Shown here piece after piece: positions 1-64,000 of a DNA stretch of 64,000 nucleotides. The stretch spans positions 1 to 64,000 of the IMG/VR virus record IMGVR_UViG_3300023184_000081. One strand, 5' to 3'. Both the position numbers and the translations under genes were made by a program. Position 1 is the stretch's first letter, and the number at the start of each line of letters is the position of its first letter. The notes below the pieces were generated by a model. It saw only the letters and a list, made by a program, of their open reading frames with translations, was not told where the DNA came from and ran no database searches. The stretch comes from a virus.

Positions 1-2
1 GA

Positions 3-953
3 ATTAGTCAAGTTATTCAGCTTGGTGATATTGTTGATCGTAGAAAGTTTATCAATTATATAACTCTAAACAAACTTAAATCGTTTGTTGATAAACATAG
101 AGACAATAACATTACTCTACATGTTCTTATAGGAAACCACGATGTTCCGTTTAGGAATACTAATTCTATAAATTCGATGGATGAATTATTTTCTGACAAT
201 AATTTTCTTCACGCATATTCTGATCCTAAAGAAATAGAAATTGATGGATGCAAATTGCTAATGATGCCATGGATCAATAGTTCAAACTATCAAGAATGCA
301 TGGAAATTATGAAGACGACTAAAGCTCAAATACTGTTTGGGCATTTAGAAATAAAAGGTTTTGAGATGTATAGAGGCATGCCTTCTCATGATGGTTTTGA
401 TGTTTCTAAATTTGATAAATTCGACACAGTTTTTTCTGGCCACTTTCATAGAAAATCAGAAAGTAGAAATATACGATATGTAGGAACACCTTATGAGATA
501 ACTTGGTCAGATCATGGCGATCAGCGCGGATTCCATATATGGGATACAGAAACTAGAGAGCTAGAATTTATTGAAAATACAAATAAGATGTTTTATAAAG
601 TTTGGTATGACGATTCAGAACAAACTCTGGATAAACTTCTTAGTCAAGACTTCGACTATGTAAAATCTTCATACGTTAAAATTATTGTTCAAAATAAAAC
701 TAATCCTTATTGGTTCGACTTATTCGTAAATAAAATATACGAATCATCGCCGTCAGATGTTACAATTGTTGATGATCATCGAAATATGGACGATCTCGAC
801 ACAAACGATTTAGCCAATGAAGCTGAAGATACTTTGACAATTTTGTCCAAATATGTTGGAAACTTAGAAACCAATGTTGATAAAAAAGACCTTGACAAAT
901 TGATGCATTCACTATATAATGAATCTTTATCTATGGAACTAGATGAATGTTGA
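3..953 (+). CDS. 47: SbcD/Mre11-like recombination nuclease subunit, T4 gp47 homologue (5' end cut off by window)
   Basis: The frame is open from the first bases of the window, so the N-terminus is missing. The visible part has metallophosphoesterase motifs: GDIVDRR near position 25, GNHD near 138, FGHLE near 340 and SGHFH near 440. The spacing is that of Mre11/SbcD nucleases. In T4 the gp46-gp47 complex resects DNA ends for recombination-dependent replication. The gene overlaps the gp46 homologue by 7 bases, the usual coupled order. An ATG at 177 is internal: it lies downstream of the first two catalytic motifs and would give a dead enzyme. Confidence 0.93.
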   Translation: MSQVIQLGDIVDRRKFINYITLNKLKSFVDKHRDNNITLHVLIGNHDVPFRNTNSINSMDELFSDNNFLHAYSDPKEIEIDGCKLLMMPWINSSNYQECMEIMKTTKAQILFGHLEIKGFEMYRGMPSHDGFDVSKFDKFDTVFSGHFHRKSESRNIRYVGTPYEITWSDHGDQRGFHIWDTETRELEFIENTNKMFYKVWYDDSEQTLDKLLSQDFDYVKSSYVKIIVQNKTNPYWFDLFVNKIYESSPSDVTIVDDHRNMDDLDTNDLANEAEDTLTILSKYVGNLETNVDKKDLDKLMHSLYNESLSMELDEC

Positions 954-2656
954 AATTTAAATCTGTTAGATGGAAAAATTTGCTATCTACGGGAAGCGCA
1001 TTTACAGAAATTTTATTAGATAGAAATACGAATACTCTAGTTGTTGGAGAAAACGGTGCTGGAAAGTCGTCTGTTCTAGATGCTCTTTGTTTTGTTCTTT
1101 ATGGTAAGCCGTTTCGTAAGATTAAAAAAGATCAGCTGCTCAATTCTATAAATGGGCGCGATCTTGTTGTAGAAATTGAATTCGAAATATACAATAAGAA
1201 ATATAAAATTATTCGTGGAATAAAGCCTACGATTTTTGAAATATATCAGAATGATGTATTACTAGATCAGGACGCGGCTAGCAGAGACTATCAGGAGTAT
1301 CTAGAGAAGAATATTTTGAGAATGAATATGAAGTCGTTCACTCAGATTGTAATTCTAGGATCGTCATCTTTCGTTCCTTTCATGCAACTTCCAGCAGGGA
1401 TTCGCAGAGAAGTCATTGAAGATCTCTTAGACATTAGAATCTTTTCAACAATGTCTGTGTTATTGAAGGATAGGATATCTAGCAATAAAGAAGAAATATT
1501 AACGAATAAGAATGAAATTCAAAACTCTATAGATATATTGGAACTACACGAAAAGCAAAAACAAAAGAATAGTGAAAAGAAAAATGAGATCATAATTGTT
1601 TCCAATGAAAGAATATCAGAATTACACTTTAATATTAGCAGAGCAAACGAAGAAATAACTATGGTTCAAAGTGAGATCGACAAGTTATTTGTTGATATTG
1701 AAGATGAATCTAAAGTTATCAAGAGAATATCTAAGATAGAATCATTAGAGAGTGATTTAGAATCTACAAAAACTAAAGCCAAAAAGACTATAAAATTCTA
1801 TGAAGACAACGATAATTGTCCTACCTGCACGCAAACGATTGACGCACTTATCAAGTCGAAGAAAATCGAGGAAAAGCAATCGTCATTGGCTAAGATTAGC
1901 GACGCGCTTATTCTTCTTGGAAAAGAACTCAGCGAAACTCAGAATAGGAATCGCGAGATATCTGAAATTAATAAAAACATCAAAAGTAAAGAGCGAAGGA
2001 TTACAAATGATTTGTCAGCTTCTGTGCTCGCGGATCAACGTGAAATTACTGTTTTGCAAAAGCAAATCGCAAATACCACAACTGATAAAGAAACAGACAA
2101 TGCTGTTGAAATCGATGAAATAGAAAAACGCCTTATCGATCTAAGACTGATTAAAGATCAGCTTTTGCATAGAAAAGAATTATATGAATTAGCTTCAATC
2201 ATATTGAAGGACGGTGGAATTAAGTCACGGATCATCAAACAATATATTCCGATTATGAATTCTCTGATTAATAAGTATCTTGCTTCTATGGACTTCTTCG
2301 TTAAGTTTCAATTGAATGAATCCTTTGAAGAAACTATTCTTTCTCGTCATAGAGATGACTTCACTTATGATTCATTTAGTGAAGGTGAAAAGATGAGAAT
2401 CGACCTAGCCTTGCTCTTTACATGGAGAACTATTGCTAGGATGAAAAATAGCGCGAATACAAATCTTCTTATGTTGGATGAAGTGTTTGATGCGTCATTG
2501 GATGCAAATGGATGTGAAGAGTTTCTAAAATTAATTCATAGTTTAGAAGATGCAAACGTATTCGTTATATCCCATAAAGGTGATATTTTGCAGGATAAAT
2601 TTAGAAGTACAATTAAATTTGAAAAACATAAAAACTTTTCTAGGATATCTCTATGA
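947..2656 (+). CDS. 46: SbcC/Rad50-like recombination ATPase, T4 gp46 homologue
   Basis: A 569-residue SMC-like ATPase. Walker A (GENGAGKSS) lies at residues 34-42. A long Lys/Glu-rich coiled coil follows, interrupted by a CPTC zinc hook near residue 291, then an ABC signature (FSEGEKMR) near 478 and Walker B (LLMLDEVFD) near 507. This is the complete Rad50/gp46 arrangement at about the T4 gp46 length. It should pair with the gp47-like nuclease immediately upstream, whose stop it overlaps, to process DNA ends during recombination and replication restart. Confidence 0.95.
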   Translation: MLKFKSVRWKNLLSTGSAFTEILLDRNTNTLVVGENGAGKSSVLDALCFVLYGKPFRKIKKDQLLNSINGRDLVVEIEFEIYNKKYKIIRGIKPTIFEIYQNDVLLDQDAASRDYQEYLEKNILRMNMKSFTQIVILGSSSFVPFMQLPAGIRREVIEDLLDIRIFSTMSVLLKDRISSNKEEILTNKNEIQNSIDILELHEKQKQKNSEKKNEIIIVSNERISELHFNISRANEEITMVQSEIDKLFVDIEDESKVIKRISKIESLESDLESTKTKAKKTIKFYEDNDNCPTCTQTIDALIKSKKIEEKQSSLAKISDALILLGKELSETQNRNREISEINKNIKSKERRITNDLSASVLADQREITVLQKQIANTTTDKETDNAVEIDEIEKRLIDLRLIKDQLLHRKELYELASIILKDGGIKSRIIKQYIPIMNSLINKYLASMDFFVKFQLNESFEETILSRHRDDFTYDSFSEGEKMRIDLALLFTWRTIARMKNSANTNLLMLDEVFDASLDANGCEEFLKLIHSLEDANVFVISHKGDILQDKFRSTIKFEKHKNFSRISL

Positions 2657-3324
2657 ATCGATTTGAAAATATACCTATATTATTTAATGAAGTATATAAA
2701 CTTGGATATATATCGTGTTCAGTTCCCACTGATATTACTCAATGTATAGAAACTGAAATTCAAAAAATGATAGAGACTGATTTTAGAGATTGTATTAGTT
2801 ATAATTCACAGTTAGCTGGATCTATTCATAATGAATACCTTTTGACACAAAGCGTTCGTTGTTTAGATGAATTTTTAAAAGTCGTGGCTCCTAGATATTG
2901 GGATTATTTTGGAAATATGAATGCGTATAAAGATCATAGAATCCAGATGAATAGGACGCTAAGTAAAGAATACGGATATCCGATCAAAGATTTGTGGATA
3001 AATTTTCAAAAGAAGTATGAATTTAATCCAATACATTCGCACTCAGGAGACCTTTCTTTTGTAATATGGCATAAAATACCATACGATATAGAAAAAGAAA
3101 AAGAAATGGCTAATATCGGAAGAACCGCAGTTGCTGGATCGTTTGTTTTCAATTATCCAGATCATCTTCATAGGGGAGGAGTTAGTCAACATCCCATAGT
3201 TGTAGATAAGTTTCGTAAAGATACTATCATTATTTTTGACTCAAGAATGCAACATCTTGTATATCCGTTTTATACAAGTGATGAATATAGAATATCTATT
3301 TCTGGAAATTTGGAGATTATATGA
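2653..3324 (+). CDS. Putative 2-oxoglutarate/Fe(II)-dependent oxygenase
   Basis: A 223-residue protein that resembles the 2OG-Fe(II) oxygenases common in T4-like phages. Near residues 126-131 there is an HSHSGDLS segment (candidate first His and Asp ligands). Near the C-terminus QHLVYPF is followed by EYRISISGN, which fits the distal His and the 2OG-binding Arg on the last strands of a double-stranded beta-helix. The substrate is unknown. The start codon overlaps the gp46 stop (ATGA), so it belongs to the same transcript. The family call rests on motif order only. Confidence 0.6.
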   Translation: MNRFENIPILFNEVYKLGYISCSVPTDITQCIETEIQKMIETDFRDCISYNSQLAGSIHNEYLLTQSVRCLDEFLKVVAPRYWDYFGNMNAYKDHRIQMNRTLSKEYGYPIKDLWINFQKKYEFNPIHSHSGDLSFVIWHKIPYDIEKEKEMANIGRTAVAGSFVFNYPDHLHRGGVSQHPIVVDKFRKDTIIIFDSRMQHLVYPFYTSDEYRISISGNLEII

Positions 3325-3533
3325 CAAAAGAATTTTTATCTGAATATGGATCTAGTGTGCCTATCGTAGAATGTGATCGTTCTGATTGTAGAATAATTAA
3401 AAGTAAAAAATTTACTCCACTTTATCAAAATGAAGTTTATGATAAGAACGGAAATGTTCTCGCTGAAAATTGTTCTGGTTCAGAAATGAAATGTTTAATT
3501 TGTGGTAAAGAATGGAAAAGAGAAGAATTATGA
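3321..3533 (+). CDS. Small putative zinc-ribbon protein
   Basis: A 70-residue protein not recognised by name. It has CDRSDC near residues 18-23 and CLIC near residues 58-61, a possible treble-clef or zinc-ribbon cysteine set. It overlaps its upstream neighbour by four bases and the peptide deformylase start downstream, so it is translated as part of the same operon. No function can be inferred beyond possible metal binding. Confidence 0.6.
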   Translation: MTKEFLSEYGSSVPIVECDRSDCRIIKSKKFTPLYQNEVYDKNGNVLAENCSGSEMKCLICGKEWKREEL

Positions 3534-4054
3534 AATTATCTTTAGTGAGTTCTGATCATCCGATACTTCGTCAAAAGGCTGAAGATTTTGATTTTGTTGG
3601 TGGCTATGATCCAAAAGAATTATTTGAAAGTATGTGTGAACTCATGTGCAAAGAGCGCGGTATAGGGCTCGCCGCTCCGCAATGTGGTATTCCTTTGAAC
3701 GTTTTTATTATGGGGAATCCGTCGGATCCTTCTTCTATCATATCTGTGTTTAATCCAAAAGTCATCGAAGAAATAGGTGAGGATGTTTACTATGACGAAG
3801 GATGCTTGACATTTCCAGGACTATTTGTTAGAATGAAACGCAATAGCGCAATCCGAGTTCGATACACAACCTATCAAAATTTTACAGACACAATAAAATT
3901 TGATGGTATGACCGCTAGAGTATTTCTTCATGAGTGCGATCATTTGCAAGGAGTTCTCTATACGGATATTGCTAAACCTTATCATTTGGAGAAAGCAAAA
4001 CGTAAACAGAAAATTTATGTTAAACAAAAGCAAAGACAAGATGCCCTACTTTAA
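3530..4054 (+). CDS. def: Peptide deformylase
   Basis: A 174-residue enzyme with all three deformylase motifs: GIGLAAPQ near residues 44-51, EGCLTFPG near 90, and HECDHLQG near 134 with the two metal-binding His and the catalytic Glu. It removes the N-formyl group from nascent peptides. The ATG at 3530 overlaps the upstream stop, and the protein from there aligns with the family N-terminus; an in-frame ATG at 3512 would only add six residues. Phage deformylases are known in T4-like marine phages, where they are proposed to support host-organelle or high-rate translation. Confidence 0.92.
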   Translation: MKLSLVSSDHPILRQKAEDFDFVGGYDPKELFESMCELMCKERGIGLAAPQCGIPLNVFIMGNPSDPSSIISVFNPKVIEEIGEDVYYDEGCLTFPGLFVRMKRNSAIRVRYTTYQNFTDTIKFDGMTARVFLHECDHLQGVLYTDIAKPYHLEKAKRKQKIYVKQKQRQDALL

Positions 4055-5252
4055 GAGTGATGTTACTTCAGAATCGTCTAAAAAACTATTCACGGTAATT
4101 TCTACATTTGCTGGGGGCGGCGGATCGTCTACTGGATATCGCTTGGCTGGAGGAAATGTTCTCGCAATAAACGAGTTCGTTGAAGAAGCTATCAAAACAT
4201 ATTCATTGAACTTTCCAGATACTAAAATCATTCCTGGTGATATTAAAAAACTTTCAGGAAAAGACTTTCTAGATGTCTCTGGATTAAATGCTGGCGATTT
4301 GGATATATTTGATGGATCTCCTCCATGCTCTGCATTTTCTGTTTCTTCTTCATCTAAGGGGAAAAATTGGAAGGGTGCGATAGTAGATACTCGAAAATCA
4401 TATTTCGATGATGAAGGTGAAATGGTCCACGAGGGATCTGTGAAAATCAGTTCTGGTATAAAGTCATACTCTGATGGAAAAACTGTAGAAGCCATTGAAG
4501 ATCTGTTCATTGAATTTATTCGCGTCGCTAAAGATATAAAACCTAAAGTGATTATTGCAGAAAATGTAAAGGGTTTGACAATGGAAACGGCTCGCGCTAA
4601 ACTAGCAGAGTTCATTAATGGATTTGAAAAGATAGGATATCTTACCACATATAAAGTATTAAACGCAGCAGAGTATGGAGTTCCACAGAGTAGACAAAGA
4701 ACATTCTTTGTTTGCGTTAGAGAAGATGTTGCAGATGCAATTGGAATGAATATGTTAAATGTAAATAGCATTGCATTTCCTGATCCATCTACTCCAAAAG
4801 AACATGGCGAATATTCTAAAGATGTTGGTATTGAGAAAGCGATTGGAGATCTAGTTAATGATCCACAGGAAGTAAAAGAACTATTGGATGTTATTGAAAA
4901 TGGATTCCTAAAGAAATTTGTAGCTTTATTGCCAAAAAATCCATCTAAAGTTCTACAACCAAAAAAGACTTGTTTCAATCTAAAGAGACCAGCTCGTCAT
5001 CTTCCGTGTCCAACACTAACACAGACTGGTCAACAAAAAGGTGCGTCTGGCGTTATACATTATAATGAAGATCGCAAGTTGACAATTAAAGAATTAAAGC
5101 GTATAATGAGTCTTCCTGATGATTATGAATTGACGGGAACTTTCGACCAACAAGCAGAACGTATCGGAAGAATGGTCGCTCCGAAGATGATGTTCGCTTT
5201 AGCAAGTCACGTTTATAAGAATATATTGAAACCATACAAGGATTTATCATGA
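4041..5252 (+). CDS. C5-cytosine-specific DNA methyltransferase
   Basis: A 403-residue m5C methyltransferase. Motif I (FAGGGGSSTGYR) is near residue 23, motif IV with the catalytic Cys (GSPPCSAF) near 92-99, motif VI (AENVKGL) near 173, motif VIII (QSRQRTFF) near 216, and motif X (RIGRMVAPKMM) near the end. It transfers methyl groups to cytosine C5 in a specific DNA site that cannot be read from the sequence. I see no restriction endonuclease partner nearby, so it probably protects phage DNA from host restriction. ATG 4041 is chosen because the protein starts just before motif I; earlier in-frame ATGs lie deep in the deformylase gene. Confidence 0.93.
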   Translation: MPYFKSDVTSESSKKLFTVISTFAGGGGSSTGYRLAGGNVLAINEFVEEAIKTYSLNFPDTKIIPGDIKKLSGKDFLDVSGLNAGDLDIFDGSPPCSAFSVSSSSKGKNWKGAIVDTRKSYFDDEGEMVHEGSVKISSGIKSYSDGKTVEAIEDLFIEFIRVAKDIKPKVIIAENVKGLTMETARAKLAEFINGFEKIGYLTTYKVLNAAEYGVPQSRQRTFFVCVREDVADAIGMNMLNVNSIAFPDPSTPKEHGEYSKDVGIEKAIGDLVNDPQEVKELLDVIENGFLKKFVALLPKNPSKVLQPKKTCFNLKRPARHLPCPTLTQTGQQKGASGVIHYNEDRKLTIKELKRIMSLPDDYELTGTFDQQAERIGRMVAPKMMFALASHVYKNILKPYKDLS

Positions 5253-5932
5253 CACAGCCGTTTACATTTGCGCAGCGTTCCGAAGGATTTGAAACACATA
5301 TAGACTTATCTATAAGAGGTTATTCTAATCTTATTGACGATGTATTGAAACTTTCAGAATATTTTGTGGAAGACGACACAAATGTTGTCGATATTGGATG
5401 CTCTACAGGAAAGATGTTAAGGTCTATGATCAGTCAAAATTCCTTCGCTAAAAGCGCGTTGTATACTGGAATCGAATTAGAAAAAGAATTTGTCGATGGT
5501 TGGAAACTTGAGTCGATAGCAAATTTCACACCAAATTTATATCTCTTAAACGAAGATGTTCGAGACTTCAATTTCGACAACTGTTCATTCGTTTCTTCAA
5601 TTTTCACTCTAATGTTTATGCCACTGCATCAACGAGAGATGGTCGTCAAAAACATATATAATGGATTGAATTCCGGTGGCGCGTTCGTTTTTTCTGAGAA
5701 GACTATGGCTGACTCTGCAAAAATTCAAGATATCAGAACTTTTACATATTACGACTATAAAAGAACAAATTTCACAACTGATGATATTATGGATAAAGAA
5801 AAAACTTTGCGATCAATGGCTAAACCAAACACCCGTGACGAATTGTTAAATATGTGCAAAGCTGCAGGTTTTAGCAAAATTGAATCTTTTTGGCAAAACC
5901 ATGCGTTTGTAGGATTTCTTGCAATAAAATAA
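5249..5932 (+). CDS. CmoA-like carboxy-SAM synthase / class I SAM methyltransferase
   Basis: A 227-residue Rossmann methyltransferase fold with motif I DIGCSTGK near residues 48-55. The second half resembles CmoA, which makes carboxy-S-adenosylmethionine for cmo5U34 in tRNAs. The shared pattern is FTLMFMP, then IYNGLNSGGAFVFSEK, then a YYDYKRTNF segment and a terminal FWQNHAFVGFLAIK. From memory of the E. coli protein, the Arg that binds the carboxylate would align with Lys in this protein, so the chemistry may differ. The link to the phage tRNA array, which has many U34 anticodons, is inference. It overlaps the methyltransferase upstream by four bases. Confidence 0.62.
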   Translation: MTQPFTFAQRSEGFETHIDLSIRGYSNLIDDVLKLSEYFVEDDTNVVDIGCSTGKMLRSMISQNSFAKSALYTGIELEKEFVDGWKLESIANFTPNLYLLNEDVRDFNFDNCSFVSSIFTLMFMPLHQREMVVKNIYNGLNSGGAFVFSEKTMADSAKIQDIRTFTYYDYKRTNFTTDDIMDKEKTLRSMAKPNTRDELLNMCKAAGFSKIESFWQNHAFVGFLAIK

Positions 5933-5935
5933 ACC

Positions 5936-5964
5936 TTGACAATTAACCCTCATGATAGTATAAT
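5936..5964 (+). promoter_or_regulatory. sigma70-type promoter
   Basis: TTGACA at 5936-5941 and TATAAT at 5959-5964, spacer 17 bases. It drives the metallopeptidase/VWA gene starting at 5990. Confidence 0.85.
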
Positions 5965-5989
5965 AGTATTTCAAACTACGGAAAAAATC

Positions 5990-8116
5990 ATGATCGATAA
6001 ACTTGCAAAGCTCCTCGCAACTGAAAATATTATTGTTGAACATCGAAACACCTCCACGGCTTCATTCGATACCAAGAATCGAGTTTTAACTCTTCCGATG
6101 TGGAAAGACATCACTCCCGCATTGGAAACACTATTAGTGGGTCATGAAGTCGGTCATGCTTTAAATACTCCAGATTCTGGTTGGAGTCCAATGGCATCTG
6201 AAAAGAAAACTATCTGTAATATCGTAGAGGACGCTCGAATTGAGCGCAAGATGAAGATTAAGTATCCTGGCCTTCGTCGTGATTTTTATGAAGGATATAA
6301 AGAACTCTTTGATAAAGATTTTTTCAAGATAAAAGATCAAAAAATAGAAAAGATGAATTTCTTGAATCGCATAAATTTACATTTTAAGATTGGCGCATTC
6401 CAGAATATTCCTTTCGAAGAAGATGAACAAGGTTTTGTCGATGAAATCGGAGAAACAAAAACTTGGAATGAAATTGTAGATATAACAGATAGAATATTTG
6501 ATTTCTTGAAGGAAAAACAGGATAAGAACATTATAGATCCATCTCCGATTAATGACGATGGAGATGACTACGATCAACAAGAATTTGACATCTTGGAAAA
6601 AGAAGAATCGGATAAATTTGAAAAATCTGACGAATTCGAAGAACAAGACAGTGAAGAAGTAGATCAATTTTCTTGCGATACACAAACTTCAATGGATGAT
6701 AACATTGCAGAACAATTGATTGATGATAAGTCGAAACCGATCTGCTATGTAAATGTTCGCGATATAGAATATAAAGATAAAACTATATCTCATACAACTT
6801 TGCTTCGGATGTTCAAAGATGAAAAAAATACTCGAATAAAAAATGACTGGCAATTTCGAAGCGCACACTCAGATGATTATGATGAGTTTTATAAGAATCA
6901 CGATTCCAAAATCACTAAACAAAATAAAATTTCTTGGAATAAATTTTTAAATGTAAACAGCAAAGTCGTTACTTATTTGATCAAAGAATTTGAAATGAAA
7001 AAAGCTGCTGATCATTATATTAAACAGCGTGAAGGTAAGACTGGAGTCATTAATTCAAATAAACTTCATGCATATACAATTATTGATGATATCTTTAAAA
7101 AGACCACGATTCTACCAGAATCAAAAAATCACGGATTAGTTCTTTTTGTTGATTTTTCTGGATCTATGAGTGAAAATATTTACGGAACAATCGAACAATT
7201 ACTTTGCTTGACATTATTTTGTCGTAGAGTTAACATTCCCCATCGTGTTTATGCATTTACTGATCAAATGATTTCTGAAGAATATCTATCCAAACCCATT
7301 ACAGAAACTTCTCATGTCCCAGGAGATATCGTTGTGACTGGGCAAGATAGATTGCTGGAACTCTTTACAGAGAAAATGCGAAATAATCAGTTTTCTGAAA
7401 TGGGTCAATGGCTTTTGAATTTTGCAGAGGGTGCACGTTCGAGATGCAATGGTTATCGGGGCACGAATGAATACTATTCTCAGTGTATTCATTTGAATTC
7501 AACACCGTTGAATTCCGCATTGATTTATGCCAGAAAAATAATTGAAGACTTTAAAAAGCAGACAAATGCACAAATAATCAATTGTGTCGTTTTGACTGAC
7601 GGTGAATCTAATATTAGTAAATGTGCTGGAATCGCTGCAGCGTTTACATATCATTCTAGAGAAAAAACGATTGCTCGTGATATCCAGACTAAACAAGAAA
7701 TTGTGATAAAAAAACCTGCTATCGATAATGCTTATGATAATAGAAATACGGATGTTTTTGTTGAGTTTCTCAGAAATAGATGCCATGTTAATGTGATTTG
7801 TTATCGAATTGAAAATTCTAATTCTTCTATCAGAAAAACTATTAATTCTGCATGCCGTCCGATGAGTCCTGAAGCCGCAGGAATAAATTACAGAACAATG
7901 CGAAAACAAAAATATTTTCATATCAAAGGATATATGAAATTTGATGATTACTTTTTGATCCATGGTGGAGAAAATATCAATACCGAAGATTCTTTGTTGG
8001 GAGATGAAGTTTATGAGAACAAAAATTCCCTTGCGAAAGCGTTCATGAAAGCCAATGTTCGCCGTGGTATTAGTCGAGTTCTTCTATCGAAATTTATTGA
8101 GAAAATTGCAGCATAA
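5990..8116 (+). CDS. CobT-like protein: zincin metallopeptidase plus von Willebrand A domain
   Basis: A 708-residue protein. An HEVGH zincin motif lies near residues 52-56. An acidic low-complexity stretch covers roughly 180-250. A VWA domain with the MIDAS motif DFSGS starts near residue 388, and a later TDGES segment fits the Thr-containing MIDAS loop. With the MoxR-type AAA+ gene directly downstream it forms a CobS/CobT-like pair seen in several marine T4-like phages. The HEXXH motif suggests a peptidase rather than a cobalt chelatase. The start is ATG 5990, behind its own promoter; a TTG at 5936 lies inside the -35 box and is rejected. Confidence 0.75.
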   Translation: MIDKLAKLLATENIIVEHRNTSTASFDTKNRVLTLPMWKDITPALETLLVGHEVGHALNTPDSGWSPMASEKKTICNIVEDARIERKMKIKYPGLRRDFYEGYKELFDKDFFKIKDQKIEKMNFLNRINLHFKIGAFQNIPFEEDEQGFVDEIGETKTWNEIVDITDRIFDFLKEKQDKNIIDPSPINDDGDDYDQQEFDILEKEESDKFEKSDEFEEQDSEEVDQFSCDTQTSMDDNIAEQLIDDKSKPICYVNVRDIEYKDKTISHTTLLRMFKDEKNTRIKNDWQFRSAHSDDYDEFYKNHDSKITKQNKISWNKFLNVNSKVVTYLIKEFEMKKAADHYIKQREGKTGVINSNKLHAYTIIDDIFKKTTILPESKNHGLVLFVDFSGSMSENIYGTIEQLLCLTLFCRRVNIPHRVYAFTDQMISEEYLSKPITETSHVPGDIVVTGQDRLLELFTEKMRNNQFSEMGQWLLNFAEGARSRCNGYRGTNEYYSQCIHLNSTPLNSALIYARKIIEDFKKQTNAQIINCVVLTDGESNISKCAGIAAAFTYHSREKTIARDIQTKQEIVIKKPAIDNAYDNRNTDVFVEFLRNRCHVNVICYRIENSNSSIRKTINSACRPMSPEAAGINYRTMRKQKYFHIKGYMKFDDYFLIHGGENINTEDSLLGDEVYENKNSLAKAFMKANVRRGISRVLLSKFIEKIAA

Positions 8117-8122
8117 TATACC

Positions 8123-8151
8123 TTGACAATTAGGTGCAAGTGAAGTATAAT
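8123..8151 (+). promoter_or_regulatory. sigma70-type promoter
   Basis: TTGACA at 8123-8128 and TATAAT at 8146-8151, spacer 17. It lies just after the stop of the VWA gene and drives the AAA+ gene at 8187. Confidence 0.85.
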
Positions 8152-8186
8152 ATTAGTTCACGTATCAATTATATAATGGAAATAAA

Positions 8187-9371
8187 ATGAAACATGTAAT
8201 TCTTGAAGAGCTTATTAAGAAATTTGGCGCGAATGCAGTTGTTCGTAAAAAAGAAGTCGAAGAGTATGTTCAATCACTTGGTTATGATAATGCGAAATTT
8301 CTTTATCGAAAAAAATTCAATGTTGGTTGGGGACAGTTTCAATTGCCGGCTGACCTGAAATCTTCAACGATCAATATGATTGCAAAAGTTGTTCCGATTA
8401 CTCGTGAAGCAAAGATTGAGAATAAGATGCAATTTGATCCAAATGCAGAATCCTCGCACAATTATGCGATTGTTCCAGAACGCGATTCTCATTATGTTCC
8501 GTTTGGAGAATTTAAAGACATTGAAAAGATTATAAAATCAAAACAATTTTTTCCAGTGTTCATTTCCGGTATGTCTGGAAATGGTAAGACGCTTATGGTC
8601 GAACAAGCGTGTTCTCGCTCACATACCAAAATGATTCGTATTCAGTTGTCGAAAGAAACTGATGAAGATGATTTGATGGGTGGATTCCGACTCATCAATG
8701 GAGAAACGAAATTCATTAAAGGTCCTGTTCTTCGTGCAATGGAACTTGGCGCACTACTTCTTTTGGATGAAGCTGATCGTGCTGATCCCGGTAAGATTAT
8801 GTGTCTGCAGGGAGTTCTTGAAGGCAAACCATATTTCGTGAAAAAGACTGGTGAAGTTGTTTATGCCAAACTCGGATTTAATATTATCGTCACAGCTAAT
8901 ACTAAAGGAAAGGGCTCGGAAGATGGTCGTTATGTTTCTGCGACGATGCTCGACGATGCTTGGCTTGAACGATTTCCGATCACGATTGAGCAGCAATTTC
9001 CGAATCCGACTATCGAACGAAAAATTCTGACTCTGTATTTTTCAGATAATCGTGAGATAAAAGAAGATGAATCTAAATTTATAGATAAACTTATCATGTG
9101 GGCAGAAGTAATTCGAAAGACGTTTGCAGAAAATGCGATTGATGAAGTTATCTCTACGCGCCGTCTTGTCCATATCGTTCAGACGTATAAGCTCTTTGGT
9201 GATCGTATGCGTTCGATTCGTATGTGTATCAATCGTTTTGACGAAGAAACGAAAACTGCATTTCTGGATCTCTATTCAAAAGTAGATGAGACAGTAACCC
9301 CGCCTTCAGTAGTATCAGATAGTAACATTGAGTCTGGTGCGCAGGAGACTACGCCACCTGTCGTGGCGTAG
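8187..9371 (+). CDS. MoxR/CobS-like AAA+ ATPase
   Basis: A 394-residue ATPase. Walker A (GMSGNGKT) is near residue 128, Walker B (LLLLDEADRADP) near 190, followed by a sensor segment (IVTANTKG). An N-terminal region of about 115 residues precedes the ATPase core, and the C-terminus is low-complexity. In MoxR/CobS systems the ring ATPase works with a VWA protein to insert metal or remodel a client. Here the partner is the upstream metallopeptidase/VWA protein. Having its own promoter separates its level from that of the partner. Confidence 0.85.
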   Translation: MKHVILEELIKKFGANAVVRKKEVEEYVQSLGYDNAKFLYRKKFNVGWGQFQLPADLKSSTINMIAKVVPITREAKIENKMQFDPNAESSHNYAIVPERDSHYVPFGEFKDIEKIIKSKQFFPVFISGMSGNGKTLMVEQACSRSHTKMIRIQLSKETDEDDLMGGFRLINGETKFIKGPVLRAMELGALLLLDEADRADPGKIMCLQGVLEGKPYFVKKTGEVVYAKLGFNIIVTANTKGKGSEDGRYVSATMLDDAWLERFPITIEQQFPNPTIERKILTLYFSDNREIKEDESKFIDKLIMWAEVIRKTFAENAIDEVISTRRLVHIVQTYKLFGDRMRSIRMCINRFDEETKTAFLDLYSKVDETVTPPSVVSDSNIESGAQETTPPVVA

Positions 9372-9402
9372 GTATTTAAACTTAAACAGGAGCTTCAAAT
9401 AT

Positions 9403-9660
9403 ATGGTTAAAAACAAAACTAGCAAAACGGCACGCGTTCTTTCTTTCCTGAAGAAAGGTTATGATCTTACAGAAGGTCAAGCATGGTCACGATTCGGGGT
9501 TCGTAATATGTCGGCGGTTGCTTCATATCTTCGCATGCAGGGCTATGCGATTTATTGCAATCAGAAGACATTCTCGAATGGTAGTGTCGCATCAGTTTAT
9601 AAGCATGGTGCTCCGACGCGTCGCGTTATTGCTGCTGGCTATCGCGCACTCGCTGCGTAG
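9403..9660 (+). CDS. Small basic helix-turn-helix-like protein
   Basis: An 85-residue basic protein starting at ATG 9403, with AGGAG about seven bases upstream. An earlier in-frame ATG at 9328 is inside the AAA+ gene. Residues about 10-60 (LSFLKKGYDLTEGQAWSRFG onward) look like a helix-turn-helix or winged-helix domain seen in many T4-like phages. A DNA-binding role is inference. A strong terminator follows. Confidence 0.65.
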   Translation: MVKNKTSKTARVLSFLKKGYDLTEGQAWSRFGVRNMSAVASYLRMQGYAIYCNQKTFSNGSVASVYKHGAPTRRVIAAGYRALAA

Positions 9661-9674
9661 TCTTGTTGTAAAGG

Positions 9675-9700
9675 ACAGGGGAATTAATTCCCCTGTTTTT
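9675..9700 (+). terminator. Rho-independent terminator
   Basis: A perfect 11-base inverted repeat (ACAGGGGAATT with its complement) at 9675-9696 runs into a T tract ending at 9700. It ends the transcript of the helix-turn-helix gene. Confidence 0.9.
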
Positions 9701-9731
9701 CTATTGTTGATTCAAATATACTGAATTTGAA

Positions 9732-9739
9732 TATAAATA
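9732..9739 (+). promoter_or_regulatory. T4-type late promoter TATAAATA
   Basis: A consensus late -10 element, just after the terminator and 34 bases before the glycosyltransferase gene at 9773. T4 late promoters have this box and no -35. Confidence 0.65.
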
Positions 9740-9772
9740 AGTGTTTGATGTGAATGTTAAAGGTGAAATATT

Positions 9773-10630
9773 ATGTCTATTGAAATCTCAGTATCTATCG
9801 AAGAACTTCGCAAACGAAAGATCTTTGTTGCCACACCAATGTATGGTGGAATGTGCACTGGTCAATATTGTAAATCGTCTGCTGACCTAGCCATACTCTC
9901 TTCCAAATATGGAATGGATGTTAGATTTTTCTATCTATATAACGAATCACTAATCACTCGTGCCAGAAATTATCTAGTAGATGAATTTTTGCGAAGCGAT
10001 TGCACGCATCTGATGTTTATCGATGCAGATATAGGTTTTGATCCAGACGACGTAATCGCTCTTTCTGTTATTGCAGAAACTGGAAGCGACAAAGAAATCG
10101 TTTGTGGTCCATATCCAAAGAAATGTATTTCTTGGGAAAAGATTAAGAAGGCTGTTGATCGTGGATTTGCAGATAAAGATCCACAACAATTAGAGAAATA
10201 TGTTGGAGACTATGTTTTCAATCCGACAGATGGTCAAGAGTCTATCGCTCTAAATGAACCAGTTGAAGTTCTAGAAGGCGGAACTGGATTTATGATTATT
10301 CAGCGTGGCGTATTTGAGAAATTTAGAGAGGCATATCCACATCTTTCATATAAGCCAGATCATGTTCGCACTGAGCATTTTGATGGATCGCGCGAGATTC
10401 ATGCATATTTTGATTGCGTGATTGATCCGAAAACAAAGAGATACTTGTCGGAAGATTATATGTTCTGTCAGTATGCTAGAGATGCTGGAATGAAAGTTTG
10501 GCTGTGTCCGTGGATGAAACTTGAGCATCAAGGAACATATGTGTTTGGTGGATCATTGGTAGATCTAGCTAATCTTGGAGTGACTGCCACAGCTGATGTG
10601 AGTATGCTGAAGAAAAAGAAGAAGAAGTGA
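9773..10630 (+). CDS. GT-A family glycosyltransferase-like protein
   Basis: A 285-residue protein with the start IFVATPMYGGMCTGQY, then NESLITRARNYLVDEFL and LMFIDADIGFDP near residues 80-90. The DAD triad fits the metal-binding DxD of GT-A glycosyltransferases, and the layout matches glycosyltransferases in T4-like marine phages. The sugar and acceptor are unknown; phage DNA, virion glycoprotein or host surface are possible. It ends in an unusual run of seven lysines. It is preceded by a late promoter, unlike the replication genes that follow. Confidence 0.7.
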   Translation: MSIEISVSIEELRKRKIFVATPMYGGMCTGQYCKSSADLAILSSKYGMDVRFFYLYNESLITRARNYLVDEFLRSDCTHLMFIDADIGFDPDDVIALSVIAETGSDKEIVCGPYPKKCISWEKIKKAVDRGFADKDPQQLEKYVGDYVFNPTDGQESIALNEPVEVLEGGTGFMIIQRGVFEKFREAYPHLSYKPDHVRTEHFDGSREIHAYFDCVIDPKTKRYLSEDYMFCQYARDAGMKVWLCPWMKLEHQGTYVFGGSLVDLANLGVTATADVSMLKKKKKK

Positions 10631-10659
10631 TTGACATTTTGAATTGAGTGTAGTATAAT
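10631..10659 (+). promoter_or_regulatory. sigma70-type promoter
   Basis: TTGACA at 10631-10636 and TATAAT at 10654-10659, spacer 17. It drives the sliding clamp operon. Confidence 0.85.
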
Positions 10660-10683
10660 TGTATTTTAATAATGGAGTAATAA

Positions 10684-11346
10684 ATGAAACTTTCTAAGCA
10701 AACAATTGAAATTTTGAAAAACTTTTCTTCTATTAATATGTCTGTTGTATTGAAACCAGGAAGTAAAATCCGAACTGTATCTCCTCAAAAAACTATTTTG
10801 GCTCAAGCGATCGTTTCGGAAACTTTTCCTAAAGAATGTGCGATCTATGACTTGAACATATTCATCAATACATCAGCGATGTTTGAAGATCCAGATTTCA
10901 ATTTCAATGAAAACTCAGTCGAAATTAAAAATGGTCCAGCATTTGCTAGAGTTCCATATGCTAGCATCTCTACCATCGCGACTCCGCCAGAAAAAGATAT
11001 CGTTCTTCCTAGTGTAGATGTGACGTTTACAATTATGAAGGAAGTTATGGCTCAAGCGATCAAAGCTGCAGGAGTTATGTTGCTGCCAGAAGTTGCTCTG
11101 TTGGGGAAGGACGGGTCAGCATCTCTTACTGCGATTGATTCGCGTCAAGATGGCGGTGCTTTCTTTAATTATTTGGTCGGAACTTCTACGACCAATTACA
11201 ATATGATTTTTAAAGTAGAAAATTTGAAGTTACTTCCTCGCGACTATGATGTTACTGTCTCCGCCAAAGGAATTGCAAATTTCAAATCCAAGACTGGTGA
11301 TATCGAGTATTGGATTGCAACAGAGCAAGGTTCGACTGCCGTCTAA
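10684..11346 (+). CDS. 45: Sliding clamp (DNA polymerase accessory protein), T4 gp45 homologue
   Basis: A 220-residue protein whose N-terminus (MKLSKQTIEILKNFSSIN) closely follows T4 gp45. It continues with the AIYDLNIF segment typical of the family. It forms the trimeric ring that tethers DNA polymerase and, in T4, also activates late transcription with gp33 and gp55. That role fits the late promoters in this window. It heads the T4-like order 45-44-62-regA. Confidence 0.95.
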   Translation: MKLSKQTIEILKNFSSINMSVVLKPGSKIRTVSPQKTILAQAIVSETFPKECAIYDLNIFINTSAMFEDPDFNFNENSVEIKNGPAFARVPYASISTIATPPEKDIVLPSVDVTFTIMKEVMAQAIKAAGVMLLPEVALLGKDGSASLTAIDSRQDGGAFFNYLVGTSTTNYNMIFKVENLKLLPRDYDVTVSAKGIANFKSKTGDIEYWIATEQGSTAV

Positions 11347-11374
11347 CAATTGCAATTTATATTATGGAGTTTAA

Positions 11375-12319
11375 ATGCTTGCTCGTGAAGAATTTTTATT
11401 TGTTGAAAAGTATCGCCCCCACAAAATATCAGATTGTATTCTACCCAATAATCTAAAAACAGTCTTTCAAAAGTTTGTTGATGATAAAGCAATTCCAAAT
11501 CTATTATTGAGTGGTGGGTCAGGAGTCGGAAAGACAACAGTTGCTCGTGCGATGTTGGACGAGATTAATGGCGATTATATTATTATCAACGGATCGATGA
11601 ATGGTAATATCGATACGCTTCGAAATGATATTCGTAATTACGCAGCAACTGTTTCTTTCACTTCTGATCGGAAGTATGTTATATTGGATGAAGCGGATTA
11701 TCTAAATGCTAATTCGACTCAACCTGCTCTTCGTAATTTCATGGAAGAGTTCTCGAGTAATTGTGGATTTATTCTGACCTGTAATTTTAAGAATAGGATT
11801 ATCGCTCCTCTGCATTCTCGATGTTCAGTTATTGATTTTAAGATAGATGCCAGCGAAAAGGCTGAACTTGCGACACAGTTCCTAAAAAGGACTTACACTA
11901 TTCTAGAAGCAGAGGGAATCGAATACGATAAGAGGGTTGTTGCTCAGCTTATCACTAAATTCTTTCCCGATTGGCGTCGTGTTCTAAATGAACTACAACG
12001 TCACGCAGCGACTGGTAAAATCGATGCCGGAATTTTAGCTCAAGTTGCAGATGTCGATTTGAAAGATATTATTAAACATCTTAAAGAGCGTGATTTTACT
12101 TCTATGCGGAAATGGGTCGCGCAGAATAATGCAATGGAAACGAATACTCTCTTTCGCAAATTATATGAATCTGCGTATGATTATCTTAAACCGGAATCTG
12201 TTCCTCAATTAGTTTTAATTCTTGGTGATTATCAATACAAGAGCGCATTCGTTGTAGATCAGGAAATAAACATCGCTGCTTGTTTAACTTCCATCATGGC
12301 TGACTGTCAGTTCAAATAG
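11375..12319 (+). CDS. 44: Clamp loader ATPase subunit, T4 gp44 homologue
   Basis: A 314-residue AAA+ protein of RFC type. FVEKYRPHKISD is at the N-terminus, Walker A (GGSGVGKTT) near residue 46, Walker B (ILDEADYL) near 103, and an arginine-finger-like HSRCSVIDF near 148. With the gp62-like subunit it opens the sliding clamp and loads it on primed DNA. It begins 29 bases after the clamp gene, with a GGAG ribosome site before ATG 11375. Confidence 0.95.
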   Translation: MLAREEFLFVEKYRPHKISDCILPNNLKTVFQKFVDDKAIPNLLLSGGSGVGKTTVARAMLDEINGDYIIINGSMNGNIDTLRNDIRNYAATVSFTSDRKYVILDEADYLNANSTQPALRNFMEEFSSNCGFILTCNFKNRIIAPLHSRCSVIDFKIDASEKAELATQFLKRTYTILEAEGIEYDKRVVAQLITKFFPDWRRVLNELQRHAATGKIDAGILAQVADVDLKDIIKHLKERDFTSMRKWVAQNNAMETNTLFRKLYESAYDYLKPESVPQLVLILGDYQYKSAFVVDQEINIAACLTSIMADCQFK

Positions 12320-12322
12320 ATT

Positions 12323-12718
12323 ATGAGTAGTCCATTTGATTACATCAATAGCGTAAGTCATCTCAAAAAGGATATGATGCGCGGAACGGATAATGACGAG
12401 CTTTCTGAAAAAGACTACAAACCTTTTTTAGCAAATCGCTCGTTATCGTTCCATGCAGATTCAATTCTGTATGCAAACGAAATGAATCGTATGGGTCATC
12501 TAGACAATCTATTACAATATGACTTCTATATGAAAAGCCTTCGAAGTCGCAAAAGATTTAGTAAGTGGTTAAAGCCAGAAGAATCTAAGAAATTAGACAT
12601 AATTCAAGAAGTTTATAAATGTAATCTTAGAAAAGCGATAGATATTTCAAAGATTCTGACGGATGAACAGTTTGAAGTTGTGAAAGACTATATCTATACT
12701 GGAGGAACGAAAAAGTAG
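12323..12718 (+). CDS. 62: Clamp loader small subunit, T4 gp62 homologue
   Basis: A 131-residue protein with PFDYINSV at the N-terminus. It lies directly after the gp44 gene with only three bases between, as in T4. It is shorter than T4 gp62 (about 187 residues). No enzymatic motif is expected: gp62 is the non-ATPase arm of the clamp loader. The call rests on position and overall resemblance. Confidence 0.85.
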   Translation: MSSPFDYINSVSHLKKDMMRGTDNDELSEKDYKPFLANRSLSFHADSILYANEMNRMGHLDNLLQYDFYMKSLRSRKRFSKWLKPEESKKLDIIQEVYKCNLRKAIDISKILTDEQFEVVKDYIYTGGTKK

Positions 12719-12723
12719 ATTAT

Positions 12724-12731
12724 TATAAATA
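12724..12731 (+). promoter_or_regulatory. T4-type late promoter TATAAATA
   Basis: A consensus late box between the clamp-loader and regA genes, 28 bases before the regA start at 12760. Confidence 0.55.
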
Positions 12732-12759
12732 CTAGATATATGTATCAAAGGTGCTTGTA

Positions 12760-13164
12760 ATGAATATAATAATCGATAATATGATTGAAGTTCTATTAGA
12801 ATCACCCGACGATTTTCTAAAGATTCGGGAGACTCTAACACGTATTGGTGTGGCTTCTAAAAAAGATAAAAAAATATTTCAATCTTGTCACATTCTACAT
12901 AAACAAAATAGATATTTCATTGTTCACTTCAAAGAGCTCTTTGCTTTAGACGGAAAGCCTACGAATTTTTCTGAGGATGATGTTGCACGTAGAAATACGA
13001 TCAGCAATCTTCTTGCAGAGTGGAATTTGTATAAACTTATCAATCCAGAAAAGACAAAAAGCCCAGTCGCTCCGATATCACAGATAAAGATTATTGCATA
13101 TAAAGAAAAGTCTGAATGGATATTAGAGCAAAAATATAATATAGGAAAAAAACGATCTAGTTGA
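12760..13164 (+). CDS. regA: RegA translational repressor
   Basis: A 134-residue homologue of T4 RegA, which binds ribosome-binding regions of early mRNAs. The family pattern is clear: MIEVLLESPDDFLKIRETL, then QSCHILHKQNRYFIVHFKE and a terminal WILEQKYNIGKK. ATG 12760 is preferred because AAAGGTG sits six bases upstream. The T4-equivalent Met is at 12781 but has no ribosome site, so this protein has seven extra N-terminal residues. In T4, regA is followed by gene 43; here a lysis block separates them. Confidence 0.92.
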   Translation: MNIIIDNMIEVLLESPDDFLKIRETLTRIGVASKKDKKIFQSCHILHKQNRYFIVHFKELFALDGKPTNFSEDDVARRNTISNLLAEWNLYKLINPEKTKSPVAPISQIKIIAYKEKSEWILEQKYNIGKKRSS

Positions 13165-13172
13165 AACTGCGT

Positions 13173-13180
13173 TATAAATA
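13173..13180 (+). promoter_or_regulatory. T4-type late promoter TATAAATA
   Basis: A late box 87 bases before the small heat-shock gene; it would give an mRNA leader of about 75-80 bases. Confidence 0.6.
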
Positions 13181-13209
13181 AATTTAGAGGTAATCAGTCG
13201 ATTATCTTT

Positions 13210-13235
13210 GAATGAACTGCCTTCGGGGGTTCAAT
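13210..13235 (+). promoter_or_regulatory. Stem-loop in the 5' leader of the small heat-shock gene
   Basis: TGAAC at 13211-13215 pairs with GTTCA at 13229-13233, enclosing CC-TTCG-GG with a stable UUCG-type loop. It lies between the late promoter and the ribosome site (AAGGAG 13255-13260). It could be a leader structure, an RNA thermometer part, or a weak terminator of the regA transcript. Confidence 0.4.
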
Positions 13236-13266
13236 TTTAATCTTGCTTGAATTTAAGGAGAATTGT

Positions 13267-13740
13267 ATGACACTATTAGACCTACACAAATTTGATCCGT
13301 TTTCTATTGGCTATGATAAGATGTTTGATCGATTTGATCAATTCAATGCTGCCCGCAGCGTCGCCACTGGCGGATATCCTCCATATAATATCAAAAAAAC
13401 AGAAAAGAATTCATACGTCTTAGAATTAGCTATCGCGGGTTTTTCTAAACCTGATATCGATATCGAATTAAATGACGGTTGTCTGACTATTTCTGGATCA
13501 ACCAAACCCGAAGAATCTAAAGCTGAGTTTCTCCATAAGGGAATTGCTGATCGATCCTTCAAACGAAAATTTGAATTGGCTGACAGTGTTGAGATTAAAA
13601 GTGCAGATCTGATTAACGGTATGCTCAAAATTTCATTAGAGTATGTAATAGCTGATAATAAGAAGCCAAAAAAGATTGAGATTAACGCATCTGAAAATCC
13701 GACTGTTCGTGGTCAAGAATTTTTGGTGGAGGTTAAATGA
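13267..13740 (+). CDS. Small heat-shock protein (Hsp20/IbpA type)
   Basis: A 157-residue alpha-crystallin-domain chaperone. The core runs from PPYNIKKTEKNSYVLELAIAG near residue 37 to the KPKKIEIN segment near 140. The GMLKISLEY strand before the C-terminus matches the IbpA family. ATG 13267 has AAGGAG six bases upstream; the ATG at 13243 has no such site. T4-like marine phages often carry Hsp20, proposed to assist virion assembly or protect folding late in infection, which fits the late promoter. Confidence 0.9.
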   Translation: MTLLDLHKFDPFSIGYDKMFDRFDQFNAARSVATGGYPPYNIKKTEKNSYVLELAIAGFSKPDIDIELNDGCLTISGSTKPEESKAEFLHKGIADRSFKRKFELADSVEIKSADLINGMLKISLEYVIADNKKPKKIEINASENPTVRGQEFLVEVK

Positions 13741-13829
13741 TGGATAAACTTATGAATATTCTTTATTGTATGAGCTCTTATCTAAAGGAAGTCAGACAAC
13801 TTAGAGCCATGGCTAGAAAACGAACATAA
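13737..13829 (+). CDS. 30-residue peptide coupled to Hsp20
   Basis: A tiny frame starting ATGATG at the Hsp20 stop (ATGA overlap) with a strong GGAGG at 13727-13731. It encodes a basic C-terminus ending ARKRT. A terminator follows directly. The ribosome site and coupling argue for translation; the function is unknown. Confidence 0.5.
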   Translation: MMDKLMNILYCMSSYLKEVRQLRAMARKRT

Positions 13830-13846
13830 GTAATGTGTAAGAAGAG

Positions 13847-13870
13847 AAGGGGGCGTAAGCCCCTTTCTTT
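13847..13870 (+). terminator. Rho-independent terminator
   Basis: AAGGGGGC and GCCCCTTT pair around a GTAA loop (13847-13866), followed by TCTTT. It ends the Hsp20 transcript immediately before the next late promoter. Confidence 0.85.
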
Positions 13871-13877
13871 ATAAATA
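13870..13877 (+). promoter_or_regulatory. T4-type late promoter TATAAATA
   Basis: A late box 26 bases upstream of the endolysin gene; it marks the start of the lysis and envelope block. Confidence 0.7.
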
Positions 13878-13903
13878 GAAAACATTATAAGGAGATATTT
13901 TCT

Positions 13904-14524
13904 ATGTCATTCGTATTTACAAAAAATCATCTTGAAGAAATTCTTCCAGGTGCCTCATATTTAGATGAATGGTATTCCGCCTTATCCAAATTACTTCCAG
14001 AATATGATATAACAACTCCAGAAAGAGTTGCAGCTTTTATGGCTCAATGTGCTCATGAAAGTGGTGGATTTAAATCCCTCAAAGAGAATTTAAATTATAA
14101 AGCGGAAAGTCTTTGTAAAGTATTTCCTAAATATTTTCCTAATATTGAATTAGCAAATCAATATGCCCATCAACAAGAAAAGATAGCAAATAAAGTTTAT
14201 GGAAGTCGTATGGGTAACGGTGACGAAGCCAGCGGTGATGGATATCGTTATTGTGGTCGAGGATTGATTCAATTAACAGGCAAAGATAATTATACCGCAT
14301 TTTCAGAAAGTATCGAAACTCCTGTAGAAGAATTACCAGAATATCTTTCTACGTTTGAGGGAGCAGTTCAATCAGCTTGTTGGTTTTGGGAAACAAATAA
14401 TTTAAATCAGTATGCTGATAGTGGTGACATTTTAACAATGACAAAACGTATTAACGGTGGAACCATAGGACTTGAGGATAGAAAAAAACATTATGAGCAC
14501 GCTCTACATGTCCTAAGTGCTTGA
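13904..14524 (+). CDS. GH19 endolysin (chitinase-like lysozyme)
   Basis: A 206-residue glycoside hydrolase family 19 lysozyme. AHESGGFKSLKENLNY near residue 50 holds the catalytic Glu, and RYCGRGLIQLTGKDNY near 118 and KRINGGTIG near 185 are family hallmarks. It cleaves peptidoglycan during lysis. No signal peptide is visible, so release through a holin is expected. A consensus late promoter and AAGGAG precede it. Confidence 0.93.
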   Translation: MSFVFTKNHLEEILPGASYLDEWYSALSKLLPEYDITTPERVAAFMAQCAHESGGFKSLKENLNYKAESLCKVFPKYFPNIELANQYAHQQEKIANKVYGSRMGNGDEASGDGYRYCGRGLIQLTGKDNYTAFSESIETPVEELPEYLSTFEGAVQSACWFWETNNLNQYADSGDILTMTKRINGGTIGLEDRKKHYEHALHVLSA

Positions 14525-14525
14525 T

Positions 14526-15068
14526 ATGGAAACAAGTCGATTAAGTCGTTCAGAAAGAGAAGCGTTAATTAAAGATAAGGCAGGATGGGTTATTACAATC
14601 CTTGCTGCTCTATTGGCTATTAATACCTATATGGGCGGTGGAAACAGTTCAAAGGTATTAAATAATACCATCGATGCTAATAATACATGGGCGTTCTATC
14701 AAGCGAAATCTATCAAAGGCACATTGGCTGAAATGGCTTTAGATGATGCTGTTCGTGTCAATGATAAAAAGAAAATTGAATTCCTTGAAAAGAAAATTTC
14801 TCGCTATGAGTCTGATCCAGAAACTGGAGAAGGCAAAAAAGAACTGATGGAAAAAGCTAAGAAGTTAGAGTCTGAAAGAGCAGTTGCGAAGGCACGAGGG
14901 CCATGGTATACATTCGGAGGATCTCTATTACAAATCGCAATTGTGCTTCTGACTGCTTCTATTCTAGCAGTTAGTAATAGATTATATAATTCAAGTCTTG
15001 TAGTTGGCGTATTTGCAGCCATACTTATGTCGCAAGCAATTTGGTTATGGATTCCACTAATACTATAA
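14526..15068 (+). CDS. Membrane protein with central coiled coil (DUF4337-like)
   Basis: A 180-residue protein. One hydrophobic helix is near residues 23-38, a charged coiled-coil-prone region covers about 75-120, and two hydrophobic helices are near the C-terminus. It resembles DUF4337 membrane proteins. ATG 14526 follows the endolysin stop; a GTG at 14517 would overlap it and is an alternative. Position suggests a lysis or membrane role, possibly holin-related, but this is inference. Confidence 0.65.
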   Translation: METSRLSRSEREALIKDKAGWVITILAALLAINTYMGGGNSSKVLNNTIDANNTWAFYQAKSIKGTLAEMALDDAVRVNDKKKIEFLEKKISRYESDPETGEGKKELMEKAKKLESERAVAKARGPWYTFGGSLLQIAIVLLTASILAVSNRLYNSSLVVGVFAAILMSQAIWLWIPLIL

Positions 15069-15088
15069 CTCTATAATAAAGGAACCAA

Positions 15089-15580
15089 ATGAACAGAAAG
15101 ATCGCGTCAGCGGTGCTTTTTGTCATGACTACATCAATTTCGTTGGCACAGCCAATCGTAACTGACTCGACGAGCAGAAGCGCAACAGATTCTAACTCGA
15201 ATAGCACCACAAAAGTAATTTCTCCTCCACCAACAGCGGTGGCTCCATCAATAACAAGCATCAATAATGATCTGTGTGCCGTTGGCGTTTCCGGCGCGGC
15301 ACAAACTCAGATCCTTGGTATTGCGATCGGTTCAACGTTCGTAGATAAGAATTGTGAGCGATTGAAACTTTCCAAAACGCTCTATGATATGGGCATGAAA
15401 GTCGCGGCAGTTTCCACTCTTTGCCAAGACGAACGTGTCTTCACTGCAATGATGAACGCGGGAACGCCATGTCCGGTTGATGGTAAAATTGGCGAACAGG
15501 CAAAAACAATCTGGGAAGCTGATAAGGAACTTCCAGAAAGAGAACGTCGCGCACCGCAAAAGATTAAAAGTAGAGAGTAA
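15089..15580 (+). CDS. Secreted protein with signal peptide
   Basis: A 163-residue protein. Residues 1-20 form a typical signal peptide with a SLAQP cleavage region, followed by a Ser/Thr/Pro-rich linker. The remainder has conserved-looking Cys residues (DLCAVG, NCERLKL, TLCQDER, PCPVDG). It is probably periplasmic or exported. It overlaps the next secreted gene by one base. Similar small secreted proteins occur in other T4-like phages; no function is recognised. Confidence 0.65.
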   Translation: MNRKIASAVLFVMTTSISLAQPIVTDSTSRSATDSNSNSTTKVISPPPTAVAPSITSINNDLCAVGVSGAAQTQILGIAIGSTFVDKNCERLKLSKTLYDMGMKVAAVSTLCQDERVFTAMMNAGTPCPVDGKIGEQAKTIWEADKELPERERRAPQKIKSRE

Positions 15581-17424
15581 TGCCGCGTTTTATATTGACC
15601 TTTGGTGTTGTATTATTTTGCGTGGCCATGTATACCATATGTGCCCATGCTCAAATAATATCAATACCAATACCCGGAAGCCCATTATCATTGACGGTAA
15701 TGGCTAATCCTCAGCCATTACAGGATTTGAGACTTAATCCGGCAGCAACAAATATTACAATGGGCGATGATAGTAATGTTAATGTTCCTCTGCAATTTAC
15801 ATTTCCGTTTTATGGAAGAAACTTCACAAACTCATGGATGTATTCAAACGGTGCTGTAAATTTTAGAGGAGCAAATGCACCTGGTGGTTTCTGTTGCTCT
15901 GGATTACCTCTAACAACGTCGTTGAATAGTGGATATAATTATTCTATTCTACCACTGTGGGCGGATCTGATTGCCCTTCCAGAAAAAAATGGGGCACACT
16001 ATAAACTTGGCACATCCAACACAATGACCTATGGTTGGTATAACGTCAGCGAATACGGCGTTCCAAATAATCTTAGCAGTTTTGAGGTTAAGATTGACAG
16101 CACTGGATTGATAGATATGCGTTTCAGCGGAGCTTTAGTTACGTATCATCCGGTTACTATCGGAACAATTGGAGATGCATCAAGAGGTGAGTTTACGCAA
16201 AATTACTACAACTCTTCGGGTATCAATATGGCGTCTCCGTTTCAGTTGAGCACCGGTGCCGTGGATATATGTATAGTTAATCCGACATCTAGTCCTGCAT
16301 GTCCAGGATATCAAATTGCTATGTGCGCTATTAATGAATTATTTACTCCATCATGTCCTGGATATCAGCAAGCATATCTCACTCAACAGTGCGGAATAAA
16401 TTCATTATATGATACTGCATGTCCAGGATACGCAGCCACTTATTTACAATATCAATGTTCTTTAAGTCCACTATATTCTTCAACGTGTGAAGGTTACGCA
16501 GCTGCATATAAGACACAGCAATGCGATCTGGACGGATTATACGCAAGAGATTGTCCGAATTATGCGGAAGCCTATGCTAGAAGATATGTTCTAAATATTT
16601 CCCCAACTACGTCTTATCAAGCTGGGCCAGCGGCGGGTGGTGACCAGTCATCGTATAATAGTCAGAACTCAAATTCCGGACCAGCAACGATGGGCTATAG
16701 TGGTCCTGGTGCAACAAACGTCACAACAACCCAACCAGTAACTTCGATTAGTAATACTGGACAAGTTTCTACTGGAGTTAATTTGACGAGCAATAGCACA
16801 GTTAACGCGATTATCTCCGCGCCACCAATGACTGGTCCAATGGCAACAAATACCAACAATCCTGTTGCTTCCGCTATTGCTCCGGTTCAAACACAAATGG
16901 CTGATGGACCAATGGCAACGTCCGCGCCAGCGCAAAGACCAGCAGAATCGTCACCAGAGCAAAGATCATCTACTGCATCTAACGACGGACCAGCAACTGA
17001 TAGTTCTACACCTGCTCCAAGGCAATCTTCTACATCGGCTCAAGCAAGTCCTGCGCCGCAGCAGAGTAATACTCAAAGTGCTCCGGCACCAACTGCTCGC
17101 CAAGAACTTCAAGCCAAACGAGAACAGGCTGCAAAGGCACAAGCAGTTGAAGCCGGAAAGAACTTGGCAAATGAGATGGGCAAGGCAGCGTCAATGGAAC
17201 AACAGATCTCCGTGCAAAATGTAGTTCTTCAAGCAATGGGTTATAGTCCAGGATTCGCTGGGTATACAAAGGGATATATCCCCGACGTTGCAGGATATAA
17301 ATCGCACACAGCATATGCCAATCAAAAGAATGTGGACAACGCAAGACTAAGTCGTGGTTTATTTGGTGCCACTGATAGATTACATAATGATATGATCGAA
17401 TCACAATATCAATTAGAAAAATAA
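15580..17424 (+). CDS. Large secreted protein: NIDO-like domain plus cysteine repeats
   Basis: A 614-residue protein with an N-terminal signal peptide (about 1-24). A beta-rich region resembling NIDO domains follows (FPFYGRNFTNSWMYSNGAVNF near 65, LPLWADL near 125). Residues about 238-338 hold four to five tandem repeats of about 26 residues, each with two cysteines in the pattern CPGY...QC...LY. A Pro/Ser/Gln-rich linker covers about 340-510, and a charged tail completes the protein. The layout suggests an envelope-exported adhesion-like or structural protein in the late block. The true role is unknown. Confidence 0.7.
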   Translation: MPRFILTFGVVLFCVAMYTICAHAQIISIPIPGSPLSLTVMANPQPLQDLRLNPAATNITMGDDSNVNVPLQFTFPFYGRNFTNSWMYSNGAVNFRGANAPGGFCCSGLPLTTSLNSGYNYSILPLWADLIALPEKNGAHYKLGTSNTMTYGWYNVSEYGVPNNLSSFEVKIDSTGLIDMRFSGALVTYHPVTIGTIGDASRGEFTQNYYNSSGINMASPFQLSTGAVDICIVNPTSSPACPGYQIAMCAINELFTPSCPGYQQAYLTQQCGINSLYDTACPGYAATYLQYQCSLSPLYSSTCEGYAAAYKTQQCDLDGLYARDCPNYAEAYARRYVLNISPTTSYQAGPAAGGDQSSYNSQNSNSGPATMGYSGPGATNVTTTQPVTSISNTGQVSTGVNLTSNSTVNAIISAPPMTGPMATNTNNPVASAIAPVQTQMADGPMATSAPAQRPAESSPEQRSSTASNDGPATDSSTPAPRQSSTSAQASPAPQQSNTQSAPAPTARQELQAKREQAAKAQAVEAGKNLANEMGKAASMEQQISVQNVVLQAMGYSPGFAGYTKGYIPDVAGYKSHTAYANQKNVDNARLSRGLFGATDRLHNDMIESQYQLEK

Positions 17425-17435
17425 AGGAATTATAA

Positions 17436-18032
17436 ATGGCAGAAGAAATCAAAGACGTCAATGCAAAGATTGACGATCTAGAGGCAGCGGCAAAGAAATA
17501 CGCAAGTAAAGATACAGTCATTAGCATTGGCGGATATGCATTCACTCCGGCAAAATTGATGGTAGCCTTTACTCTTATATCTTCTATCCTTGGTGGTCTT
17601 TATGGCACATTTGAGGTATACAAAGATTATCAGGGCATGAAGAAAAAGATCGCTGAATATGTTTCACCTGATTTAGCTGAACTATATAAGAAAATAGAAG
17701 TGCTGGATGCTAATACTAGCAAGATGACTGAATACACCAATAACATTAAGAACGATCTGAAGTCGGACGTTCGTAGATTAGAAACTGTAGTCGAGAGTGT
17801 TGAAAGAACTACCAAAACAGATCAACGTATGACCGATACTACTGTGAAAGAAATTAAACGAGACGCAGATAATACTTTGAAAGAAATTAAGCGTGATGTT
17901 GATACTACGCTGAAAGAAGTTAATCGTGAAATCGTGAAGAATCAAAAAGAAACAGCCGCTGATATTCGCACAGTAAGAAGTGAAGTTGACGCCAAGATTA
18001 AAAAAGCATTGGATAATCCTCTAAGCAATTAA
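17436..18032 (+). CDS. Membrane-anchored coiled-coil protein
   Basis: A 198-residue protein with one transmembrane helix near residues 40-62. A long charged helical tail carries three imperfect 11-residue repeats (EIKRDADNTLK, EIKRDVDTTLK, EVNREIVKNQK) at about 145-175. The topology (single helix, extended coiled coil) fits proteins of the lysis or tail-associated membrane class. It lies between the secreted protein and a holin-like gene. Confidence 0.6.
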   Translation: MAEEIKDVNAKIDDLEAAAKKYASKDTVISIGGYAFTPAKLMVAFTLISSILGGLYGTFEVYKDYQGMKKKIAEYVSPDLAELYKKIEVLDANTSKMTEYTNNIKNDLKSDVRRLETVVESVERTTKTDQRMTDTTVKEIKRDADNTLKEIKRDVDTTLKEVNREIVKNQKETAADIRTVRSEVDAKIKKALDNPLSN

Positions 18033-18037
18033 TCAAA

Positions 18038-18044
18038 CTAAATA
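18038..18044 (+). promoter_or_regulatory. Weak late-promoter-like element CTAAATA
   Basis: ACTAAATAG at 18037-18045, 24 bases before the holin-like gene. It differs from the TATAAATA consensus at the first base; the same variant recurs at 28490. Confidence 0.3.
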
Positions 18045-18067
18045 GAATATAACTAGAAAGAAATAAC

Positions 18068-18424
18068 ATGGAAGAAAAGAAACAAGAAGATTGGATGCAA
18101 AAAAAATGGAGACCTGCTATGGGCTGGACTTATATGGTTATTTGTTTATTGGATATGGCAGTGTTTCCAGTTATTTGGAGCTTGGCTCAAGTCTTAACTA
18201 AGCAACCTCTTTCGCAATGGATGCCGCTTACATTACAGGGTGCTGGATTATTTCACATTGCAATGGGTGCAGTATTAGGTATTGCAGCGTTTGGTAGAAC
18301 TCAAGAAAAAGTAGCTGGTGCCGCAAATAATATTGAACCTGCAAAACCTACAGCGGCACCAATTGGATTTGTATCAACAACTGCTACAAAGAAACCGGTT
18401 CCCGCTGAGGATCAATCACTTTAA
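18068..18424 (+). CDS. Holin-like membrane protein
   Basis: A 118-residue protein starting with a charged segment and KWRPAMGW, then two to three hydrophobic helices between residues 20 and 78 and a polar tail. It resembles the three-helix holin family that includes gene-transfer-agent holins (WRP motif). It would open the membrane for the GH19 endolysin. Position in the lysis block supports this. Confidence 0.7.
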   Translation: MEEKKQEDWMQKKWRPAMGWTYMVICLLDMAVFPVIWSLAQVLTKQPLSQWMPLTLQGAGLFHIAMGAVLGIAAFGRTQEKVAGAANNIEPAKPTAAPIGFVSTTATKKPVPAEDQSL

Positions 18425-18433
18425 GGATCTAAT

Positions 18434-18622
18434 ATGAAGTCACTAATTTTGATTGGAACGCTACTATTCTTTGGATTGAATAGTAGTGTGTATGCTGCTG
18501 AAAGTAAGAAAGTTTGTAAAAATGTAACTGCAAAAGGTAAGACGACTGAAAAATGTAGAACGGTGAAAATTCACAAAAAACTTGATGGCAAAAAGATTCC
18601 GGAAAAGGCGAAGAAAAAATAA
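18434..18622 (+). CDS. Small secreted basic protein
   Basis: A 62-residue protein: signal peptide at about residues 1-21 (cleavage near VYAAE), then a Lys-rich mature chain with two Cys (KVCKN, EKCRT). It starts ten bases after the holin-like gene behind AAGGA. It is probably periplasmic; no function is recognised. Confidence 0.6.
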   Translation: MKSLILIGTLLFFGLNSSVYAAESKKVCKNVTAKGKTTEKCRTVKIHKKLDGKKIPEKAKKK

Positions 18623-18933
18623 TGGATAATATATTGATTATACGATTAATTAGTGGTGAAGAAGTTATTGCGAATATGTCACTGTTAGAATCAAGCGTCA
18701 CCTTAAAAGCACCCGCATCTATAATTATTCAATCTGGACGAGATGGGCGACCATCTATGGGATTGGCTGACTATTTGATGTTTGCAGATAATAAAGAAAT
18801 TAGAATTTCAACAGAACATATTCTATTTTCATACGAGCCGAATGCAGATATCAGAAATGCGTATAATTCGGCATTTGGTTCTGGAATAGTTGTAGCAAAA
18901 ACTACAGGAAATATTATTCCTTTTTCAAAATAA
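18622..18933 (+). CDS. LSm/Sm-like small beta-barrel protein (hypothetical)
   Basis: A 103-residue protein beginning MDNILIIRLISGEEVIANM, a pattern like the first strands of Sm/LSm barrels (a ligand-binding 'SGEEV' turn). It is widespread next to gene 43 in marine T4-like phages. RNA binding is only inferred. One base overlaps the upstream gene. Confidence 0.55.
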   Translation: MDNILIIRLISGEEVIANMSLLESSVTLKAPASIIIQSGRDGRPSMGLADYLMFADNKEIRISTEHILFSYEPNADIRNAYNSAFGSGIVVAKTTGNIIPFSK

Positions 18934-18936
18934 GCC

Positions 18937-18965
18937 TTTACATTTAGTTGTATATGAAGTATAAT
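18937..18965 (+). promoter_or_regulatory. sigma70-type promoter
   Basis: TTTACA at 18937-18942 and TATAAT at 18960-18965, spacer 17. It drives the DNA polymerase gene. Confidence 0.8.
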
Positions 18966-18990
18966 ACTATATTGACTTATTGGAAATACT

Positions 18991-21492
18991 TTGAGCAAAT
19001 TCTATACATCAGCTATTCTATGGGGAGATAATGTTCTTGTTCGTGGGTATGATGACGACGGAGCATTCTCCAAAAAGATACACTACAAACCGAAACTATT
19101 CGCTCTAGCTAAAACTAAATCAGCTGCGACTTGGTCGAGCATTGAAGGACTACCTCTAGAACCAATAGAGTTTGATTCAGTCACTGAAGCTAAAAACTTC
19201 ATCGAAAATTATAAAAATGTTACAGGGTTTCCTATCTATGGATTTTCTAGATATGAATATGCGTGGCTGAATGAAGAATATCGAAATGAAGTTGTATACG
19301 ATGTTGATAGAATTCGTGTCGCTAATATCGATATCGAAGTATACTCTGGAAACGGATTTCCGAATGTAAGTTCTGCGAGTGAAGAAATTACTGCAATCAC
19401 ACTTAAGAAAGACAAAATTTTCTATGTGTTTGGCTGTAATAATTATGAGCCTGAACGTGACGATGTAAAATATATTCATTGTAAGAATGAAAGGCATCTA
19501 TTGAAGGCGTTCTTAGATGAATGGGAACGCTACGGCGCTCCCGATATTCTGACTGGATGGAATATATCTTTCTTCGATATTCCATATCTAGTCAATCGTA
19601 TTCGTCAAGTTCTTGATGAAAAAGAATGTAAACGTCTTTCGCCATGGAAGCATATAAATGAGAAGACGACTAAATTCATGGGAAAAGAACATACATTAAT
19701 AACAATCGTTGGTGTTGCAGTTCTTGATTATCTTGAGATGTATAAGAAGTTCACATACACTCAGCAAGAATCTTATCGTCTAGATCATATAGCATTCACT
19801 GAACTTGGTGAAAAGAAATTAGATTTTCACGAACTGGGTTACGAAACTCTTCATGAATTTTATGAAAACGATTTCGTTAATTACATCAATTATAATATTC
19901 GAGATGTTGAGCTTGTAGATAAACTAGACGATAAGATGAAACTTATTGAGATGGTTTTAACTCTAGCATATGACGCCAAAGTCAATATGGCTGATACTTT
20001 CACGCAAGTTAAGATGTGGGATGTTATCATTCATAATCATCTATATAAAAAGAATATTGCTATTCCGCTTTCTGGAGGAGGTCATAAGTCCGAACAATTT
20101 ATTGGTGCTTATGTTAAGGATCCACAAGTCGGATCGAGCGATTGGGTAATATCATTCGACTTGAATTCATTGTATCCACACTTGATCATGCAGTATAATA
20201 TTTCTCCAGAAACTATGCTGAAGGGTAAGAAGGCAGATATATCTATTGATCACTTCTTGAGTGATAAACCACTTCCTCTTATCGATGGATATTGTCTTGC
20301 ACCAAATGGAAGCTATTTTAAAAATGATAAGCAAGGATTCCTTCCTGAAATTATGGAAAGGCTCTATGCAGATAGAACGATCTATAAAGAGAAGATGATT
20401 GTTTCTCAAAAGAAATATGAAGTAGCAAAAACTCCAGAAGAGAAGAAAAAGTATTCTAAAGAAATATCACGTTTCAAGAATATGCAGTTGGCTAGAAAAG
20501 TGCAATTGAATTCTGCTTACGGCGCGATTGGTAATCAGTATTTTAGATTCTTTGACATAGATCACGCAACTGCAATTACCATGGGCGGACAGTTAGCTAT
20601 TCGTTGGGCAGAAAATCATTTGAACATCTATATAAATAGATTGTTAAAAACAAATGAAATCGATTATGTTATTGCATCCGATACGGACAGTCTATACATT
20701 ACTTTTGGTAGGCTTGTGCAGAGTGTTTTTAAAGATAGAGACAACATTTCAAAAGAAAGAATTGTCGAATTCTTGGATAGGATTGCACGCGAGAAATTTG
20801 AACCTGTTATTGATGATATTTACCAGAGACTTGCTGAAAGATGCAGTGCTTTCCAACAGAAAATGAACATGAAGCGAGAGGTTATCGCTGATAGAGGAAT
20901 ATGGACAGCTAAAAAAAGATATATTCTAAACGTGTATGATAGTGAGGGTGTTCGTTATGCAAAACCTAAACTGAAGATGATGGGCGTCGAAACAGTTAAA
21001 TCATCCACTCCGTCTAGTTGTAGAGCAGCATTGACAGAGTCTTTGAATATTATCATGAATAATAGCGAAGAACGAATGCAAGAATATATCAAAGAGTTTA
21101 AGAAGAAATTTAAAACTCTACCGTTTGAGGATATATCGTTTCCAAGAAGTGTTCAGAATGTTCAATTCTATTCTAAGGAAACGAAAGCTATACCGATTGC
21201 AGTCCGAGGTGCGATTACATTCAATAAGGCTCTCAAAGATTTTAAACTAACAAAAAAATATGAGTCGATTAAAGATGGCGAGAAGATAAAATACTGCTAT
21301 ATGAAGATGCCAAATCCATTGCATGAAAATATTTTATCTATTGTATCCATTCTTCCTAAAGAATTTAAAATCAATGCATATGTGGATTACGATTTGCAAT
21401 TCGAAAAGGCGTTTCTTGATCCATTGCGATCAATATTAAATGTGATTCACTGGAAAGAAGAACCGATTGCATCTCTAGAAAACTTTTTTTAA
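18991..21492 (+). CDS. 43: Family B DNA polymerase, T4 gp43 homologue
   Basis: An 833-residue replicative polymerase. The exonuclease I motif DIEVYSG is near residue 114 and the exonuclease Asp segments follow (GWNISFFDIPYL). Polymerase motif A (DLNSLYPHL) is near 390, motif B (KVQLNSAYGAIGNQ) near 503 and motif C (DTDSLY) near 565. The start is TTG at 18991 with GGAAA upstream, consistent with translation down-tuning. It is the replisome core together with the clamp and loader upstream. Confidence 0.96.
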   Translation: MSKFYTSAILWGDNVLVRGYDDDGAFSKKIHYKPKLFALAKTKSAATWSSIEGLPLEPIEFDSVTEAKNFIENYKNVTGFPIYGFSRYEYAWLNEEYRNEVVYDVDRIRVANIDIEVYSGNGFPNVSSASEEITAITLKKDKIFYVFGCNNYEPERDDVKYIHCKNERHLLKAFLDEWERYGAPDILTGWNISFFDIPYLVNRIRQVLDEKECKRLSPWKHINEKTTKFMGKEHTLITIVGVAVLDYLEMYKKFTYTQQESYRLDHIAFTELGEKKLDFHELGYETLHEFYENDFVNYINYNIRDVELVDKLDDKMKLIEMVLTLAYDAKVNMADTFTQVKMWDVIIHNHLYKKNIAIPLSGGGHKSEQFIGAYVKDPQVGSSDWVISFDLNSLYPHLIMQYNISPETMLKGKKADISIDHFLSDKPLPLIDGYCLAPNGSYFKNDKQGFLPEIMERLYADRTIYKEKMIVSQKKYEVAKTPEEKKKYSKEISRFKNMQLARKVQLNSAYGAIGNQYFRFFDIDHATAITMGGQLAIRWAENHLNIYINRLLKTNEIDYVIASDTDSLYITFGRLVQSVFKDRDNISKERIVEFLDRIAREKFEPVIDDIYQRLAERCSAFQQKMNMKREVIADRGIWTAKKRYILNVYDSEGVRYAKPKLKMMGVETVKSSTPSSCRAALTESLNIIMNNSEERMQEYIKEFKKKFKTLPFEDISFPRSVQNVQFYSKETKAIPIAVRGAITFNKALKDFKLTKKYESIKDGEKIKYCYMKMPNPLHENILSIVSILPKEFKINAYVDYDLQFEKAFLDPLRSILNVIHWKEEPIASLENFF

Positions 21493-21500
21493 GGATTAAT

Positions 21501-21872
21501 ATGACCACCCACGCAGTAGTTCCCGCAGAGTATCTTTCATTGGATTATGGATTTTCGGCTGTTGATGAAAGTGCTATAAAGCCAATTGAGTCCATATCGA
21601 CGACAGAACAAGCTATTCCTTCTCAGGATATTCAACGTCTTGAAGAAAAAATAGACGCGCTTACTTCACTAGTATTTCAATTGGAACAACGTGGAGACGA
21701 AAATATAACTGAAGCGCAGTTGAAAGATAAGATACACAAACTAGAACAGATTATCGTTCCGCTTCTAAATAATCTTTTAAAGACTGCAGATAAGGAATAT
21801 ATCTTATGGCCGAATCGTGGTCCAATAGTTCAAAAACAATTGGATGCAGTATTAGCTATTACAAGAGGCTAA
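21501..21872 (+). CDS. Conserved T4-like phage protein with coiled coil
   Basis: A 123-residue protein. A disordered N-terminus is followed by a coiled coil at about residues 45-100, then a conserved-looking tail (EYILWPNRGPIVQKQLDAVL). The tail motif recurs in many T4-like phage hypotheticals near the replication genes. Function unknown. It directly abuts the PP-loop gene. Confidence 0.6.
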   Translation: MTTHAVVPAEYLSLDYGFSAVDESAIKPIESISTTEQAIPSQDIQRLEEKIDALTSLVFQLEQRGDENITEAQLKDKIHKLEQIIVPLLNNLLKTADKEYILWPNRGPIVQKQLDAVLAITRG

Positions 21873-22691
21873 ATGATTGATAAGTTACTATGTAATGAGA
21901 TACAGAAAAATTCTAAATCAGGATCTGTAGCTGTTTTAATGTCTGGTGGTGTTGATAGTATTTCTTGCGCTTTCTCTGCACATAGATTAGGTAAGAAAGT
22001 TCATGTGTATACGTTTCATTTAGAAAACGATCCTTCATATGATGCAATAAAGGCTATTGAAGTTGCAAAGATCATGAATTGGGATTATACTTTAACTGAA
22101 GTTCCTACTAAAAATCTCGAGAGTGATTTTATACATCTAGCTACAGATATCAAATGCAAAAAGAAGACTCATTTTGAATGCACATTTCCATTTCTATATG
22201 TATATCCGAAGATAAAAGAATCTGAGGTAATTTCTGGAATTGCAGCTGATGGTCATTATGGAGTTTCTAAGAAAGCGTGTATTCATTACAAATCACCAAA
22301 ATGTAAATTCGATGAATTCCGTATAGATTATTTTTCACAAAAAAATCCTGCAGGATTGATTCAACAAAAAATTCTAGCTAAACAATATGGTAAGAAATTC
22401 ATTGCTCCTTATTTAGAATCAAATGTAATTGATTTCTTTCGACGGTATGATTGGTATGAATTGAATAAACCATTTCAAAAACATCATGTAGTGAATTCTT
22501 TTCCTGAATTTAAAGAAATAGGTAAGTTTAAGAAACATATTAATCTTCAATTAGGTTCAAACATAGATAAATTATTTGAAACTCTTTTAGAAAACGATAG
22601 AATCAATTTCAAGAAACGAATTCGAGTTATGGATATATGTCGCGATTGGAGTAAATTAGGTAAAAGTTTATATGAAGATCAAAATCAATAA
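21873..22691 (+). CDS. PP-loop ATPase (asparagine-synthase-like)
   Basis: A 272-residue protein with the PP-loop SGGVDSISCAF at about residues 24-34. That motif adenylates substrates in asparagine synthetases, tRNA thiolases and QueC. The rest (ADGHYGVSKKA near 128) recalls the asparagine-synthase C-terminal domain; no glutaminase domain is present. The substrate cannot be fixed; tRNA or nucleotide modification is also possible. It overlaps the following membrane gene by 20 bases. Confidence 0.7.
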   Translation: MIDKLLCNEIQKNSKSGSVAVLMSGGVDSISCAFSAHRLGKKVHVYTFHLENDPSYDAIKAIEVAKIMNWDYTLTEVPTKNLESDFIHLATDIKCKKKTHFECTFPFLYVYPKIKESEVISGIAADGHYGVSKKACIHYKSPKCKFDEFRIDYFSQKNPAGLIQQKILAKQYGKKFIAPYLESNVIDFFRRYDWYELNKPFQKHHVVNSFPEFKEIGKFKKHINLQLGSNIDKLFETLLENDRINFKKRIRVMDICRDWSKLGKSLYEDQNQ

Positions 22692-23559
22692 AGACAGATC
22701 ATTAGCAATTTTTACGGGGATTACACTTTCATTTGTATCCGCGTGGTATGCCATAACTGGATTAGCTGCTATATTTTCTGCATCGTTTTGGCCAATCATT
22801 ATAATGGGAACTACTCTAGAGATAGGTAAAATTATTACAGCTTCTTATCTATACAGAAACTGGAGTATATTACCCTTTCTGATGAAAACTTATTTTTCTA
22901 TTGCAGTTATTATATTGATGTTTATCACGAGTATGGGTGTTTTCGGATTTCTTTCTAAAGCACATATAGATCAGAATCAATCTTCAGGTGACGTTCAATC
23001 TAAGATAGAAATGATAGACTCTAAGATAGAAAGAGAAAAGAGTCGGATAGATACTAGTGCGCTCGCCCTCAAACAATTAGATTCTGCAGTCAATAAAATC
23101 ATTTCAGATAAAGATGCAGAGCAAGGATTACGTTATAGAAAGAGTCAAGAAAAAGAACGGTTATCAATAAACAAAGAAATTAAAGATGCACAAAAAACTA
23201 TTGATGAACTTCAAACAGAAAAGATGCCACTAGCAAAAGAGATGCGTGCTGCCGAAAAAGAAGTCGGACCTATTCGTTATGTAGCCGAATTAATCTACGG
23301 AGAATCTAACAAAGAAATATTAGAGAAAGCAGTGCGATTTATGATCATCGCTTTGGTTTTAGTATTAGACCCATTGGCTTTATTACTCATAGTTTCCGCC
23401 AATATTAATTATTCGCAGAAATCCAAACCGACAGATATTTCTAATAAATATTCTATGGAAGCTCGGAAGTGGTTTAAGAGTAACGCAAATGCAGTAGCAA
23501 CAGATGGTAAGAATTGGATGGAAATGCCAGACGTAACTGTAACAAAAACAAAAAAATAA
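22672..23559 (+). CDS. Membrane protein with long cytoplasmic coiled coil
   Basis: A 295-residue protein. Two or three transmembrane helices lie in residues 10-90, a Lys/Glu-rich coiled coil at about 100-195, and another hydrophobic helix at about 222-245 (FMIIALVLVLDPLALLLIV). Similar proteins are common in T4-like phages next to uvsX. The role is unknown. The gene is not preceded by a promoter and is probably read from the polymerase transcript. Confidence 0.6.
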   Translation: MKIKINKDRSLAIFTGITLSFVSAWYAITGLAAIFSASFWPIIIMGTTLEIGKIITASYLYRNWSILPFLMKTYFSIAVIILMFITSMGVFGFLSKAHIDQNQSSGDVQSKIEMIDSKIEREKSRIDTSALALKQLDSAVNKIISDKDAEQGLRYRKSQEKERLSINKEIKDAQKTIDELQTEKMPLAKEMRAAEKEVGPIRYVAELIYGESNKEILEKAVRFMIIALVLVLDPLALLLIVSANINYSQKSKPTDISNKYSMEARKWFKSNANAVATDGKNWMEMPDVTVTKTKK

Positions 23560-23562
23560 GCC

Positions 23563-23591
23563 TTTACATATCTCGAAATATAGTTTATAAT
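23563..23591 (+). promoter_or_regulatory. sigma70-type promoter
   Basis: TTTACA at 23563-23568 and TATAAT at 23586-23591, spacer 17. It drives uvsX and the helicase. Confidence 0.8.
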
Positions 23592-23614
23592 ATACTTTAT
23601 ACAAGGAGTTTCAT

Positions 23615-24724
23615 ATGTCGAAATACGATTTTATCAAAAACATGATTAAGGATCTTGGCGATGTTGATACACATTTGGCGGACGATGGTTTACATTCCTC
23701 AGAATATTCTGGAGCTATCGATACTGGCTCTTATATTCTTAATGCTGCACTAACTGGAAGCATCTACGGCGGAGTTCCAAATAATAAGATCACCGCATTC
23801 GCAGGTGAAAGTGCTACAGGAAAAACATTTTTCGTTCTAGGAATTGCTAAAAGGTTTCTGGACGATAATAAAGATGCAGCAATTTTCTACTATGACACAG
23901 AAGCTGCTGTTACTAAACAGATGATGCTTGATCGCGGGATTGATACGAAACGAGTTATCATTGTTGAAACAGATACCATTCAGAATTTTAGAACTCATGC
24001 GATTAAAGTCCTAGATAATTATGCTAAGATCTCGAAGGATGATCGTCCTCCAATGCTTATGATTCTAGATTCCTTTGGTATGTTGTCGAGCACGAAAGAA
24101 ATTTCTGATTCTACTGAAGGTTCAGAAACCAAAGATATGACCAAAGCTGCTTTAGCTAAAGCAACCTTTCGAGTGCTTTCATTGAAGCTGGCAAAAATTA
24201 ATGTTCCTCTGATCATCACCAATCACGTCTATGCAGCTATCGGTTCTTTCTTTCCTACAAATGAAATTTCTGGCGGATCCGGATTGAAATACGCAGCATC
24301 ACAGATTGTAATGCTGTCAAAGAAAAAAGATAAAGAGGGAACTGAAGTCGTAGGCAATATCATTCACTGCAAGATGCACAAGAGTCGAATGACAAAAGAA
24401 AATAAGATGGTTGATGTTAAACTATCTTATTCTAAAGGTCTAGATCGCTATTATGGATTGTTGGATCTTGCTGAAAAATACGGTATCATTAAGAAGGTCA
24501 GCACTCGTTACGAACTTCCAGATGGAACTAAAGTTTTTGGTAAAACAATTAATGACGAACCAGAAAAATACTTTACAAAAGATCTCCTTGATCAATTAGA
24601 AGTTGCAGCTGCTCGTGAATTTAAATATGGACAAGAAACTAAGTCCGACGATGGATCAATTGAAACTACACAGAAGAAAGTAAATGAGAATCGAATCGAC
24701 GATACTGAATCATCTGTTGCATGA
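23615..24724 (+). CDS. uvsX: RecA-like recombinase, T4 UvsX homologue
   Basis: A 369-residue recombinase. Walker A (GESATGKTFF) is near residue 64, Walker B (MLMILDSFG) near 148, and an ITNHVYAAIGSFF loop near 198. It forms the strand-exchange filament used in recombination-dependent replication together with gp46/gp47. AAGGAG precedes ATG 23615. The 3' end overlaps the helicase start by 41 bases. Confidence 0.95.
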   Translation: MSKYDFIKNMIKDLGDVDTHLADDGLHSSEYSGAIDTGSYILNAALTGSIYGGVPNNKITAFAGESATGKTFFVLGIAKRFLDDNKDAAIFYYDTEAAVTKQMMLDRGIDTKRVIIVETDTIQNFRTHAIKVLDNYAKISKDDRPPMLMILDSFGMLSSTKEISDSTEGSETKDMTKAALAKATFRVLSLKLAKINVPLIITNHVYAAIGSFFPTNEISGGSGLKYAASQIVMLSKKKDKEGTEVVGNIIHCKMHKSRMTKENKMVDVKLSYSKGLDRYYGLLDLAEKYGIIKKVSTRYELPDGTKVFGKTINDEPEKYFTKDLLDQLEVAAAREFKYGQETKSDDGSIETTQKKVNENRIDDTESSVA

Positions 24725-26099
24725 TGATAGCTATGCACGAAAAGTTATTCCCTTCCTTAAAGAAAAGTATTTTGTAGATTCAAGCGAAAGGCTCGTTTTC
24801 AAACAGATCGAGTCTTTCGTTTCAAAATATAATTCACTGCCAACAAAAGAAGCACTTTCAATTGAGTTAAATAATTTAATCGGAGTTGGTGAGTCTGAAC
24901 ATAAGCAATCTTCAGAACTTATCGACAGCTTAACTCCTCCAGAAAAGGTTGACGAAACTTGGTTGCTGAATACAACTGAGCAGTTCTGTCAGGAGAAAGC
25001 TGTATACAATGCCATTATGGATAGTATTCATATTCTGGATGGAAAGGAAAAGCATCAGGATAAAGGTAATATCCCACAGATATTGACTGATGCTCTTGCC
25101 ATCTCTTTCGATAATCATATTGGTCATGATTTTCTAGAGGACTTTGCAGAGCGATATGATTTTTATCATCGCGTTGAAGAGAAAGTTCTTTTCGATTTAG
25201 ATATGATGAATAAGATAACTCGCGGCGGATTTTCTAAGAAGTCATTGAACATTGTCATGGCTGGAACTGGCGTTGGTAAAACTCTAGCGATGTGTCATTT
25301 CGCAGCAGCAAATATGATGCTCGGAAAGAATGTTCTTTATATCACCATGGAAATGGCTGAAGAAAAGATTGCGGAACGTATTGATGCGAACCTTTTGAAT
25401 GTTGCATGTGAAGATCTAGCTAATCTTTCCAAAGATCTGTATGAAACAAAAGTTTCTAAGGTCCGCGCAAAAACTGTTGGAAAACTCATCATCAAGGAAT
25501 ATCCAACAGCAACTGCTCACGTTGGTCATTTCCGCCATCTACTCAATGAGCTAAATCTGAAGCGAACATTCAAACCAGATATTATCTATCTAGATTATCT
25601 GAATATCGCTATGTCTTCGCGAGTTAAACCTGGAGCAAATATAAATAGCTACACTTATATTAAATCTATCGCGGAAGAATTGAGAGGATTGGCAGTTGAA
25701 TTTAATGTTCCTATCGTCAGCGCAACACAAACAACTCGATCTGGTTTCAGTAACTCAGATCCGGATTTAACTGATACCTCAGAATCCTTTGGTCTCCCAG
25801 CCACAGCAGATTTCATGATAGCACTTATATCATCGGATGAACTGCAAAATTTAAATCAAATAATGATTAAGCAATTAAAAAATCGATACAATGATCTTAC
25901 ACTTCATTCTAAGTTCGTTGTCGGTATTGATAGATCTAAGTTTCGATTATATGATGTAGAGCAATCAGCACAGGAAGATCTTATCGTCGATAAGCCAGCG
26001 TTCGATAAGAGTAAGTTTGGGTCGCGTGCGAATGAAGAAGATTCCATGCGTTGGGCTACTAAAAAAATGGGTCGTAAAGACTTTAGCGGATTTAAATAG
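24684..26099 (+). CDS. 41: Replicative DnaB-like helicase, T4 gp41 homologue
   Basis: A 471-residue hexameric helicase. An N-terminal DnaB-type domain (ILNHLLHDDSYARKVIPFL) is followed by Walker A (AGTGVGKTLAM) near residue 193, an ITMEMAEEKIAERID motif near 223 and a YLDYLNIAM Walker B near 300. It unwinds the fork ahead of gp43 and works with the gp61-like primase at 40 kb. It starts inside uvsX, so the two are translationally coupled. Confidence 0.95.
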   Translation: MRIESTILNHLLHDDSYARKVIPFLKEKYFVDSSERLVFKQIESFVSKYNSLPTKEALSIELNNLIGVGESEHKQSSELIDSLTPPEKVDETWLLNTTEQFCQEKAVYNAIMDSIHILDGKEKHQDKGNIPQILTDALAISFDNHIGHDFLEDFAERYDFYHRVEEKVLFDLDMMNKITRGGFSKKSLNIVMAGTGVGKTLAMCHFAAANMMLGKNVLYITMEMAEEKIAERIDANLLNVACEDLANLSKDLYETKVSKVRAKTVGKLIIKEYPTATAHVGHFRHLLNELNLKRTFKPDIIYLDYLNIAMSSRVKPGANINSYTYIKSIAEELRGLAVEFNVPIVSATQTTRSGFSNSDPDLTDTSESFGLPATADFMIALISSDELQNLNQIMIKQLKNRYNDLTLHSKFVVGIDRSKFRLYDVEQSAQEDLIVDKPAFDKSKFGSRANEEDSMRWATKKMGRKDFSGFK

Positions 26100-26107
26100 G
26101 GTGTAAT

Positions 26108-26275
26108 ATGGGAAAAACTTGGAGAAAAGAACGCTACGAATCAGACGAAAATTCCAATCGTAGTTTTGCTAAAAGCCAAAAAAGGCATTGGGTTGAGCAA
26201 GAAATTATTGAGGAATTTGGATATGAGGCATCAGAAGGCGAAGACGAAGACGAAGAAGTGAAGAATAATAAATAG
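26108..26275 (+). CDS. Small acidic-tailed protein
   Basis: A 55-residue protein: basic N-terminus (GKTWRKERY), aromatic middle, and a tail rich in Glu and Asp. It starts eight bases after the helicase stop. Such small fork-associated proteins are common in T4-like phages; no function recognised. Confidence 0.55.
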   Translation: MGKTWRKERYESDENSNRSFAKSQKRHWVEQEIIEEFGYEASEGEDEDEEVKNNK

Positions 26276-26299
26276 TGATATATCTTCATGGAGAACTAG

Positions 26300-26785
26300 A
26301 TGAGGAATTCGATATTATCAGTGCGAAATGCTCCGAAAGGAACTCTAAAGCAATTTAGATCAGCTACGCGATCGATATCTGCTCATCTTCTTGGTAGTAG
26401 ACTTTCCGAATTAATATCTATACATCTAATATTCTGTAAGGATCTCTGTAAGAAAGAGTTCGTTTATGGAGATTGTGGCTGGGAAGACGATAGCTGTCCG
26501 CCAAGAATGTTTACGATACGCATAGATTCTGGTATGACGAGGTTCCAACAATTTATTACATTAAGCCACGAATTGGTTCATATGAAACAATTCGCTAAAG
26601 GTGAGCTTTATGATTACACTTATCGTCCAGAAATTACTAGATGGAAACGAAGAAAAATTAATGTAGAGAAAACAGATTATCAAGATTTGCCTTGGGAAAA
26701 AGAAGCATACAAACTGCAAAGAAATTTAATTATTTCGTGGGCTAAAGAAACAGGGAATATGAAATTCATACACAAGAAAAAATAG
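26300..26785 (+). CDS. Putative zinc metallopeptidase (HEXXH)
   Basis: A 161-residue protein with TLSHELVHMKQFAKG at about residues 88-102, a zincin signature. It continues with a conserved-looking DLPWEKEAY segment that could supply a third ligand (Glu). It resembles small SprT/ImmA-type phage metalloproteins. ATG 26300 has GGAG seven to ten bases upstream. Substrate unknown. Confidence 0.65.
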   Translation: MRNSILSVRNAPKGTLKQFRSATRSISAHLLGSRLSELISIHLIFCKDLCKKEFVYGDCGWEDDSCPPRMFTIRIDSGMTRFQQFITLSHELVHMKQFAKGELYDYTYRPEITRWKRRKINVEKTDYQDLPWEKEAYKLQRNLIISWAKETGNMKFIHKKK

Positions 26786-26797
26786 CCCTTTTGGTAT

Positions 26798-26805
26798 TAT
26801 AAATA
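26798..26805 (+). promoter_or_regulatory. T4-type late promoter TATAAATA
   Basis: A consensus late box five bases before the ATG at 26811. At the usual T4 spacing transcription would begin at or next to that ATG, so this mRNA would be almost leaderless. It opens the block of capsid-targeted proteins. Confidence 0.65.
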
Positions 26806-26810
26806 AGTGT

Positions 26811-27422
26811 ATGTTAAAATTCACAGAATTCATCGCAGAAGATATGAGAGCAAGTTCGCTTTCTATTTTCGATATAGATGACACTCTCTTTCGCACAACA
26901 ACAAAAGTGTTCGTTGTAAAAGGTGATAGACGTGTTAAAACATTAACACCAGCAGAATTTAATGTCTACAAATTAAAATCTGGAGAAGAATTCGACTTCT
27001 CCGAGTTTCGTTCGGCTGAAGTATTTAACGCCACTGCGCGTCCTGTCGATACTGTATTTAAAACAGCAAAGAAGATGCTGAGTAAATTCAGAGACAGTCC
27101 TCAGAAAAAAATCATTATCATCACAGCTAGAGCTGATCTAGATGATAAAAAACTATTCCTAGCTACATTTAAGAAATATGGATTCGATATCAATCGTGTT
27201 CATGTTGAACGTGCAGGCAATAGAAGTATACCGGGTCCGGCTGCAAAAGCACAGATCACTTCTGAGTATCTACAAAAAGGAAATTACACTGTTGCAAGAA
27301 TGTTTGATGACGCTGTAAAAAATCTTCAATCATTCCTTGCGCTCAAAAGAGAATTTCCTAAAGTTAATTTCGAAGCATTCTTGATACATGAGAATGGTTC
27401 AATTACTAGATACGGAGGATAG
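26811..27422 (+). CDS. HAD-family phosphatase with capsid-targeting N-terminus
   Basis: A 203-residue protein. Residues 1-10 (MLKFTEFIAE) match the T4 internal-protein targeting peptide, which the prohead protease cuts after Glu10. After it comes a HAD motif I (FDIDDTLF) at residues 20-27, motif II (IIITARAD) near 105 and a late motif (ARMFDDAVKN) near 162, as in PseT-like 3'-phosphatases. I infer an internal head protein that may be ejected with the DNA. The substrate is unknown. Confidence 0.7.
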   Translation: MLKFTEFIAEDMRASSLSIFDIDDTLFRTTTKVFVVKGDRRVKTLTPAEFNVYKLKSGEEFDFSEFRSAEVFNATARPVDTVFKTAKKMLSKFRDSPQKKIIIITARADLDDKKLFLATFKKYGFDINRVHVERAGNRSIPGPAAKAQITSEYLQKGNYTVARMFDDAVKNLQSFLALKREFPKVNFEAFLIHENGSITRYGG

Positions 27423-27426
27423 GATA

Positions 27427-28191
27427 ATGGCAAAACTCAACGAAGGAGATGTGATTGAAGGCATCTTTACAATTGCGTTAAGTCTATATCTTGCTTATGG
27501 AAAAGTTGATAAAATTAAATTAAATAAAATCCGTACTGAAATAGACACAAAGATGTTTAATACGGGTCGTTTCAAATACACAGTTGTAAAAGAATATGTT
27601 CGTCAAAGAGGAAAAAATCCTCCAGATATTTTCAATGTCAATTTCGAAATGAGATTAAAATTTGAATCAACCGTTGGTGCATTCGATAAAGAATATAATC
27701 TTTTATATAAATCATCTAAAGAAATTGGTAACTTGGATAAAAAGATAGATCAATTAATTAACTCTTTTAAAACAGCAAATTTTGCAAAAAAAGCAGACGC
27801 GGCAGTAGATCATTTTTTAAATAATAATAAAGGTGAAGTTGTCACATTTACCGTTATCGCGGATGGAATTGCAGGAGAATCAAGCGGCGGGGGTGTGAAG
27901 GGTGACGTTACACTAGAAGTTTATGCCACAGGTAAAAATTCTAATAAAAAAATAATATCTGGATCTTTACCATTTTCACTTAAATCTGAAAGCGTTACTG
28001 TTGCAAATTTATCTCCCTATAATGGCATGTTAGATTTTGCAGAGGCTATGCAAATTAATTGGAATGCTAAAGATGATTATATTAGACTAAAAACACCATT
28101 TAATGGTCCAATTGAGCAAGCAGCTAAATTTAAATTAATAGCCTCAATGTATAATGAATTAAAAACAGAAATAATTAAAAAAATCAAATGA
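27427..28191 (+). CDS. Hypothetical protein, possibly the 5' part of a frameshifted gene
   Basis: A 254-residue protein from ATG 27427, with GGAGG upstream (an earlier in-frame ATG at 27388 is inside the HAD gene). Lys- and Asn-rich, beta-strand-prone, not recognised. It ends at 28191 just after a run of seven A (28177-28183). The next frame stays open for about 100 codons with the same composition, so this may be the first part of a protein of about 350 residues. Confidence 0.55.
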   Translation: MAKLNEGDVIEGIFTIALSLYLAYGKVDKIKLNKIRTEIDTKMFNTGRFKYTVVKEYVRQRGKNPPDIFNVNFEMRLKFESTVGAFDKEYNLLYKSSKEIGNLDKKIDQLINSFKTANFAKKADAAVDHFLNNNKGEVVTFTVIADGIAGESSGGGVKGDVTLEVYATGKNSNKKIISGSLPFSLKSESVTVANLSPYNGMLDFAEAMQINWNAKDDYIRLKTPFNGPIEQAAKFKLIASMYNELKTEIIKKIK

Positions 28192-28483
28192 TTCGAATTT
28201 CACAAAAACAGCATTTTCTTTTTTAAAGAAAAGTATTTTTGGTTCTGATCTTGCAAATGTTATTGACATTCAATCAGGAACAGTAAAAGAAATTACAGTA
28301 GAATATGTGAATGTTCTTGAAAAAACGATAGAATTGAGTGTTGAAGCAAAAGGAAATAATTTAGTATTTTCGGATAAGAAAAATAATATTTCTATTTTTC
28401 AAATAAGAACAAAACTAAGACCGCCTCCAGCTAATGAAGCAAAATTCTATTTAGAAGTTGGAAAGGGTATTTATTCAAAATAG
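28181..28483 (+). pseudogene. Open continuation of the 27427 gene in the next frame
   Basis: From the A7 run to the TAG at 28481-28483 a frame of about 100 codons is open without its own plausible start. It encodes a beta-rich chain (FSFLKKSIFGSDLANVIDIQ, then VEYVNVLEKTIELSVEAKG) of the same style as the upstream protein. Removing one A from the run would fuse both. It may be a sequencing or genuine frameshift, or a programmed +1 site. Apart from this the stretch 28192-28550 holds only a weak late-promoter-like CTAAATAG at 28491 and a short CGCAG/CTGCG hairpin near 28511-28536. Confidence 0.5.
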
Positions 28484-28550
28484 AAAAACACTAAATAGAT
28501 CATGATTAACCGCAGTTAGGCTTAGGTAAACCTGCGAAAAAGGATATAAT

Positions 28551-29690
28551 ATGCTAAGATTTACTAGTTTCCTCGCTGAAGCAGCACAACAGCGGGGAAT
28601 ATTACATATAGAGCACCCATCCGATGGAACATTCGACGGTCCAGACGCTGCTCGTAACGCTCTCAATACTATCAAGGGCGTTGCTTCTGGCAAAACTCCA
28701 ATCACCCGTAAGATCGACGATAAGATGTCTTATCAAGCGATTCGAGACAAAAATGGTCGCGTTGGAGTTAAATACAAAGGCGCAGGATCACATTACAATT
28801 TCTCTCATGGAGATATCGATAAGCAACACGGCCATAAGCCATATCTTGCTCATCCGCTTCATGCTCTTCTAAGCCACGTTGGAAAAGTTCTTCCAAAAGG
28901 TCATGGTGAATATCAGGGTGGCTTTATGAGCACTCCAGAAACGAGAGCAACGTCTGGTGGAAAAATTTCTCATACACCAAACACTCTGAAATACGAAACT
29001 GATGCTAAATCTGAAGAAGGTAAAAAACTTAAGAAGTCTAAAGTAAGCACAGTCATTCACACAAAAATAGATGCAGAAGGTCGTGCTCACCCAATTACCG
29101 AGTCGATTGATATTACAGAAGCCAAAGGTTTTGGTAGTCATCCAGATGTTCATCAGGTAGATCACATCGTTGGAAAAGATGAGCGCAAGTTATCACCAGA
29201 ACATCAAAAAGCTGTAGACCATCACGTCAAAGAAGCTGAGAAGTTAATGAAGGATCACACATATGGTCATCTGGCTGGTCATGAAGGTCATCTAAGAACA
29301 TACATAAATTCAACTGTTCGTTCGGGAGATACTCCTAGCGTCTCAGGATACAAAGCTCATTTGGCTGCTCATCACGATAAGCAGATCGCTGCAGTTAAGA
29401 TGGAAAAAACAAAGGCTGCTAAAACAGGCGAGAAAAATAATTCTCTAGCGCATGTAGATAAAAATAAAAGCGCGTTTCAACGTTCCTTTGATATTCATCA
29501 TCACGTTCAACAAGCTACTAATCATTTAGCTAGAGGATTAGACGCAGCATCTAAACATCCATTCGAAACTTCTATTGAAGGAAACAAAAGCGGTGGTGAA
29601 GGCTATGTAGCGAATGGACTTAAGGTTGTTGATCGTGCAGGATTCTCAGCAGCCAATTTAAAAGCGTCTGATAAGTTTAAAAAAGGTTAA
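28551..29690 (+). CDS. DUF6267-like protein with ligase-like motifs and capsid-targeting N-terminus
   Basis: A 379-residue protein. The N-terminus MLRFTSFLAEAAQ is a capsid-targeting peptide with a predicted cut after Glu10. Residues about 50-60 (TRKIDDKMSYQ) sit where related phage proteins have a KxDG ligase or nucleotidyltransferase motif. A later HGEYQGGFM (about 123) resembles a second ligase-core strand. The rest is His-, Lys- and Ala-rich. I read it as a DUF6267-type protein with a diverged, possibly inactive, ligase-like core. Function unproven. Confidence 0.55.
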   Translation: MLRFTSFLAEAAQQRGILHIEHPSDGTFDGPDAARNALNTIKGVASGKTPITRKIDDKMSYQAIRDKNGRVGVKYKGAGSHYNFSHGDIDKQHGHKPYLAHPLHALLSHVGKVLPKGHGEYQGGFMSTPETRATSGGKISHTPNTLKYETDAKSEEGKKLKKSKVSTVIHTKIDAEGRAHPITESIDITEAKGFGSHPDVHQVDHIVGKDERKLSPEHQKAVDHHVKEAEKLMKDHTYGHLAGHEGHLRTYINSTVRSGDTPSVSGYKAHLAAHHDKQIAAVKMEKTKAAKTGEKNNSLAHVDKNKSAFQRSFDIHHHVQQATNHLARGLDAASKHPFETSIEGNKSGGEGYVANGLKVVDRAGFSAANLKASDKFKKG

Positions 29691-29692
29691 AA

Positions 29693-30754
29693 ATGAAAAC
29701 ATTTAAATCTTTTTTAAATGAACAAGATCTTTACGAAGAATCATTGTTCGAAGAGTTTCTTTCAGAAGCAGCCGATGATGCTTCTAAAGAACATGGTGTT
29801 TCAAATAACACTAAAGGTGTTCTTCATGAAATTCTAACTGGCAAACATCTTAATGGTGAAAAGCATATGGAGAAACATGTCAATGAACATGGCGAAACTC
29901 CAACACAAACCCATGATCGTTTGAAGAAAGCAATTCATCCAAACGACTATAAGCGTATTGATGCCAATGCTAAGTCTGCTGCTGCTCATATTAAGAAGCA
30001 TATCGAGTCTACTCATCCAGGTCATGCAATTAATGCTGTCACTCATACTTCTAAACCTGGAGATACAGAAAAGGTAACTGGTCATAAAGCATCTCAGAAA
30101 GAAGATTCTTCTGATATTTATGTTTCCACTAAGCATCCTAAGACTGGAAAAGTAACTCACCATGGTATAAGTTTAAAAGTTAGCGATAACTCTAACAAAA
30201 ATATTCCTACATCAAGTCTTGGTATTGAATCTGGTGGTTTAAAAGCCAAAAAACATTTCGCTGCTCACAAATCTGCGATTCTTAAAGCACATCCTACATT
30301 GATTGGTAAAAATAAAGCAGATCGTAAAGAAGCTGCAAAAGCACACCCTAAGCTGCATGCTGATGTTAAAGAACGCAATAAAACACTATTGAATAAAGTT
30401 GCTCATAGCCACGCTGCTGAATTACAGCATCACTTAGATACTGGCAATCATGAGAACGTAGTTAAGCATATCCGTGAAGTCATACATGCTCATAAAACTC
30501 CTGCTCAAGAAAAGGGAAATAGTTTTATTAAGCATACAACTTATCAAACTGCCAAAGGCGTTCAGCACCACATTAGCAGCCCAAGTGAAGACCATGAGCA
30601 TATCCTAAAAGATCATAAAAATCTTTCAGTTAAGTCGAGTGGTGGTTCTGTTCACTTCTATCACAAAGGTAAGAAATTTGCGTCGCAATCGCATAAATTT
30701 GATTCGCAAAGCGATCCACTAAGTTCACTGAAGAGCGCAGGTAGAGTAACATGA
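29693..30754 (+). CDS. His/Lys-rich capsid-targeted protein, possible PD-(D/E)XK fold
   Basis: A 353-residue protein starting MKTFKSFLNEQ, another T4-like targeting peptide, with a further FLSEAAD site at about residues 26-32. It is strongly basic with many His. A DIYVSTKHP segment followed about 20 residues later by GISLKVSD (about 141-165) resembles the D...xK core of PD-(D/E)XK nucleases. That is a weak pattern match. An internal head protein with DNA-binding or nuclease function is a reasonable guess. Confidence 0.5.
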   Translation: MKTFKSFLNEQDLYEESLFEEFLSEAADDASKEHGVSNNTKGVLHEILTGKHLNGEKHMEKHVNEHGETPTQTHDRLKKAIHPNDYKRIDANAKSAAAHIKKHIESTHPGHAINAVTHTSKPGDTEKVTGHKASQKEDSSDIYVSTKHPKTGKVTHHGISLKVSDNSNKNIPTSSLGIESGGLKAKKHFAAHKSAILKAHPTLIGKNKADRKEAAKAHPKLHADVKERNKTLLNKVAHSHAAELQHHLDTGNHENVVKHIREVIHAHKTPAQEKGNSFIKHTTYQTAKGVQHHISSPSEDHEHILKDHKNLSVKSSGGSVHFYHKGKKFASQSHKFDSQSDPLSSLKSAGRVT

Positions 30755-33700
30755 AAACACTTTTTCAATTATCAGAAGCGACTAAAGCAGATCAACATCA
30801 TGTGACTGCATTCACACGTATGAATCCTCCAACAACAGGTCATATGCAGTTGATTGATAAAGTTCATGCAGTCGCAAAAGATCATGGCGCTGATCATTCA
30901 GTTGTTGTGTCACATTCTCAAGATCCTAAAAAAAATCCATTATCTTCTGATCAGAAAAAGAAACATCTTAAAAGATTTTCTTCAGAAACTAATGTCATTG
31001 CTTCGTCAAAAGAACATCCAACAATTCTTCATCATCTTTCATCATTACACAAAGCTGGAGTTACACACGCTCATATCGTTGCTGGATCTGATCGTCACGA
31101 TGAGATGAGTAAATTGACGAATGCTTATAATGGTAAAAAAGCAGGTCACGGATATTACAAATTTAAAAAGATAACAATTCATTCTGCTGGGGAAAGAGAT
31201 CCAGACGCCGAAGGCACATCCGGCGTTAGCGCAACCAAGCAACGTGAACATGCAGCTTCTGGAAATTTCAAAGAATTCCGTAAAGGTGTTCCTGCGCATG
31301 TGTCTGATGAGCATACCAAAGACTTAATGAATGATGTTAAAAATGGACAAAAGACTAAGAAAAATGAGGAGTCGGAAATGGAATCATTAGACAATCTATT
31401 CGAAGAATTCATGATTGAGGATAGCCAATCATTTTCCGATGAAGAAATGTGGAATGTTGTAAATGGAATGCATTCTCATGAATTAGATCCGAACGAAAAT
31501 GATGTAGAATTCGTTGATATTCTAATGGGTGAATCGTATGAAGAAGACATCGACGAGAGTCGTGTTCTTTCTATTGCGCAACGTCAACGTGCCAAAATGA
31601 AATTTAAATCGCGTCAGCCACGTCTAAAAAGAATGCGCGAAATCAAAAGAAAAAGAATGGCCACGCCGCAAAGATTGCAGTATCGCGCTAGAACATCTGC
31701 GCTTATGATGTTGCGTAAACGAATTGCCGGTGCTAAGGGTCTCGCTTATCACACACTATCTCCATCACAAAGATATACAATTGACAAAGCTGTTCAACAA
31801 AGATTTGGAAAGAATCTAGATAAACTCGTCGGAACGATATCTAAAAGAACGCTTCCCATGATTCGTAAAAAAGAAATGGCTCGTCTTGCTAAAGCGCGCG
31901 GTCAAAAAACTTCTTCGATAATTGGTCCACAAACGATGACTCAGTCCTATGATGTGAGTGAAGCGCCGGATTATATTTCAACCAACAACGATCATCTCCT
32001 GACACCAAAAGTTAATATGCTTCTGCGTCTTGGTTTGGTTGATCAAGATGAAATTGAAAGATATCGTCGCGCTCTTAAGATTGGTGAAAAAGCATTATCA
32101 TCTCCAGAATTACGAAGCAAGATTCTTTCTATGCTTGATAAAACATTGAAGCTGGCTACAGACGATCCGCAAACATTCGCTAGAATTCGCGCTATGGTTG
32201 TGCTCAGAAAAAATTCGCAGAATGAACAAAATTCTCTTGAAGTGAATCCGCTCGAAATAGATCCTCTTCAAATTGATAAAACAGATCCGACTCCAGATAA
32301 AGGTCATTCGCAGCATTTGACTTTGCGCAAGAAGATGATTCGGCAACATGAAGCGGTGAATCCTGCAGTAGTTGCACAGAAAGCACAAAAGGCACAGAAA
32401 GCAAGTGCACTTCGTCAGCAGAAAATTCAACGATCTTTAAAACAGAAAGCGTTTACAGAAAAACAACGCCGAGAAAAAGAGCAATTTAATGCAAGCACTG
32501 GCAAACCACAGAAAAAATTCTCATCAATGAAAACTAAAACATCTGGAGTTTCTTCTCTAGGTGGAATCGCAGCTGCAGCTGCATTTGGAGGAGACAAAGA
32601 AATGACAGCAGCTGTTGGTAATGCCGTGCATAAGGGTTATGGTTGGTTAAAGAAAAAATTAACTTCAGAGTATGATCCATTAGCAGAAGATAAGATTGTA
32701 GAGAGTCTATACAAAAAATCAATGAAGTATAATATTTCTATAGATACTGTCGTTGAAGTTTATGAAGCTGCTCTTAAACATTCTGGTAACGAAAACATTG
32801 CTTTCGATGCAGTTAATTCGTTCTTAGCGAATCAACAGGAAGCTGTCAACGAGAAGGATTCAGTAGTAATGGATATCCCTCTGTTGATTCGTGTTCTGGA
32901 ATTAGCTCGCGAAGATTTAAAGAGTGATATGGATTTGCATAAAGTTGTAGAAAAATTAATCAATATTCGCAACAAAGGTATATTGACTATGGACGACTAT
33001 GATTATATTGCACACATCAAAGAGCAAGTCGAACAGATTGACGAAAAACATTTAGTTAATGTAACTATATCTGATCCAAATCACACTATGGTTTCTAAGC
33101 GTAAAGAAACAATGCAAAGACGTGCTTCAGTAACAGCAAAAGATCGTGAACATGCTATAGATACTGCAATTAATCATTATAAGAAACAAGGTTATAAAGT
33201 TCATGACCATCAATATGTTGAAAAAGATTTTGAAAATACTTCGCCTGCACCTAAAGTGAGTAAAACATCTCTGCTCCAAGATGTAAAAGAAGATGTGGAT
33301 GCAGATTCCATATTCGAAATCGAAATGTATGTTCCAGAAATACACGAGGCAAGAGGCGATCATCTTCTAACGATTCAAGGTGGTCGTGGCAAGGGAAGAA
33401 AGTTCATGCATAAAGACACATCTGTAGATGACCACCTTTCTGCTATGGAGTTTCACCTTAAAGGATATCATGCCGCTAAGAAAGATAAATTAGACGCGAC
33501 AAAAAATCATCACGCTAAGATGTATCATAAGCATAAAGATCAGATCGAAGCTCTGGGTGAAAAGGGTAATCATCTTAAAGAATCCAATGCGCATAAAATC
33601 TTGGCTCAAAAAATTCAACAAATGGCTAATCGTAAAAAGATGACAGATGATGCTTTAGCAAGACATAACGCTGAGCAGGAAAAAGCTGAGAAAGAAAAGA

Positions 33701-34326
33701 AGCAAGGTGTGGCGGAAGCATCAGATAGGATGCAAAGATATGGTCAACAAATACTTAAACGTGCTAGAGCTGCACGAGATGCTGAAGCAAATAAAGAAAA
33801 ACCACAAACATCAACTGATACTAGTTCCACTAGCACACGTGATCTTCTCCAGCAACTAAGAAGACCCAATACTAAGAAAAAACGCGTGTCTGAAGAGGGC
33901 GGAGCTGGTGTGGCGGAAAAAATCGTAGAGGTAAAGAGATTTCGCACAACTTATGGCTTTGCGGGCGGTGCTAAAGAACCACGATCAGCTCATGCCAAAG
34001 AAGTGGCGCGTAAAAACGCAGAATATTTAAAAACTTTGGGTCACTTTGAACCAAATGATGATATGGTTGGTACTGCTAAGAAGATTAAAAAACCTGTTAA
34101 GGAAGAGGGTGGAGCTGGTGAGTTTGGTACTCCAGAACTCACAAAAAACTACGCAAAAGACACACCAGGACAATGCCAAGAAATACTAAATATGAATACT
34201 TCCGATATGGGTGATGTAATTAAAGACTTTAAGAAATCCGATGCGCCTCAGTTTAAAGGTAAGAGTATCGAAAAGAGACGTCAAATGGCTATTGCTGCAA
34301 AATTAAGTTCACAAGATAAGGAATAA
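30751..34326 (+). CDS. Very large modular protein: nucleotidyltransferase domain plus many internal modules
   Basis: An 1191-residue protein. It begins MKTLFQLSEATK (targeting-like peptide). A cytidylyltransferase/NadD-like domain follows, with FTRMNPPTTGHM at 21-32 and GTSGVSATKQREHA near 150. After residue 210 it is a chain of basic and helical modules, a conserved-looking helical region (RQPRLKRMREIKRKRM), and late EEGGAG junctions near 1050 and 1115. Acidic EQIDE- and EEG-type junctions look like prohead-protease sites. I infer a capsid-internal polyprotein. It overlaps the upstream gene by four bases. Confidence 0.6.
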   Translation: MKTLFQLSEATKADQHHVTAFTRMNPPTTGHMQLIDKVHAVAKDHGADHSVVVSHSQDPKKNPLSSDQKKKHLKRFSSETNVIASSKEHPTILHHLSSLHKAGVTHAHIVAGSDRHDEMSKLTNAYNGKKAGHGYYKFKKITIHSAGERDPDAEGTSGVSATKQREHAASGNFKEFRKGVPAHVSDEHTKDLMNDVKNGQKTKKNEESEMESLDNLFEEFMIEDSQSFSDEEMWNVVNGMHSHELDPNENDVEFVDILMGESYEEDIDESRVLSIAQRQRAKMKFKSRQPRLKRMREIKRKRMATPQRLQYRARTSALMMLRKRIAGAKGLAYHTLSPSQRYTIDKAVQQRFGKNLDKLVGTISKRTLPMIRKKEMARLAKARGQKTSSIIGPQTMTQSYDVSEAPDYISTNNDHLLTPKVNMLLRLGLVDQDEIERYRRALKIGEKALSSPELRSKILSMLDKTLKLATDDPQTFARIRAMVVLRKNSQNEQNSLEVNPLEIDPLQIDKTDPTPDKGHSQHLTLRKKMIRQHEAVNPAVVAQKAQKAQKASALRQQKIQRSLKQKAFTEKQRREKEQFNASTGKPQKKFSSMKTKTSGVSSLGGIAAAAAFGGDKEMTAAVGNAVHKGYGWLKKKLTSEYDPLAEDKIVESLYKKSMKYNISIDTVVEVYEAALKHSGNENIAFDAVNSFLANQQEAVNEKDSVVMDIPLLIRVLELAREDLKSDMDLHKVVEKLINIRNKGILTMDDYDYIAHIKEQVEQIDEKHLVNVTISDPNHTMVSKRKETMQRRASVTAKDREHAIDTAINHYKKQGYKVHDHQYVEKDFENTSPAPKVSKTSLLQDVKEDVDADSIFEIEMYVPEIHEARGDHLLTIQGGRGKGRKFMHKDTSVDDHLSAMEFHLKGYHAAKKDKLDATKNHHAKMYHKHKDQIEALGEKGNHLKESNAHKILAQKIQQMANRKKMTDDALARHNAEQEKAEKEKKQGVAEASDRMQRYGQQILKRARAARDAEANKEKPQTSTDTSSTSTRDLLQQLRRPNTKKKRVSEEGGAGVAEKIVEVKRFRTTYGFAGGAKEPRSAHAKEVARKNAEYLKTLGHFEPNDDMVGTAKKIKKPVKEEGGAGEFGTPELTKNYAKDTPGQCQEILNMNTSDMGDVIKDFKKSDAPQFKGKSIEKRRQMAIAAKLSSQDKE

Positions 34327-34330
34327 TAAA

Positions 34331-34594
34331 ATGCAAACTTACAAGAATCTCTCTTCGGTTATAAGACAGGTAGTAACAGAAGCGCATACAAAAGATCATC
34401 CTCCATTTGAACCGGATGAAAAATCATCTTTTAAGAAGCCAGATAACAAAAATAGAACTGGAATGGATGCTGCTAGAGCACTGGCTCGTAAGGCAATGCA
34501 GCAGAAGATGAAAGAGTCGTTCGACTTGGATATCACAGATGAAGAAGCTGATGATCTTCTAGAACATATCCAAGAAATTTCAAAAGGAGAATAA
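34331..34594 (+). CDS. Small putative internal head protein
   Basis: An 87-residue protein starting MQTYKNLSSVIRQVVTEAH, which recalls the neighbouring targeting peptides with a VTE cut site. It is basic in the middle and acidic at the end (DITDEEADDLLEHIQEI). It lies in tandem with other capsid-region genes. Function unknown. Confidence 0.5.
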   Translation: MQTYKNLSSVIRQVVTEAHTKDHPPFEPDEKSSFKKPDNKNRTGMDAARALARKAMQQKMKESFDLDITDEEADDLLEHIQEISKGE

Positions 34595-34595
34595 C

Positions 34596-35615
34596 ATGAA
34601 ACCAACAACAAATTACGGATTATCCGATTCACTTATCGATGCAGTAAGAAAATCGGTCGAAGAAGCTCTTGTTGGTGGCCAGAAGAAATTGGACGTCGAT
34701 AAAGATGGTAAGCTAGAAAAGTCGGACTTTGCTTCTCTGCGCGCTAAGAAAGATGCTGTCAATACAAAGCCTAAGTTGAAGGAAGAAGACGAACAGATAG
34801 ATGAAGCTCCCTTGCGCACAGTTAATGCTTTAGTCGGATATCCAAAGCTGAATAAAAAGGTCGCTGCAAAAGGAACACCAGGTTCTGAAGATGAAAGAAA
34901 CAAAGCAGCTGCTGGATTAAGGAGAGATCGCAGTGGTCTTGGTCGTCGTGCATACACTGGAGACCAGCACTATGATGTTCGTAGGGAAGAAGAACAGATG
35001 GACGAAGCAATATATGATAATAAAGATCACGCTCAATCTATCACTGATAAACTTAAAAAGAAAAATAATGACGGTAACTACTTTATAAAAGCTGATCATG
35101 GCAAACATCGTATTGTCCACGCTTATTATTCTAACTCAAAAGTTAAGAAAGATATTGCTAGATTAAACGAAGCTGAATTGGACGAAGTCGAACAGATGGA
35201 TGAAAGTCTCGATTCTATTGCTAAAAAACATGGCATGAAATACACGACTACAGCCTATGGTGCAGGAATGAAACATCCAACTAAAGGCGAAATTTCTATT
35301 AATCGTTATGGCGAATGGCATCATAAAGGAACTAATAAAACAGGTGATAGTGAAAACGATTTTTCTAGTTTAGATAAACACCTTTCGACAGTTAAAGAAG
35401 AAGAACAGATGGACGAGGTTAAACTTGCAGATCTTCCCCGTCGTAAAGTTGTGGGTAAATCCTATGGTGCAGACTATGTCGATCCAGAAGGCGCTGATGA
35501 AACTGCAGCAGATATGAAAAAAGCAGAACCAAAGCGTAAAAGTGGTCCACAAGGAACCATGAAGAGACGATTTAATACTAAATCTTACGCTAAACTTAAA
35601 TCACAATACAAATAA
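34596..35615 (+). CDS. Modular protein with repeated EQMDE/EQIDE junctions
   Basis: A 339-residue protein built of about five blocks. They are separated by nearly identical acidic junctions: DEQIDEAP near 67, EEQMDEAI near 132, VEQMDESL near 200 and EEQMDEVK near 271. The blocks between them are basic, differ from each other, and include KHGMKYTTT and DHAQSITDKLKKK segments. The junctions fit the hydrophobic-X-Glu rule of T4 gp21-type prohead protease. I infer a precursor cut into several internal peptides during head maturation. Confidence 0.55.
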   Translation: MKPTTNYGLSDSLIDAVRKSVEEALVGGQKKLDVDKDGKLEKSDFASLRAKKDAVNTKPKLKEEDEQIDEAPLRTVNALVGYPKLNKKVAAKGTPGSEDERNKAAAGLRRDRSGLGRRAYTGDQHYDVRREEEQMDEAIYDNKDHAQSITDKLKKKNNDGNYFIKADHGKHRIVHAYYSNSKVKKDIARLNEAELDEVEQMDESLDSIAKKHGMKYTTTAYGAGMKHPTKGEISINRYGEWHHKGTNKTGDSENDFSSLDKHLSTVKEEEQMDEVKLADLPRRKVVGKSYGADYVDPEGADETAADMKKAEPKRKSGPQGTMKRRFNTKSYAKLKSQYK

Positions 35616-35619
35616 AGTT

Positions 35620-35627
35620 TATAAATA
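35620..35627 (+). promoter_or_regulatory. T4-type late promoter TATAAATA
   Basis: A consensus late box 64 bases before the virion protein gene at 35692. The 76-base gap after 35615 contains this promoter and AGGAG at 35679-35683. Confidence 0.7.
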
Positions 35628-35691
35628 GACAATACTATATTATGCAGAGTAGTCAATTTCGACGAAAATGTGAATTCTAGGAGAAAAAGAA

Positions 35692-36441
35692 ATGGCACAA
35701 TTTGGATTTAGTAGAGAAAACAGTCAGGTAAAAAGTGGCGCAAACACTGAGGCTTCACTGAAAGCTGGTCAGCAACCATTTGCCGGCATGACTGACGGAA
35801 ATGAACCATGGAAGCGGAATGTTGTTGCTACAACTGCAGGATGGGTTCGTAGAACAAACAAAACACCAACTACCGGAGCAGTTCGTCAGCATGATGAAAT
35901 TCTTATTGCCGGAAGTCCAGGCCGCGAATATGGCGGTGGTTCAGTTGCATTTACATATGTAGCTAATACGAATCTGGGTCCTGCAGATATCTCAGAAATA
36001 TTTGTTAAGCTAAATGCGAATAATGTTATTTCCGCAAACGTAGCTGCTAACCTTTATGTTGTTTTCAATCAACCCGTTCATTTCAAGGCTTCAGGCAATT
36101 CATTCCATCTTCAATTGAGCAATACTGCTGGTGGAAATCACGGCCGAGCAGTTTTCGCAACTGGTCGTCGTGCAAACGGAGCAAATAACATTCTTGTATT
36201 CGTTATGCCTAAACTTCAAGGTCGCACTGGTTCATTGAAAGCGACTTATCATATCAATGCAGCTGCTAAATTCTTCGGTCCAACGACTGGTGTTGCAGTA
36301 GTAGGAATGCCGCTTTACAATCCTGAAATCGGAATTACAGCTGCAGCAAATACTACAATCACTGGTGCAGTTGCGAATGGATTGAATAATGGTTTTGGAA
36401 CTCGTATTACTAACTTTACAGTGTCACCAAGAGGCGTTTAA
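35692..36441 (+). CDS. Putative virion structural protein
   Basis: A 249-residue Gly/Ala/Asn-rich, beta-strand-rich protein (AQFGFSRENSQVKSG onward) without signal or catalytic motifs. It has a strong late promoter and ribosome site. Composition and position in the late block fit a capsid decoration or fibre-associated protein. I cannot name a specific family. Confidence 0.6.
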   Translation: MAQFGFSRENSQVKSGANTEASLKAGQQPFAGMTDGNEPWKRNVVATTAGWVRRTNKTPTTGAVRQHDEILIAGSPGREYGGGSVAFTYVANTNLGPADISEIFVKLNANNVISANVAANLYVVFNQPVHFKASGNSFHLQLSNTAGGNHGRAVFATGRRANGANNILVFVMPKLQGRTGSLKATYHINAAAKFFGPTTGVAVVGMPLYNPEIGITAAANTTITGAVANGLNNGFGTRITNFTVSPRGV

Positions 36442-36443
36442 TT

Positions 36444-36974
36444 ATGGCTGATAAAAAGATATCTCAACTGACTGCGCTTTCGACAACTTCGTCGGAAGAT
36501 CTATTATTGATTGTTGACGATCCAAATGGGACTCCAGCTTCGAAGAATATTACTGTAAAGAATTTCTTCGGTGCTGTTTCTTCCAACACAGTATTTTCTG
36601 GTGCGAAGAACATTATTCGAAGTGCGAATACAGTTTTTCCTGCTGGAAATACGACGTTCACGAAAACAGTTTCTATGAACGTCGCAGTTTATTTTGGATT
36701 GACTTCACAACGCTCTGCTGCACCTACTGTCGCAAGTGCAACAACAATTGCCCCAACGACTCAAATTGCATATGTTTCCGGCACAACTGCAATTGTTACT
36801 ATTACTGCGCCAACTCCAATTTCTATAGGTGGTGGTCAGATTACATTGATTCCTACAGGAATCTTTACAACTACAACAGCTGGAAATATTGCGTTGGCAT
36901 CAACAGCTGTTGTTAGCAAGGCTCTTATTATGACTTATGATGCAACTGCTGCTAAATGGTATCCGAGCTACTAA
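36444..36974 (+). CDS. Putative fibre or head-associated structural protein
   Basis: A 176-residue protein. The N-terminus (MADKKISQLTALSTTSSEDL followed by LLIVDDPNGTPASKNITVKN) is the small domain found at the start of many phage fibre and structural proteins. The rest is Thr/Ala-rich beta structure. It follows the previous structural gene by two bases. Confidence 0.65.
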   Translation: MADKKISQLTALSTTSSEDLLLIVDDPNGTPASKNITVKNFFGAVSSNTVFSGAKNIIRSANTVFPAGNTTFTKTVSMNVAVYFGLTSQRSAAPTVASATTIAPTTQIAYVSGTTAIVTITAPTPISIGGGQITLIPTGIFTTTTAGNIALASTAVVSKALIMTYDATAAKWYPSY

Positions 36975-36980
36975 CGAAGT

Positions 36981-37370
36981 ATGCATCAATTGACAGATTC
37001 AAACTTTATATTATACGCAGCGCAAAATTATAATAATGCATCATGTATCGATGAGAAAGAATTTTACGATGATTTATCAAAGATAAAGAGTTTAAGTAAA
37101 TTATTCAACCGCTACATGAAAAGTGGCGAGTTGAATGATAAATTGATTTTGAATCATCTTATAATTTTATATAATGTTTTCGATCGTCAGGCTATAACTC
37201 GAATTCTTGTCTTTAAATTATACAGCTATCTTTATTATCTAAAGCCATTTTTGATTCTACTTGGATTTTGGCCGGAGAGAATAGAAGGAATTGGCATCAA
37301 TAATGAAACAATTATTAGTAGCGATATTCCTATGGATAATAATGTAGTAAATATACTCAGAAGAATATAG
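36981..37370 (+). CDS. Conserved T4-like phage protein (DUF7207-like)
   Basis: A 129-residue helical protein. The pattern FILYAAQNYNNASCIDEKEFYDDL, then FNRYMKSGELNDKLILNHLIILYNVF, matches a family widespread in marine T4-like phages next to head genes. Function unknown. It overlaps the next start by one base. Confidence 0.65.
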   Translation: MHQLTDSNFILYAAQNYNNASCIDEKEFYDDLSKIKSLSKLFNRYMKSGELNDKLILNHLIILYNVFDRQAITRILVFKLYSYLYYLKPFLILLGFWPERIEGIGINNETIISSDIPMDNNVVNILRRI

Positions 37371-37933
37371 TGGCCTCTCCAATTATCGATATCTATCTAG
37401 TCTATGAATTTATAAAAAGACTAGTTACGCCATTCAATAAGACTAAAGCGTTTTCTCTTGGTCTTATTGACGCTGATGGTAAAAAACTTAAAAATGCAGT
37501 TACGTCTCAAGAAAAAGACGCGATGGGTTATTTTGATCGTCTTGTATTTAATCTAAAAAGAATTCTAGAAAAAGTTCCTCTTGGTAAGAGTCAGATTGCG
37601 TCCTACGCAGCTGCTCTACTTCTATTGAGAGAACGAAACGAAGCAACTCTAATCGGAGACTATCCATTACAGCTTCGTGAAAAATTATACGAGCAAATGA
37701 AAGCTCTAGAATTAAATGAAGATGTCGGAGCAGTAGCTGCGCCTGCAAACGCAACTGGAGCCGCAGTCTCTGGAACTGGAGATAATGTCGCGTCATTTAA
37801 AGGAACTAAAACTAGCAAAACTATTTCTAAAATTCTACGCAGAAAAGGTATTAAGACTGAAGAAAATAAGTGCAATAAAACACGCGCAGGAATACAGTGT
37901 CCGACACATGGTATTAAATCATGTGGTTATTAA
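37370..37933 (+). CDS. Conserved T4-like virion-region protein
   Basis: A 187-residue protein with a GTG start at 37370. The IYLVYEFIKRLVTPFNKTKA beginning and GKSQIASYAAALLLLRERNE near residue 75 match a family conserved beside the previous one in T4-like marine phages. An Ala/Gly-rich linker follows, and a Cys-containing tail (NKCNKTRAGIQCPTHGIKSC) that could bind a metal. Function unknown. Confidence 0.65.
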   Translation: MASPIIDIYLVYEFIKRLVTPFNKTKAFSLGLIDADGKKLKNAVTSQEKDAMGYFDRLVFNLKRILEKVPLGKSQIASYAAALLLLRERNEATLIGDYPLQLREKLYEQMKALELNEDVGAVAAPANATGAAVSGTGDNVASFKGTKTSKTISKILRRKGIKTEENKCNKTRAGIQCPTHGIKSCGY

Positions 37934-38508
37934 GTTTCATTCCTACTGAAATTCTTCAATGGATGATTCATGGAATCGTTCTATTAGGTCTCTTCGCATT
38001 TATTTCTAGTTACTTTGTACCCGTATATGGAAAGATAATTTCTCCAATCGCAATATTGATTTTAGCATTTGGTGTATATTGTGAAGGTGGTTATTTTGTT
38101 GAAAAAGAATGGCGCAGTAAAGTAGAAGAAATGGAAAAGAAAGTTGCAGCGGCTGAAGAGAAATCTGCAGTAATAAATACAGTCATTAAAACTAAGATTG
38201 TTGAAAAGATAAAAGTAATCAAGGAAACAACCAAAGGGAATATAGAATATGTTGACCGTGTTGTTGCGAGGTATGATAACAAGTGCGTTCTGTCTAATGC
38301 TGCTGTCGGGGTGCATAACGCAGCCAGTCAAAATGTCTTGGCCAAAAGTTCCGGAGCAACTGATGAAGGAGCCTCCGATGTTAAAATCAGTGAGCTCGTC
38401 AGAACAGTCACAGAAAACTACGGTCTCTACTATCAAACCAGAGAGCAAGTAATCGGTTGGCAGATGTGGTACTCGGAACAGAAAAAGATTTTTGAAAGCG
38501 TAAAATGA
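37921..38508 (+). CDS. Inner-membrane spanin (Rz-like)
   Basis: A 195-residue protein. Two hydrophobic helices (about 10-32 and 38-60) are followed by a long charged periplasmic coiled-coil region (EKEWRSKVEEMEKKVAAAEEK onward). This is the topology of i-spanins, and the embedded lipoprotein at 38249 is the matching Rz1. Together they fuse the inner and outer membranes at the end of lysis. The spanin call rests on the embedded pair. Confidence 0.7.
   Translation: MWLLSFIPTEILQWMIHGIVLLGLFAFISSYFVPVYGKIISPIAILILAFGVYCEGGYFVEKEWRSKVEEMEKKVAAAEEKSAVINTVIKTKIVEKIKVIKETTKGNIEYVDRVVARYDNKCVLSNAAVGVHNAASQNVLAKSSGATDEGASDVKISELVRTVTENYGLYYQTREQVIGWQMWYSEQKKIFESVK
38249..38452 (+). CDS. Outer-membrane spanin lipoprotein (Rz1-like), embedded in Rz
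   Basis: A 67-residue protein in the +1 frame, entirely inside the Rz-like gene. It has a lipoprotein signal with lipobox LLSGC at about residues 18-22, and the mature chain is Pro/Ser-rich. AAAGGGA lies ten bases upstream of ATG 38249. This nested arrangement is the classic lambda Rz/Rz1 one. It would be anchored in the outer membrane and bind the i-spanin. Confidence 0.72.
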   Translation: MLTVLLRGMITSAFCLMLLSGCITQPVKMSWPKVPEQLMKEPPMLKSVSSSEQSQKTTVSTIKPESK

Positions 38509-38927
38509 AAAATTTCAAACAATTTTTAAATGAAGAATTTAAATTTCGGCGGACACTTGTTATGGATAAACCAGTTCATACCAAGACGATTACCTCAGAT
38601 GAATTGCTAAAGCACATCGGACGTTCGAAGATAAGATCTATGGTTAAACATCCATTTCATCGGGAGTATTTTAACAATGTTTCGCATGCTGGGTATCAAT
38701 ATCATCGTGATTCAAATGGTCATGAGCATGTTCTAGCAGCACCAGTTGATCCACAAAAGAAAAAAGACGGAACCGAGATTAGAAGAATGGTTCAGTTTGA
38801 TTTTTATAAGCGTTCTGTAAATAATGCTCATCTCTTTCATAATAAAGATAATGAACGTCACCATCCCGATGATGGTGGTAATAGAATTTGGCGTCACATA
38901 AGAAGTCATAAAGAGGATGAAGAATAA
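38505..38927 (+). CDS. Capsid-targeted internal protein
   Basis: A 140-residue basic, His-rich protein beginning MKNFKQFLNEEF, a T4-like targeting peptide with a cut site after Glu10. The mature part has VDPQKKKDGTEIRRMVQFDFYKR and a NERHHPDDGGNRIWRHI tail. Function unknown. It overlaps both neighbours by one to four bases. Confidence 0.6.
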   Translation: MKNFKQFLNEEFKFRRTLVMDKPVHTKTITSDELLKHIGRSKIRSMVKHPFHREYFNNVSHAGYQYHRDSNGHEHVLAAPVDPQKKKDGTEIRRMVQFDFYKRSVNNAHLFHNKDNERHHPDDGGNRIWRHIRSHKEDEE

Positions 38928-39412
38928 TGTTAACCTTTAAACAGTTTATAAGAAAACGTCCTCCTGAAAAATATTATGGACCAGACAGACGCGTTGGTCC
39001 TCGTAGAACTAAATCTGCAATTCCTGGAAATGTTGTGAAATGGGGTGGAAGAAGAAAAGTTGATGAAACAAAGAAAGATCCCTGCTGGAATGGATATAAG
39101 ATGTTGGGTATGAAAAAGAAGGGGAACAAAAAAGTTCCGAATTGTATTCCGGAAGCAGCAGTTGACGCCAAAGGATATAAGAGTTCTACAGGCGGATTAA
39201 CTCAAAAGGGTCGCGATCATTATAATAGCCAATCTGGCGGAAATCTCAAAGCACCAGTCACAACTCCTCCTTCGGAATTAAAAGCTGGAAGCAAAGCTGC
39301 TAATCGTAGAAAGTCTTTCTGCGCTCGTATGGGTGGAGTAGATGGTCCGATGACAAAGCCAAATGGTGAGCCAACACGTAAAGCTCTTGCCCTTAGAAAA
39401 TGGAATTGCTAG
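38927..39412 (+). CDS. DUF6321-like protein
   Basis: A 161-residue basic protein. It starts MLTFKQFIRKRP, similar to the targeting peptides but without the Glu cut site. It ends with the GGLTQKGRDHYNSQSGGNL, AGSKAANRRKSFCARMGG and ALALRKWNC segments typical of DUF6321, found in many marine T4-like phages. A CWNGYKMLG...NCIPE pair precedes it. Function unknown. Confidence 0.7.
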   Translation: MLTFKQFIRKRPPEKYYGPDRRVGPRRTKSAIPGNVVKWGGRRKVDETKKDPCWNGYKMLGMKKKGNKKVPNCIPEAAVDAKGYKSSTGGLTQKGRDHYNSQSGGNLKAPVTTPPSELKAGSKAANRRKSFCARMGGVDGPMTKPNGEPTRKALALRKWNC

Positions 39413-39831
39413 TGAAACTGTTAACAACAATCATACTTATTTTTTCTTTAAGTGGATGCGCGACTATATCTAATCTTTATGATTCATATTTTATGGCACC
39501 ATATGACACTAATGAACATTTTTTAGTCAATAAGATTAAATTTTATTCTGAGTTCTCAAAGAAAAACTGTGCAAATCATGAAGCTGCTAAAAGTTCAGCT
39601 ACAGAGCTCTTTTCATTATCAAGTCAGTTAAAGAGTTTTAGTGGAAATCTTCCACGAAATAAATCGACAATCCAAATGACTGATTCTTTATTCGTGCTCG
39701 TTGATGAACTATACATAAGATATGATACTGCAAAAGAAGTCAACAAAACTTATTGTGAGCTGAAACTACAATCGATTTCGGACTCTGCAAATACTATACA
39801 AAAAGTTATCGCAAAGAGGAATAGACCATGA
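39412..39831 (+). CDS. Lipoprotein
   Basis: A 139-residue lipoprotein: signal KLLTTIILIFSLSGC with the lipidated Cys near residue 16, then a helical periplasmic chain. The GTG at 39412 overlaps the previous stop (TAGTG). An ATG at 39400 gives four more residues and is equally possible. Location next to spanins suggests an envelope role in late infection. Confidence 0.6.
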   Translation: MKLLTTIILIFSLSGCATISNLYDSYFMAPYDTNEHFLVNKIKFYSEFSKKNCANHEAAKSSATELFSLSSQLKSFSGNLPRNKSTIQMTDSLFVLVDELYIRYDTAKEVNKTYCELKLQSISDSANTIQKVIAKRNRP

Positions 39832-40034
39832 CACCAGAAGAACTAGCAATAAGAGCACAAGACTTAAAACAGATGTTTGAATCTGGAGATTTGAGTAAAG
39901 AAGAATTTAAAGAACTGATTGATAACATAATTATAGTAGAAACAATAAATAATGATGCATTACGACTTGAAGAAAATATTGCAACTCGAGAAATTATTGT
40001 AGGAATTATTGACTTCGCATCGGTGTTAGTATAA
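39828..40034 (+). CDS. Small acidic protein (SHOCT-like helix pair)
   Basis: A 68-residue protein whose QMFESGDLSKEEFKELID segment looks like the SHOCT oligomerisation motif. It overlaps the lipoprotein gene by four bases. Function unknown. Confidence 0.5.
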   Translation: MTPEELAIRAQDLKQMFESGDLSKEEFKELIDNIIIVETINNDALRLEENIATREIIVGIIDFASVLV

Positions 40035-40050
40035 TATGAAAAAATAACCC

Positions 40051-40079
40051 TTGTAATTTAGCTTGTAGTATTATATAAT
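40051..40079 (+). promoter_or_regulatory. sigma70-type promoter giving a predicted leaderless mRNA
   Basis: TTGTAA at 40051-40056 and TATAAT at 40074-40079, spacer 17. Only six bases separate the -10 from the primase ATG at 40086, so transcription should begin at the A of that ATG. Confidence 0.7.
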
Positions 40080-40085
40080 GACTGT

Positions 40086-41093
40086 ATGATGACTCTTCAA
40101 ATTGATCAAAGATATATCGGGCTAATATCAGCCAAACTCCCTCTATTCAAGAAAAAAACAGAACGACTGTATAATTGTCGTTGTGTCTTTTGCGGCGATT
40201 CTAAAAAGAATCGCCTTCGTTCTCGGGGATATCTTCTAGAGTATAAGGGCAGTTTTCTTTTTAAGTGCCACAACTGTAATGTTGCAGTCTCATTAGATAA
40301 ACTAATTGAACATTTAGATCCTAGTCTACAGCGTGCGTATCGCTTAGAAAAGTTCAAGAGTAAACAAAGTAATGATTACACAATAATTCGAAATGATGTC
40401 ATTAAGAATATTGTTATTCCTAGAGTCGATTTGAGTGAGTATGGACTTATTCCTATTTCAGAATTGTCCTCACATCGTGCTCTTTCTTATTTAGAATCTA
40501 GAAAAATTCCAGTAAAATTTTATTCTGAATTGTATTATGTTCCTTCTATGAAAGAGCTAGAAAGATTCAGTCCGATGTATGAAGGAAAACTTTCTAAAGA
40601 AGAAAGAATTGCAATACCATATTATAATAAAGAAAATGAACTTGTAGGTCTAAGTTGTAGATCTATGGGTAATTCTTCATTACGATATCTCACTGTTAGA
40701 AAAACAAATGATCCTCTTGTTTATGGAATTCAAAATGTTGATCTGAATAAAACAGTATTCGTGATAGAAGGTCCATTCGATAGTATGTTCGTCGAAAACT
40801 CTATCGCGCCCGGCGGAACGGATTTCATCAAAGCAACAAACATGATACCAAAAGAAAATGCAGTCTTAGTTTTCGACAATCAGCCTAGAAATAAAGAAGT
40901 CATACAGCGTATGGAAAAAATGATTTCTTTTGGATATAGGATGGTTATTTGGCCTAACACTTGGAACTTCAAAGACATCAATGAGGCAATTATTTCTGGC
41001 ATGAATTCAAAAGACGTAGAAGACGTTCTAAATAGAAACTCCCACAAAGACTTATCTCTAAAATTAGCTTTACGAAATTGGAAAAAAATATGA
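40086..41093 (+). CDS. 61: DNA primase, T4 gp61 homologue
   Basis: A 335-residue DnaG-type primase. A zinc-binding set CVFC at about 33-36 and CHNC at 61-64 comes first. The catalytic region has a TOPRIM-like Glu (VFVIEGPFDSMF) near 220 and a VLVFDNQPRNKE Asp segment near 260. It lays down RNA primers with the gp41 helicase. No ribosome site precedes ATG 40086, and the promoter suggests a leaderless message. Confidence 0.9.
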   Translation: MMTLQIDQRYIGLISAKLPLFKKKTERLYNCRCVFCGDSKKNRLRSRGYLLEYKGSFLFKCHNCNVAVSLDKLIEHLDPSLQRAYRLEKFKSKQSNDYTIIRNDVIKNIVIPRVDLSEYGLIPISELSSHRALSYLESRKIPVKFYSELYYVPSMKELERFSPMYEGKLSKEERIAIPYYNKENELVGLSCRSMGNSSLRYLTVRKTNDPLVYGIQNVDLNKTVFVIEGPFDSMFVENSIAPGGTDFIKATNMIPKENAVLVFDNQPRNKEVIQRMEKMISFGYRMVIWPNTWNFKDINEAIISGMNSKDVEDVLNRNSHKDLSLKLALRNWKKI

Positions 41094-41755
41094 CAGTATC
41101 ACTTATATCCTATTCACAACAACCAGAAGGATGTCGCTGCAGCGGAAGTTCGTTGTTAGATATCATAGCATTTTGTGCTCGTGTTTCAAATCCAAGTAAT
41201 CAAAACAATACTGAAACGAATGAAAAACTTATTCGATATCTGATTAAGAATAATCATTGGTCTCCATTTGAGATGGTCACTGCTTGTTTAGAAATCACAA
41301 CGACTCGTGATATTGCACGTCAGATTCTTCGTCATCGCTCTTTCAGCTTTCAAGAATTCAGTCAGCGTTATGCAGATCCAACAAAAGATTTGAATTTCGT
41401 GACACGTGAAGCACGATTACAAGATTCTAAGAACAGACAGAATAGTATTGAGACTAATGATATTGCTCTAAATTTGAATTGGGAAACACAACAGAGTTAT
41501 ATTATGGACGCAGCGATTAAAACATATCGTTGGGCTATAGACAAAGGAATTGCCAAGGAACAGGCTCGCGCTGTTTTGCCAGAAGGACTGATCGAATCGA
41601 AATTGTATATGACCGGATCTATACGTTCTTGGATTCACTATATACAACTACGAAGTGGTCCTGAAACTCAAAAAGAACATAGACAAATTGCTTTGGAATG
41701 TGCAAACGCCTTAGGACCAATTTTTCCGATGATCACTGAATTTGTAAATCAATAA
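41090..41755 (+). CDS. thyX: Flavin-dependent thymidylate synthase ThyX
   Basis: A 221-residue enzyme with the ThyX motif RHRSFSFQEFSQRY at about residues 83-96. It has SPFEMVTACLEITTTRD upstream and a conserved RAVLPEG segment near 165. It makes dTMP from dUMP with FAD and folate. ATG 41090 overlaps the primase stop (ATGA); an in-frame ATG at 41078 is less likely. It belongs with the dCMP deaminase and RNR of this genome. Confidence 0.94.
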   Translation: MTVSLISYSQQPEGCRCSGSSLLDIIAFCARVSNPSNQNNTETNEKLIRYLIKNNHWSPFEMVTACLEITTTRDIARQILRHRSFSFQEFSQRYADPTKDLNFVTREARLQDSKNRQNSIETNDIALNLNWETQQSYIMDAAIKTYRWAIDKGIAKEQARAVLPEGLIESKLYMTGSIRSWIHYIQLRSGPETQKEHRQIALECANALGPIFPMITEFVNQ

Positions 41756-41776
41756 CAACAATATTGGAGTTAAAGT

Positions 41777-43561
41777 ATGTCGGAGATTAAGATAGACTAT
41801 TCGCGTGACAATTTATTCGATGAGCTAGGTATCAAGAGATTAAAAGAATCATACATGAAGAAGGGTGAGGAATCTCCTCAAGAAAGGTTTGCATATGTAT
41901 CCAAAATTTTCGGAAGCAATCCGGATCATGCTCAACGTCTTTATGATTATTCTAGTAAGCATTGGTTATCTTATTCTACTCCCGTTCTTTCTTACGATCA
42001 TACTGGTCGTGGGCTTCCTGTTTCATGCTATCTTAATTATATTGAAGATACTGCGGAAGGTTTAGTAGAGAATCTATCAGAAACAAATTGGCTTTCTATG
42101 ATGGGGGGTGGTGTTGGAATCGGTTTTGGTATTCGCAGTGCTGGCGATAAGTCTACTGGTGTTATGGCTCATCTTAAAATTTACGACGCTAGTTCTTTGG
42201 CATATCGCCAAGGTCGCACTCGCCGTGGGTCTTATGCTGCTTATCTTAATATTAATCATCCCGATATTATTTCTTTTCTTGATATGCGCAAGCCTACTGG
42301 CGATCTGAACATTCGTTGTCAGAACATGCATCATGGAATTAATATCACAGACGACTTTATGCAGATCATTGAGAACTGTATGATTAATCCGGAGTTCGAT
42401 GATAAGTGGGATTTAGTCGATCCTCACTCAAAAGAAATTCGTGATACAGTATCAGCGAAAGCTCTTTGGCAAAGCATATTGGAAATGAGAATGCTAACTG
42501 GAGAGCCATACATTCATTTCATTGATGAGTCTAATCGTAAACTTCCGAAGTGGCTTAGTGACAGAGGACTTCGTGTTCATCAATCGAATCTATGCTCAGA
42601 AATCATTCTTCCGACGAATGAAAAGAGAACTGCGATTTGTTGTCTTTCATCATTGAATCTAGAATATTTTGACGAATGGAAAAGTAATAAACAATTTCTG
42701 AGAGATGTTGCTGAGATGTTGGATAATGTTCTTCAGTGCTTCATTGATAATGCGCCTAAAGAAATTAAACGCGCAAAGTATTCAGCGCAGCGAGAACGTT
42801 CAATAGGAATTGGTGCTCTTGGATTCCATGCGTATCTTCAGAAAAACAATGTTCCATTTGAGAGCGCATCAGCAAAGAGTAGTAATTTGAAAATGTTCAA
42901 ACACATTCGAAAAGGATTAGATATAGCTAACTTAGAATTAGGAACAGAGAGAGGATCTGCTCCAGACGCAGAAGGAACAGGTCTTAGACTATCTCATCTA
43001 ATGTCAATTGCACCAAATGCATCAAGTTCAATTATTATGGGAAATACATCTCCATCAATTGAGCCATTCAGAGCCAATGCGTATCGTCAGGATACGATGT
43101 CTGGCGCTTCTCTGAATAAAAACAAATATCTAGATAAAATTATAAAGGATAAATGTGATGCCGATAAAAAGATGGACTACAACGAAATCTGGTCATCCAT
43201 CATCGCAAATGACGGTTCGGTCCAACACCTTGACATTCTCGACGACTGGCAGAGGGATGTTTTCAAAACAAGTATGGAGATCGACCAAAGATGGATTGTG
43301 GAACATGCAGCTGACAGACAGAGTTACATTGATCAGTCGCAATCCCTTAACCTATTTTTTCGGCCAAACTCCAACATAAAGTATATTCATGCAGTTCATT
43401 TTCAAGCATGGAAGCAAAAATTAAAGACGCTGTATTATTGCCGTTCTGAGAAAATTGGTAAGGCTGATAAAGTTGCTAAGAAAATTGAACGACAAGTGAT
43501 CGATGAGATTGATCTGAAACAACTTGTCGAAGGTGATTCCTGTTTGGCTTGCGAAGGATAA
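41777..43561 (+). CDS. nrdA: Ribonucleotide reductase large subunit NrdA
   Basis: A 594-residue class I large subunit. It has GLPVSCYLNYIED (redox Cys) near 80, NLCSEIILPT (radical Cys) near 275, and a C-terminal DSCLACEG redox pair. It is short because the N-terminal ATP cone is absent, so it probably escapes dATP inhibition. It reduces NDPs to dNDPs with the NrdB at 45.1 kb. GGAGTTAAAGT precedes ATG 41777. Confidence 0.94.
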   Translation: MSEIKIDYSRDNLFDELGIKRLKESYMKKGEESPQERFAYVSKIFGSNPDHAQRLYDYSSKHWLSYSTPVLSYDHTGRGLPVSCYLNYIEDTAEGLVENLSETNWLSMMGGGVGIGFGIRSAGDKSTGVMAHLKIYDASSLAYRQGRTRRGSYAAYLNINHPDIISFLDMRKPTGDLNIRCQNMHHGINITDDFMQIIENCMINPEFDDKWDLVDPHSKEIRDTVSAKALWQSILEMRMLTGEPYIHFIDESNRKLPKWLSDRGLRVHQSNLCSEIILPTNEKRTAICCLSSLNLEYFDEWKSNKQFLRDVAEMLDNVLQCFIDNAPKEIKRAKYSAQRERSIGIGALGFHAYLQKNNVPFESASAKSSNLKMFKHIRKGLDIANLELGTERGSAPDAEGTGLRLSHLMSIAPNASSSIIMGNTSPSIEPFRANAYRQDTMSGASLNKNKYLDKIIKDKCDADKKMDYNEIWSSIIANDGSVQHLDILDDWQRDVFKTSMEIDQRWIVEHAADRQSYIDQSQSLNLFFRPNSNIKYIHAVHFQAWKQKLKTLYYCRSEKIGKADKVAKKIERQVIDEIDLKQLVEGDSCLACEG

Positions 43562-43562
43562 T

Positions 43563-44897
43563 ATGGCATTTAATACAGAAAGTTTTTGTCCGGAACTATA
43601 TAATGCGATCGAAATCGACGAGCAAGGTGATTTCAAAATATGTTGTCTAGCTAACTCTGATGAAAATTTTGGCGTGGCGATGACTCAAGATGGCGTTAAG
43701 ATGAATATCATGACACATTCTATTTACGAAGCGATCAATAGTCCCACACACAATGCTCACAGACTTCTATTGAAGGATAATATAAAACCTGAAAGATGTA
43801 AGACCTGTTATCAGGAAGAAGCTGCGCATAGAATTGCTGGCGGTACGCACGATTCGACAAAGCGTCTTGTGAATCTATCAAGAGATTATTATGTAAAAGC
43901 TGATCAAGCACACGATTATACAAATCAAGATGGATCGTTGACATATCTCTCAAAAATTAAAATGTTAAGTCTTCGTTTTGGAAATTTTTGCAACTTTAAG
44001 TGTATTATGTGTAGTCCAAAACACAGTCATTTGTGGGCAGATGATCATGTTAAACTATATGGAACTAGAGAATTCGATAAAGGAAATAGTATTTATGAAA
44101 TACCATTAAATGAGAGAGGAAAGCTAGACGCAAAATCATTTCCATGGTGGGAAACGGATCAGTGGTGGAAGAAGTTCGATTCAGTGATTCCGACTTTGAG
44201 TTCTATGTATTTCACTGGCGGAGAACCATTTTTGATTCCGGCAATGGGTAAATGTTTGGATCGACTTATAGAAGCAGGAGTTTCAAAAGATATAACTCTA
44301 CAATATGACAGCAATATGTCGGTTATTAACGATAATATCATACAGAAATTTGAAAAGTTTAAAGGTATTTCTATTGCAGCCAGCGTCGATGATATAGAAG
44401 AACGATTCGAGTTAATTAGAGATCCTGGAAAATATGATGTTGTATTAGATAATATCAAAAACATTTTATCTATGAAAGAGAAAAAACATAACATCAATAT
44501 CAATATGACAATTACAAGTTGCATTGGAATAGCATCACCTTATGTAACTTCTAGAATAATTCCTCTAGCAGAAGAACTAAACTGTGATACTTTTTTTAGA
44601 TATCTAGAAGGGCCGAAATGGCTGAGTTTGAAATATATGTCACCTGGTTCCAAACTTCAAATGATTCGCGAACTAACTTCTATGAAAAATTCAGCATCTA
44701 AAGATCTAACAAAACATATTTATCAAACTCAAATTAATTTCTTGCATAAGTTTATGGATCTGCATGATCCGATATTAATTCAAACCTTTGTCATTAATAT
44801 GGACAAATTAGATAAACTACGAAATCATGACTGGAAGAAAACATTACCAGACGTCTACGAACTACTTTATAAATATTCACCAGAAGCATTTGAATGA
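43563..44897 (+). CDS. Radical SAM protein (twitch-domain type)
   Basis: A 444-residue radical SAM enzyme with the cluster motif CNFKCIMC (C-x3-C-x2-C pattern) near residue 143. A TGGEPFLIP motif near 219 fits the SAM-binding GGE. Extra Cys near the start (CPELYNAI, FKICCLA) and RCKTCYQEE near 79 could hold another cluster. It lies between nrdA and nrdB, a place where marine T4-like phages often carry such genes. Substrate unknown. Start ATG 43563 overlaps the end of nrdA closely. Confidence 0.8.
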   Translation: MAFNTESFCPELYNAIEIDEQGDFKICCLANSDENFGVAMTQDGVKMNIMTHSIYEAINSPTHNAHRLLLKDNIKPERCKTCYQEEAAHRIAGGTHDSTKRLVNLSRDYYVKADQAHDYTNQDGSLTYLSKIKMLSLRFGNFCNFKCIMCSPKHSHLWADDHVKLYGTREFDKGNSIYEIPLNERGKLDAKSFPWWETDQWWKKFDSVIPTLSSMYFTGGEPFLIPAMGKCLDRLIEAGVSKDITLQYDSNMSVINDNIIQKFEKFKGISIAASVDDIEERFELIRDPGKYDVVLDNIKNILSMKEKKHNININMTITSCIGIASPYVTSRIIPLAEELNCDTFFRYLEGPKWLSLKYMSPGSKLQMIRELTSMKNSASKDLTKHIYQTQINFLHKFMDLHDPILIQTFVINMDKLDKLRNHDWKKTLPDVYELLYKYSPEAFE

Positions 44898-45148
44898 AAA
44901 CATATATTCATGTGAATCAAAATGTTATACGATCAAATAAGAAATACGATGCTAATGATCCGATAATAACAGTCAAGCAAGGATCAAAAAATACTTATGG
45001 TCATGAAGTAATCATCAACGGTCCGTCGAGAGTTGTATATAGCAAAGACAATCCTCTCTCTTGTGGTGCAAGAGTTTGGATTGAAACGGAAAACGATGTA
45101 ACAATATTGGGAGCAGCAAAGTATGAGCGCAGGAAAAGTAAAAACTAA
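44894..45148 (+). CDS. Hypothetical protein between radical SAM and nrdB
   Basis: An 84-residue beta-rich protein (IHVNQNVIRSNKKY, then NPLSCGARVWIETENDV). It overlaps the radical SAM stop by four bases and the nrdB start by 26. Not recognised by family; the tight overlap suggests a role tied to RNR or the radical SAM protein. Confidence 0.6.
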   Translation: MKTYIHVNQNVIRSNKKYDANDPIITVKQGSKNTYGHEVIINGPSRVVYSKDNPLSCGARVWIETENDVTILGAAKYERRKSKN

Positions 45149-46118
45149 ATTAACGGATTCGCGGGATCACTTCAAACCTTTCTCATACAGCTGGGCGTAT
45201 GATGTATGGCTTAAACATGAGCAATCTCATTGGCTACATTCAGAAGTTCCGATGGGAGAGGATGTTAAGGACTGGAAGAAAAATCTCACTAAAGAAGAAA
45301 AACAATTCTTAACTCAGATCTTTAGATTTTTCACGCAAGGGGATCTAGATGTCGCTGGTGGATATGTTGAGAATTATTTGCCGTATTTTAAGCAGCCAGA
45401 AATCCGTATGATGCTACTTGGATTTGCAGCAAGAGAAGCATTGCATGTAGCTGCATATTCTCATCTAATCGAAACATTAGGAATGCCAGATTCTACATAT
45501 GCTGACTTTCTTGAATACAAAGAAATGCGAGAAAAGCATGAATATTTCCTCGAACTCTCAGGAAAGAATGGAACTCTTGAGTCAGTCGCTACTAACATTG
45601 CTGCGTTCTCGGCGTTCACGGAAGGTATGCAACTCTTTAGCTCTTTTATTATGCTTCTTAATTTTACTCGTCATGGTAAAATGAAAGGCATGGGTCAAAT
45701 AATTACTTGGTCTATCGTCGATGAAACCATGCATGCAGAGTCTATGATTAAATTGTTTCGGACGTATATTGAAGAAAATAAAGAAATCTGGAATGATGAT
45801 CTGAAGTCTAAGATTTATGCGATCGCTGAAAAGATGGTAGAACTAGAAAATAAATTTATCGATCTTTCATTCTCGACAGGTGGTATCATTGGTCTTACTG
45901 CAGATGAAGTGAAAGAATACATTAAATATATCGCAGATCGTAGATTAATTTCTATGGGTATGCGAGGAATATTTAAGGTAAAGAAGAATCCATTGCCATG
46001 GGTAGAAGAAATGATCAATGCTCCGACGCATACTAATTTCTTCGAAAATCGTGCTACGGACTACGCCAAGGGAGCTCTTACAGGAGAATGGTCTGATGTG
46101 TGGGCGCGACCCAGTTAG
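45123..46118 (+). CDS. nrdB: Ribonucleotide reductase small subunit NrdB
   Basis: A 331-residue diiron small subunit. Metal ligands are visible as REALHVAAY (Glu, His and the radical Tyr four residues later) near 100, an FTEGMQLFSSF Glu near 165 and DETMHAESM (Glu and His) near 200. The Tyr at the radical position indicates a class Ia/b mechanism. It works with NrdA. Its last 41 bases overlap the reverse-strand GIY-YIG gene. Confidence 0.94.
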   Translation: MSAGKVKTKLTDSRDHFKPFSYSWAYDVWLKHEQSHWLHSEVPMGEDVKDWKKNLTKEEKQFLTQIFRFFTQGDLDVAGGYVENYLPYFKQPEIRMMLLGFAAREALHVAAYSHLIETLGMPDSTYADFLEYKEMREKHEYFLELSGKNGTLESVATNIAAFSAFTEGMQLFSSFIMLLNFTRHGKMKGMGQIITWSIVDETMHAESMIKLFRTYIEENKEIWNDDLKSKIYAIAEKMVELENKFIDLSFSTGGIIGLTADEVKEYIKYIADRRLISMGMRGIFKVKKNPLPWVEEMINAPTHTNFFENRATDYAKGALTGEWSDVWARPS

Positions 46119-46440
46119 GAATAGAAAGATCTCTCAAATAGCTAAGACGCAATCGAACATTCCACATATCATTTTTCATCAGTGGATTAAGTCTGTTATT
46201 CCATTGAAGTATATGTTCAGTTGCTCTAGCGTGAGATCTCTTTTCGAATTCAGCGATTGTTTCTTTTCTGAAGCCGTGTGATTTAGGATTTGTTTTTATT
46301 TCGTCTAAGATGAGCTTTGATGATCCAAAATACTTCTCATACTGGGTTCCACTCTTCGAAGAGAATCCGATATAGAATTTTCCATCTGGCCAGTGCGTCA
46401 CATAGACCTTAAAGATTTTCTTTTCTTTCTTTTTTCTCAT
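46078..46440 (-). CDS. GIY-YIG family endonuclease, reverse strand
   Basis: A 120-residue protein on the minus strand. KVYVTHWPDGKFYIGFSSK near residues 11-29 and KYFGSSKLI near 36 match the GIY-YIG nuclease core, with conserved-looking ARATEHILQW near 71 containing the catalytic-type Glu. It resembles small Seg-type or homing nucleases. It lies tail-to-tail with nrdB and overlaps its C-terminal codons. A minus-strand late promoter precedes it. Confidence 0.72.
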   Translation of the reverse strand: MRKKKEKKIFKVYVTHWPDGKFYIGFSSKSGTQYEKYFGSSKLILDEIKTNPKSHGFRKETIAEFEKRSHARATEHILQWNNRLNPLMKNDMWNVRLRLSYLRDLSIPNWVAPTHQTILL

Positions 46441-46466
46441 ATATATAATAATGTATAATAATTTGA

Positions 46467-46474
46467 TATTTATA
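46467..46474 (-). promoter_or_regulatory. Reverse-strand late promoter TATAAATA
   Basis: TATTTATA on the plus strand reads TATAAATA on the minus strand, 26 bases before the GIY-YIG start at 46440. Confidence 0.6.
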
Positions 46475-46485
46475 ATGGAGTTACA

Positions 46486-47082
46486 ATGAAAATTAATATA
46501 ATTGATTCTGCATCATCAGATGACGAACTTCCAGAACATCTTGGAGGTCATCTAAATAAAACCCATGTAGACGAAGGCGCTCTAGATTTTCTAATTGAAA
46601 ATTTTGATATCGCAACAATGCTAGATATTGGATGCGGTCCTGGCGGAATGCTAGATCTAGCTCACAATCGAGGAATTCATTCTGTTGGTCTAGATGGAGA
46701 CTATACTCTCCCTCGGAGACGGAATGTTCATATTCACGACTTCACGACTGGACCGTTTTTAAATTGGGAAAATAACGATATTGAATTTGATCTCGGCTGG
46801 TCTGTAGAATTTCTAGAACATGTAGAATCTAAATATGTTCCAGTGATCATGCACGCATTTCAACGATGCAAACTTTTGATGGTTACTGCTGCACCTCCTG
46901 GTTATACTGGACATCATCACGTGAACTGCAGAAATCTAGATTATTGGGAAGGTGCATTTAATGCTAGTGGATTCTATTATGATGCAGAAATGACAACAAA
47001 AATCATTGAGGCATCCTCTATGAAAAAACCATTCTTGCAAATGCATGGAATGTTCTATCGGAGATTTCATTATGACAATTAG
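46486..47082 (+). CDS. Class I SAM-dependent methyltransferase
   Basis: A 198-residue methyltransferase with motif I LDIGCGPGGM at about residues 46-55. It has a VEFLEHVESKYVP segment and a HHHVNCRNLDYW stretch near 146. The substrate is unknown. It heads a four-gene block with three glycosyltransferase-like genes, so sugar or surface-polymer methylation is plausible. Confidence 0.7.
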   Translation: MKINIIDSASSDDELPEHLGGHLNKTHVDEGALDFLIENFDIATMLDIGCGPGGMLDLAHNRGIHSVGLDGDYTLPRRRNVHIHDFTTGPFLNWENNDIEFDLGWSVEFLEHVESKYVPVIMHAFQRCKLLMVTAAPPGYTGHHHVNCRNLDYWEGAFNASGFYYDAEMTTKIIEASSMKKPFLQMHGMFYRRFHYDN

Positions 47083-47791
47083 ACTGTTCATCGGAACATC
47101 TGCTAATGGTGAGGATACAGATGCAGAAATGGTATATGAACATTCACTAAGAAAGAACAGTTCTGTTCCCATAGATATCACATGGATGCGTCAAACAAAT
47201 GATAAGTCTAGTGTGTGGGGTGGTTGGGATACTTCTCTATGGCCAACACCATTCAGTGGCTATCGTTGGGCGATACCTGAAGTTTGTAATTTTGAGGGTC
47301 GTGCAATTTACACAGACGTAGACATGATTAATTTCAGAGATCTGAATGAGCTATGGAATATTGATCTTGGAGATAACTGGGTTGGTGCTCGTCTTGGTCC
47401 AAGATTTGGTGGACACGAATTCTGTGTTATGGTTATCGACTGTGCTTCGATGAAAGGAGAGATTGCGTCGATAGAAAGAATGAAAGTTATTCCAGAATCA
47501 CATTCCAGATATATTCGTGCATTCAGCGGAAGTGAAGTTATAAAGAGTATTGATCCAAGATGGAATTGTCTAGACGGAGACGATCTAAAAATAGAAGATA
47601 TGTGGCAACTTCATTATTCTAGAATGAGCACTCAGCCATGGCGTCCCACTTGGTATACTGGAGAAAGTGCTGATCATCCTCGTCCAGAGTTAGTTAAACT
47701 TTGGTTTGATTATCGTGATAAGCTCTTAGAAGAAGGACACAAACCTAATGTAGTCAACAATAGTGTAACATATGATTTTATAGGCAAATGA
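47072..47791 (+). CDS. Putative glycosyltransferase
   Basis: A 239-residue protein starting MTIRLFIGTSANGEDTDAE. FEGRAIYTDVDMINF near residues 82-96 contains a DVD metal triad like GT8-type enzymes. ATG 47072 overlaps the methyltransferase by 11 bases. The donor and acceptor are unknown. It is part of a putative surface-modification block. Confidence 0.65.
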   Translation: MTIRLFIGTSANGEDTDAEMVYEHSLRKNSSVPIDITWMRQTNDKSSVWGGWDTSLWPTPFSGYRWAIPEVCNFEGRAIYTDVDMINFRDLNELWNIDLGDNWVGARLGPRFGGHEFCVMVIDCASMKGEIASIERMKVIPESHSRYIRAFSGSEVIKSIDPRWNCLDGDDLKIEDMWQLHYSRMSTQPWRPTWYTGESADHPRPELVKLWFDYRDKLLEEGHKPNVVNNSVTYDFIGK

Positions 47792-48552
47792 TGATAAACT
47801 GGAATGTAATTGGCGAGCGTCCTAGAAAATTTTGTCTATTCACTTCGTGTGATCCTAAGTATCTAGATGCACATGCTCAAGCATATATTTCTTCTTGTGC
47901 TAAAGCTGAAAATAACGTTCATCTTCATGTAATCAATGCAAGTGTGAATGACTGGACATATATGCAAACTCTTAAGATGGGATATAAACTTATGTTCCCG
48001 TCTGGTGAAATGACTATATCTTCAGAGGATACAGATCTACCAACGATCTCTGATGAACAGAAACGAACATATTATGCGTGTAATAGATTCATTTTTGCTT
48101 CTTCAATAATCACTCAGCCAATGTTGATTACAGATATTGACTGTTTGATAATGAAACATATAAATCCTCTGGAAACAGATCTTGGAATATTTCTTCGAGA
48201 GCCACTTCCAGGCGTTAATGACTGGGAGAAAGAAGGATCTAGAGTAGCTGCAGGCGCAGTCTTTGTTAAAGAAACTGCAAAAGAATTTTTAGAAGGCGCT
48301 GCTCAGATTATTCTAGATAACGAATGGAGATGGTTTTTAGATCAGAACGCATTGAATGTTTCGTATCAACATTTCAAAACTAAATACACATGCACTGCGT
48401 TCGGAACAGATTTTATGGATTGGGAATTTATTGACGGAACTACGATCTGGACTGGAAAGGGAGATAGAAAATACAGCAATCCGAAGTATCTTGGTATGAA
48501 GAAACACTATTATGATGCATTTCCTAAACTCTCTGAGGAATATTGGTTATGA
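47788..48552 (+). CDS. Putative glycosyltransferase (GT-A type)
   Basis: A 254-residue protein. PMLITDIDCLIMKHINP near residue 111 holds a DID metal triad, and a later IWTGKGDRKYSNPKYLG segment fits the acceptor-side end of GT-A enzymes. It overlaps the upstream gene by four bases and the following gene by four. Substrates unknown. Confidence 0.65.
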   Translation: MMINWNVIGERPRKFCLFTSCDPKYLDAHAQAYISSCAKAENNVHLHVINASVNDWTYMQTLKMGYKLMFPSGEMTISSEDTDLPTISDEQKRTYYACNRFIFASSIITQPMLITDIDCLIMKHINPLETDLGIFLREPLPGVNDWEKEGSRVAAGAVFVKETAKEFLEGAAQIILDNEWRWFLDQNALNVSYQHFKTKYTCTAFGTDFMDWEFIDGTTIWTGKGDRKYSNPKYLGMKKHYYDAFPKLSEEYWL

Positions 48553-49547
48553 AAAAAGTTTTACTGCTATCGCCCAGATTAGATTGCATGTTTAAGAAGG
48601 GTCCGGTTCCTTCTGAAATCGGCTCAATCGCACCAATCAGAAAGCACTGGAGGAATTTTATAGAACGAGTCATATCTGAATATTCCAACAGAACTGATGT
48701 TTCATTTAAAGTTCTAGAACTGCCGCTCTGGCAGTTCACTCCAGAACTTGTTAATGAACTCAAGCCTGATATTGTATTCGTTCCGCATAAAGAAGCGCAC
48801 AGCTTTCCTGTAGAAAACTGCGAAGTGTATTACTATATGCAAACTGCATTTCCGTGGATGTTTTCAGTAGATCGAAAAGGATGGGGTGCTGGATCATCTA
48901 AATATCCGTTCGACCGCAGATATATCGGCACTGCTCAAGACGCATATAACGGAGCCGACATATTTAACATGCTTCAAAGTCGCATGAACGACAATCAGAG
49001 TAAATTTGAACAGCCAATTTATCAGAGCAGAGAAAAGATAAATCTACCTGATTACTACGCATTTTTCCCCTGTCAGATTCCACACGACGAAACAATTAAG
49101 TTTCATTCCGACGTCACTGTGGAAGAAGCATTAGAAAGAACTTGTATAGCGACTCAAGAAATAGGAATGAATTTAGTTGTAAAAGGTCATCCTGTCAATC
49201 CTGGTAGTATGCAATCATTAAAAGAAATCGCCAAAAAATATCTGCATGTTACTTGGTATGATGATGTATCCATCCATCAATTGATTCAGACTGCTCGCTG
49301 CACAGTGACAGTAAACTCTGGCGTCGGATTCGAATCTCTTTTGCATAAAGTTCCAGTTGTAACATTCGGAAGATCAGAATATGACTGCGTTACATATAAA
49401 GTGAATAGCAATACAGATCTCGCAAAAACTATAAAATTAGCAAGCCATAGCGTTTTCAACTATGAAGAAGTATGTGATTTCTACAATAACTGGTGGAAAT
49501 ATTGTTACGACTCAAAGAACGGAGATGATTTCACGAAACTGCCATAA
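48549..49547 (+). CDS. Capsule-polysaccharide/Kdo-type transferase-like protein
   Basis: A 332-residue protein with VVKGHPVNPGSMQ near residue 212 and VTVNSGVGFESLLHKVPVVTFGRSEYD near 257. That pattern is typical of the Capsule_synth (KpsC/KpsS-like) GT-B fold, where Ser/Gly-Glu bind the donor. ATG 48549 overlaps the upstream stop. With the two preceding glycosyltransferases it may modify host surface polymers or virion glycans. Confidence 0.65.
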   Translation: MKKVLLLSPRLDCMFKKGPVPSEIGSIAPIRKHWRNFIERVISEYSNRTDVSFKVLELPLWQFTPELVNELKPDIVFVPHKEAHSFPVENCEVYYYMQTAFPWMFSVDRKGWGAGSSKYPFDRRYIGTAQDAYNGADIFNMLQSRMNDNQSKFEQPIYQSREKINLPDYYAFFPCQIPHDETIKFHSDVTVEEALERTCIATQEIGMNLVVKGHPVNPGSMQSLKEIAKKYLHVTWYDDVSIHQLIQTARCTVTVNSGVGFESLLHKVPVVTFGRSEYDCVTYKVNSNTDLAKTIKLASHSVFNYEEVCDFYNNWWKYCYDSKNGDDFTKLP

Positions 49548-49553
49548 TAAATC

Positions 49554-49582
49554 TTGACAATTCATTATAAATAGGGTATAAT
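49554..49582 (+). promoter_or_regulatory. Overlapping sigma70 and late promoters
   Basis: TTGACA at 49554-49559 and TATAAT at 49577-49582 (spacer 17) make a sigma70 promoter. A TATAAATA late box at 49566-49573 sits inside its spacer. The porin gene at 49631 would be transcribed both early and late. Confidence 0.75.
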
Positions 49583-49630
49583 ACGTGTTCGAATGAAGTT
49601 CCTTTTTAAATTAAAAGTATTGGAGAAAAT

Positions 49631-50338
49631 ATGAAGAAAATTATTTTTGCACTATTGTTTGTAAGCGGTATTGCACAAGCGCAAGTAACTGGTAATGTTG
49701 GAGTGACTTCCGACTATCGTTTCCGTGGCATCAGTCAAACACAAAATTCACAAGCTCTACAAGGCGGAATTGATTATTCTCATAAGAGTGGATTCTATGT
49801 TGGCAACTGGAATAGCAGCGTCAGTAGTCTTGTTTATACCGACAGCATCGGTCTAGAAAATGACGTTTATGGTGGCTTTAAGAAAGAACTTTTTAAGGGC
49901 GTAACCGTCGACGTAGGATCGTATAATTATTACTTTTCGCGTTCTGGCAATGCTTTCAACAGCAATAGCAATACACATGAAGTCTATGCTGGAGTTTCGA
50001 CAGGTCCGGTAAGTTTCAAGTATAGTCAGTCTCTTGGTGATTACTTCGCCGTTGCTAATAGCAAAGGAACGAAATATGTTCAAGCTGATCTGAATATGCC
50101 TATCATAGAAAAACTAACGGGTAATGTTCATTTTGGTCACGCTTTTATTGCAAATCATAAAGATAGCAATTTTACTGATATCAAACTTGGCGCAACTTAC
50201 AATATTGTTGGTGTAGATGTAGGCGCGCACTATTACACAAATCGTGGAATGACAGCTGCCACAAAATTAGCTGATACAGTTTCTGGAGAAAAACTCTACA
50301 AAAACGCATTTGTCTTTTCTGTAGCGAAATCATTCTAA
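49631..50338 (+). CDS. TorF-family putative outer-membrane porin
   Basis: A 235-residue protein with a signal peptide (MKKIIFALLFVSGIAQAQ, about 1-18). GNVGVTSDYRFRGISQTQN, the hallmark N-terminus of the bacterial TorF/Gcw_chp porin family, follows. The rest is a series of amphipathic beta strands ending with Phe, as outer-membrane barrels do. Such genes are bacterial; here it is embedded in phage genes with its own promoters and terminator. It may alter nutrient uptake or receptor display in infected cells. Confidence 0.85.
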   Translation: MKKIIFALLFVSGIAQAQVTGNVGVTSDYRFRGISQTQNSQALQGGIDYSHKSGFYVGNWNSSVSSLVYTDSIGLENDVYGGFKKELFKGVTVDVGSYNYYFSRSGNAFNSNSNTHEVYAGVSTGPVSFKYSQSLGDYFAVANSKGTKYVQADLNMPIIEKLTGNVHFGHAFIANHKDSNFTDIKLGATYNIVGVDVGAHYYTNRGMTAATKLADTVSGEKLYKNAFVFSVAKSF

Positions 50339-50356
50339 TTTATAATGACTTATTTG

Positions 50357-50390
50357 AAAACAAGGGATCTGTTGCTAACCCCTTGTTTTC
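50357..50390 (+). terminator. Rho-independent terminator
   Basis: AAAACAAGGG and CCCTTGTTTT pair around a 13-base loop (50357-50389), followed by a T-rich end. It isolates the porin transcript from the tRNA array. Confidence 0.85.
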
Positions 50391-50420
50391 ATTGATGATT
50401 TTAAATGACCAAAATACGCC

Positions 50421-50449
50421 TTGACATTTAATCTGATATGACTTATAAT
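50421..50449 (+). promoter_or_regulatory. sigma70-type promoter of the tRNA array
   Basis: TTGACA at 50421-50426 and TATAAT at 50444-50449, spacer 17. The first tRNA begins 59 bases later. I see no other clear promoter in the 2.7-kb array. Confidence 0.85.
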
Positions 50450-50508
50450 AGTTGTATATTAAATGGTAGCACAAGCAGTAACTGCTCTTTAAAAATTTGG
50501 AAAATAGT

Positions 50509-50583
50509 GTCCTGTTTGACTTCTGGTGAGGTCACCACCCTTTCACGGTGGCAAGAGGGGTTCGAATCCCCTACAGGACGCCA
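50509..50583 (+). tRNA. tRNA-Glu (anticodon TTC)
   Basis: Acceptor GTCCTGT/ACAGGAC, anticodon arm CCACC-CTTTCAC-GGTGG, T loop TTCGAAT, encoded CCA. Its CCA is also the outer end of a long stem with 50701-50703. Confidence 0.9.
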
Positions 50584-50703
50584 TATTGAAGCGCATTATT
50601 GTCTATTTCGGCGTTCCTCCGATGGGTCAGAGTGTTTATATAGACACCCTGATAAGGAAAACAGTATCCATTGACAAGATATTGGTAGTGCGTTTCAATA
50701 TGG
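50581..50703 (+). ncRNA. Long-stem RNA element A
   Basis: Bases 50581-50595 (CCATATTGAAGCGCA) pair with 50689-50703, 15 pairs including one G-U and no mismatch. Inside, 50626-50635 pair with 50644-50653 as a hairpin. No T arm or anticodon arm is visible. The element fills the gap between tRNA-Glu and element B. It is not a tRNA that I can fold. Confidence 0.55.
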
Positions 50704-50836
50704 TAACATGCAACAGCATGAGAGTAACGTGATACTGGCCAGTAAGCGTTCGGACATGCAATATCTCAAAGCGGAAAGTCATGAGTCCGTAGAGAAAAAG
50801 ATTTCGGTTCGATTCCGAATTGCGTGTGACCATATT
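50697..50836 (+). ncRNA. Long-stem RNA element B with a T-arm
   Basis: Bases 50697-50713 pair with 50820-50836, 16 pairs and one A-G mismatch. At 50803-50819 there is a perfect tRNA T arm (TTCGG-TTCGATT-CCGAA), immediately followed by an acceptor-like TTGCGTG that pairs with CATGCAA at 50707-50713. The intervening 89 bases do not fold into ordinary D and anticodon arms. It could be a tRNA with an insertion or a tRNA-like stable RNA. Confidence 0.55.
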
Positions 50837-50838
50837 AC

Positions 50839-50912
50839 GCGGGATTAGTTAAATGGTATAATTAGAGTTTTCCAAACTCCAGTCATCAGTTCGATTCTGA
50901 TATTCCGCTCCA
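50839..50912 (+). tRNA. tRNA-Gly (anticodon TCC)
   Basis: Acceptor GCGGGAT/ATTCCGC, anticodon loop TTTCCAA, T loop TTCGATT, encoded CCA. One mismatch in the anticodon stem. Confidence 0.82.
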
Positions 50913-50920
50913 TTTGTTGT

Positions 50921-50994
50921 TGGGGATTAGTTAAATGGTATAACCGCGGATTTTGATTCCGCTATCACAAGTTCGATTCTTGTATCCCCTGCCA
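50921..50994 (+). tRNA. tRNA-Gln (anticodon TTG)
   Basis: Acceptor TGGGGAT with a weak first pair, as is usual for tRNA-Gln. Anticodon arm GCGGA-TTTTGAT-TCCGC, T loop TTCGATT, encoded CCA. Confidence 0.88.
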
Positions 50995-51024
50995 GAAAAT
51001 TTTATTTAACAGAAAGGAAATTGT

Positions 51025-51057
51025 ATGAAGCGAAAATCCAAAACACGCAAGACATAG
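51025..51057 (+). CDS. Possible ten-residue basic peptide inside the tRNA array
   Basis: MKRKSKTRKT with AGAAAGGA eight bases upstream, in the gap between tRNA-Gln and tRNA-Lys. The stop overlaps the first base of tRNA-Lys. It may be chance, but the ribosome site is good. Confidence 0.25.
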   Translation: MKRKSKTRKT

Positions 51058-51133
51058 GGAGTGTGGTGTAAAGGCTTGCACAACGGACTTTTAATCCGCT
51101 AAGAGTTAGGTTCGATTCCTACCACTCCCACCA
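51057..51133 (+). tRNA. tRNA-Lys (anticodon TTT)
   Basis: Acceptor GGGAGTG/CACTCCC, anticodon loop CTTTTAA, T loop TTCGATT, encoded CCA. Confidence 0.9.
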
Positions 51134-51206
51134 TATGAAAACACATTCTTTAAGGTCTTGGTCGTTACCAGCCTGGCAAAAACGACGACAGAGTGTGTTT
51201 CCATAT
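51133..51206 (+). ncRNA. Long-stem RNA element C
   Basis: ATATG-A-AAACACATTCT at 51133-51149 pairs with AGAGTGTGTTT-C-CATAT at 51190-51206, 16 pairs and one mismatch. Inside, GTCGTT (51168-51173) pairs with AACGAC (51181-51186), and the CCAG/CTGG within it can pair too. No T arm. It is the smallest of the four long-stem elements and sits between tRNA-Lys and tRNA-Ser. Confidence 0.55.
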
Positions 51207-51216
51207 AGTAGAAAAA

Positions 51217-51308
51217 GGAGAGTAATGCAGCGGGGTTGGTCCTGCGACCAGCCTTGAAAACTGGGTTCTGAGAAATCGGATGGGGTTCGACTCCTCTGCT
51301 CTCCGCCA
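51217..51308 (+). tRNA. tRNA-Ser (anticodon TGA)
   Basis: Acceptor GGAGAGT/GCTCTCC, anticodon loop CTTGAAA, long variable arm, T loop TTCGACT, encoded CCA. Confidence 0.87.
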
Positions 51309-51314
51309 ATTTTT

Positions 51315-51390
51315 GACTCGTTAGCTCAATCGGAAGAGCACATGCCTGTCACGCATGAGGTAAGGGGATCGAAACCCCTACGGGTCGCCA
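51315..51390 (+). tRNA. tRNA-Asp (anticodon GTC)
   Basis: Acceptor GACTCGT/ACGGGTC, anticodon arm CATGC-CTGTCAC-GCATG, encoded CCA. The T loop is ATCGAAA instead of the usual TTCGAAA. Confidence 0.9.
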
Positions 51391-51398
51391 AGAATTAC

Positions 51399-51492
51399 GG
51401 AGATTTGGCTGAGCATGGTTTAAGGCAGCGGATTGCTAATCCGTCGATCGAGGAAACTTGATCCATTGGTTCGAATCCAATAATCTCCGCCA
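51399..51492 (+). tRNA. tRNA-Ser (anticodon GCT)
   Basis: Acceptor GGAGATT/AATCTCC, anticodon loop TTGCTAA, long variable arm, T loop TTCGAAT, encoded CCA. Confidence 0.9.
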
Positions 51493-51506
51493 GAATTAAA
51501 AGTTTT

Positions 51507-51602
51507 GCTCCCCAGCACTCGGCGTGCGGCATGCCCTTATAAAGCGTGGAGACTGGTCAGATAGGCTGGAACGGGAAGGTTCAAAACCTTCGGGGAGTAC
51601 CA
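51507..51602 (+). tRNA. Atypical tRNA with long variable region (anticodon uncertain, best TAT)
   Basis: Acceptor GCTCCCC/GGGGAGT, T arm GAAGG-TTCAAAA-CCTTC and CCA are clear. The 61 bases between do not give a clean D and anticodon arm. The most regular reading is ATGCC-CTTATAA-AGCGT with anticodon TAT (Ile, AUA codon). It has a mismatch next to the loop and an extended variable region unusual for tRNA-Ile. Confidence 0.55.
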
Positions 51603-51607
51603 AATTT

Positions 51608-51685
51608 GGTGAGGTGGCAGAGTGGTCAAATGCAAGAGCCTGCAAAACTCTAAAATCGTCGGTTCGAATCCGACCCTCACTTCCA
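51608..51685 (+). tRNA. tRNA-Cys (anticodon GCA)
   Basis: Acceptor GGTGAGG/CCTCACT, anticodon loop CTGCAAA, T arm GTCGG-TTCGAAT-CCGAC, encoded CCA. Confidence 0.88.
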
Positions 51686-51690
51686 AACTT

Positions 51691-51765
51691 GCCCTGTTAG
51701 TTCTAGTGGTAAAACGTCGGTTTTGTAATCCGAATTCGGGTGTTCGATTCACCCACGGGGCACCA
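51691..51765 (+). tRNA. tRNA-Thr (anticodon TGT)
   Basis: Acceptor GCCCTGT/ACGGGGC, anticodon loop TTTGTAA, T loop TTCGATT, encoded CCA. Confidence 0.9.
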
Positions 51766-51772
51766 AAGAAAT

Positions 51773-51865
51773 GGAAGTATTGATGCTATGGCGTGTGCAT
51801 CCCGAGACTGTAAATCTCGTCCCTCAGGGTAAACATTACTGGTTCGACTCCAGTTACTTCCACCA
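51773..51865 (+). tRNA. tRNA-Tyr (anticodon GTA)
   Basis: Acceptor GGAAGTA/TACTTCC, anticodon arm CGAGA-CTGTAAA-TCTCG, long variable arm, encoded CCA. Confidence 0.92.
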
Positions 51866-51872
51866 GATTTAT

Positions 51873-51947
51873 TCCTCGATAGCTCAGCGGTAGAGCAGTT
51901 GACTGTTAATCAATTGGTCCGTGGTTCGATCCCACGTCGAGGAGCCA
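51873..51947 (+). tRNA. tRNA-Asn (anticodon GTT)
   Basis: Acceptor TCCTCGA/TCGAGGA, anticodon loop CTGTTAA, T loop TTCGATC, encoded CCA. Confidence 0.92.
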
Positions 51948-51956
51948 GTATCAAAA

Positions 51957-52032
51957 CGGTGTGTAGCTCAGCTGGTAGAGTGCGTGGTTTGGGACCATGA
52001 GGTCGGGAGTTCGAAACTCTCCACACCGACCA
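51957..52032 (+). tRNA. tRNA-Pro (anticodon TGG)
   Basis: Acceptor CGGTGTG/CACACCG, anticodon arm CGTGG-TTTGGGA-CCATG, encoded CCA. Confidence 0.92.
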
Positions 52033-52037
52033 GAATT

Positions 52038-52124
52038 GCAAGTGTGATGGAACAGGTATACATAAGAGACTTAAAATCTCTCGCTCGCAAGGGCATGCGG
52101 GTTCGATTCCCGCCACTTGCACCA
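52038..52124 (+). tRNA. tRNA-Leu (anticodon TAA)
   Basis: Acceptor GCAAGTG/CACTTGC, anticodon arm AGAGA-CTTAAAA-TCTCT, long variable arm, encoded CCA. Confidence 0.92.
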
Positions 52125-52140
52125 TAGTGATTCAGTATTT

Positions 52141-52216
52141 GGGGGTGTAGCTCAGTTGGGAGAGCGTATGCTTTGCAAGCATAATGTCGTCGGTTCGATC
52201 CCGTCCATCTCCACCA
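52141..52216 (+). tRNA. tRNA-Ala (anticodon TGC)
   Basis: Acceptor GGGGGTG/CATCTCC with two G-U pairs, anticodon arm TATGC-TTTGCAA-GCATA, encoded CCA. Confidence 0.92.
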
Positions 52217-52224
52217 GATTTAAT

Positions 52225-52298
52225 GCCTCGGTAGTTTAACGGTAAAACGCCATCCTTACACGGTGGATTCGGGAGTTCAACTCTCCAACGAGGTACCA
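52225..52298 (+). tRNA. tRNA-Val (anticodon TAC)
   Basis: Acceptor GCCTCGG/ACGAGGT with one mismatch at the inner end, anticodon arm CCATC-CTTACAC-GGTGG, encoded CCA. Confidence 0.87.
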
Positions 52299-52307
52299 AA
52301 AAGTTTT

Positions 52308-52384
52308 GCCCCGGTGACGGAATTGGCATACGTGTCGGTCTTAGAAGCCGAATTTTAGGAGTTCGAGTCTCCTCTGGGGCACCA
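52308..52384 (+). tRNA. tRNA-Leu (anticodon TAG)
   Basis: Acceptor GCCCCGG/CTGGGGC, anticodon loop CTTAGAA, short variable region for Leu, encoded CCA. Its CCA begins the stem of element D. Confidence 0.85.
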
Positions 52385-52548
52385 TAAGTAACTGCATTGG
52401 TAAGGAAAGACAATGTTCATAGACTCTCGAGGGAATATGTTCATACCTCCGCTGCAGCGGAGAAAAGGAGGATGGGCAAGCGATGATTTGGGGATTTTAG
52501 ACATCTCCTCTAGCTGGATACCCCACCTGCCAGTGCAGTTTCTTATGG
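52382..52548 (+). ncRNA. Long-stem RNA element D
   Basis: Bases 52382-52400 pair with 52530-52548 over 19 positions, 18 pairs and one T-T mismatch. Inside are a perfect hairpin CTCCGC-TGCA-GCGGAG (52447-52462) and a possible TGGGG/CCCCA helix. No T arm or anticodon arm is visible. The stem starts in the CCA of tRNA-Leu and its far strand ends in the first two bases of tRNA-Met. Confidence 0.6.
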
Positions 52549-52622
52549 TAATGTAGCATAGTGACTAATGCAGTTCCTTCATACGGAAAAGATCGTTGGT
52601 TTGAGTCCAACCATTACTACCA
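52547..52622 (+). tRNA. tRNA-Met (anticodon CAT)
   Basis: Acceptor GGTAATG/CATTACT, anticodon loop TTCATAC, T arm GTTGG-TTTGAGT-CCAAC, encoded CCA. Initiator, elongator or lysidine-type Ile use cannot be told from sequence. Confidence 0.85.
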
Positions 52623-52629
52623 AATTTTT

Positions 52630-52706
52630 GCGCCCATAGCTCAGTGGATTAGAGCCAACGGTTTCTACCCGTTAGGTCGGCAGTTCGAATCTGTCTGGGC
52701 GCACCA
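52630..52706 (+). tRNA. tRNA-Arg (anticodon TCT)
   Basis: Acceptor GCGCCCA/TGGGCGC, anticodon arm AACGG-TTTCTAC-CCGTT, encoded CCA. Confidence 0.93.
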
Positions 52707-52712
52707 GTATTT

Positions 52713-52788
52713 ACCATCTTAGCTCAGCGGTAGTAGCAGTGTGTTGATAACGCATTGGTCAGTGGTTCGATCCCACTAGATGGTACCA
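52713..52788 (+). tRNA. tRNA-Ile (anticodon GAT)
   Basis: Acceptor ACCATCT/AGATGGT, anticodon loop TTGATAA, T loop TTCGATC, encoded CCA. Confidence 0.9.
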
Positions 52789-52793
52789 AATTT

Positions 52794-52867
52794 CTCGGTG
52801 TAGTATAATGGCATTACGGCAGCCTCCAAATCTGCTTATGGGAGTTCGATTCTCTCCGCCGGGGCCA
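52794..52867 (+). tRNA. tRNA-Trp (anticodon CCA)
   Basis: Acceptor CTCGGTG/CGCCGGG with two G-U pairs, anticodon loop CTCCAAA, T loop TTCGATT, encoded CCA. Confidence 0.82.
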
Positions 52868-52869
52868 AT

Positions 52870-52945
52870 ATCTCTATAACTCAGCGGACAGAGTTCTTCG
52901 GTCCTAACGAAGCGGTCGCAAGTTCGAATCTTGCTAGGGATGCCA
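52870..52945 (+). tRNA. tRNA-Arg (anticodon CCT)
   Basis: Acceptor ATCTCTA/TAGGGAT, anticodon arm CTTCG-GTCCTAA-CGAAG, encoded CCA. Confidence 0.88.
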
Positions 52946-52950
52946 GTTTT

Positions 52951-53028
52951 AGATGGAGAGCTAGTCTGGTGATTCAGCGCGTGCCTGAAGAGCATGAGAA
53001 CTCAGTTCGATTCTGAGTCCATCTACCA
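52951..53028 (+). tRNA. tRNA-Phe (anticodon GAA)
   Basis: Acceptor AGATGGA/TCCATCT, anticodon arm CGTGC-CTGAAGA-GCATG, encoded CCA. Confidence 0.9.
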
Positions 53029-53037
53029 AAGAACAAT

Positions 53038-53111
53038 GGTGTTGTTAATGTAATGGTTGCATAACTGTCTGTGAAACAGTTAGAGAGGGTTCGATTCCCC
53101 ACTTCACCCCA
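53038..53111 (+). tRNA. tRNA-His (anticodon GTG)
   Basis: Anticodon arm ACTGT-CTGTGAA-ACAGT. The extra G at -1 faces C73, as tRNA-His requires. Acceptor GTGTTGT/ACTTCAC has two mismatches, so it may be slightly decayed. CCA is encoded. Confidence 0.8.
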
Positions 53112-53119
53112 ATAAATAT

Positions 53120-53196
53120 CGGTCCTTAACTCAATTGGATAGAGTGCCAGTCTTCGAAACTGGAGGTTGGGAGTTCGAGTCTCTCAGGATCGGCCA
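53120..53196 (+). tRNA. tRNA-Arg (anticodon TCG)
   Basis: Acceptor CGGTCCT/AGGATCG, anticodon arm CCAGT-CTTCGAA-ACTGG, encoded CCA. Last tRNA of the array. Confidence 0.92.
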
Positions 53197-53219
53197 ATAT
53201 TTTAATGAAAGGAGTTTGT

Positions 53220-53690
53220 ATGAAGAAATTAAATTTGCAAGAGGTTAAAACATTTATAGAAGCGCAAACTCCATCGACCAAAATTTATCTAGGTTGTGAT
53301 TCTGAAAAGTATAAAGCGAATGGTCAATGGTATGCAGATTATATCTTAGCAATTGTTGTGCATATCGACGGATGTCATGGTTGCAAAATCTTCGGTGAAG
53401 TTCACACTGAAAAAGACTATGATGCTAAGGCTAGCAAGCCATCGCTCAGATTGATGCAGGAAGTTTATAAAGTGGCAGAACTTTATCTGAAACTCGGCGA
53501 AGTATTAGAAGGTCGCGATGTAGAAGTGCATCTAGATATTAATCCGGATATGGAATATGGCAGCAGCTGCGTTATCAATCAAGCAGTTGGTTACATAAAA
53601 GGAATGTGTAATGTCATTCCTCTTGTAAAACCCAATGCTTTTGCTGCCAGCTATGCTGCAGATAGACTAAAAAGCATAAGAGTCGCATAA
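53220..53690 (+). CDS. RNase H-like protein of the YkuK (DUF458) family
   Basis: A 156-residue protein. KIYLGCDSEKY near residue 20 (first acidic residue), a central Glu, and VEVHLDINPD near 107 are the YkuK/DUF458 pattern, a predicted RNase H-like nuclease fold. ATG 53220 has AAAGGAG upstream; an ATG at 53205 lies inside that ribosome site. It directly follows the tRNA array. Its substrate is unknown. Confidence 0.75.
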   Translation: MKKLNLQEVKTFIEAQTPSTKIYLGCDSEKYKANGQWYADYILAIVVHIDGCHGCKIFGEVHTEKDYDAKASKPSLRLMQEVYKVAELYLKLGEVLEGRDVEVHLDINPDMEYGSSCVINQAVGYIKGMCNVIPLVKPNAFAASYAADRLKSIRVA

Positions 53691-54028
53691 TGGAAACCAT
53701 TCGTCCGTGGGGATATTATCGTGTATTGCATGATGTCGATGGAACTAAGGTGAAAGAACTTGTTGTAAATCCTGGTTGCAGTTTATCAATGCAACGACAT
53801 AATTTTAGATCAGAACATTGGCATGTCACTGAAGGATGTGCAGTGATTAATACAAGCATAACTTCTGTGGATCCAATTAACACCACATTGTTTATGCATC
53901 AGTCTATTCATATCAATCGGGGTGAATGGCATCAATTAACAAATCCATTTGATACGCCATGTAAAATAATTGAAATACAGTATGGTGAAAAATGTATTGA
54001 AGATGATATTGAGAGACATTCTTATTAA
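53690..54028 (+). CDS. Cupin protein (type II mannose-6-phosphate isomerase-like)
   Basis: A 112-residue single-domain cupin. It starts with RPWGYYRVLHDV, has SMQRHNFRSEHWHVTEG near residue 35 (metal-binding His and Glu) and HQSIHINRGEWHQLTNP near 75. This is the C-terminal domain of GDP-mannose/mannose-6-phosphate enzymes. It may act on sugar phosphates in the glycosylation genes; inference only. It overlaps the upstream gene by one base. Confidence 0.8.
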   Translation: METIRPWGYYRVLHDVDGTKVKELVVNPGCSLSMQRHNFRSEHWHVTEGCAVINTSITSVDPINTTLFMHQSIHINRGEWHQLTNPFDTPCKIIEIQYGEKCIEDDIERHSY

Positions 54029-54037
54029 AGAAATGCC

Positions 54038-54066
54038 TTGCCATTTAGCCAACATGAGCGTATAAT
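54038..54066 (+). promoter_or_regulatory. sigma70-type promoter
   Basis: TTGCCA at 54038-54043 and TATAAT at 54061-54066, spacer 17. It drives the small gene at 54088 and the ligase. Confidence 0.75.
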
Positions 54067-54087
54067 AATACTCTGAATGGAGATAAT

Positions 54088-54285
54088 ATGGCGTATGTAT
54101 TCACTGAAGACGAACTAGAAGATATCAAACAGATCGTAGACGCTAATGGTGAGTGGGGTATTCGATCCGCTTACTATTGGTGGAATGGCCTTGCTAAGGA
54201 TAAGACAGTTAAAGTCGACGAAGTAGAAAATTTTGCAATAGCATTTATGTCACAATATAATGAACAATTTGGAGTAACATATTAA
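54088..54285 (+). CDS. Small conserved phage protein
   Basis: A 65-residue acidic protein (MAYVFTEDELEDIKQIVDAN, then IRSAYYWWNGLAKDK). GGAGATAAT precedes it. It overlaps the ligase start by one base. Function unknown. Confidence 0.6.
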   Translation: MAYVFTEDELEDIKQIVDANGEWGIRSAYYWWNGLAKDKTVKVDEVENFAIAFMSQYNEQFGVTY

Positions 54286-55580
54286 TGAAACCGTGGGAAA
54301 TAATTACTCGTCTTGAGTCTGACAATTCGCGTCTGTTTAAAGAATCGGTCATCGCTGAAGCAGTTAAAGAAAATAACATTGAATTTTTTGATGGCATAGG
54401 TTATGCTCTCGATTCATTCACCACCTTTGGCGTAAAGAAAGTTCCGGAGAAAACTAATGAAAATGGCAATGGTGTGTCTTGGTCTGATTTTGATTGTATA
54501 TGCCAGCGTCTTATCAATCGTGAGCTCACAGGTAATCTCGCCAGAGATTCGATTGAACAAATGATGAATGATTCTACGAAAGACCAATGGAATAATTGGT
54601 ATCGTAGAATTCTGATTAAAGATCTTCGTTGCGGTGTTTCTGAGAAAACTGTGAACAACGTTGTTCCTCCTCTCTTTTCGATTCCGACATTCTCGTGTCA
54701 GTTGGCTCATGATTCTGCAAAGCACGAATCCAAAGTTTCTGGCAAGAAAATGATTGAAAACAAACTTGATGGAGTTCGCGTTATCACGATTGTTAATCCT
54801 GATGGTCGTGTTGATCAATATTCTAGGAATGGAAAAGAGTTACTCAATTTCCAAAAGATCAAAGATCAAATCAGTGCTATCGCTTCTACCTTTACTCAGC
54901 CGATGGTGCTAGATGGTGAAGTAATGTCTAGCAGTTTTCAGGATTTGATGACGCAAGTGAATCGCAAGAGCAATGTCAATGCTGGCGATGCTATATTGAA
55001 TCTGTTTGATATTCTTCCTCTGATTGATTTTAAAAAGGGTGAACACAATGTCATTCAGAAAGAAAGAACTGAATATCTGACAGATTGGTATGAGAACAAT
55101 ATATCTAAACTGCCTAATGTTACTGTTTTGAATCATGCACTTCTAGATCTAGATACAAAAGAAGGGCAGAAATTGTTCAAGATGTATAATTTTTCTGCGA
55201 TCGAAAACGGATACGAAGGTCTTATGATCAAGGATCCAGAAGCGATTTATGAGTGCAAACGAAGTGTTGCGTGGTTGAAACTTAAACCATACATAGAAGT
55301 GAGTTTGACCGTAATCTCTACAGAAGAAGGAACTGGAAAGAATCTAGGTAAAATGGGTGCACTGATCTGTGAAGGTGTTGATGATGGAAAACTAATCCAA
55401 GTCAATGTTGGCTCCGGATTTACTGATCTTCAGCGAGACGAATTTTGGTCATGTAAAGTAGATGGTCAAATTGTTGAGGTTCGTGCTGATGCCATAACGC
55501 AAAATCAGGATAAGACTTATAGCCTAAGATTTCCGCGTTTCAAATGTTTTCGTGGGTTCAAAACAGGAGAGAAAATATAA
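54285..55580 (+). CDS. 30: ATP-dependent DNA ligase (T4 gp30-like)
   Basis: A 431-residue ligase. Motif I with the AMP-accepting Lys (ENKLDGVRV) is near residue 159, motif III (MVLDGEVMS) near 208, motif IV (YEGLMIKD) near 312 and motif V (AWLKLKPY) near 330. It seals nicks in replication and recombination. A helical N-terminal domain of about 150 residues precedes the catalytic core, as in gp30-type ligases. Confidence 0.92.
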   Translation: MKPWEIITRLESDNSRLFKESVIAEAVKENNIEFFDGIGYALDSFTTFGVKKVPEKTNENGNGVSWSDFDCICQRLINRELTGNLARDSIEQMMNDSTKDQWNNWYRRILIKDLRCGVSEKTVNNVVPPLFSIPTFSCQLAHDSAKHESKVSGKKMIENKLDGVRVITIVNPDGRVDQYSRNGKELLNFQKIKDQISAIASTFTQPMVLDGEVMSSSFQDLMTQVNRKSNVNAGDAILNLFDILPLIDFKKGEHNVIQKERTEYLTDWYENNISKLPNVTVLNHALLDLDTKEGQKLFKMYNFSAIENGYEGLMIKDPEAIYECKRSVAWLKLKPYIEVSLTVISTEEGTGKNLGKMGALICEGVDDGKLIQVNVGSGFTDLQRDEFWSCKVDGQIVEVRADAITQNQDKTYSLRFPRFKCFRGFKTGEKI

Positions 55581-55709
55581 GTGAATGTAGTTTACATCAT
55601 TATGATACCAGTGTATATCGCTTTCATTATAATGTGGTTTGGCATTATGCCTATAATGTTTTATGGTTTAATCAAATATTTTTTAATATCACTGATGAAG
55701 ATGATTTAA
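55581..55709 (+). CDS. Small single-helix membrane peptide
   Basis: A 42-residue hydrophobic protein with a GTG start directly at the ligase stop and AGGAGA about ten bases upstream. Nearly all of it is one transmembrane segment. The TAA overlaps the next ATG (TAATG). Function unknown. Confidence 0.5.
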   Translation: MNVVYIIMIPVYIAFIIMWFGIMPIMFYGLIKYFLISLMKMI

Positions 55710-55924
55710 TGAAGACGCCTGCATTTGGAACAAAAGGATACATAATTTTATGTGTAGACGGAAAGTATCGATTTAGAGTCTATACAGAAAAAGATTTTAT
55801 TGATTACGATTTAGCTCACAGCGATTTATGCGTAGAGATAGTGGATAAAGATGCGACTTTTTATTCAGACGATCGCGGCGACAGATTGGATCACAACCCC
55901 TCAACATTAGGATATGACGAATGA
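55709..55924 (+). CDS. Hypothetical protein
   Basis: A 71-residue protein from ATG 55709 (KTPAFGTKGYIILCVDGKYR onward), coupled to the preceding peptide by TAATG. A longer frame from 55544 would run through the ligase end and is rejected. Not recognised. Confidence 0.55.
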   Translation: MKTPAFGTKGYIILCVDGKYRFRVYTEKDFIDYDLAHSDLCVEIVDKDATFYSDDRGDRLDHNPSTLGYDE

Positions 55925-56427
55925 GTAATTATAAAACACACGCAATAAACGAATTCCGTGCTGCAGGATGGATGGATCAGAATGGTAAATACCTTGATGA
56001 GATGCAAGAAATGATATGTAATCATGTTCTTGCTCTATTAGATGTTTTTGCCGATGAAGGACATTCTGGCACCACTGCGCCATACACTATCGAATTGTTC
56101 TCTAAATTAGCAAAGTTTGATCCGATTGTTCCATTGACTGGTGAGGACTGGGAATGGAGTGAAGTGTCTGATGGCGACAATGGAAAAATGTATCAGAACA
56201 AACGATGCGGTGCTGTATTTAAAGACGCAAATCGACATGATGGACAACCATATTATCTTGATGGCAAAGTGTTTTGGGAATGGTATAAGAGTGAAGATGG
56301 TGAAATGTCTAAGTCATATTTCACAAGTGCCGATTCTCAAGAGCCTATTGTATTTCCCTACACACCAAAGTCGGAGTATGTGTTTAGGGCAACAGAACAA
56401 TTTCCAAATGAGGAAATTACAAAATGA
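55921..56427 (+). CDS. Hypothetical phage protein
   Basis: A 168-residue acidic protein with several Trp (DWEWSEVSDGDNGKMYQNKR, then GKVFWEWYKSEDGEM). It is chained to both neighbours by four-base overlaps. Similar proteins occur in other large phages, but I know no function. Confidence 0.6.
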   Translation: MSNYKTHAINEFRAAGWMDQNGKYLDEMQEMICNHVLALLDVFADEGHSGTTAPYTIELFSKLAKFDPIVPLTGEDWEWSEVSDGDNGKMYQNKRCGAVFKDANRHDGQPYYLDGKVFWEWYKSEDGEMSKSYFTSADSQEPIVFPYTPKSEYVFRATEQFPNEEITK

Positions 56428-56900
56428 ATAACACAGTTAAAGCAAGTATAGATCTGAGAGACTGGGATACAAGATTTTTGGATCTTACAGAGCATATTTC
56501 CAAATGGAGTAAAGATCCATCTACGAAAGTGGGTGCCGTGATTGTAGACTCGCAACGCAGAATCGTATCCACCGGATATAATGGATTTCCTGTTGGAGTT
56601 ATGGATTCGTATGATCGCTTGACTAATCGCGATAATAAATATGAAATGATAATCCATGCTGAAGCCAATGCTATTCTTTTTGCTCATCAACGTATGAATG
56701 GTATGACGCTATACACAACTCCATTTCAGCCATGCAGTCGATGCGCTTCTCTGATCATTCAGAGTGGAATTTCTAGAGTTATATCGTATGAAATAGAAGA
56801 ATCGAAAAATCGTTGGGTGGATAGTTTTAAACTAGCGAAAGAATTATTCGAGGAAGCCGGAGTCGAACTTCTACTTTTGGAAAAGGTGTATAATGTTTAA
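56424..56900 (+). CDS. Deoxycytidylate deaminase-like protein
   Basis: A 158-residue zinc deaminase with MIIHAEANAIL near residue 76 (zinc His and catalytic Glu) and FQPCSRCASL near 102 (two zinc Cys). It fits dCMP deaminase or ComEB. It would convert dCMP to dUMP, feeding the ThyX enzyme. The start overlaps the upstream gene by four bases. Confidence 0.85.
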   Translation: MNNTVKASIDLRDWDTRFLDLTEHISKWSKDPSTKVGAVIVDSQRRIVSTGYNGFPVGVMDSYDRLTNRDNKYEMIIHAEANAILFAHQRMNGMTLYTTPFQPCSRCASLIIQSGISRVISYEIEESKNRWVDSFKLAKELFEEAGVELLLLEKVYNV

Positions 56901-57057
56901 TTTGATTTTCTCTGCAATGGCTGGATGTTTCGCATTTATATGTTCGAACAATTCACAAGAAATTGGAGTGCTTGGAGCAATTGGATGGATTTTAGTTTCT
57001 GGTTATTTCTTTTTGTGTGAATTGATTGAACAATATATTCAGAAAGAAAAACAATGA
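56893..57057 (+). CDS. Small two-helix membrane protein
   Basis: A 54-residue hydrophobic protein with two likely membrane segments (about 3-17 and 26-45). It overlaps the deaminase stop by eight bases and the next gene by four. Function unknown. Confidence 0.5.
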   Translation: MFNLIFSAMAGCFAFICSNNSQEIGVLGAIGWILVSGYFFLCELIEQYIQKEKQ

Positions 57058-57245
57058 ATAGAATAGTCGAAATCTCAAATCCATCGGTCGAGCGTATGAT
57101 TGCCGAATATAGATTAGCTCAAATGACAAAGTCGATTCGAGTAGATCAGGAAACTGCTGTAGAAATGGAACAGCACGTAAAAGATCTAAAGATCATCAGA
57201 GAATCGTTAGATGGTAAGGGTAAGACAGTAGATATAACAATTTAG
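57054..57245 (+). CDS. Hypothetical protein
   Basis: A 63-residue helical protein (VERMIAEYRLAQMTKSIRVD). It is translationally coupled through ATGA to the membrane peptide. No recognised family. Confidence 0.55.
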   Translation: MNRIVEISNPSVERMIAEYRLAQMTKSIRVDQETAVEMEQHVKDLKIIRESLDGKGKTVDITI

Positions 57246-57255
57246 AAAGTATGAT

Positions 57256-57825
57256 ATGCCTTCAGTATTTTTAATCGCAGATACACATTTCGGACATAAA
57301 GGAATGTGTACGTTTACGCGAAATGATGGAATTACAAAACTTAGACCATTTGATACGCCTGAAGAAATGGACGAATTCATGGTCAAAGCATGGAATGATA
57401 AAGTGAAGCCTACTGATAAAGTATATCATCTTGGCGATGTCGTCATCAATAAAAAGTCTTTGTCTATTATGGATAGACTCAATGGCGATAAAGTTCTGAT
57501 TCGAGGCAACCATGATATCTTTCATGACACGGAATACAGAAAATACTTTCGTGAACTTCGTGCGTATCATGTTATGAACGGAATGATTCTGAGTCATATT
57601 CCTATTCATGATGAAAGTCTTGGTCGATTCGGAACTAACATTCATGGACATCTACACGCAAATCGCGTAAAGAAGAATGGCGAAATTGATGTTAGATATC
57701 ATTGTGTATCAGCCGAGCATGTAGATTTTACTCCGATTCTTTTTGAAGACGTTATCAAACGCATTGTAGAAGAAGGTGGACATGTCGGTTTCAAAAATGG
57801 GAATTATCAAAGCCCTGCTAGTTAA
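57256..57825 (+). CDS. Calcineurin-like metallophosphoesterase
   Basis: A 189-residue enzyme with ADTHFGHKG at about 8-16, YHLGDVVIN near 57, IRGNHDIFH near 83, and LSHIPIH and IHGHLHANR near 113-135. All five phosphoesterase motifs are present. Substrate unknown; phage homologues act on nucleotides or RNA ends. The tRNA-like element at 57812 overlaps its last codons. Confidence 0.88.
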   Translation: MPSVFLIADTHFGHKGMCTFTRNDGITKLRPFDTPEEMDEFMVKAWNDKVKPTDKVYHLGDVVINKKSLSIMDRLNGDKVLIRGNHDIFHDTEYRKYFRELRAYHVMNGMILSHIPIHDESLGRFGTNIHGHLHANRVKKNGEIDVRYHCVSAEHVDFTPILFEDVIKRIVEEGGHVGFKNGNYQSPAS

Positions 57826-57882
57826 ATGGCATAACGATCAATTTGTAGTGATCAGTAGGCAGTTCGATTCTGTCACAGGGTA
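57812..57882 (+). tRNA. Isolated degenerate tRNA-like sequence
   Basis: GCCCTGC/ACAGGGT acceptor-like ends, a D-arm segment almost identical to those of the array's Gly and Gln tRNAs, and T arm GGCAG-TTCGATT-CTGTC. The anticodon stem GATCA/TGATC closes an eight-base loop, so the anticodon (TGT or TTG) is unclear. No CCA is encoded. Its first 14 bases lie inside the phosphoesterase gene. It is probably a decayed tRNA. Confidence 0.5.
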
Positions 57883-57903
57883 TCTTAAAACCGGAGAGCA
57901 ATA

Positions 57904-58068
57904 ATGAGCATATGGGATGAATCGCACGAGAAAAAGCTGATGGAGAAACGAATCGCGAATTCCACTAGAAAACGTTCTTACTTTAAAATCTGCTGTATCT
58001 TGTACTATGTGTTGATTGGTGTGATTGGTTTATTATTTGGGGAATGGATTGCGCTGTGGATAAAGTAA
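57904..58068 (+). CDS. Small membrane protein
   Basis: A 54-residue protein: basic N-terminal half (EKKLMEKRIANSTRKR), then one membrane helix (about 30-51). GGAGAGCAATA precedes ATG 57904. Its 3' end overlaps the GC-rich gene at 58044. Function unknown. Confidence 0.55.
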   Translation: MSIWDESHEKKLMEKRIANSTRKRSYFKICCILYYVLIGVIGLLFGEWIALWIK

Positions 58069-58490
58069 GTGATACGCCGAGGACGGATGCGATTGCTACA
58101 GAAGGATCAATCTACAGTTTTGGCGTAAGAATTACCAAGCTATCTAGAGAACTTGAACGCGAACTCGCCGCCGCAATTGAGCAGCGCGACAAGGCTAGTG
58201 GAAATGCGTCGAAGGAGTTGATGGACTGCAAGGGTTATGACCTATACCCTGACGGCACGATGCGACCGGCTCATGGCTTGGGCGAATGGGTTAAAGCCGA
58301 AGACTACGACAAACTCCACGCCGAGATTGCAATGCTGCGGAAGGATACGGAACGGCTTGACTGGCTTGATACTGTTGACTGCGGGATTAACCAATGTGGT
58401 TACGGAGAATACAGAGATTATACTGGGCGTGGATTTATAAAAAAGATACGCGAAGTGGTTGACGCGGCGATGAAGGAGTGCTGGAAATGA
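58044..58490 (+). CDS. Hypothetical protein of a bacterial/prophage style (GC-rich)
   Basis: A 148-residue protein. VSDTPRTDAIA and KLSRELERELAAAIEQRDKA recall small accessory proteins common in betaproteobacterial prophages. The codons are markedly more GC-rich than in the flanking genes. An RLDWLDTV segment and a C-terminal aromatic-rich region follow. It is probably a recent acquisition. No function known. Confidence 0.6.
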   Translation: MDCAVDKVSDTPRTDAIATEGSIYSFGVRITKLSRELERELAAAIEQRDKASGNASKELMDCKGYDLYPDGTMRPAHGLGEWVKAEDYDKLHAEIAMLRKDTERLDWLDTVDCGINQCGYGEYRDYTGRGFIKKIREVVDAAMKECWK

Positions 58491-58789
58491 GCACGCCAAG
58501 CGCAGCACAAGCAGCAGGGGAATCTTATGAGCAAAAGATTGCGCGTCTTGAACGCGAACTCGCCGCGCAGAAGGAGCAGTACCGCGTTCTGACGGATGAA
58601 ATGCTGGTTATCCATACCCGCTATGAAACGGTCAGGCGTATGCGGCCAGCGCAATTCGCTGAACTGTTCAGGGCAAACATTGAACAGAATATTCCGTTCG
58701 ATGATTTAGTGGACAACGCCGCCACCGCGCAGGGGCGGAAGGGAGGTGGTCGACAACCGCGCCGGTTGCCGACGAGATTCGTGCGATGA
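58487..58789 (+). CDS. Hypothetical protein with coiled coil (GC-rich)
   Basis: A 100-residue protein from ATG 58487, overlapping the previous stop. An N-terminal coiled coil (KIARLERELAAQKEQYR) and a basic Arg-rich tail are visible. GC-rich like its neighbour, so the two appear to have entered together. Function unknown. Confidence 0.55.
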   Translation: MSTPSAAQAAGESYEQKIARLERELAAQKEQYRVLTDEMLVIHTRYETVRRMRPAQFAELFRANIEQNIPFDDLVDNAATAQGRKGGGRQPRRLPTRFVR

Positions 58790-58800
58790 AGAAAATATAA

Positions 58801-59049
58801 TTATTTTTTATCTTTAATATGTCTTAGCATCAATACAATATTGATCTTTTGATTGAGTCTAATCAAATCATTATCTAACATCCTTACACGATCGATTAGA
58901 GCTATCAATATAGTTTCAGCTTCTTTTAAGACAGGTTTGATTTCTGTCGTTGCCCATTTCCATACGAAATATATCAAATATCCCATCCCACCAGCTGCCA
59001 CAATCGGAAATCCGTATTTGTTGATAGCATCTACTATGTTCATGTCCAT
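58801..59049 (-). CDS. Small holin-like membrane protein (paralogue 1)
   Basis: An 82-residue protein: one membrane helix near residues 10-32 (KYGFPIVAAGGMGYLIYFVWKW) and an amphipathic charged tail. It resembles bhlA-type holins. It shares its layout and the GFPI start with the upstream gene, so the two are paralogues. Last gene of a reverse-strand cassette. Confidence 0.6.
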   Translation of the reverse strand: MDMNIVDAINKYGFPIVAAGGMGYLIYFVWKWATTEIKPVLKEAETILIALIDRVRMLDNDLIRLNQKINIVLMLRHIKDKK

Positions 59050-59051
59050 TT

Positions 59052-59330
59052 CTAATCCTTCCTAGCATCGCTTTGCCCGTCAGCTCTTGCGATACGATCA
59101 ACATCAGGTTTAATACCTAATGCGTTAGAAACTAAAGTGTCAATACGAATCACGTCAGAATTCATGGTTCTAACGCGATTGTTAAGTCCTCCGATTAATC
59201 CGGTCAGACCTCTAACTGTGGATGTGACGCCCTGCAGAATAAACCGTAGAGTTAAGAAGACAAAATATCCACCAGCACATGCTGCAGCTATTGGAAATCC
59301 TACTTCTGCTACAAGTTTAAAAAAATCCAT
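59052..59330 (-). CDS. Small holin-like membrane protein (paralogue 2)
   Basis: A 92-residue protein (MDFFKLVAEVGFPIAAACAG onward) with one membrane helix followed by a helical tail (MNSDVIRIDTLVS). The start at 59330 overlaps the nuclease stop (TAATG). An upstream in-frame ATG at 59345 is inside the nuclease gene. Role may be membrane permeabilisation for nuclease release. Confidence 0.6.
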   Translation of the reverse strand: MDFFKLVAEVGFPIAAACAGGYFVFLTLRFILQGVTSTVRGLTGLIGGLNNRVRTMNSDVIRIDTLVSNALGIKPDVDRIARADGQSDARKD

Positions 59331-60097
59331 TACAAACCACTCCAATCACTCAATACAGGCTGTGTGATTTCTATCTTCTGTAAATTAGATGGAAGTTGTG
59401 GCATAAAATTTATATTTGTTTCTAGTTCAATCGCTTTAATTGTTGTAGCATATTTTGGAAGGTCTCGAACTGGTAGTGCTTCATTTGGAAATATAAAAGA
59501 GATAACCTTACCCGTTTTGCGATCGATGATAACTTTCCACAACTTTGTAGGAACACCAACCTTGTTGTTACCTATAGTCAAATGATTTTGTTCATACAAA
59601 GTTCCTGTAACAACATAGATATCTTTTCCTTCAAGAACCCAATTTCTGATATAAGTTTCTAGTTGCTTCCATATCCCGCGATTGTGATTTGGAACTTGTG
59701 GAACCATATTTGACAGAAAGAAACTTTCACTCATAATTTCTTCCGATGTTGTATTGTTTCCTGCTGGAGATAGATGCCCGCGATCATATGGATTTCCGGC
59801 ATAGTCTGAAAGAACAGATTGATGCTCTTTTGGAATTTCTGGATCTGCCCTGAAATCATCTTCTCGATGAGCAGGACCAGAAACAGATTCTTTGGTTACG
59901 TGTTCCACCACATACTCTGCTGTTCTTGTGTCATTGCGATAATGAATCGCATAATTCTTTTTGCAAAGATATTGTGAATTCGTTAATTTGCTTACTGGTG
60001 CGCCGCGAACAACAAATTGTGGACAATTATCGTCTATCGGATTTGCGAATGTTTGTAGAGAAACGCATAAAACCGAAAAAAATATTAAATTTTTCAT
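59330..60097 (-). CDS. Secreted DNA/RNA non-specific endonuclease (NUC1/NucA type)
   Basis: A 255-residue protein on the minus strand with a signal peptide (about 1-18). The catalytic DRGHLSPAGN motif is near residue 111 and NMVPQ near 138, the family's metal-binding region. ATG 60097 has GGAAG about nine bases upstream; an ATG at 60103 sits only three bases from it. It would degrade nucleic acids in the periplasm or outside. Its own late promoter is at 60171-60178. Confidence 0.85.
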   Translation of the reverse strand: MKNLIFFSVLCVSLQTFANPIDDNCPQFVVRGAPVSKLTNSQYLCKKNYAIHYRNDTRTAEYVVEHVTKESVSGPAHREDDFRADPEIPKEHQSVLSDYAGNPYDRGHLSPAGNNTTSEEIMSESFFLSNMVPQVPNHNRGIWKQLETYIRNWVLEGKDIYVVTGTLYEQNHLTIGNNKVGVPTKLWKVIIDRKTGKVISFIFPNEALPVRDLPKYATTIKAIELETNINFMPQLPSNLQKIEITQPVLSDWSGL

Positions 60098-60170
60098 AGT
60101 CATTATCTTCCGAATAATTTGTTTTTATTATGTATTCAGAGAGAATCTACGAAATTATCAATCCTGCATC

Positions 60171-60178
60171 TATTTATA
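60171..60178 (-). promoter_or_regulatory. Reverse-strand late promoter TATAAATA
   Basis: TATTTATA on the plus strand is TATAAATA on the minus strand, about 74 bases before the nuclease start. Confidence 0.65.
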
Positions 60179-60214
60179 ACGCTAACCTATTGATTTTATT
60201 AGCCAAAATAAACC

Positions 60215-60243
60215 TTGACAATTAGCCAAAACCAGCGTATAAT
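60215..60243 (+). promoter_or_regulatory. sigma70-type promoter giving a predicted leaderless mRNA
   Basis: TTGACA at 60215-60220 and TATAAT at 60238-60243, spacer 17. The ATG of the next gene begins six bases after the -10. Confidence 0.78.
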
Positions 60244-60249
60244 ATTCAT

Positions 60250-60645
60250 ATGAACATTGTAATTCAAACAAGAAATCTGTATCGATTTGAGAATGTATAT
60301 TTTCTCGGGACGGATGTCGTCGTTCAAAGATCTATCAAGGTTTTACAGAAGAAAATGGAGCGGATCTGGAAAGAATATAAAGATTCAGATTTTCCCATTC
60401 TCTTCGAAAGTAAAGGAACTCCTCACTGTGGAAAATGGATGTCATATAGTATAGAAAATGAAATTCATTTGGCTCCAGGTCAGCGTGATTATTTGACTCT
60501 TGTTCACGAAATGTGTCATGCCATGGGTAAAGGTTATCACAACAAAAATTTCGTAGATTTAGAATTTGATATATTGGAAAGATTTTTTAATATCGACCGT
60601 GGCGAGCTAGAATTAGCAGCAGGTCTATTTGGAGTGGATAGATGA
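60250..60645 (+). CDS. Putative SprT-like zinc metallopeptidase
   Basis: A 131-residue protein with LVHEMCHAMGKGYHNKNF near residue 88: an HEXXH zincin motif and a third candidate ligand His as in SprT/WLM-like proteins. The substrate is unknown. The promoter predicts translation from a leaderless mRNA, as no ribosome site is present. Confidence 0.65.
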   Translation: MNIVIQTRNLYRFENVYFLGTDVVVQRSIKVLQKKMERIWKEYKDSDFPILFESKGTPHCGKWMSYSIENEIHLAPGQRDYLTLVHEMCHAMGKGYHNKNFVDLEFDILERFFNIDRGELELAAGLFGVDR

Positions 60646-60974
60646 GAGCATTGAAAGAAATTACGGAATGGAATGTTGGTTATAAACAACCAAATCATAC
60701 ATATTTGATCGACGATCACGATAACATAATTGCATACAGGAAATGGCATAAAGGCGAGCAAATCTTTTCAACTAGCAAATTTCCGCTAAATAAAAGATAT
60801 CGCAAATTTGTAGAGGTTGATGCTGCTCAGTTCAAATATACAGCGCCGGAAACCAAAGCTAACATCAAAATTGTTATTGGCAGCAAAGGCGACAAGTATA
60901 TTATAGATCTAGATAAGTCGACATGCACGTGTAATGGATTTAAATTTCGGGGAAAATGCAAACATATACCTTGA
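60642..60974 (+). CDS. SWIM zinc-finger-like protein
   Basis: A 110-residue protein. Its C-terminal CTCNGFKFRGKCKH is a SWIM-type C-x-C...C-x-H finger, used by others for DNA or protein binding. Its stop overlaps the -35 box of the next promoter. Role unknown. Confidence 0.7.
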   Translation: MRALKEITEWNVGYKQPNHTYLIDDHDNIIAYRKWHKGEQIFSTSKFPLNKRYRKFVEVDAAQFKYTAPETKANIKIVIGSKGDKYIIDLDKSTCTCNGFKFRGKCKHIP

Positions 60975-60999
60975 CAATTAGGTGTGTTCCTGATATAAT
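60971..60999 (+). promoter_or_regulatory. sigma70-type promoter
   Basis: TTGACA at 60971-60976 and TATAAT at 60994-60999, spacer 17. It drives the gene at 61039. Confidence 0.85.
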
Positions 61000-61038
61000 A
61001 CATATGTTCCGAAGGGTCAATATTAATAGGATTTCATT

Positions 61039-61407
61039 ATGGGTATGATGCCAGTATATTTCACGACTACTTCTTTCAGGAAACGAAAGAAACAGAAGTT
61101 CACTAATGCAGCTTCAGCGAAGCTATCACGTGAGAATCAAGAAAGCTGGAAGAAGCTTCTTCTATCTCATGACGTAAAGAAAATTTCTAAGAATATAAAA
61201 TCAGTTCAAAGAAAGCCTGTTTCATACCGTGGAAGTGATTTGCCTAGAATACCTTCTGTCAAAGATACGTGGGAGCCATGTGTTCGACCAGCAGACAAAG
61301 TATACACTGGCGATGCGATTGTGGGTATTTCTACGATGCATAAGTCTAATGCAGTTCCTGTATTCAATAAACAAGCAGCAATTGATATTTCTAAGATGAG
61401 GCGATAG
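61039..61407 (+). CDS. Conserved hypothetical phage protein
   Basis: A 122-residue basic protein. The C-terminal half (TGDAIVGISTMHKSNAVPVF) is a block conserved across many large-phage proteins of unknown function. The promoter gives it a normal leader with AGGATTTCATT upstream of ATG. Confidence 0.65.
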   Translation: MGMMPVYFTTTSFRKRKKQKFTNAASAKLSRENQESWKKLLLSHDVKKISKNIKSVQRKPVSYRGSDLPRIPSVKDTWEPCVRPADKVYTGDAIVGISTMHKSNAVPVFNKQAAIDISKMRR

Positions 61408-61409
61408 TG

Positions 61410-61568
61410 ATGAATGCGCTGATAAAAATGTGGGATGACTTCGATGATTCGTTTTCTCATGTTCTATACGGCGGTGGGAAAGCATTTTCATCAATATTGG
61501 TAACTGCAGCTGCGATTGTAATTGAATTGAGCTTCGTCGGAATCATGGTTTGGTTGTTTGTATTCTAG
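61410..61568 (+). CDS. Small membrane protein
   Basis: A 52-residue protein: charged N-terminus (WDDFDDSF), one hydrophobic helix at residues 30-52. The start is separated from the previous stop by two bases. Function unknown. Confidence 0.5.
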   Translation: MNALIKMWDDFDDSFSHVLYGGGKAFSSILVTAAAIVIELSFVGIMVWLFVF

Positions 61569-61589
61569 AACAATTTAAGGAGTATAATG

Positions 61590-61757
61590 ATGGATAATAT
61601 TTTTGTTTGGTTGCGGAAATACGATTTGCAAATCGCTTGGTTTTTGATTGGTCTTTTCTCTTTTGCAGGTCTCGAGGCATTCAAGAATGATGACATTGTA
61701 ACTGGTTTGGTTTACTTTGGATTTGCTGCTATTAACTATTTACTCGTCAGAAAATGA
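61590..61757 (+). CDS. Small two-helix membrane protein
   Basis: A 55-residue protein with two membrane segments (about 14-28 and 36-51). AAGGAG at 61577-61582 is seven bases before ATG 61590; the ATG at 61587 is too close. The next gene overlaps by four bases. Confidence 0.55.
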   Translation: MDNIFVWLRKYDLQIAWFLIGLFSFAGLEAFKNDDIVTGLVYFGFAAINYLLVRK

Positions 61758-62050
61758 TGGGAATGTTTAATGAGGTAAATTTTTCTATGACATGTCCGGT
61801 TTGTGCAACGGAGATTAATGGATTTCAGACCAAGGACGGCACTCTTTTGCTCGACAATGTGGAGCCAGACAGTATAGATAATTTCTATTCATCATGTGAT
61901 AACTGCTACAGAACAGGTGTCAATACATGGATTGAATATTCTCGGGCACCAAAAGAGATGACTCACCGAGAAAAGAAACTCAGTGAAGAAGAAATTATTG
62001 CGATGGGTTTTGTTTTAAAAGTAACTTCGAAATATATGCCTTTACTTTAA
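61754..62050 (+). CDS. Zinc-ribbon-like protein
   Basis: A 98-residue protein with CPVC near residue 14 and CDNC near 48, a two-knuckle zinc ribbon. Function unknown. It overlaps the upstream gene by four bases; the next promoter begins inside its end. Confidence 0.6.
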   Translation: MMGMFNEVNFSMTCPVCATEINGFQTKDGTLLLDNVEPDSIDNFYSSCDNCYRTGVNTWIEYSRAPKEMTHREKKLSEEEIIAMGFVLKVTSKYMPLL

Positions 62051-62069
62051 CTCAAATCTAGCGTATAAT
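62041..62069 (+). promoter_or_regulatory. sigma70-type promoter giving a predicted leaderless mRNA
   Basis: TTTACT at 62041-62046 and TATAAT at 62064-62069, spacer 17. The phosphoesterase ATG at 62076 begins six bases after the -10. Confidence 0.7.
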
Positions 62070-62075
62070 AACACT

Positions 62076-62927
62076 ATGAAGATCGCACTTTGCTCGGATT
62101 TACATCTAGAGTTCGGAGATATTATTCTCAAGAACACTGAGAACGCAGACGTATTGATCCTGAGCGGAGATATCCTCATTGCCGAAGATCTTCGTAGGAC
62201 TGCTAAATTTTTGGGAATGACTCCAGAGGAATTTGATCAGTCGATGTATCAAATCACTTATAGAGTCGAAGCAGCTAAACGGTTCAGAGAATTCTTGAGC
62301 AGAGTAAGTTTTGAATTTCCGCATGTGATATATGTTGCTGGTAATCATGAATTTTATCACGGAAAGTGGAATGAGACCATAGATGTATTGCGTGCTGAAT
62401 GTGCCAGATATGAAAATATTTATTTTCTTGAGTGTGATACAAAGGTCATTGAAGATATAACCTTTGCTGGCGGAACACTATGGACTGATTGCAATAAAGG
62501 TGATCCGCTGACGCTTCATGGTTTGACCACATATATGTATGATTATAGCGCGATCGTAAATGATAATGCTGGTTATACAAAATTGCGTCCGATTCATACT
62601 GTTGAACGCCATGATAAAACTAAGAGATACCTCAAGCATGTATTGGATAACACTGAGGGAAAAATCGTAGTTGTTGGTCATCATGCGCCAACTGCGCTCA
62701 GTGTTCATGAAAGATATGTTCGCGACACTATTGTAAACGGTGCATTTTATAGCGATCTGAGCGAGTTCATTTTAGATCATCCTCAGATTGTTCTATGGAC
62801 GCATGGACATATGCACGATCCTTGGGATTATATGATTGGTGATACTCGCGTTGTATGTAATCCTCGCGGATATACTGGTCAGGAAAGACGCGCATCTGAA
62901 TTCAAATTGCAGTATTTACAAGTGTGA
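62076..62927 (+). CDS. Calcineurin-like metallophosphoesterase
   Basis: A 283-residue enzyme with CSDLHLEFG at about 6-14, ILSGDIL near 28, VAGNHEFYH near 89, VVVGHHAPT near 196 and WTHGHMHDP near 246. All five family motifs are present. It is longer than the 57.3-kb enzyme and clearly separate. Substrate unknown. No ribosome site precedes its ATG; a leaderless message is predicted. Confidence 0.88.
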   Translation: MKIALCSDLHLEFGDIILKNTENADVLILSGDILIAEDLRRTAKFLGMTPEEFDQSMYQITYRVEAAKRFREFLSRVSFEFPHVIYVAGNHEFYHGKWNETIDVLRAECARYENIYFLECDTKVIEDITFAGGTLWTDCNKGDPLTLHGLTTYMYDYSAIVNDNAGYTKLRPIHTVERHDKTKRYLKHVLDNTEGKIVVVGHHAPTALSVHERYVRDTIVNGAFYSDLSEFILDHPQIVLWTHGHMHDPWDYMIGDTRVVCNPRGYTGQERRASEFKLQYLQV

Positions 62928-62931
62928 CGAA

Positions 62932-63078
62932 GTGAAAACCATAAGAATATATGGAAAATTTAATTATTGGATAGATATTGAAATGGAAGATGATCAGAAT
63001 AACGATATGGCTATTATCATTGCCATGACTACTAATTTGGATAGATGGAACTGTGAGGAATATAAAGAATATGAGTGA
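62932..63078 (+). CDS. Hypothetical protein (weak start)
   Basis: A 48-residue frame, GTG at 62932 just after the phosphoesterase stop (KTIRIYGKFNYWIDIEMEDD). The longer frame from 62836 runs inside the upstream gene. No good ribosome site; the start and existence are uncertain. Confidence 0.35.
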   Translation: MKTIRIYGKFNYWIDIEMEDDQNNDMAIIIAMTTNLDRWNCEEYKEYE

Positions 63079-63421
63079 TTACAATCCAGACAAATGGGTA
63101 GTTGTTAAAATTACTCAAAAAGATGTATCTCCCATTTATAAGGTATTCGCTTCTTGGTATGGCGGCTATAATGGTTCGGATTCTTGGAGAATGAATAGTG
63201 GTATCGCCAAAGTTTCTTTCTATCAGGATCTCTATGAAGATGTGTATTCTTTTCATGGCTATTCTGGTTCGGTTTATGAATGCAACGATGGGAATTATGG
63301 CTGTAGTGTTTATGGCCATAATATTATTCTAGGTATGTGTGCAGACGCTGAAATGCTAGGTTTTGAAATCGAAATACTTCCTGAAGAAACTAACTGGCTG
63401 GAGATAAATTATGCAAATTGA
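63071..63421 (+). CDS. Hypothetical phage protein
   Basis: A 116-residue protein from ATG 63071, in-frame ATG at 63053 ignored because 63071 overlaps the upstream stop like other genes here. Tyr/Trp/Gly-rich (KVFASWYGGYNGSDSWRMNS). Function unknown. Confidence 0.6.
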   Translation: MSDYNPDKWVVVKITQKDVSPIYKVFASWYGGYNGSDSWRMNSGIAKVSFYQDLYEDVYSFHGYSGSVYECNDGNYGCSVYGHNIILGMCADAEMLGFEIEILPEETNWLEINYAN

Positions 63422-63617
63422 AATCGATGAAGCAATTATAGATCAAATTATGAAAACTGAATTGCGCGAGTCTATTGACTATCTGAAGATGGATATCAAG
63501 AAACTGAAAAAAAATAAATCGCGCGAGAAATATGAAGATGAGGATTTGAAGCACAACGAACAAATTCTTCCACACCTAGAAGCAGTATACAATTATTTTA
63601 CTGGGGAAACATTATGA
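63411..63617 (+). CDS. Hypothetical helical phage protein
   Basis: A 68-residue protein (MQIEIDEAIIDQIMKTELRE). It is coupled on both ends by 4- to 11-base overlaps. The pattern is common in large phages; no known function. Confidence 0.55.
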   Translation: MQIEIDEAIIDQIMKTELRESIDYLKMDIKKLKKNKSREKYEDEDLKHNEQILPHLEAVYNYFTGETL

Positions 63618-64000
63618 GATCGAATTATTGGACATGCAGCAAATTTGCTGACTGGCTCCGTGGAACTCCGAAACCACAGGCAGCCAGTAGCAAAGGGTGG
63701 GATGAGTGGAACGAAAAAGCTAAAGCTGATCATCCATTTCGTTTTTGGTTGGCTGATGATTTTCTTGATATAATGCAGAAAATTATTTGCTCGCCAGTAA
63801 ATCTTCTTTATGATATCAAATATTATATCAATAATCGTTGGGTTACTCGCACTCATAGTCTAACTGCTCATCCTAAAGATATCAAGCCAGGAGAGTGGAA
63901 AGATATTGGTCATCGCTTTCTTCCCTGCTTGTTCAATGAGCTTGTCGATTATGTTGAGGTAGAGCTAGCATGGTTTCATATAGTATGGGACTCGAAAGCA
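63614..64000 (+). CDS. Conserved phage protein (3' end cut off by window)
   Basis: The frame runs open from ATG 63614 to the window end, 129 residues so far. WTCSKFADWLRGTPKPQAAS, KADHPFRFWLADD and NNRWVTRTHSLTAHPKDI form a pattern conserved in many large phages. Function unknown. It overlaps the upstream stop (ATGA). Confidence 0.7.
   Translation, partial: MRSNYWTCSKFADWLRGTPKPQAASSKGWDEWNEKAKADHPFRFWLADDFLDIMQKIICSPVNLLYDIKYYINNRWVTRTHSLTAHPKDIKPGEWKDIGHRFLPCLFNELVDYVEVELAWFHIVWDSKA

Follow-up and report, generated by a model that had tools for sequence, protein, structure and literature searches.

The window analysed here covers positions 1-64,000 of an incomplete 80,241-base IMG/VR record from a large T4-like phage, whose hosts are probably freshwater betaproteobacteria. 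It encodes a T4-type DNA polymerase, sliding clamp, clamp loader, UvsX, helicase, CobS/CobT-like proteins and an endolysin. In a comparison of UvsX the closest isolates are Methylophilales phage Melnitz (62%) and Pelagibacter phage HTVC008M (58%). The T4-type genes around it confirm the original prediction that a gene for a bacterial-family outer-membrane porin is embedded here among phage genes. Its features are as follows.

49554-49582, plus strand: sigma70-type early promoter, TTGACA-17-TATAAT (12/12 match)
49566-49573, plus strand: T4-type late promoter box TATAAATA, wholly within the 17-base sigma70 spacer
49622-49625, plus strand: Shine-Dalgarno GGAG, read from the sequence
49631-50338, plus strand: TorF/Gcw_chp-family outer-membrane porin of 235 amino acids with a predicted 12-strand barrel (profile matches, structure model)
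49631-49681, plus strand: signal peptide, residues 1-17, predicted cut between AQA and Q (read by eye)
50350-50398, plus strand: terminator hairpin of the porin unit (folding energy)
50421-50449, plus strand: next perfect sigma70 promoter, before a tRNA array, which bounds the porin unit (promoter scan)

The unit had been delimited exactly, since TTGACA begins at position 49554 and the stop codon ends at 50338. Upstream, between nrdB and the porin (46486-49547), lie genes for a methyltransferase, a glycosyltransferase-like protein, an unknown protein and a capsule-synthesis-like protein, a block that could modify the host surface or the phage DNA. Neither the porin nor any of the four genes upstream of it has a family in PHROGs. 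Directly 3' of the porin unit, behind the perfect sigma70 promoter, an array of 21-23 tRNA genes occupies positions 50508-53196.

The identity of the protein as a TorF-type outer-membrane barrel with a signal peptide, as originally predicted, is upheld by profile searches, by the 12 strands of a structure model and by inspection of the N-terminus. The porin matches PF09694 (Gcw_chp) over residues 17-235 (E 1.4e-45, 156 bits against a cut-off of 24), the sole Pfam family matched, and TIGR02001 (E 3.9e-41, 141 bits against a cut-off of 47), and the family carries the NCBIfam name 'putative porin'. The signal peptide, by inspection, reads MKK-IIFALLFVSGI-AQA before the cut, and relatives likewise have a lysine start and a hydrophobic core; the C-terminal residue, also by inspection, is Phe. 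The AlphaFold2 model (pLDDT 82.9) has short periplasmic turns and long outer loops, and its fold comes closest to monomeric porins of the KdgM/NanC type (Z 18-19). When lumen- and lipid-facing residues are assigned by strand parity rather than from model coordinates, conservation is 0.74 for lumen-facing versus 0.52 for lipid-facing residues in the phages and 0.67 versus 0.48 in bacteria. Outer loops L2, L3, L5 and L6 are variable; L1 (SDYRFRGISQ) is conserved, as is strand 3 (SGFYVGNWNSS). In the window porin, 9 acidic and 3 basic residues lie on the lumen strands.

The late box at 49566-49573 does lie inside the 17-base spacer of a fully matching sigma70 promoter, and the gene does have a terminator of its own, both as had been claimed. 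The sigma70 promoter begins with TTGACAATT, as do several other perfect promoters in the genome. By the -13 to -6 rule (PMC1524935), late transcription would start near 49579. With regard to the late-promoter machinery, the gp45 clamp and clamp loader are present in the genome, and a search for gp33, which had no positive control, gave no match. The terminator, at about 50355-50391, has a 12-bp stem and a 13-base loop with a minimum free energy of -17 kcal/mol (z -4.45 relative to shuffled sequences). Relatives have terminators of a more textbook form, and a simple terminator scan overlooked the one in the window because that scan was limited to loops of 3-8 bases. Given its own promoters and hairpin, followed by a second perfect sigma70 promoter, the porin seems to be a separate transcription unit.

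At the density of the window, ATAAATA would fall inside one given promoter interior by chance in about 0.4% of cases. In 324 kb of DNA from the window phage and related phages, 22 out of 108 near-perfect sense-strand sigma70 sites hold ATAAATA inside, compared with 1 out of 648 control windows of equal length placed 60-120 bases away. The 22 nested promoters represent 10 sequence clusters. Thus, the overlap of sigma70 and late promoters is a recurring device in these phages. Inside the window, only the porin promoter has a nested late box. The nested test was restricted to near-perfect sites, and a low-threshold sigma70 scan returned 21 sites against 20 in shuffles.

The two elements are not kept to the same degree at porin loci. 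In 18 out of 27 phage loci a NNTAAATA box is found 46-65 bases upstream of the start codon of the porin (variants TATAAATA, AATAAATA, GCTAAATA and ACTAAATA), against a background in which TAAATA occurs in ~10% of random 160-base stretches. Strong sigma70 sites at most 160 bases upstream are seen in 5 out of 27 (the window, L005, L008, L010 and L014). We conclude from these counts that late control has been conserved more than early control. In 26 out of 27 loci a terminator lies no more than 90 bases past the porin stop, versus 4% of random stretches. The boxes resemble T4 late promoters and CTAAATA, the reported late promoter of the T4-like phage Aeh1 (PMC1524935), in that TATAAATA occurs here and ACTAAATA or GCTAAATA at the same place in relatives; the difference is that in the present phages the late box often lies within a sigma70 spacer. 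Permuted tmRNA genes of the betaproteobacterial type are located near the porin in many relatives (L001 3966-4378, L002 4493-4934, L003 5779-6181, L005 2250-2671, L014 4457-4882, L019 4544-4950 and others), several of them behind overlapping sigma70/late promoters.

A scan of viral contigs yielded 32 loci, 29 of which encode proteins with 39-76% identity to the porin, and ~28 related viral contigs carry the porin clade. In the phylogeny against host porins that had been proposed as a check, 24 viral rows separate from 40 Burkholderiales rows as one viral clade with 100/100 support, in agreement with a long-standing viral gene. The viral rows include L034, which is labelled Bacteroidales and was treated as a misbinned phage because it is 92% identical to L014 over 1.1 kb and groups with it. 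The first branch among the phages is L027. Wherever it is measurable, dN/dS of the viral porins is 0.09-0.19. The porin is therefore a long-term resident of one phage lineage under purifying selection, and the wide differences in gene neighbours between contigs indicate that it was retained through much rearrangement.

Other phages carry more distant members of the family. Loci L030-L032 are PF09694 members too divergent for placement in the tree. Acinetobacter phage AB1I1M-1 (OQ627712.1), a sequenced 168-kb phage with a T4-type gp56 that looks genuine, has a gene annotated as a TorF family putative porin (PF09694, E 7e-16). In contrast to the present clade, it has only ~29-31% identity and falls outside, and no comparable sigma70/late promoter was seen just upstream. 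This gene was probably acquired separately, and together with L030-L032 it suggests that phages acquired the TorF family more than once, although these placements involve long branches and are uncertain. AB1I1M-1 is a possible laboratory system. Most other Acinetobacter matches labelled as phage call for caution; contig CAKLQF020000008 of MD-2021a was rejected as phage evidence based on its bacterial surroundings (catechol genes).

The closest bacterial relatives, with 35-45% identity, are from Burkholderiales, as sampled in one scan whose patterns favour relatives bearing FYVGNWN. Within this sample, the P-II gene glnK is directly downstream of TorF in 52 out of 80 loci, and amtB follows in 50. 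A sigma54-type promoter is present within 400 bases upstream of 46 out of 51 glnK-linked bacterial loci, 5 out of 24 unlinked loci and 12% of random stretches. Upstream of phage TorF there is none in 25 loci, and none precedes the window gene. In Herbaspirillum seropedicae, expression of the nlmA-glnK-amtB operon depends on NtrC and is induced when nitrogen is limiting, and membranes were found to contain NlmA (PMC3023670). Based on gene order and description, NlmA can be likened to the TorF proteins, given that the same order is found in those 52 nearest bacterial loci and that NlmA is a membrane protein of a nitrogen-limitation operon. The viral copy differs in standing alone, without a sigma54 site and behind phage-type promoters.

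Searches for P-II and Amt found neither in the incomplete 80-kb record of the window, and glnK and amtB are absent from 11 out of 12 other contigs checked, most of which are fragments. The exception is G006, the 191,865-base contig of L027 (gp23 capsid gene, E 1e-100), in which genes for P-II, an ammonium transporter and a solute-binding protein of the PBP family occur together. Its P-II is up to 76% identical, over the full length, to those of the sampled Burkholderiales operons, but its transporter is only ~34% identical to theirs, so the evidence falls short of a simple transfer of the whole operon. TorF would be ~5 kb from glnK-amtB only if the contig is circular and, given the divergent transporter, the evidence also falls short of co-acquisition of the three genes. 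The region of L115 2405-9165 (G006 180000-191865) is a compact nutrient-uptake cassette with groEL- and groES-like genes, a PBP/PstS-like protein, glnK and amtB.

We propose, with evenly balanced confidence, that the porin is a viral outer-membrane diffusion channel of the TorF/NlmA kind, derived from a host nitrogen-starvation operon and moved to phage timing. Three functions had originally been suggested, namely a change in uptake, a receptor decoy and an effect on superinfection. The comparisons favour uptake, because the relatives are in glnK-amtB operons, the earliest-branching phage has glnK-amtB, and conservation is higher in the lumen than on the lipid-facing side or in most outer loops. 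Derivation of the gene from a host is supported by the scan of bacterial relatives and by the tree. An ancestor of these T4-like phages would have taken the porin gene from a betaproteobacterial nitrogen-uptake operon. Host polymerase could then read it at once from the sigma70 promoter, and the overlapping late box would hand it to the phage late polymerase once replication begins. Since the two promoters physically overlap, one form of polymerase would occupy the site at a time. Expression throughout the infection, as originally claimed, is what the two promoters together would suggest. The viral porin would be exported and folded by host Sec/BAM, and the channel, either general or cation-preferring, would raise outer-membrane permeability to small nitrogen compounds outside NtrC control. 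The likeliest solutes would be ammonium or other small cations. It counts against uptake that control has been conserved for the late phase, in which the benefit of metabolic support is less evident.

A broader version of the proposal is more tentative. A widespread aquatic T4-like lineage may have adopted an ammonium-operon channel, swapped its starvation promoter for a sigma70/late overlap and so kept nitrogen entering, with the overlap serving as a general hand-over device that also acts on tmRNA genes. Overlapping promoters of this kind would be a simple way to keep a gene expressed through the switch from early to late transcription.

An alternative that we judge possible, though rather unlikely, is that the barrel remodels the cell surface. 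It might block, mask or replace the phage receptor, which would exclude superinfection or keep progeny from adsorbing to debris. The Lc porin of phage PA-2 is a precedent for a role of this kind. The product would be a surface protein of a lytic phage, its loops L2, L3, L5 and L6 vary as surface-exposed parts should, the upstream block holds methyltransferase, glycosyltransferase-like and capsule-synthesis-like genes, and protection of progeny would fit late timing. However, variable loops are usual in any porin, and here it is the lumen residues that are conserved above the loops. In bacteria, the closest relatives belong to nitrogen operons. In addition, the exclusion genes of T4 are early, whereas at the present loci the late box is the more conserved element.

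It is unlikely that the barrel acts in lysis, by weakening the outer membrane late in infection, or that it rides in the particle as a virion part. The conserved late-type promoter box would suit either role, and related T4-like phages carry a CsgG/CsgF pore with a suggested role in lysis (PMC9004378). Yet the cleavable signal peptide and BAM-type C-terminal Phe suggest insertion into the membrane, and the porin lies outside the structural genes and has a lumen strongly conserved in the bacterial manner. The phage's own genome already has spanin-like and endolysin genes.

We consider it quite unlikely that the protein is an oligosaccharide porin of the KdgM/NanC kind that takes up acidic sugars. 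This reading draws on the fold of the predicted model, a 12-strand monomeric barrel whose closest PDB folds are KdgM (Z 19.0, rmsd 1.9 over 161 residues), VhGalP (Z 18.8) and NanC (Z 18.6), with further barrels at Z ~16 and below. Nevertheless, a PDB sequence search with the porin found no related chain, so no solved porin is matched by sequence. KdgM-type pores are basic, whereas the lumen estimated here is acidic, and the nearest bacterial operons serve ammonium rather than sugars. Finally, the gene might be a stray host gene picked up recently, or an artefact of assembly, with no function in the phage. Outside these phages the family is bacterial, and PHROGs has no entry for it, but this reading is highly improbable and already contradicted by the supported viral clade in ~28 contigs, a dN/dS of ~0.1 and the conserved promoter box and terminator.

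Outer-membrane pores encoded by phages are already known. Phages of marine oxygen-minimum zones carry a viral glnK-amtB-ompL cassette (PMC8115048), which resembles the present case in that a phage-encoded porin is tied to nitrogen uptake. OmpL, however, is a Flavobacteriales porin beside a viral amtB, whereas the protein described here is a Burkholderiales-type TorF, mostly without glnK-amtB and behind overlapping early and late promoters. In the literature library searched, no paper matched TorF or Gcw_chp in combination with phage, or the term phage-encoded porin, though one phage record annotates TorF. What appears to be new, as judged from gene content and promoter motifs, is a viral uptake channel from another porin family, in which the nitrogen-responsive promoter of the host would have been replaced by overlapping phage-type promoters.

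So far, the known ways in which viruses aid nutrient uptake mostly involve inner-membrane and periplasmic parts, and a channel from a nitrogen operon would extend it to the outer membrane. If the uptake reading holds, the infected cell may be opened to nutrients whatever the nitrogen control of the host, nitrogen would seem to limit the growth of phages in lakes, and the phage gene would offer a lead on the substrate of the TorF/NlmA family.

The CsgG/CsgF pore of pelagimyophages and Melnitz (PMC7029224, PMC9004378) is likewise a pore of the outer membrane, carried by related T4-like phages that infect aquatic proteobacteria, but the protein is unrelated to TorF and the window record lacks CsgG. 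Mutual exclusion of TorF and CsgG was tested and rejected, as both occur in 3 out of 13 contigs. In these three (G002, G005 and G011, the contigs of L005, L023 and L024), CsgG and TorF are encoded in one contig, giving two outer-membrane pores per phage.

What the first reader, a model, noticed from the sequence alone, without database searches (positions are those of the whole stretch)
50581..52548. Four long-stem RNA elements interspersed in the tRNA array
Most tRNA genes here are packed 1-16 bases apart, but the large gaps contain RNAs closed by stems of 15-19 positions with at most one mismatch: 50581-50595/50689-50703, 50697-50713/50820-50836, 51133-51149/51190-51206 and 52382-52400/52530-52548. 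Three stems begin within a tRNA CCA end, and every outer end reads CCATAT or a close variant. Three have no tRNA arms. T4 encodes two stable RNAs of unknown function (RNA C and D) in its tRNA cluster, so these may be an expanded analogous class.
Basis: partly seen in the sequence, partly recalled or inferred. Interest (0 to 1): 0.82.

Follow-up and report, generated by a model that had tools for sequence, protein, structure and literature searches.

The report
tmRNA-spacer-like RNA cassettes between phage tRNAs
Between the tRNA genes of this T4-like environmental phage, and of many relatives, sit folded RNA cassettes clamped by a 17-18 base-pair stem that grips the CCA end of the preceding tRNA; some cassette cores are the same RNAs that serve as the cut-out spacer of split ("permuted") tmRNA genes in other phages, so these gaps hold a real, apparently undescribed class of phage RNA rather than filler.

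Summary
The stems are real, far beyond chance, and belong to a widespread phage class. Three of the four elements (E1 50581-50703, E3 51131-51208, E4 52382-52548) are cassettes: a helix (P1) of fixed 17-18 bp begins at the first C of a tRNA's CCA, pairs CCA with UGG, and closes a structured core. E2 differs: a tRNA-like RNA with its own acceptor, T-arm and CCA; half of its "stem" is borrowed from E1's 3' arm. CCA-anchored stems follow 116 of 1485 tRNA ends in fetched viral loci (0 after shuffling; 0 of 110 in nine cultured phages). Arms change sequence but stay paired, G-U far outnumbering A-C in a core-selected set (31:2). Eight core families recur; one has 17 pairs with both-side changes (0/500 shuffles). 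Decisive: E3's core also forms the intervening segment of circularly permuted tmRNA genes in at least 14 viral contigs; two more cores are shared that way. Best explanation: tRNA-tRNA counterparts of the tmRNA intervening segment, excised by host tRNA-processing enzymes, P1 as handle, core as swappable RNA module. The T4 RNA C/D analogy only partly fits. Expression and core function are untested.

The parts
50508..50583 (+). tRNA-Glu(UUC); its CCA (50581-50583) is the first 3 bp of E1's P1
50581..50703 (+). Element E1: CCA-anchored RNA cassette (P1 50581-50598 / 50686-50703, core between)
   Evidence: homologs L165, L085, L135
50704..50832 (+). Element E2: tRNA-like RNA, 8-bp acceptor 50706-50713/50820-50827, T-arm ~50802-50819, CCA 50830-50832; not a P1 cassette
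   Evidence: weak tRNA match 25.3 bits; homologs L077, L165, L151, L142; acceptor covaries CATGCAA/TTGCGTG vs CAGGTGG/CTACTTG
50830..50836 (+). CCATATT: apparent remnant of a further cassette's left arm (a cassette left arm continues here in L077, L165, L151)
51057..51133 (+). tRNA-Lys(UUU); its CCA (51131-51133) is the base of E3's P1
51131..51208 (+). Element E3: CCA-anchored cassette, P1 51131-51149/51190-51208; core 51150-51189 shared with the intervening segment of permuted tmRNAs
   Evidence: (family 5)
52308..52384 (+). tRNA-Leu(UAG); its CCA (52382-52384) is the base of E4's P1
52382..52548 (+). Element E4: CCA-anchored cassette, P1 52382-52400/52530-52548; the last GG is also the first two bases of tRNA-Met
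   Evidence: no homolog of the core found
52547..52622 (+). tRNA-Met(CAU), 5' end overlaps E4's right arm

Best explanation
E1, E3 and E4 are members of a phage class of excisable inter-tRNA RNA cassettes, the tRNA-tRNA counterpart of the intervening segment of circularly permuted (two-piece) tmRNA genes. In the polycistronic transcript, the CCA of the upstream tRNA and the next 14-15 nt pair with a right arm ending in UGG, giving P1, a helix of fixed 17-18 bp that closes an independently folded core. Proposed action: P1 forms co-transcriptionally, hides the CCA and brings it next to the 5' boundary of the following tRNA. Host RNase P cuts at the following tRNA and 3'-end processing cuts behind CCA, freeing both tRNAs and releasing the cassette as a P1-closed RNA that resists exonucleases. 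The core is a swappable module with its own role. SHOWN by sequence: anchoring at CCA, fixed helix length, conserved pairing with compensatory change and strand-specific G-U, core families with covariation, the same core behind different tRNAs and in permuted tmRNA intervening segments. [quoted passage not shown]
For: CCA-anchored stems: 116 of 1485 tRNA 3' ends score >=12, 0 in shuffled downstream sequence; 76 element clusters, one core behind different tRNAs, e.g. Leu(UAG)/Lys, Thr/Leu, Ile/Tyr/Asn. Helix ends sharply at bp 17-18; bp 16 is U-G in 64/107, A-C in 0. Pattern scan: 85 of 91 examined right-arm matches have a partner arm 59-345 nt upstream, nearly all in tRNA arrays; in GTDB genomes 22 hits, 1 with a stem; 29 of 30 whole records match, reversed pattern 0. 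Core-only selection (no P1 bias): E3 family, inner 10 bp, 300 WC: 31 GU: 2 AC, pairing 89.5% vs shuffled max 76.3% in 1000; family 0: 17 pairs with both-side changes, 0/500 shuffles; 8 families, family 7 keeping P1 with quite different but complementary arms (L098, L105, L165). tmRNA link: permuted tmRNA found by Rfam and ARAGORN around the E3 core; two further cores shared; 16 of 30 records also carry a permuted tmRNA. Cassettes fill the gap: next tRNA <=15 nt in 42 of 99, and in most overlapping cases the GG of UGG is its 5' end.
Against: No expression, cleavage or stability data exist here. Many sampled phages are related, so counts are not independent events. Elements avoid many tRNAs (0 after 122 Met, 71 Pro, 70 Asp, 58 Ala, 56 Trp) and favour Glu, Gln, Leu, Lys, Thr; a general processing handle does not predict that. 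E4's core has no homolog. When UGG is also the 5' end of the next tRNA, P1 competes with that tRNA's acceptor stem. Some permuted-tmRNA intervening segments appear to hold short ORFs instead of RNA cores.
Confidence: 0.62

Rival explanations
1. Pure processing or insulation linker: P1 is all that matters (it separates tRNAs and guides or blocks nucleases); the core is a filler loop that is degraded.
For: P1 is the only feature shared by unrelated cores. Bacterial beta-type tmRNA has the same hairpin with another, shorter core. Some intervening segments seem to carry ORFs instead.
Against: E3's 42-nt core is almost invariant across 34 distinct elements while P1 changes; family 0 core helices covary. 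Filler would not be kept.
Confidence: 0.18
2. DNA-level mobile cassettes: the arms are terminal inverted repeats that let elements move or recombine between tRNA genes; the RNA helix is incidental.
For: Same core behind different tRNAs and in tmRNA; same flanks and stem with different cores in L031 vs L033. Mobility or cassette exchange is likely part of the history.
Against: G-U 31 vs A-C 2 on the tRNA-sense strand in an unbiased set; a DNA repeat would give equal numbers. Arms with different sequence keep complementarity. Cores covary as RNA.
Confidence: 0.07
3. T4 RNA C/D-like stable RNAs: independent tRNA-derived RNAs expanded in this lineage.
For: Same genomic setting; E2 and core families such as 7 contain T-arm-like hairpins.
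Against: T4 rnaC/rnaD lack P1; no similarity found; E1, E3, E4 have no tRNA arms.
Confidence: 0.08
4. Decayed tRNA genes or spacer with chance or repeat-driven complementarity.
For: Arrays gain and lose tRNAs; some elements are tRNA-like.
Against: 116 vs 0 against shuffled controls, compensatory change, strand asymmetry and core conservation.
Confidence: 0.02

Closest known systems
Intervening segment (IVS) of circularly permuted, two-piece tmRNA genes (Rfam RF04321, RF01850 beta, RF01849 alpha)
   Same: Sits between a CCA end and the 5' end of a tRNA-like RNA; closed by a helix running through CCA; inner helix motif AAGCAYATTC/GAGTRTGCTT with the same U-G; three cores, E3's included, are shared.
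   Different: Here it joins two different, complete tRNAs rather than the two pieces of one tmRNA; the P1 outer half has another sequence (ATATTG vs short TA) and no acceptor stem stacks below it.
T4 RNA C and RNA D (species 1 and 2 RNAs)
   Same: Small non-tRNA RNAs in a T4-like tRNA cluster; E2, like rnaC, has a T-arm near its 3' end.
   Different: No CCA-anchored long stem, no sequence similarity detected.
GOLLD and ROOL RNAs
   Same: Large structured RNAs of phages near tRNA islands (PMC12286853); GOLLD occurs in the tRNA array of relative L030.
   Different: Much larger (GOLLD often over 800 nt, PMC12286853), own conserved folds; no Rfam family matches the cassettes.
Processing stalks of bacterial rRNA precursors (RNase III; my own knowledge)
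   Same: Long complementary stem loops out an RNA within a tRNA-containing transcript.
   Different: P1 is only 17-18 bp and starts at a tRNA CCA; no phage RNase III in 19 records.

Membership tests
[quoted passage not shown]
   In the window it lies between two complete tRNAs; own record's only RF04321 hit is a 25-bit fragment over a tRNA
Permuted tmRNA intervening segment | Helix closing the segment through the CCA | tested here: met
   P1 in all three elements; same in phage and bacterial permuted tmRNAs
Permuted tmRNA intervening segment | Homologous core | tested here: met
   E3 core in >=14 permuted tmRNAs; not found for E1 and E4
Permuted tmRNA intervening segment | Removed by tRNA-processing enzymes | not testable with these tools
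   Stated for permuted tmRNA in PMC11915505; needs RNA data here
T4 RNA C/D | Sequence or structural homology to rnaC/rnaD | tested here: not met
T4 RNA C/D | Accumulates as a stable RNA in infected cells | not testable with these tools
   No RNA data
Any Rfam 15 family | Match at gathering score | tested here: not met
   Only tRNAs reach it in the array; nothing relevant for E3 or representative cores
GOLLD / ROOL | Match to the Rfam model | tested here: not met
   Window none; true GOLLD found apart from the cassettes in L030
DNA inverted-repeat mobile element (MITE-like) | Strand-symmetric arm mismatches (G-U = A-C) | tested here: not met
   31 vs 2 in core-selected set
RNase III stalk | Cleavage by RNase III in the stem | not testable with these tools
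   Host enzyme; no phage RNase III found

The most novel reading that the evidence does not exclude
Phages run a modular cassette system: interchangeable, excisable RNAs that plug into any CCA/5'-end junction (tRNA-tRNA or permuted tmRNA), so tRNA maturation releases a set of phage regulatory, decoy or anti-defence RNAs, and the tmRNA intervening segment is one of these functional RNAs rather than waste.
Probability: 0.4. Interest if true: 0.9.

Novelty: new variant of a known kind. Interest (0 to 1): 0.78.

Why it matters
It turns unexplained gaps in phage tRNA arrays into a defined, widespread RNA class with a testable biogenesis, links it to the intervening segment of permuted tmRNA (absent from the mature tmRNA), and suggests how such segments arise and are exchanged. 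Conserved cores, E3's nearly invariant, imply functions not yet named in phage-host biology.

Tried and rejected
Similarity searches of cultured phages with elements and cores gave only tRNA or chance matches. CCA-anchored stems absent from nine cultured tRNA arrays including T4. Relatives by DNA ligase have few tRNAs. Phage RNase III as processor: none. GGTAAG..CGGAC motif linking E2 and T4 RNA D: also an ordinary tRNA D-arm/anticodon-arm reading, so dropped. E4 right-arm pattern: 3 chance hits in what looks like coding sequence, without tRNAs; serves as a negative control. E3 core in 150 genomes of the order holding the Polynucleobacter MAG: only 3 one-mismatch hits. First hand-written structure for family 0 was out of register and replaced. 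PF04308 RNase H-like protein near the arrays as dedicated processor: present in 18 of 30 records only, many of them fragments. Literature searches found no description of these cassettes; Keiler 2000 and Sharkady 2004 were not held.

Full report
WHAT IS THERE. The window is part of an 80.2-kb IMG/VR record that looks T4-like by its replication proteins (my reading of the ORFs). Its tRNA array (50508-53196) encodes tRNAs for all twenty amino acids by my reading of the anticodons. They are enriched (4 in ~3 kb against 10 in 50 kb elsewhere), and each element folds better than 200 shuffles.

RELATIVES. An RNase H-like protein next to the array (PF04308) led to 36 related loci, many with 9-29 tRNAs. 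A scan of their gaps found the same kind of stem again and again, starting in a tRNA's CCA. The pattern RAGTGYRYTTCAATATGGT then hit 120 or more viral stretches (the scan stopped at its limit). Of 91 matches examined, 85 have the complementary arm 59-345 nt upstream, nearly all inside tRNA arrays. The GTDB genome collection gave 22 hits, one with a stem, in a short MAG contig with tRNAs. In 30 whole viral records the pattern was found in 29 and the reversed pattern in none; at least 12 of these records carry the T4-type capsid protein gp23.

ANATOMY OF P1. I asked without any sequence pattern whether the 17 nt from the first C of CCA have a partner 45-380 nt downstream. 116 of 1485 tRNA ends score >=12, none after shuffling. 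The helix is fixed in length: pairing is near complete to bp 17, partial at 18 and close to random after that. Bp 16 is U-G in 64 of 107 elements, otherwise mostly C-G or U-A, never A-C. Bp 8 is A-C in 18. The bp-16 wobble recurs in stems whose sequence otherwise differs (E4, L036, L039). Right arms end either in the first bases of the next tRNA or a few bases before it: the next tRNA is within 15 nt in 42 of 99 cases. P1 thus often spans exactly the junction between two tRNAs. Elements follow Glu (30/74), Gln (19/53), Lys (15/52), Leu(UAG) (15/56) and Thr(UGU) (9/60), but none follow Met (122), Pro, Asp, Ala, Trp or the main Ser tRNAs. This bias is unexplained and may partly reflect shared ancestry.

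CORES. Most cores are unrelated to one another, but eight families with four or more members emerged. In family 0 (11 members) the consensus structure has 96.7% paired cells and 17 pairs with changes on both sides; no shuffle of 500 and no slid version reaches this. Searching with core-only profiles recovers the same families, still flanked by complementary arms, in some cases of entirely different sequence (family 7: L105, L165, L098). Members of one family sit behind different tRNAs. L031 and L033 share flanks and stem but carry different cores. Cores are therefore modules that are exchanged.

THE tmRNA LINK. E3's core (GGTCTTGGYCGTTACCRGC...GCAAAAACGRCGACA) was searched alone, without P1: 47 viral stretches. 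Among 34 distinct elements in which both arms could be placed, 11 are behind recognised tRNAs, 14 are in the intervening segment of permuted tmRNA genes and 9 are elsewhere. The tmRNAs are confirmed by Rfam (RF04321, RF01850, RF01849) and by ARAGORN with tags such as ANDERFALAA. Because these were selected on the core and the register is set by the core, the pair counts are free of selection for pairing: inner ten pairs 300 Watson-Crick, 31 G-U, 2 A-C, 7 other; overall pairing 89.5% against a maximum of 76.3% in 1000 shuffles. The core is nearly invariant while P1 changes. The larger pattern-selected set shows 172 G-U to 10 A-C, though that search favoured G-U. Of 30 cassette-bearing records, 16 also hold a permuted tmRNA above the family cut-off. 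The ten best yielded nine readable intervening segments, all closed by a similar stem, and two of their cores (L285, L287) have homologs in P1 cassettes of tRNA arrays. A bacterial beta-type tmRNA has the same continuous hairpin through CCACC with a different core. E3's core is not in 150 genomes of the order around a Polynucleobacter MAG, apart from three one-mismatch hits.

THE FOUR ELEMENTS. E1 (after tRNA-Glu) has homologs in L165, L085 and L135; in L165 the E1-E2 tandem is kept. E2 is not a cassette. Homologs in L077, L165, L151 and L142 show a tRNA-like RNA with acceptor stem, T-arm and CCA; the acceptor covaries (CATGCAA/TTGCGTG versus CAGGTGG/CTACTTG), and a cassette left arm follows the CCA in L077, L165 and L151. 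In the window only CCATATT remains of that cassette. E3 (after tRNA-Lys) is the member shared with tmRNA. E4 (after tRNA-Leu(UAG), ending in tRNA-Met) has the P1 rules but no known relative of its core.

HOW IT LIKELY WORKS. Permuted tmRNA transcripts are cleaved by tRNA-processing enzymes and the intervening sequence is absent from the mature molecule (PMC11915505); permuted two-piece tmRNA is known in marine and aquatic phages (PMC9004378). By shared architecture and shared cores, the inter-tRNA cassettes should be excised the same way: RNase P at the next tRNA's 5' end, 3'-processing behind CCA. P1 would hold both sites together, cover the CCA until then, and shield the released RNA. The strand-specific wobble and core conservation show that selection acts on RNA. 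What the cores do is open. I favour an active role for the released RNA over filler because E3's core is conserved across contexts that share nothing else.

COMPARISON AND NOVELTY. No Rfam family matches the cassettes. T4 RNA C/D lack the stem. GOLLD lives in a related array (L030) but is a different RNA. No description was found in the papers searched, which are open-licence only. I rate it a new variant of a known kind, the tmRNA intervening segment, extended to tRNA junctions.

LIMITS.

Noticed in passing
window 51507-51603: Class-II (long variable arm) tRNA-like gene with apparent anticodon UAU, missed by ARAGORN here; clear nucleotide-profile homologs in more than ten related loci. Its amino-acid identity is unclear.
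   Followed up: partly
window 51216-51305: tRNA-Ser(UGA) missed by ARAGORN, found by Rfam's tRNA-Sec model.
   Followed up: partly
L030 11006-11471: GOLLD RNA (205.9 bits) in the tRNA array of a relative that also carries cassettes.
   Followed up: no
L281, L282, L253 (permuted tmRNA intervening segments): Some intervening segments hold a short ORF instead of an RNA core, e.g. MKYIKLFFRCVWVFVLLLAASIILIPLFAITFGVVKGLF in L281, a likely small membrane peptide.
   Followed up: partly
tRNA arrays of L002-L176: Strong tRNA preference: cassettes follow Glu, Gln, Lys, Leu, Thr and never Met, Asp, Pro, Ala, Trp. Unexplained.
   Followed up: partly
window 53205-53690: RNase H-like protein (PF04308) beside the array, also in or near the tRNA arrays of many relatives; possible RNA-processing role untested.
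   Followed up: partly
window 55921-56427: Protein matching Tad3, a type I Thoeris inhibitor family (PF25185, E 3e-34).
   Followed up: no
window 51025-51056: Tiny ORF (MKRKSKTRKT) with a ribosome-binding-site-like stretch upstream, between tRNA-Gln and tRNA-Lys.
   Followed up: no
upstream of cassettes in L062, L066, L071, L106, L127: Some cassettes follow a non-tRNA sequence that still ends in ACCA or GCCA after a short hairpin, possibly other tRNA-like RNAs.
   Followed up: no
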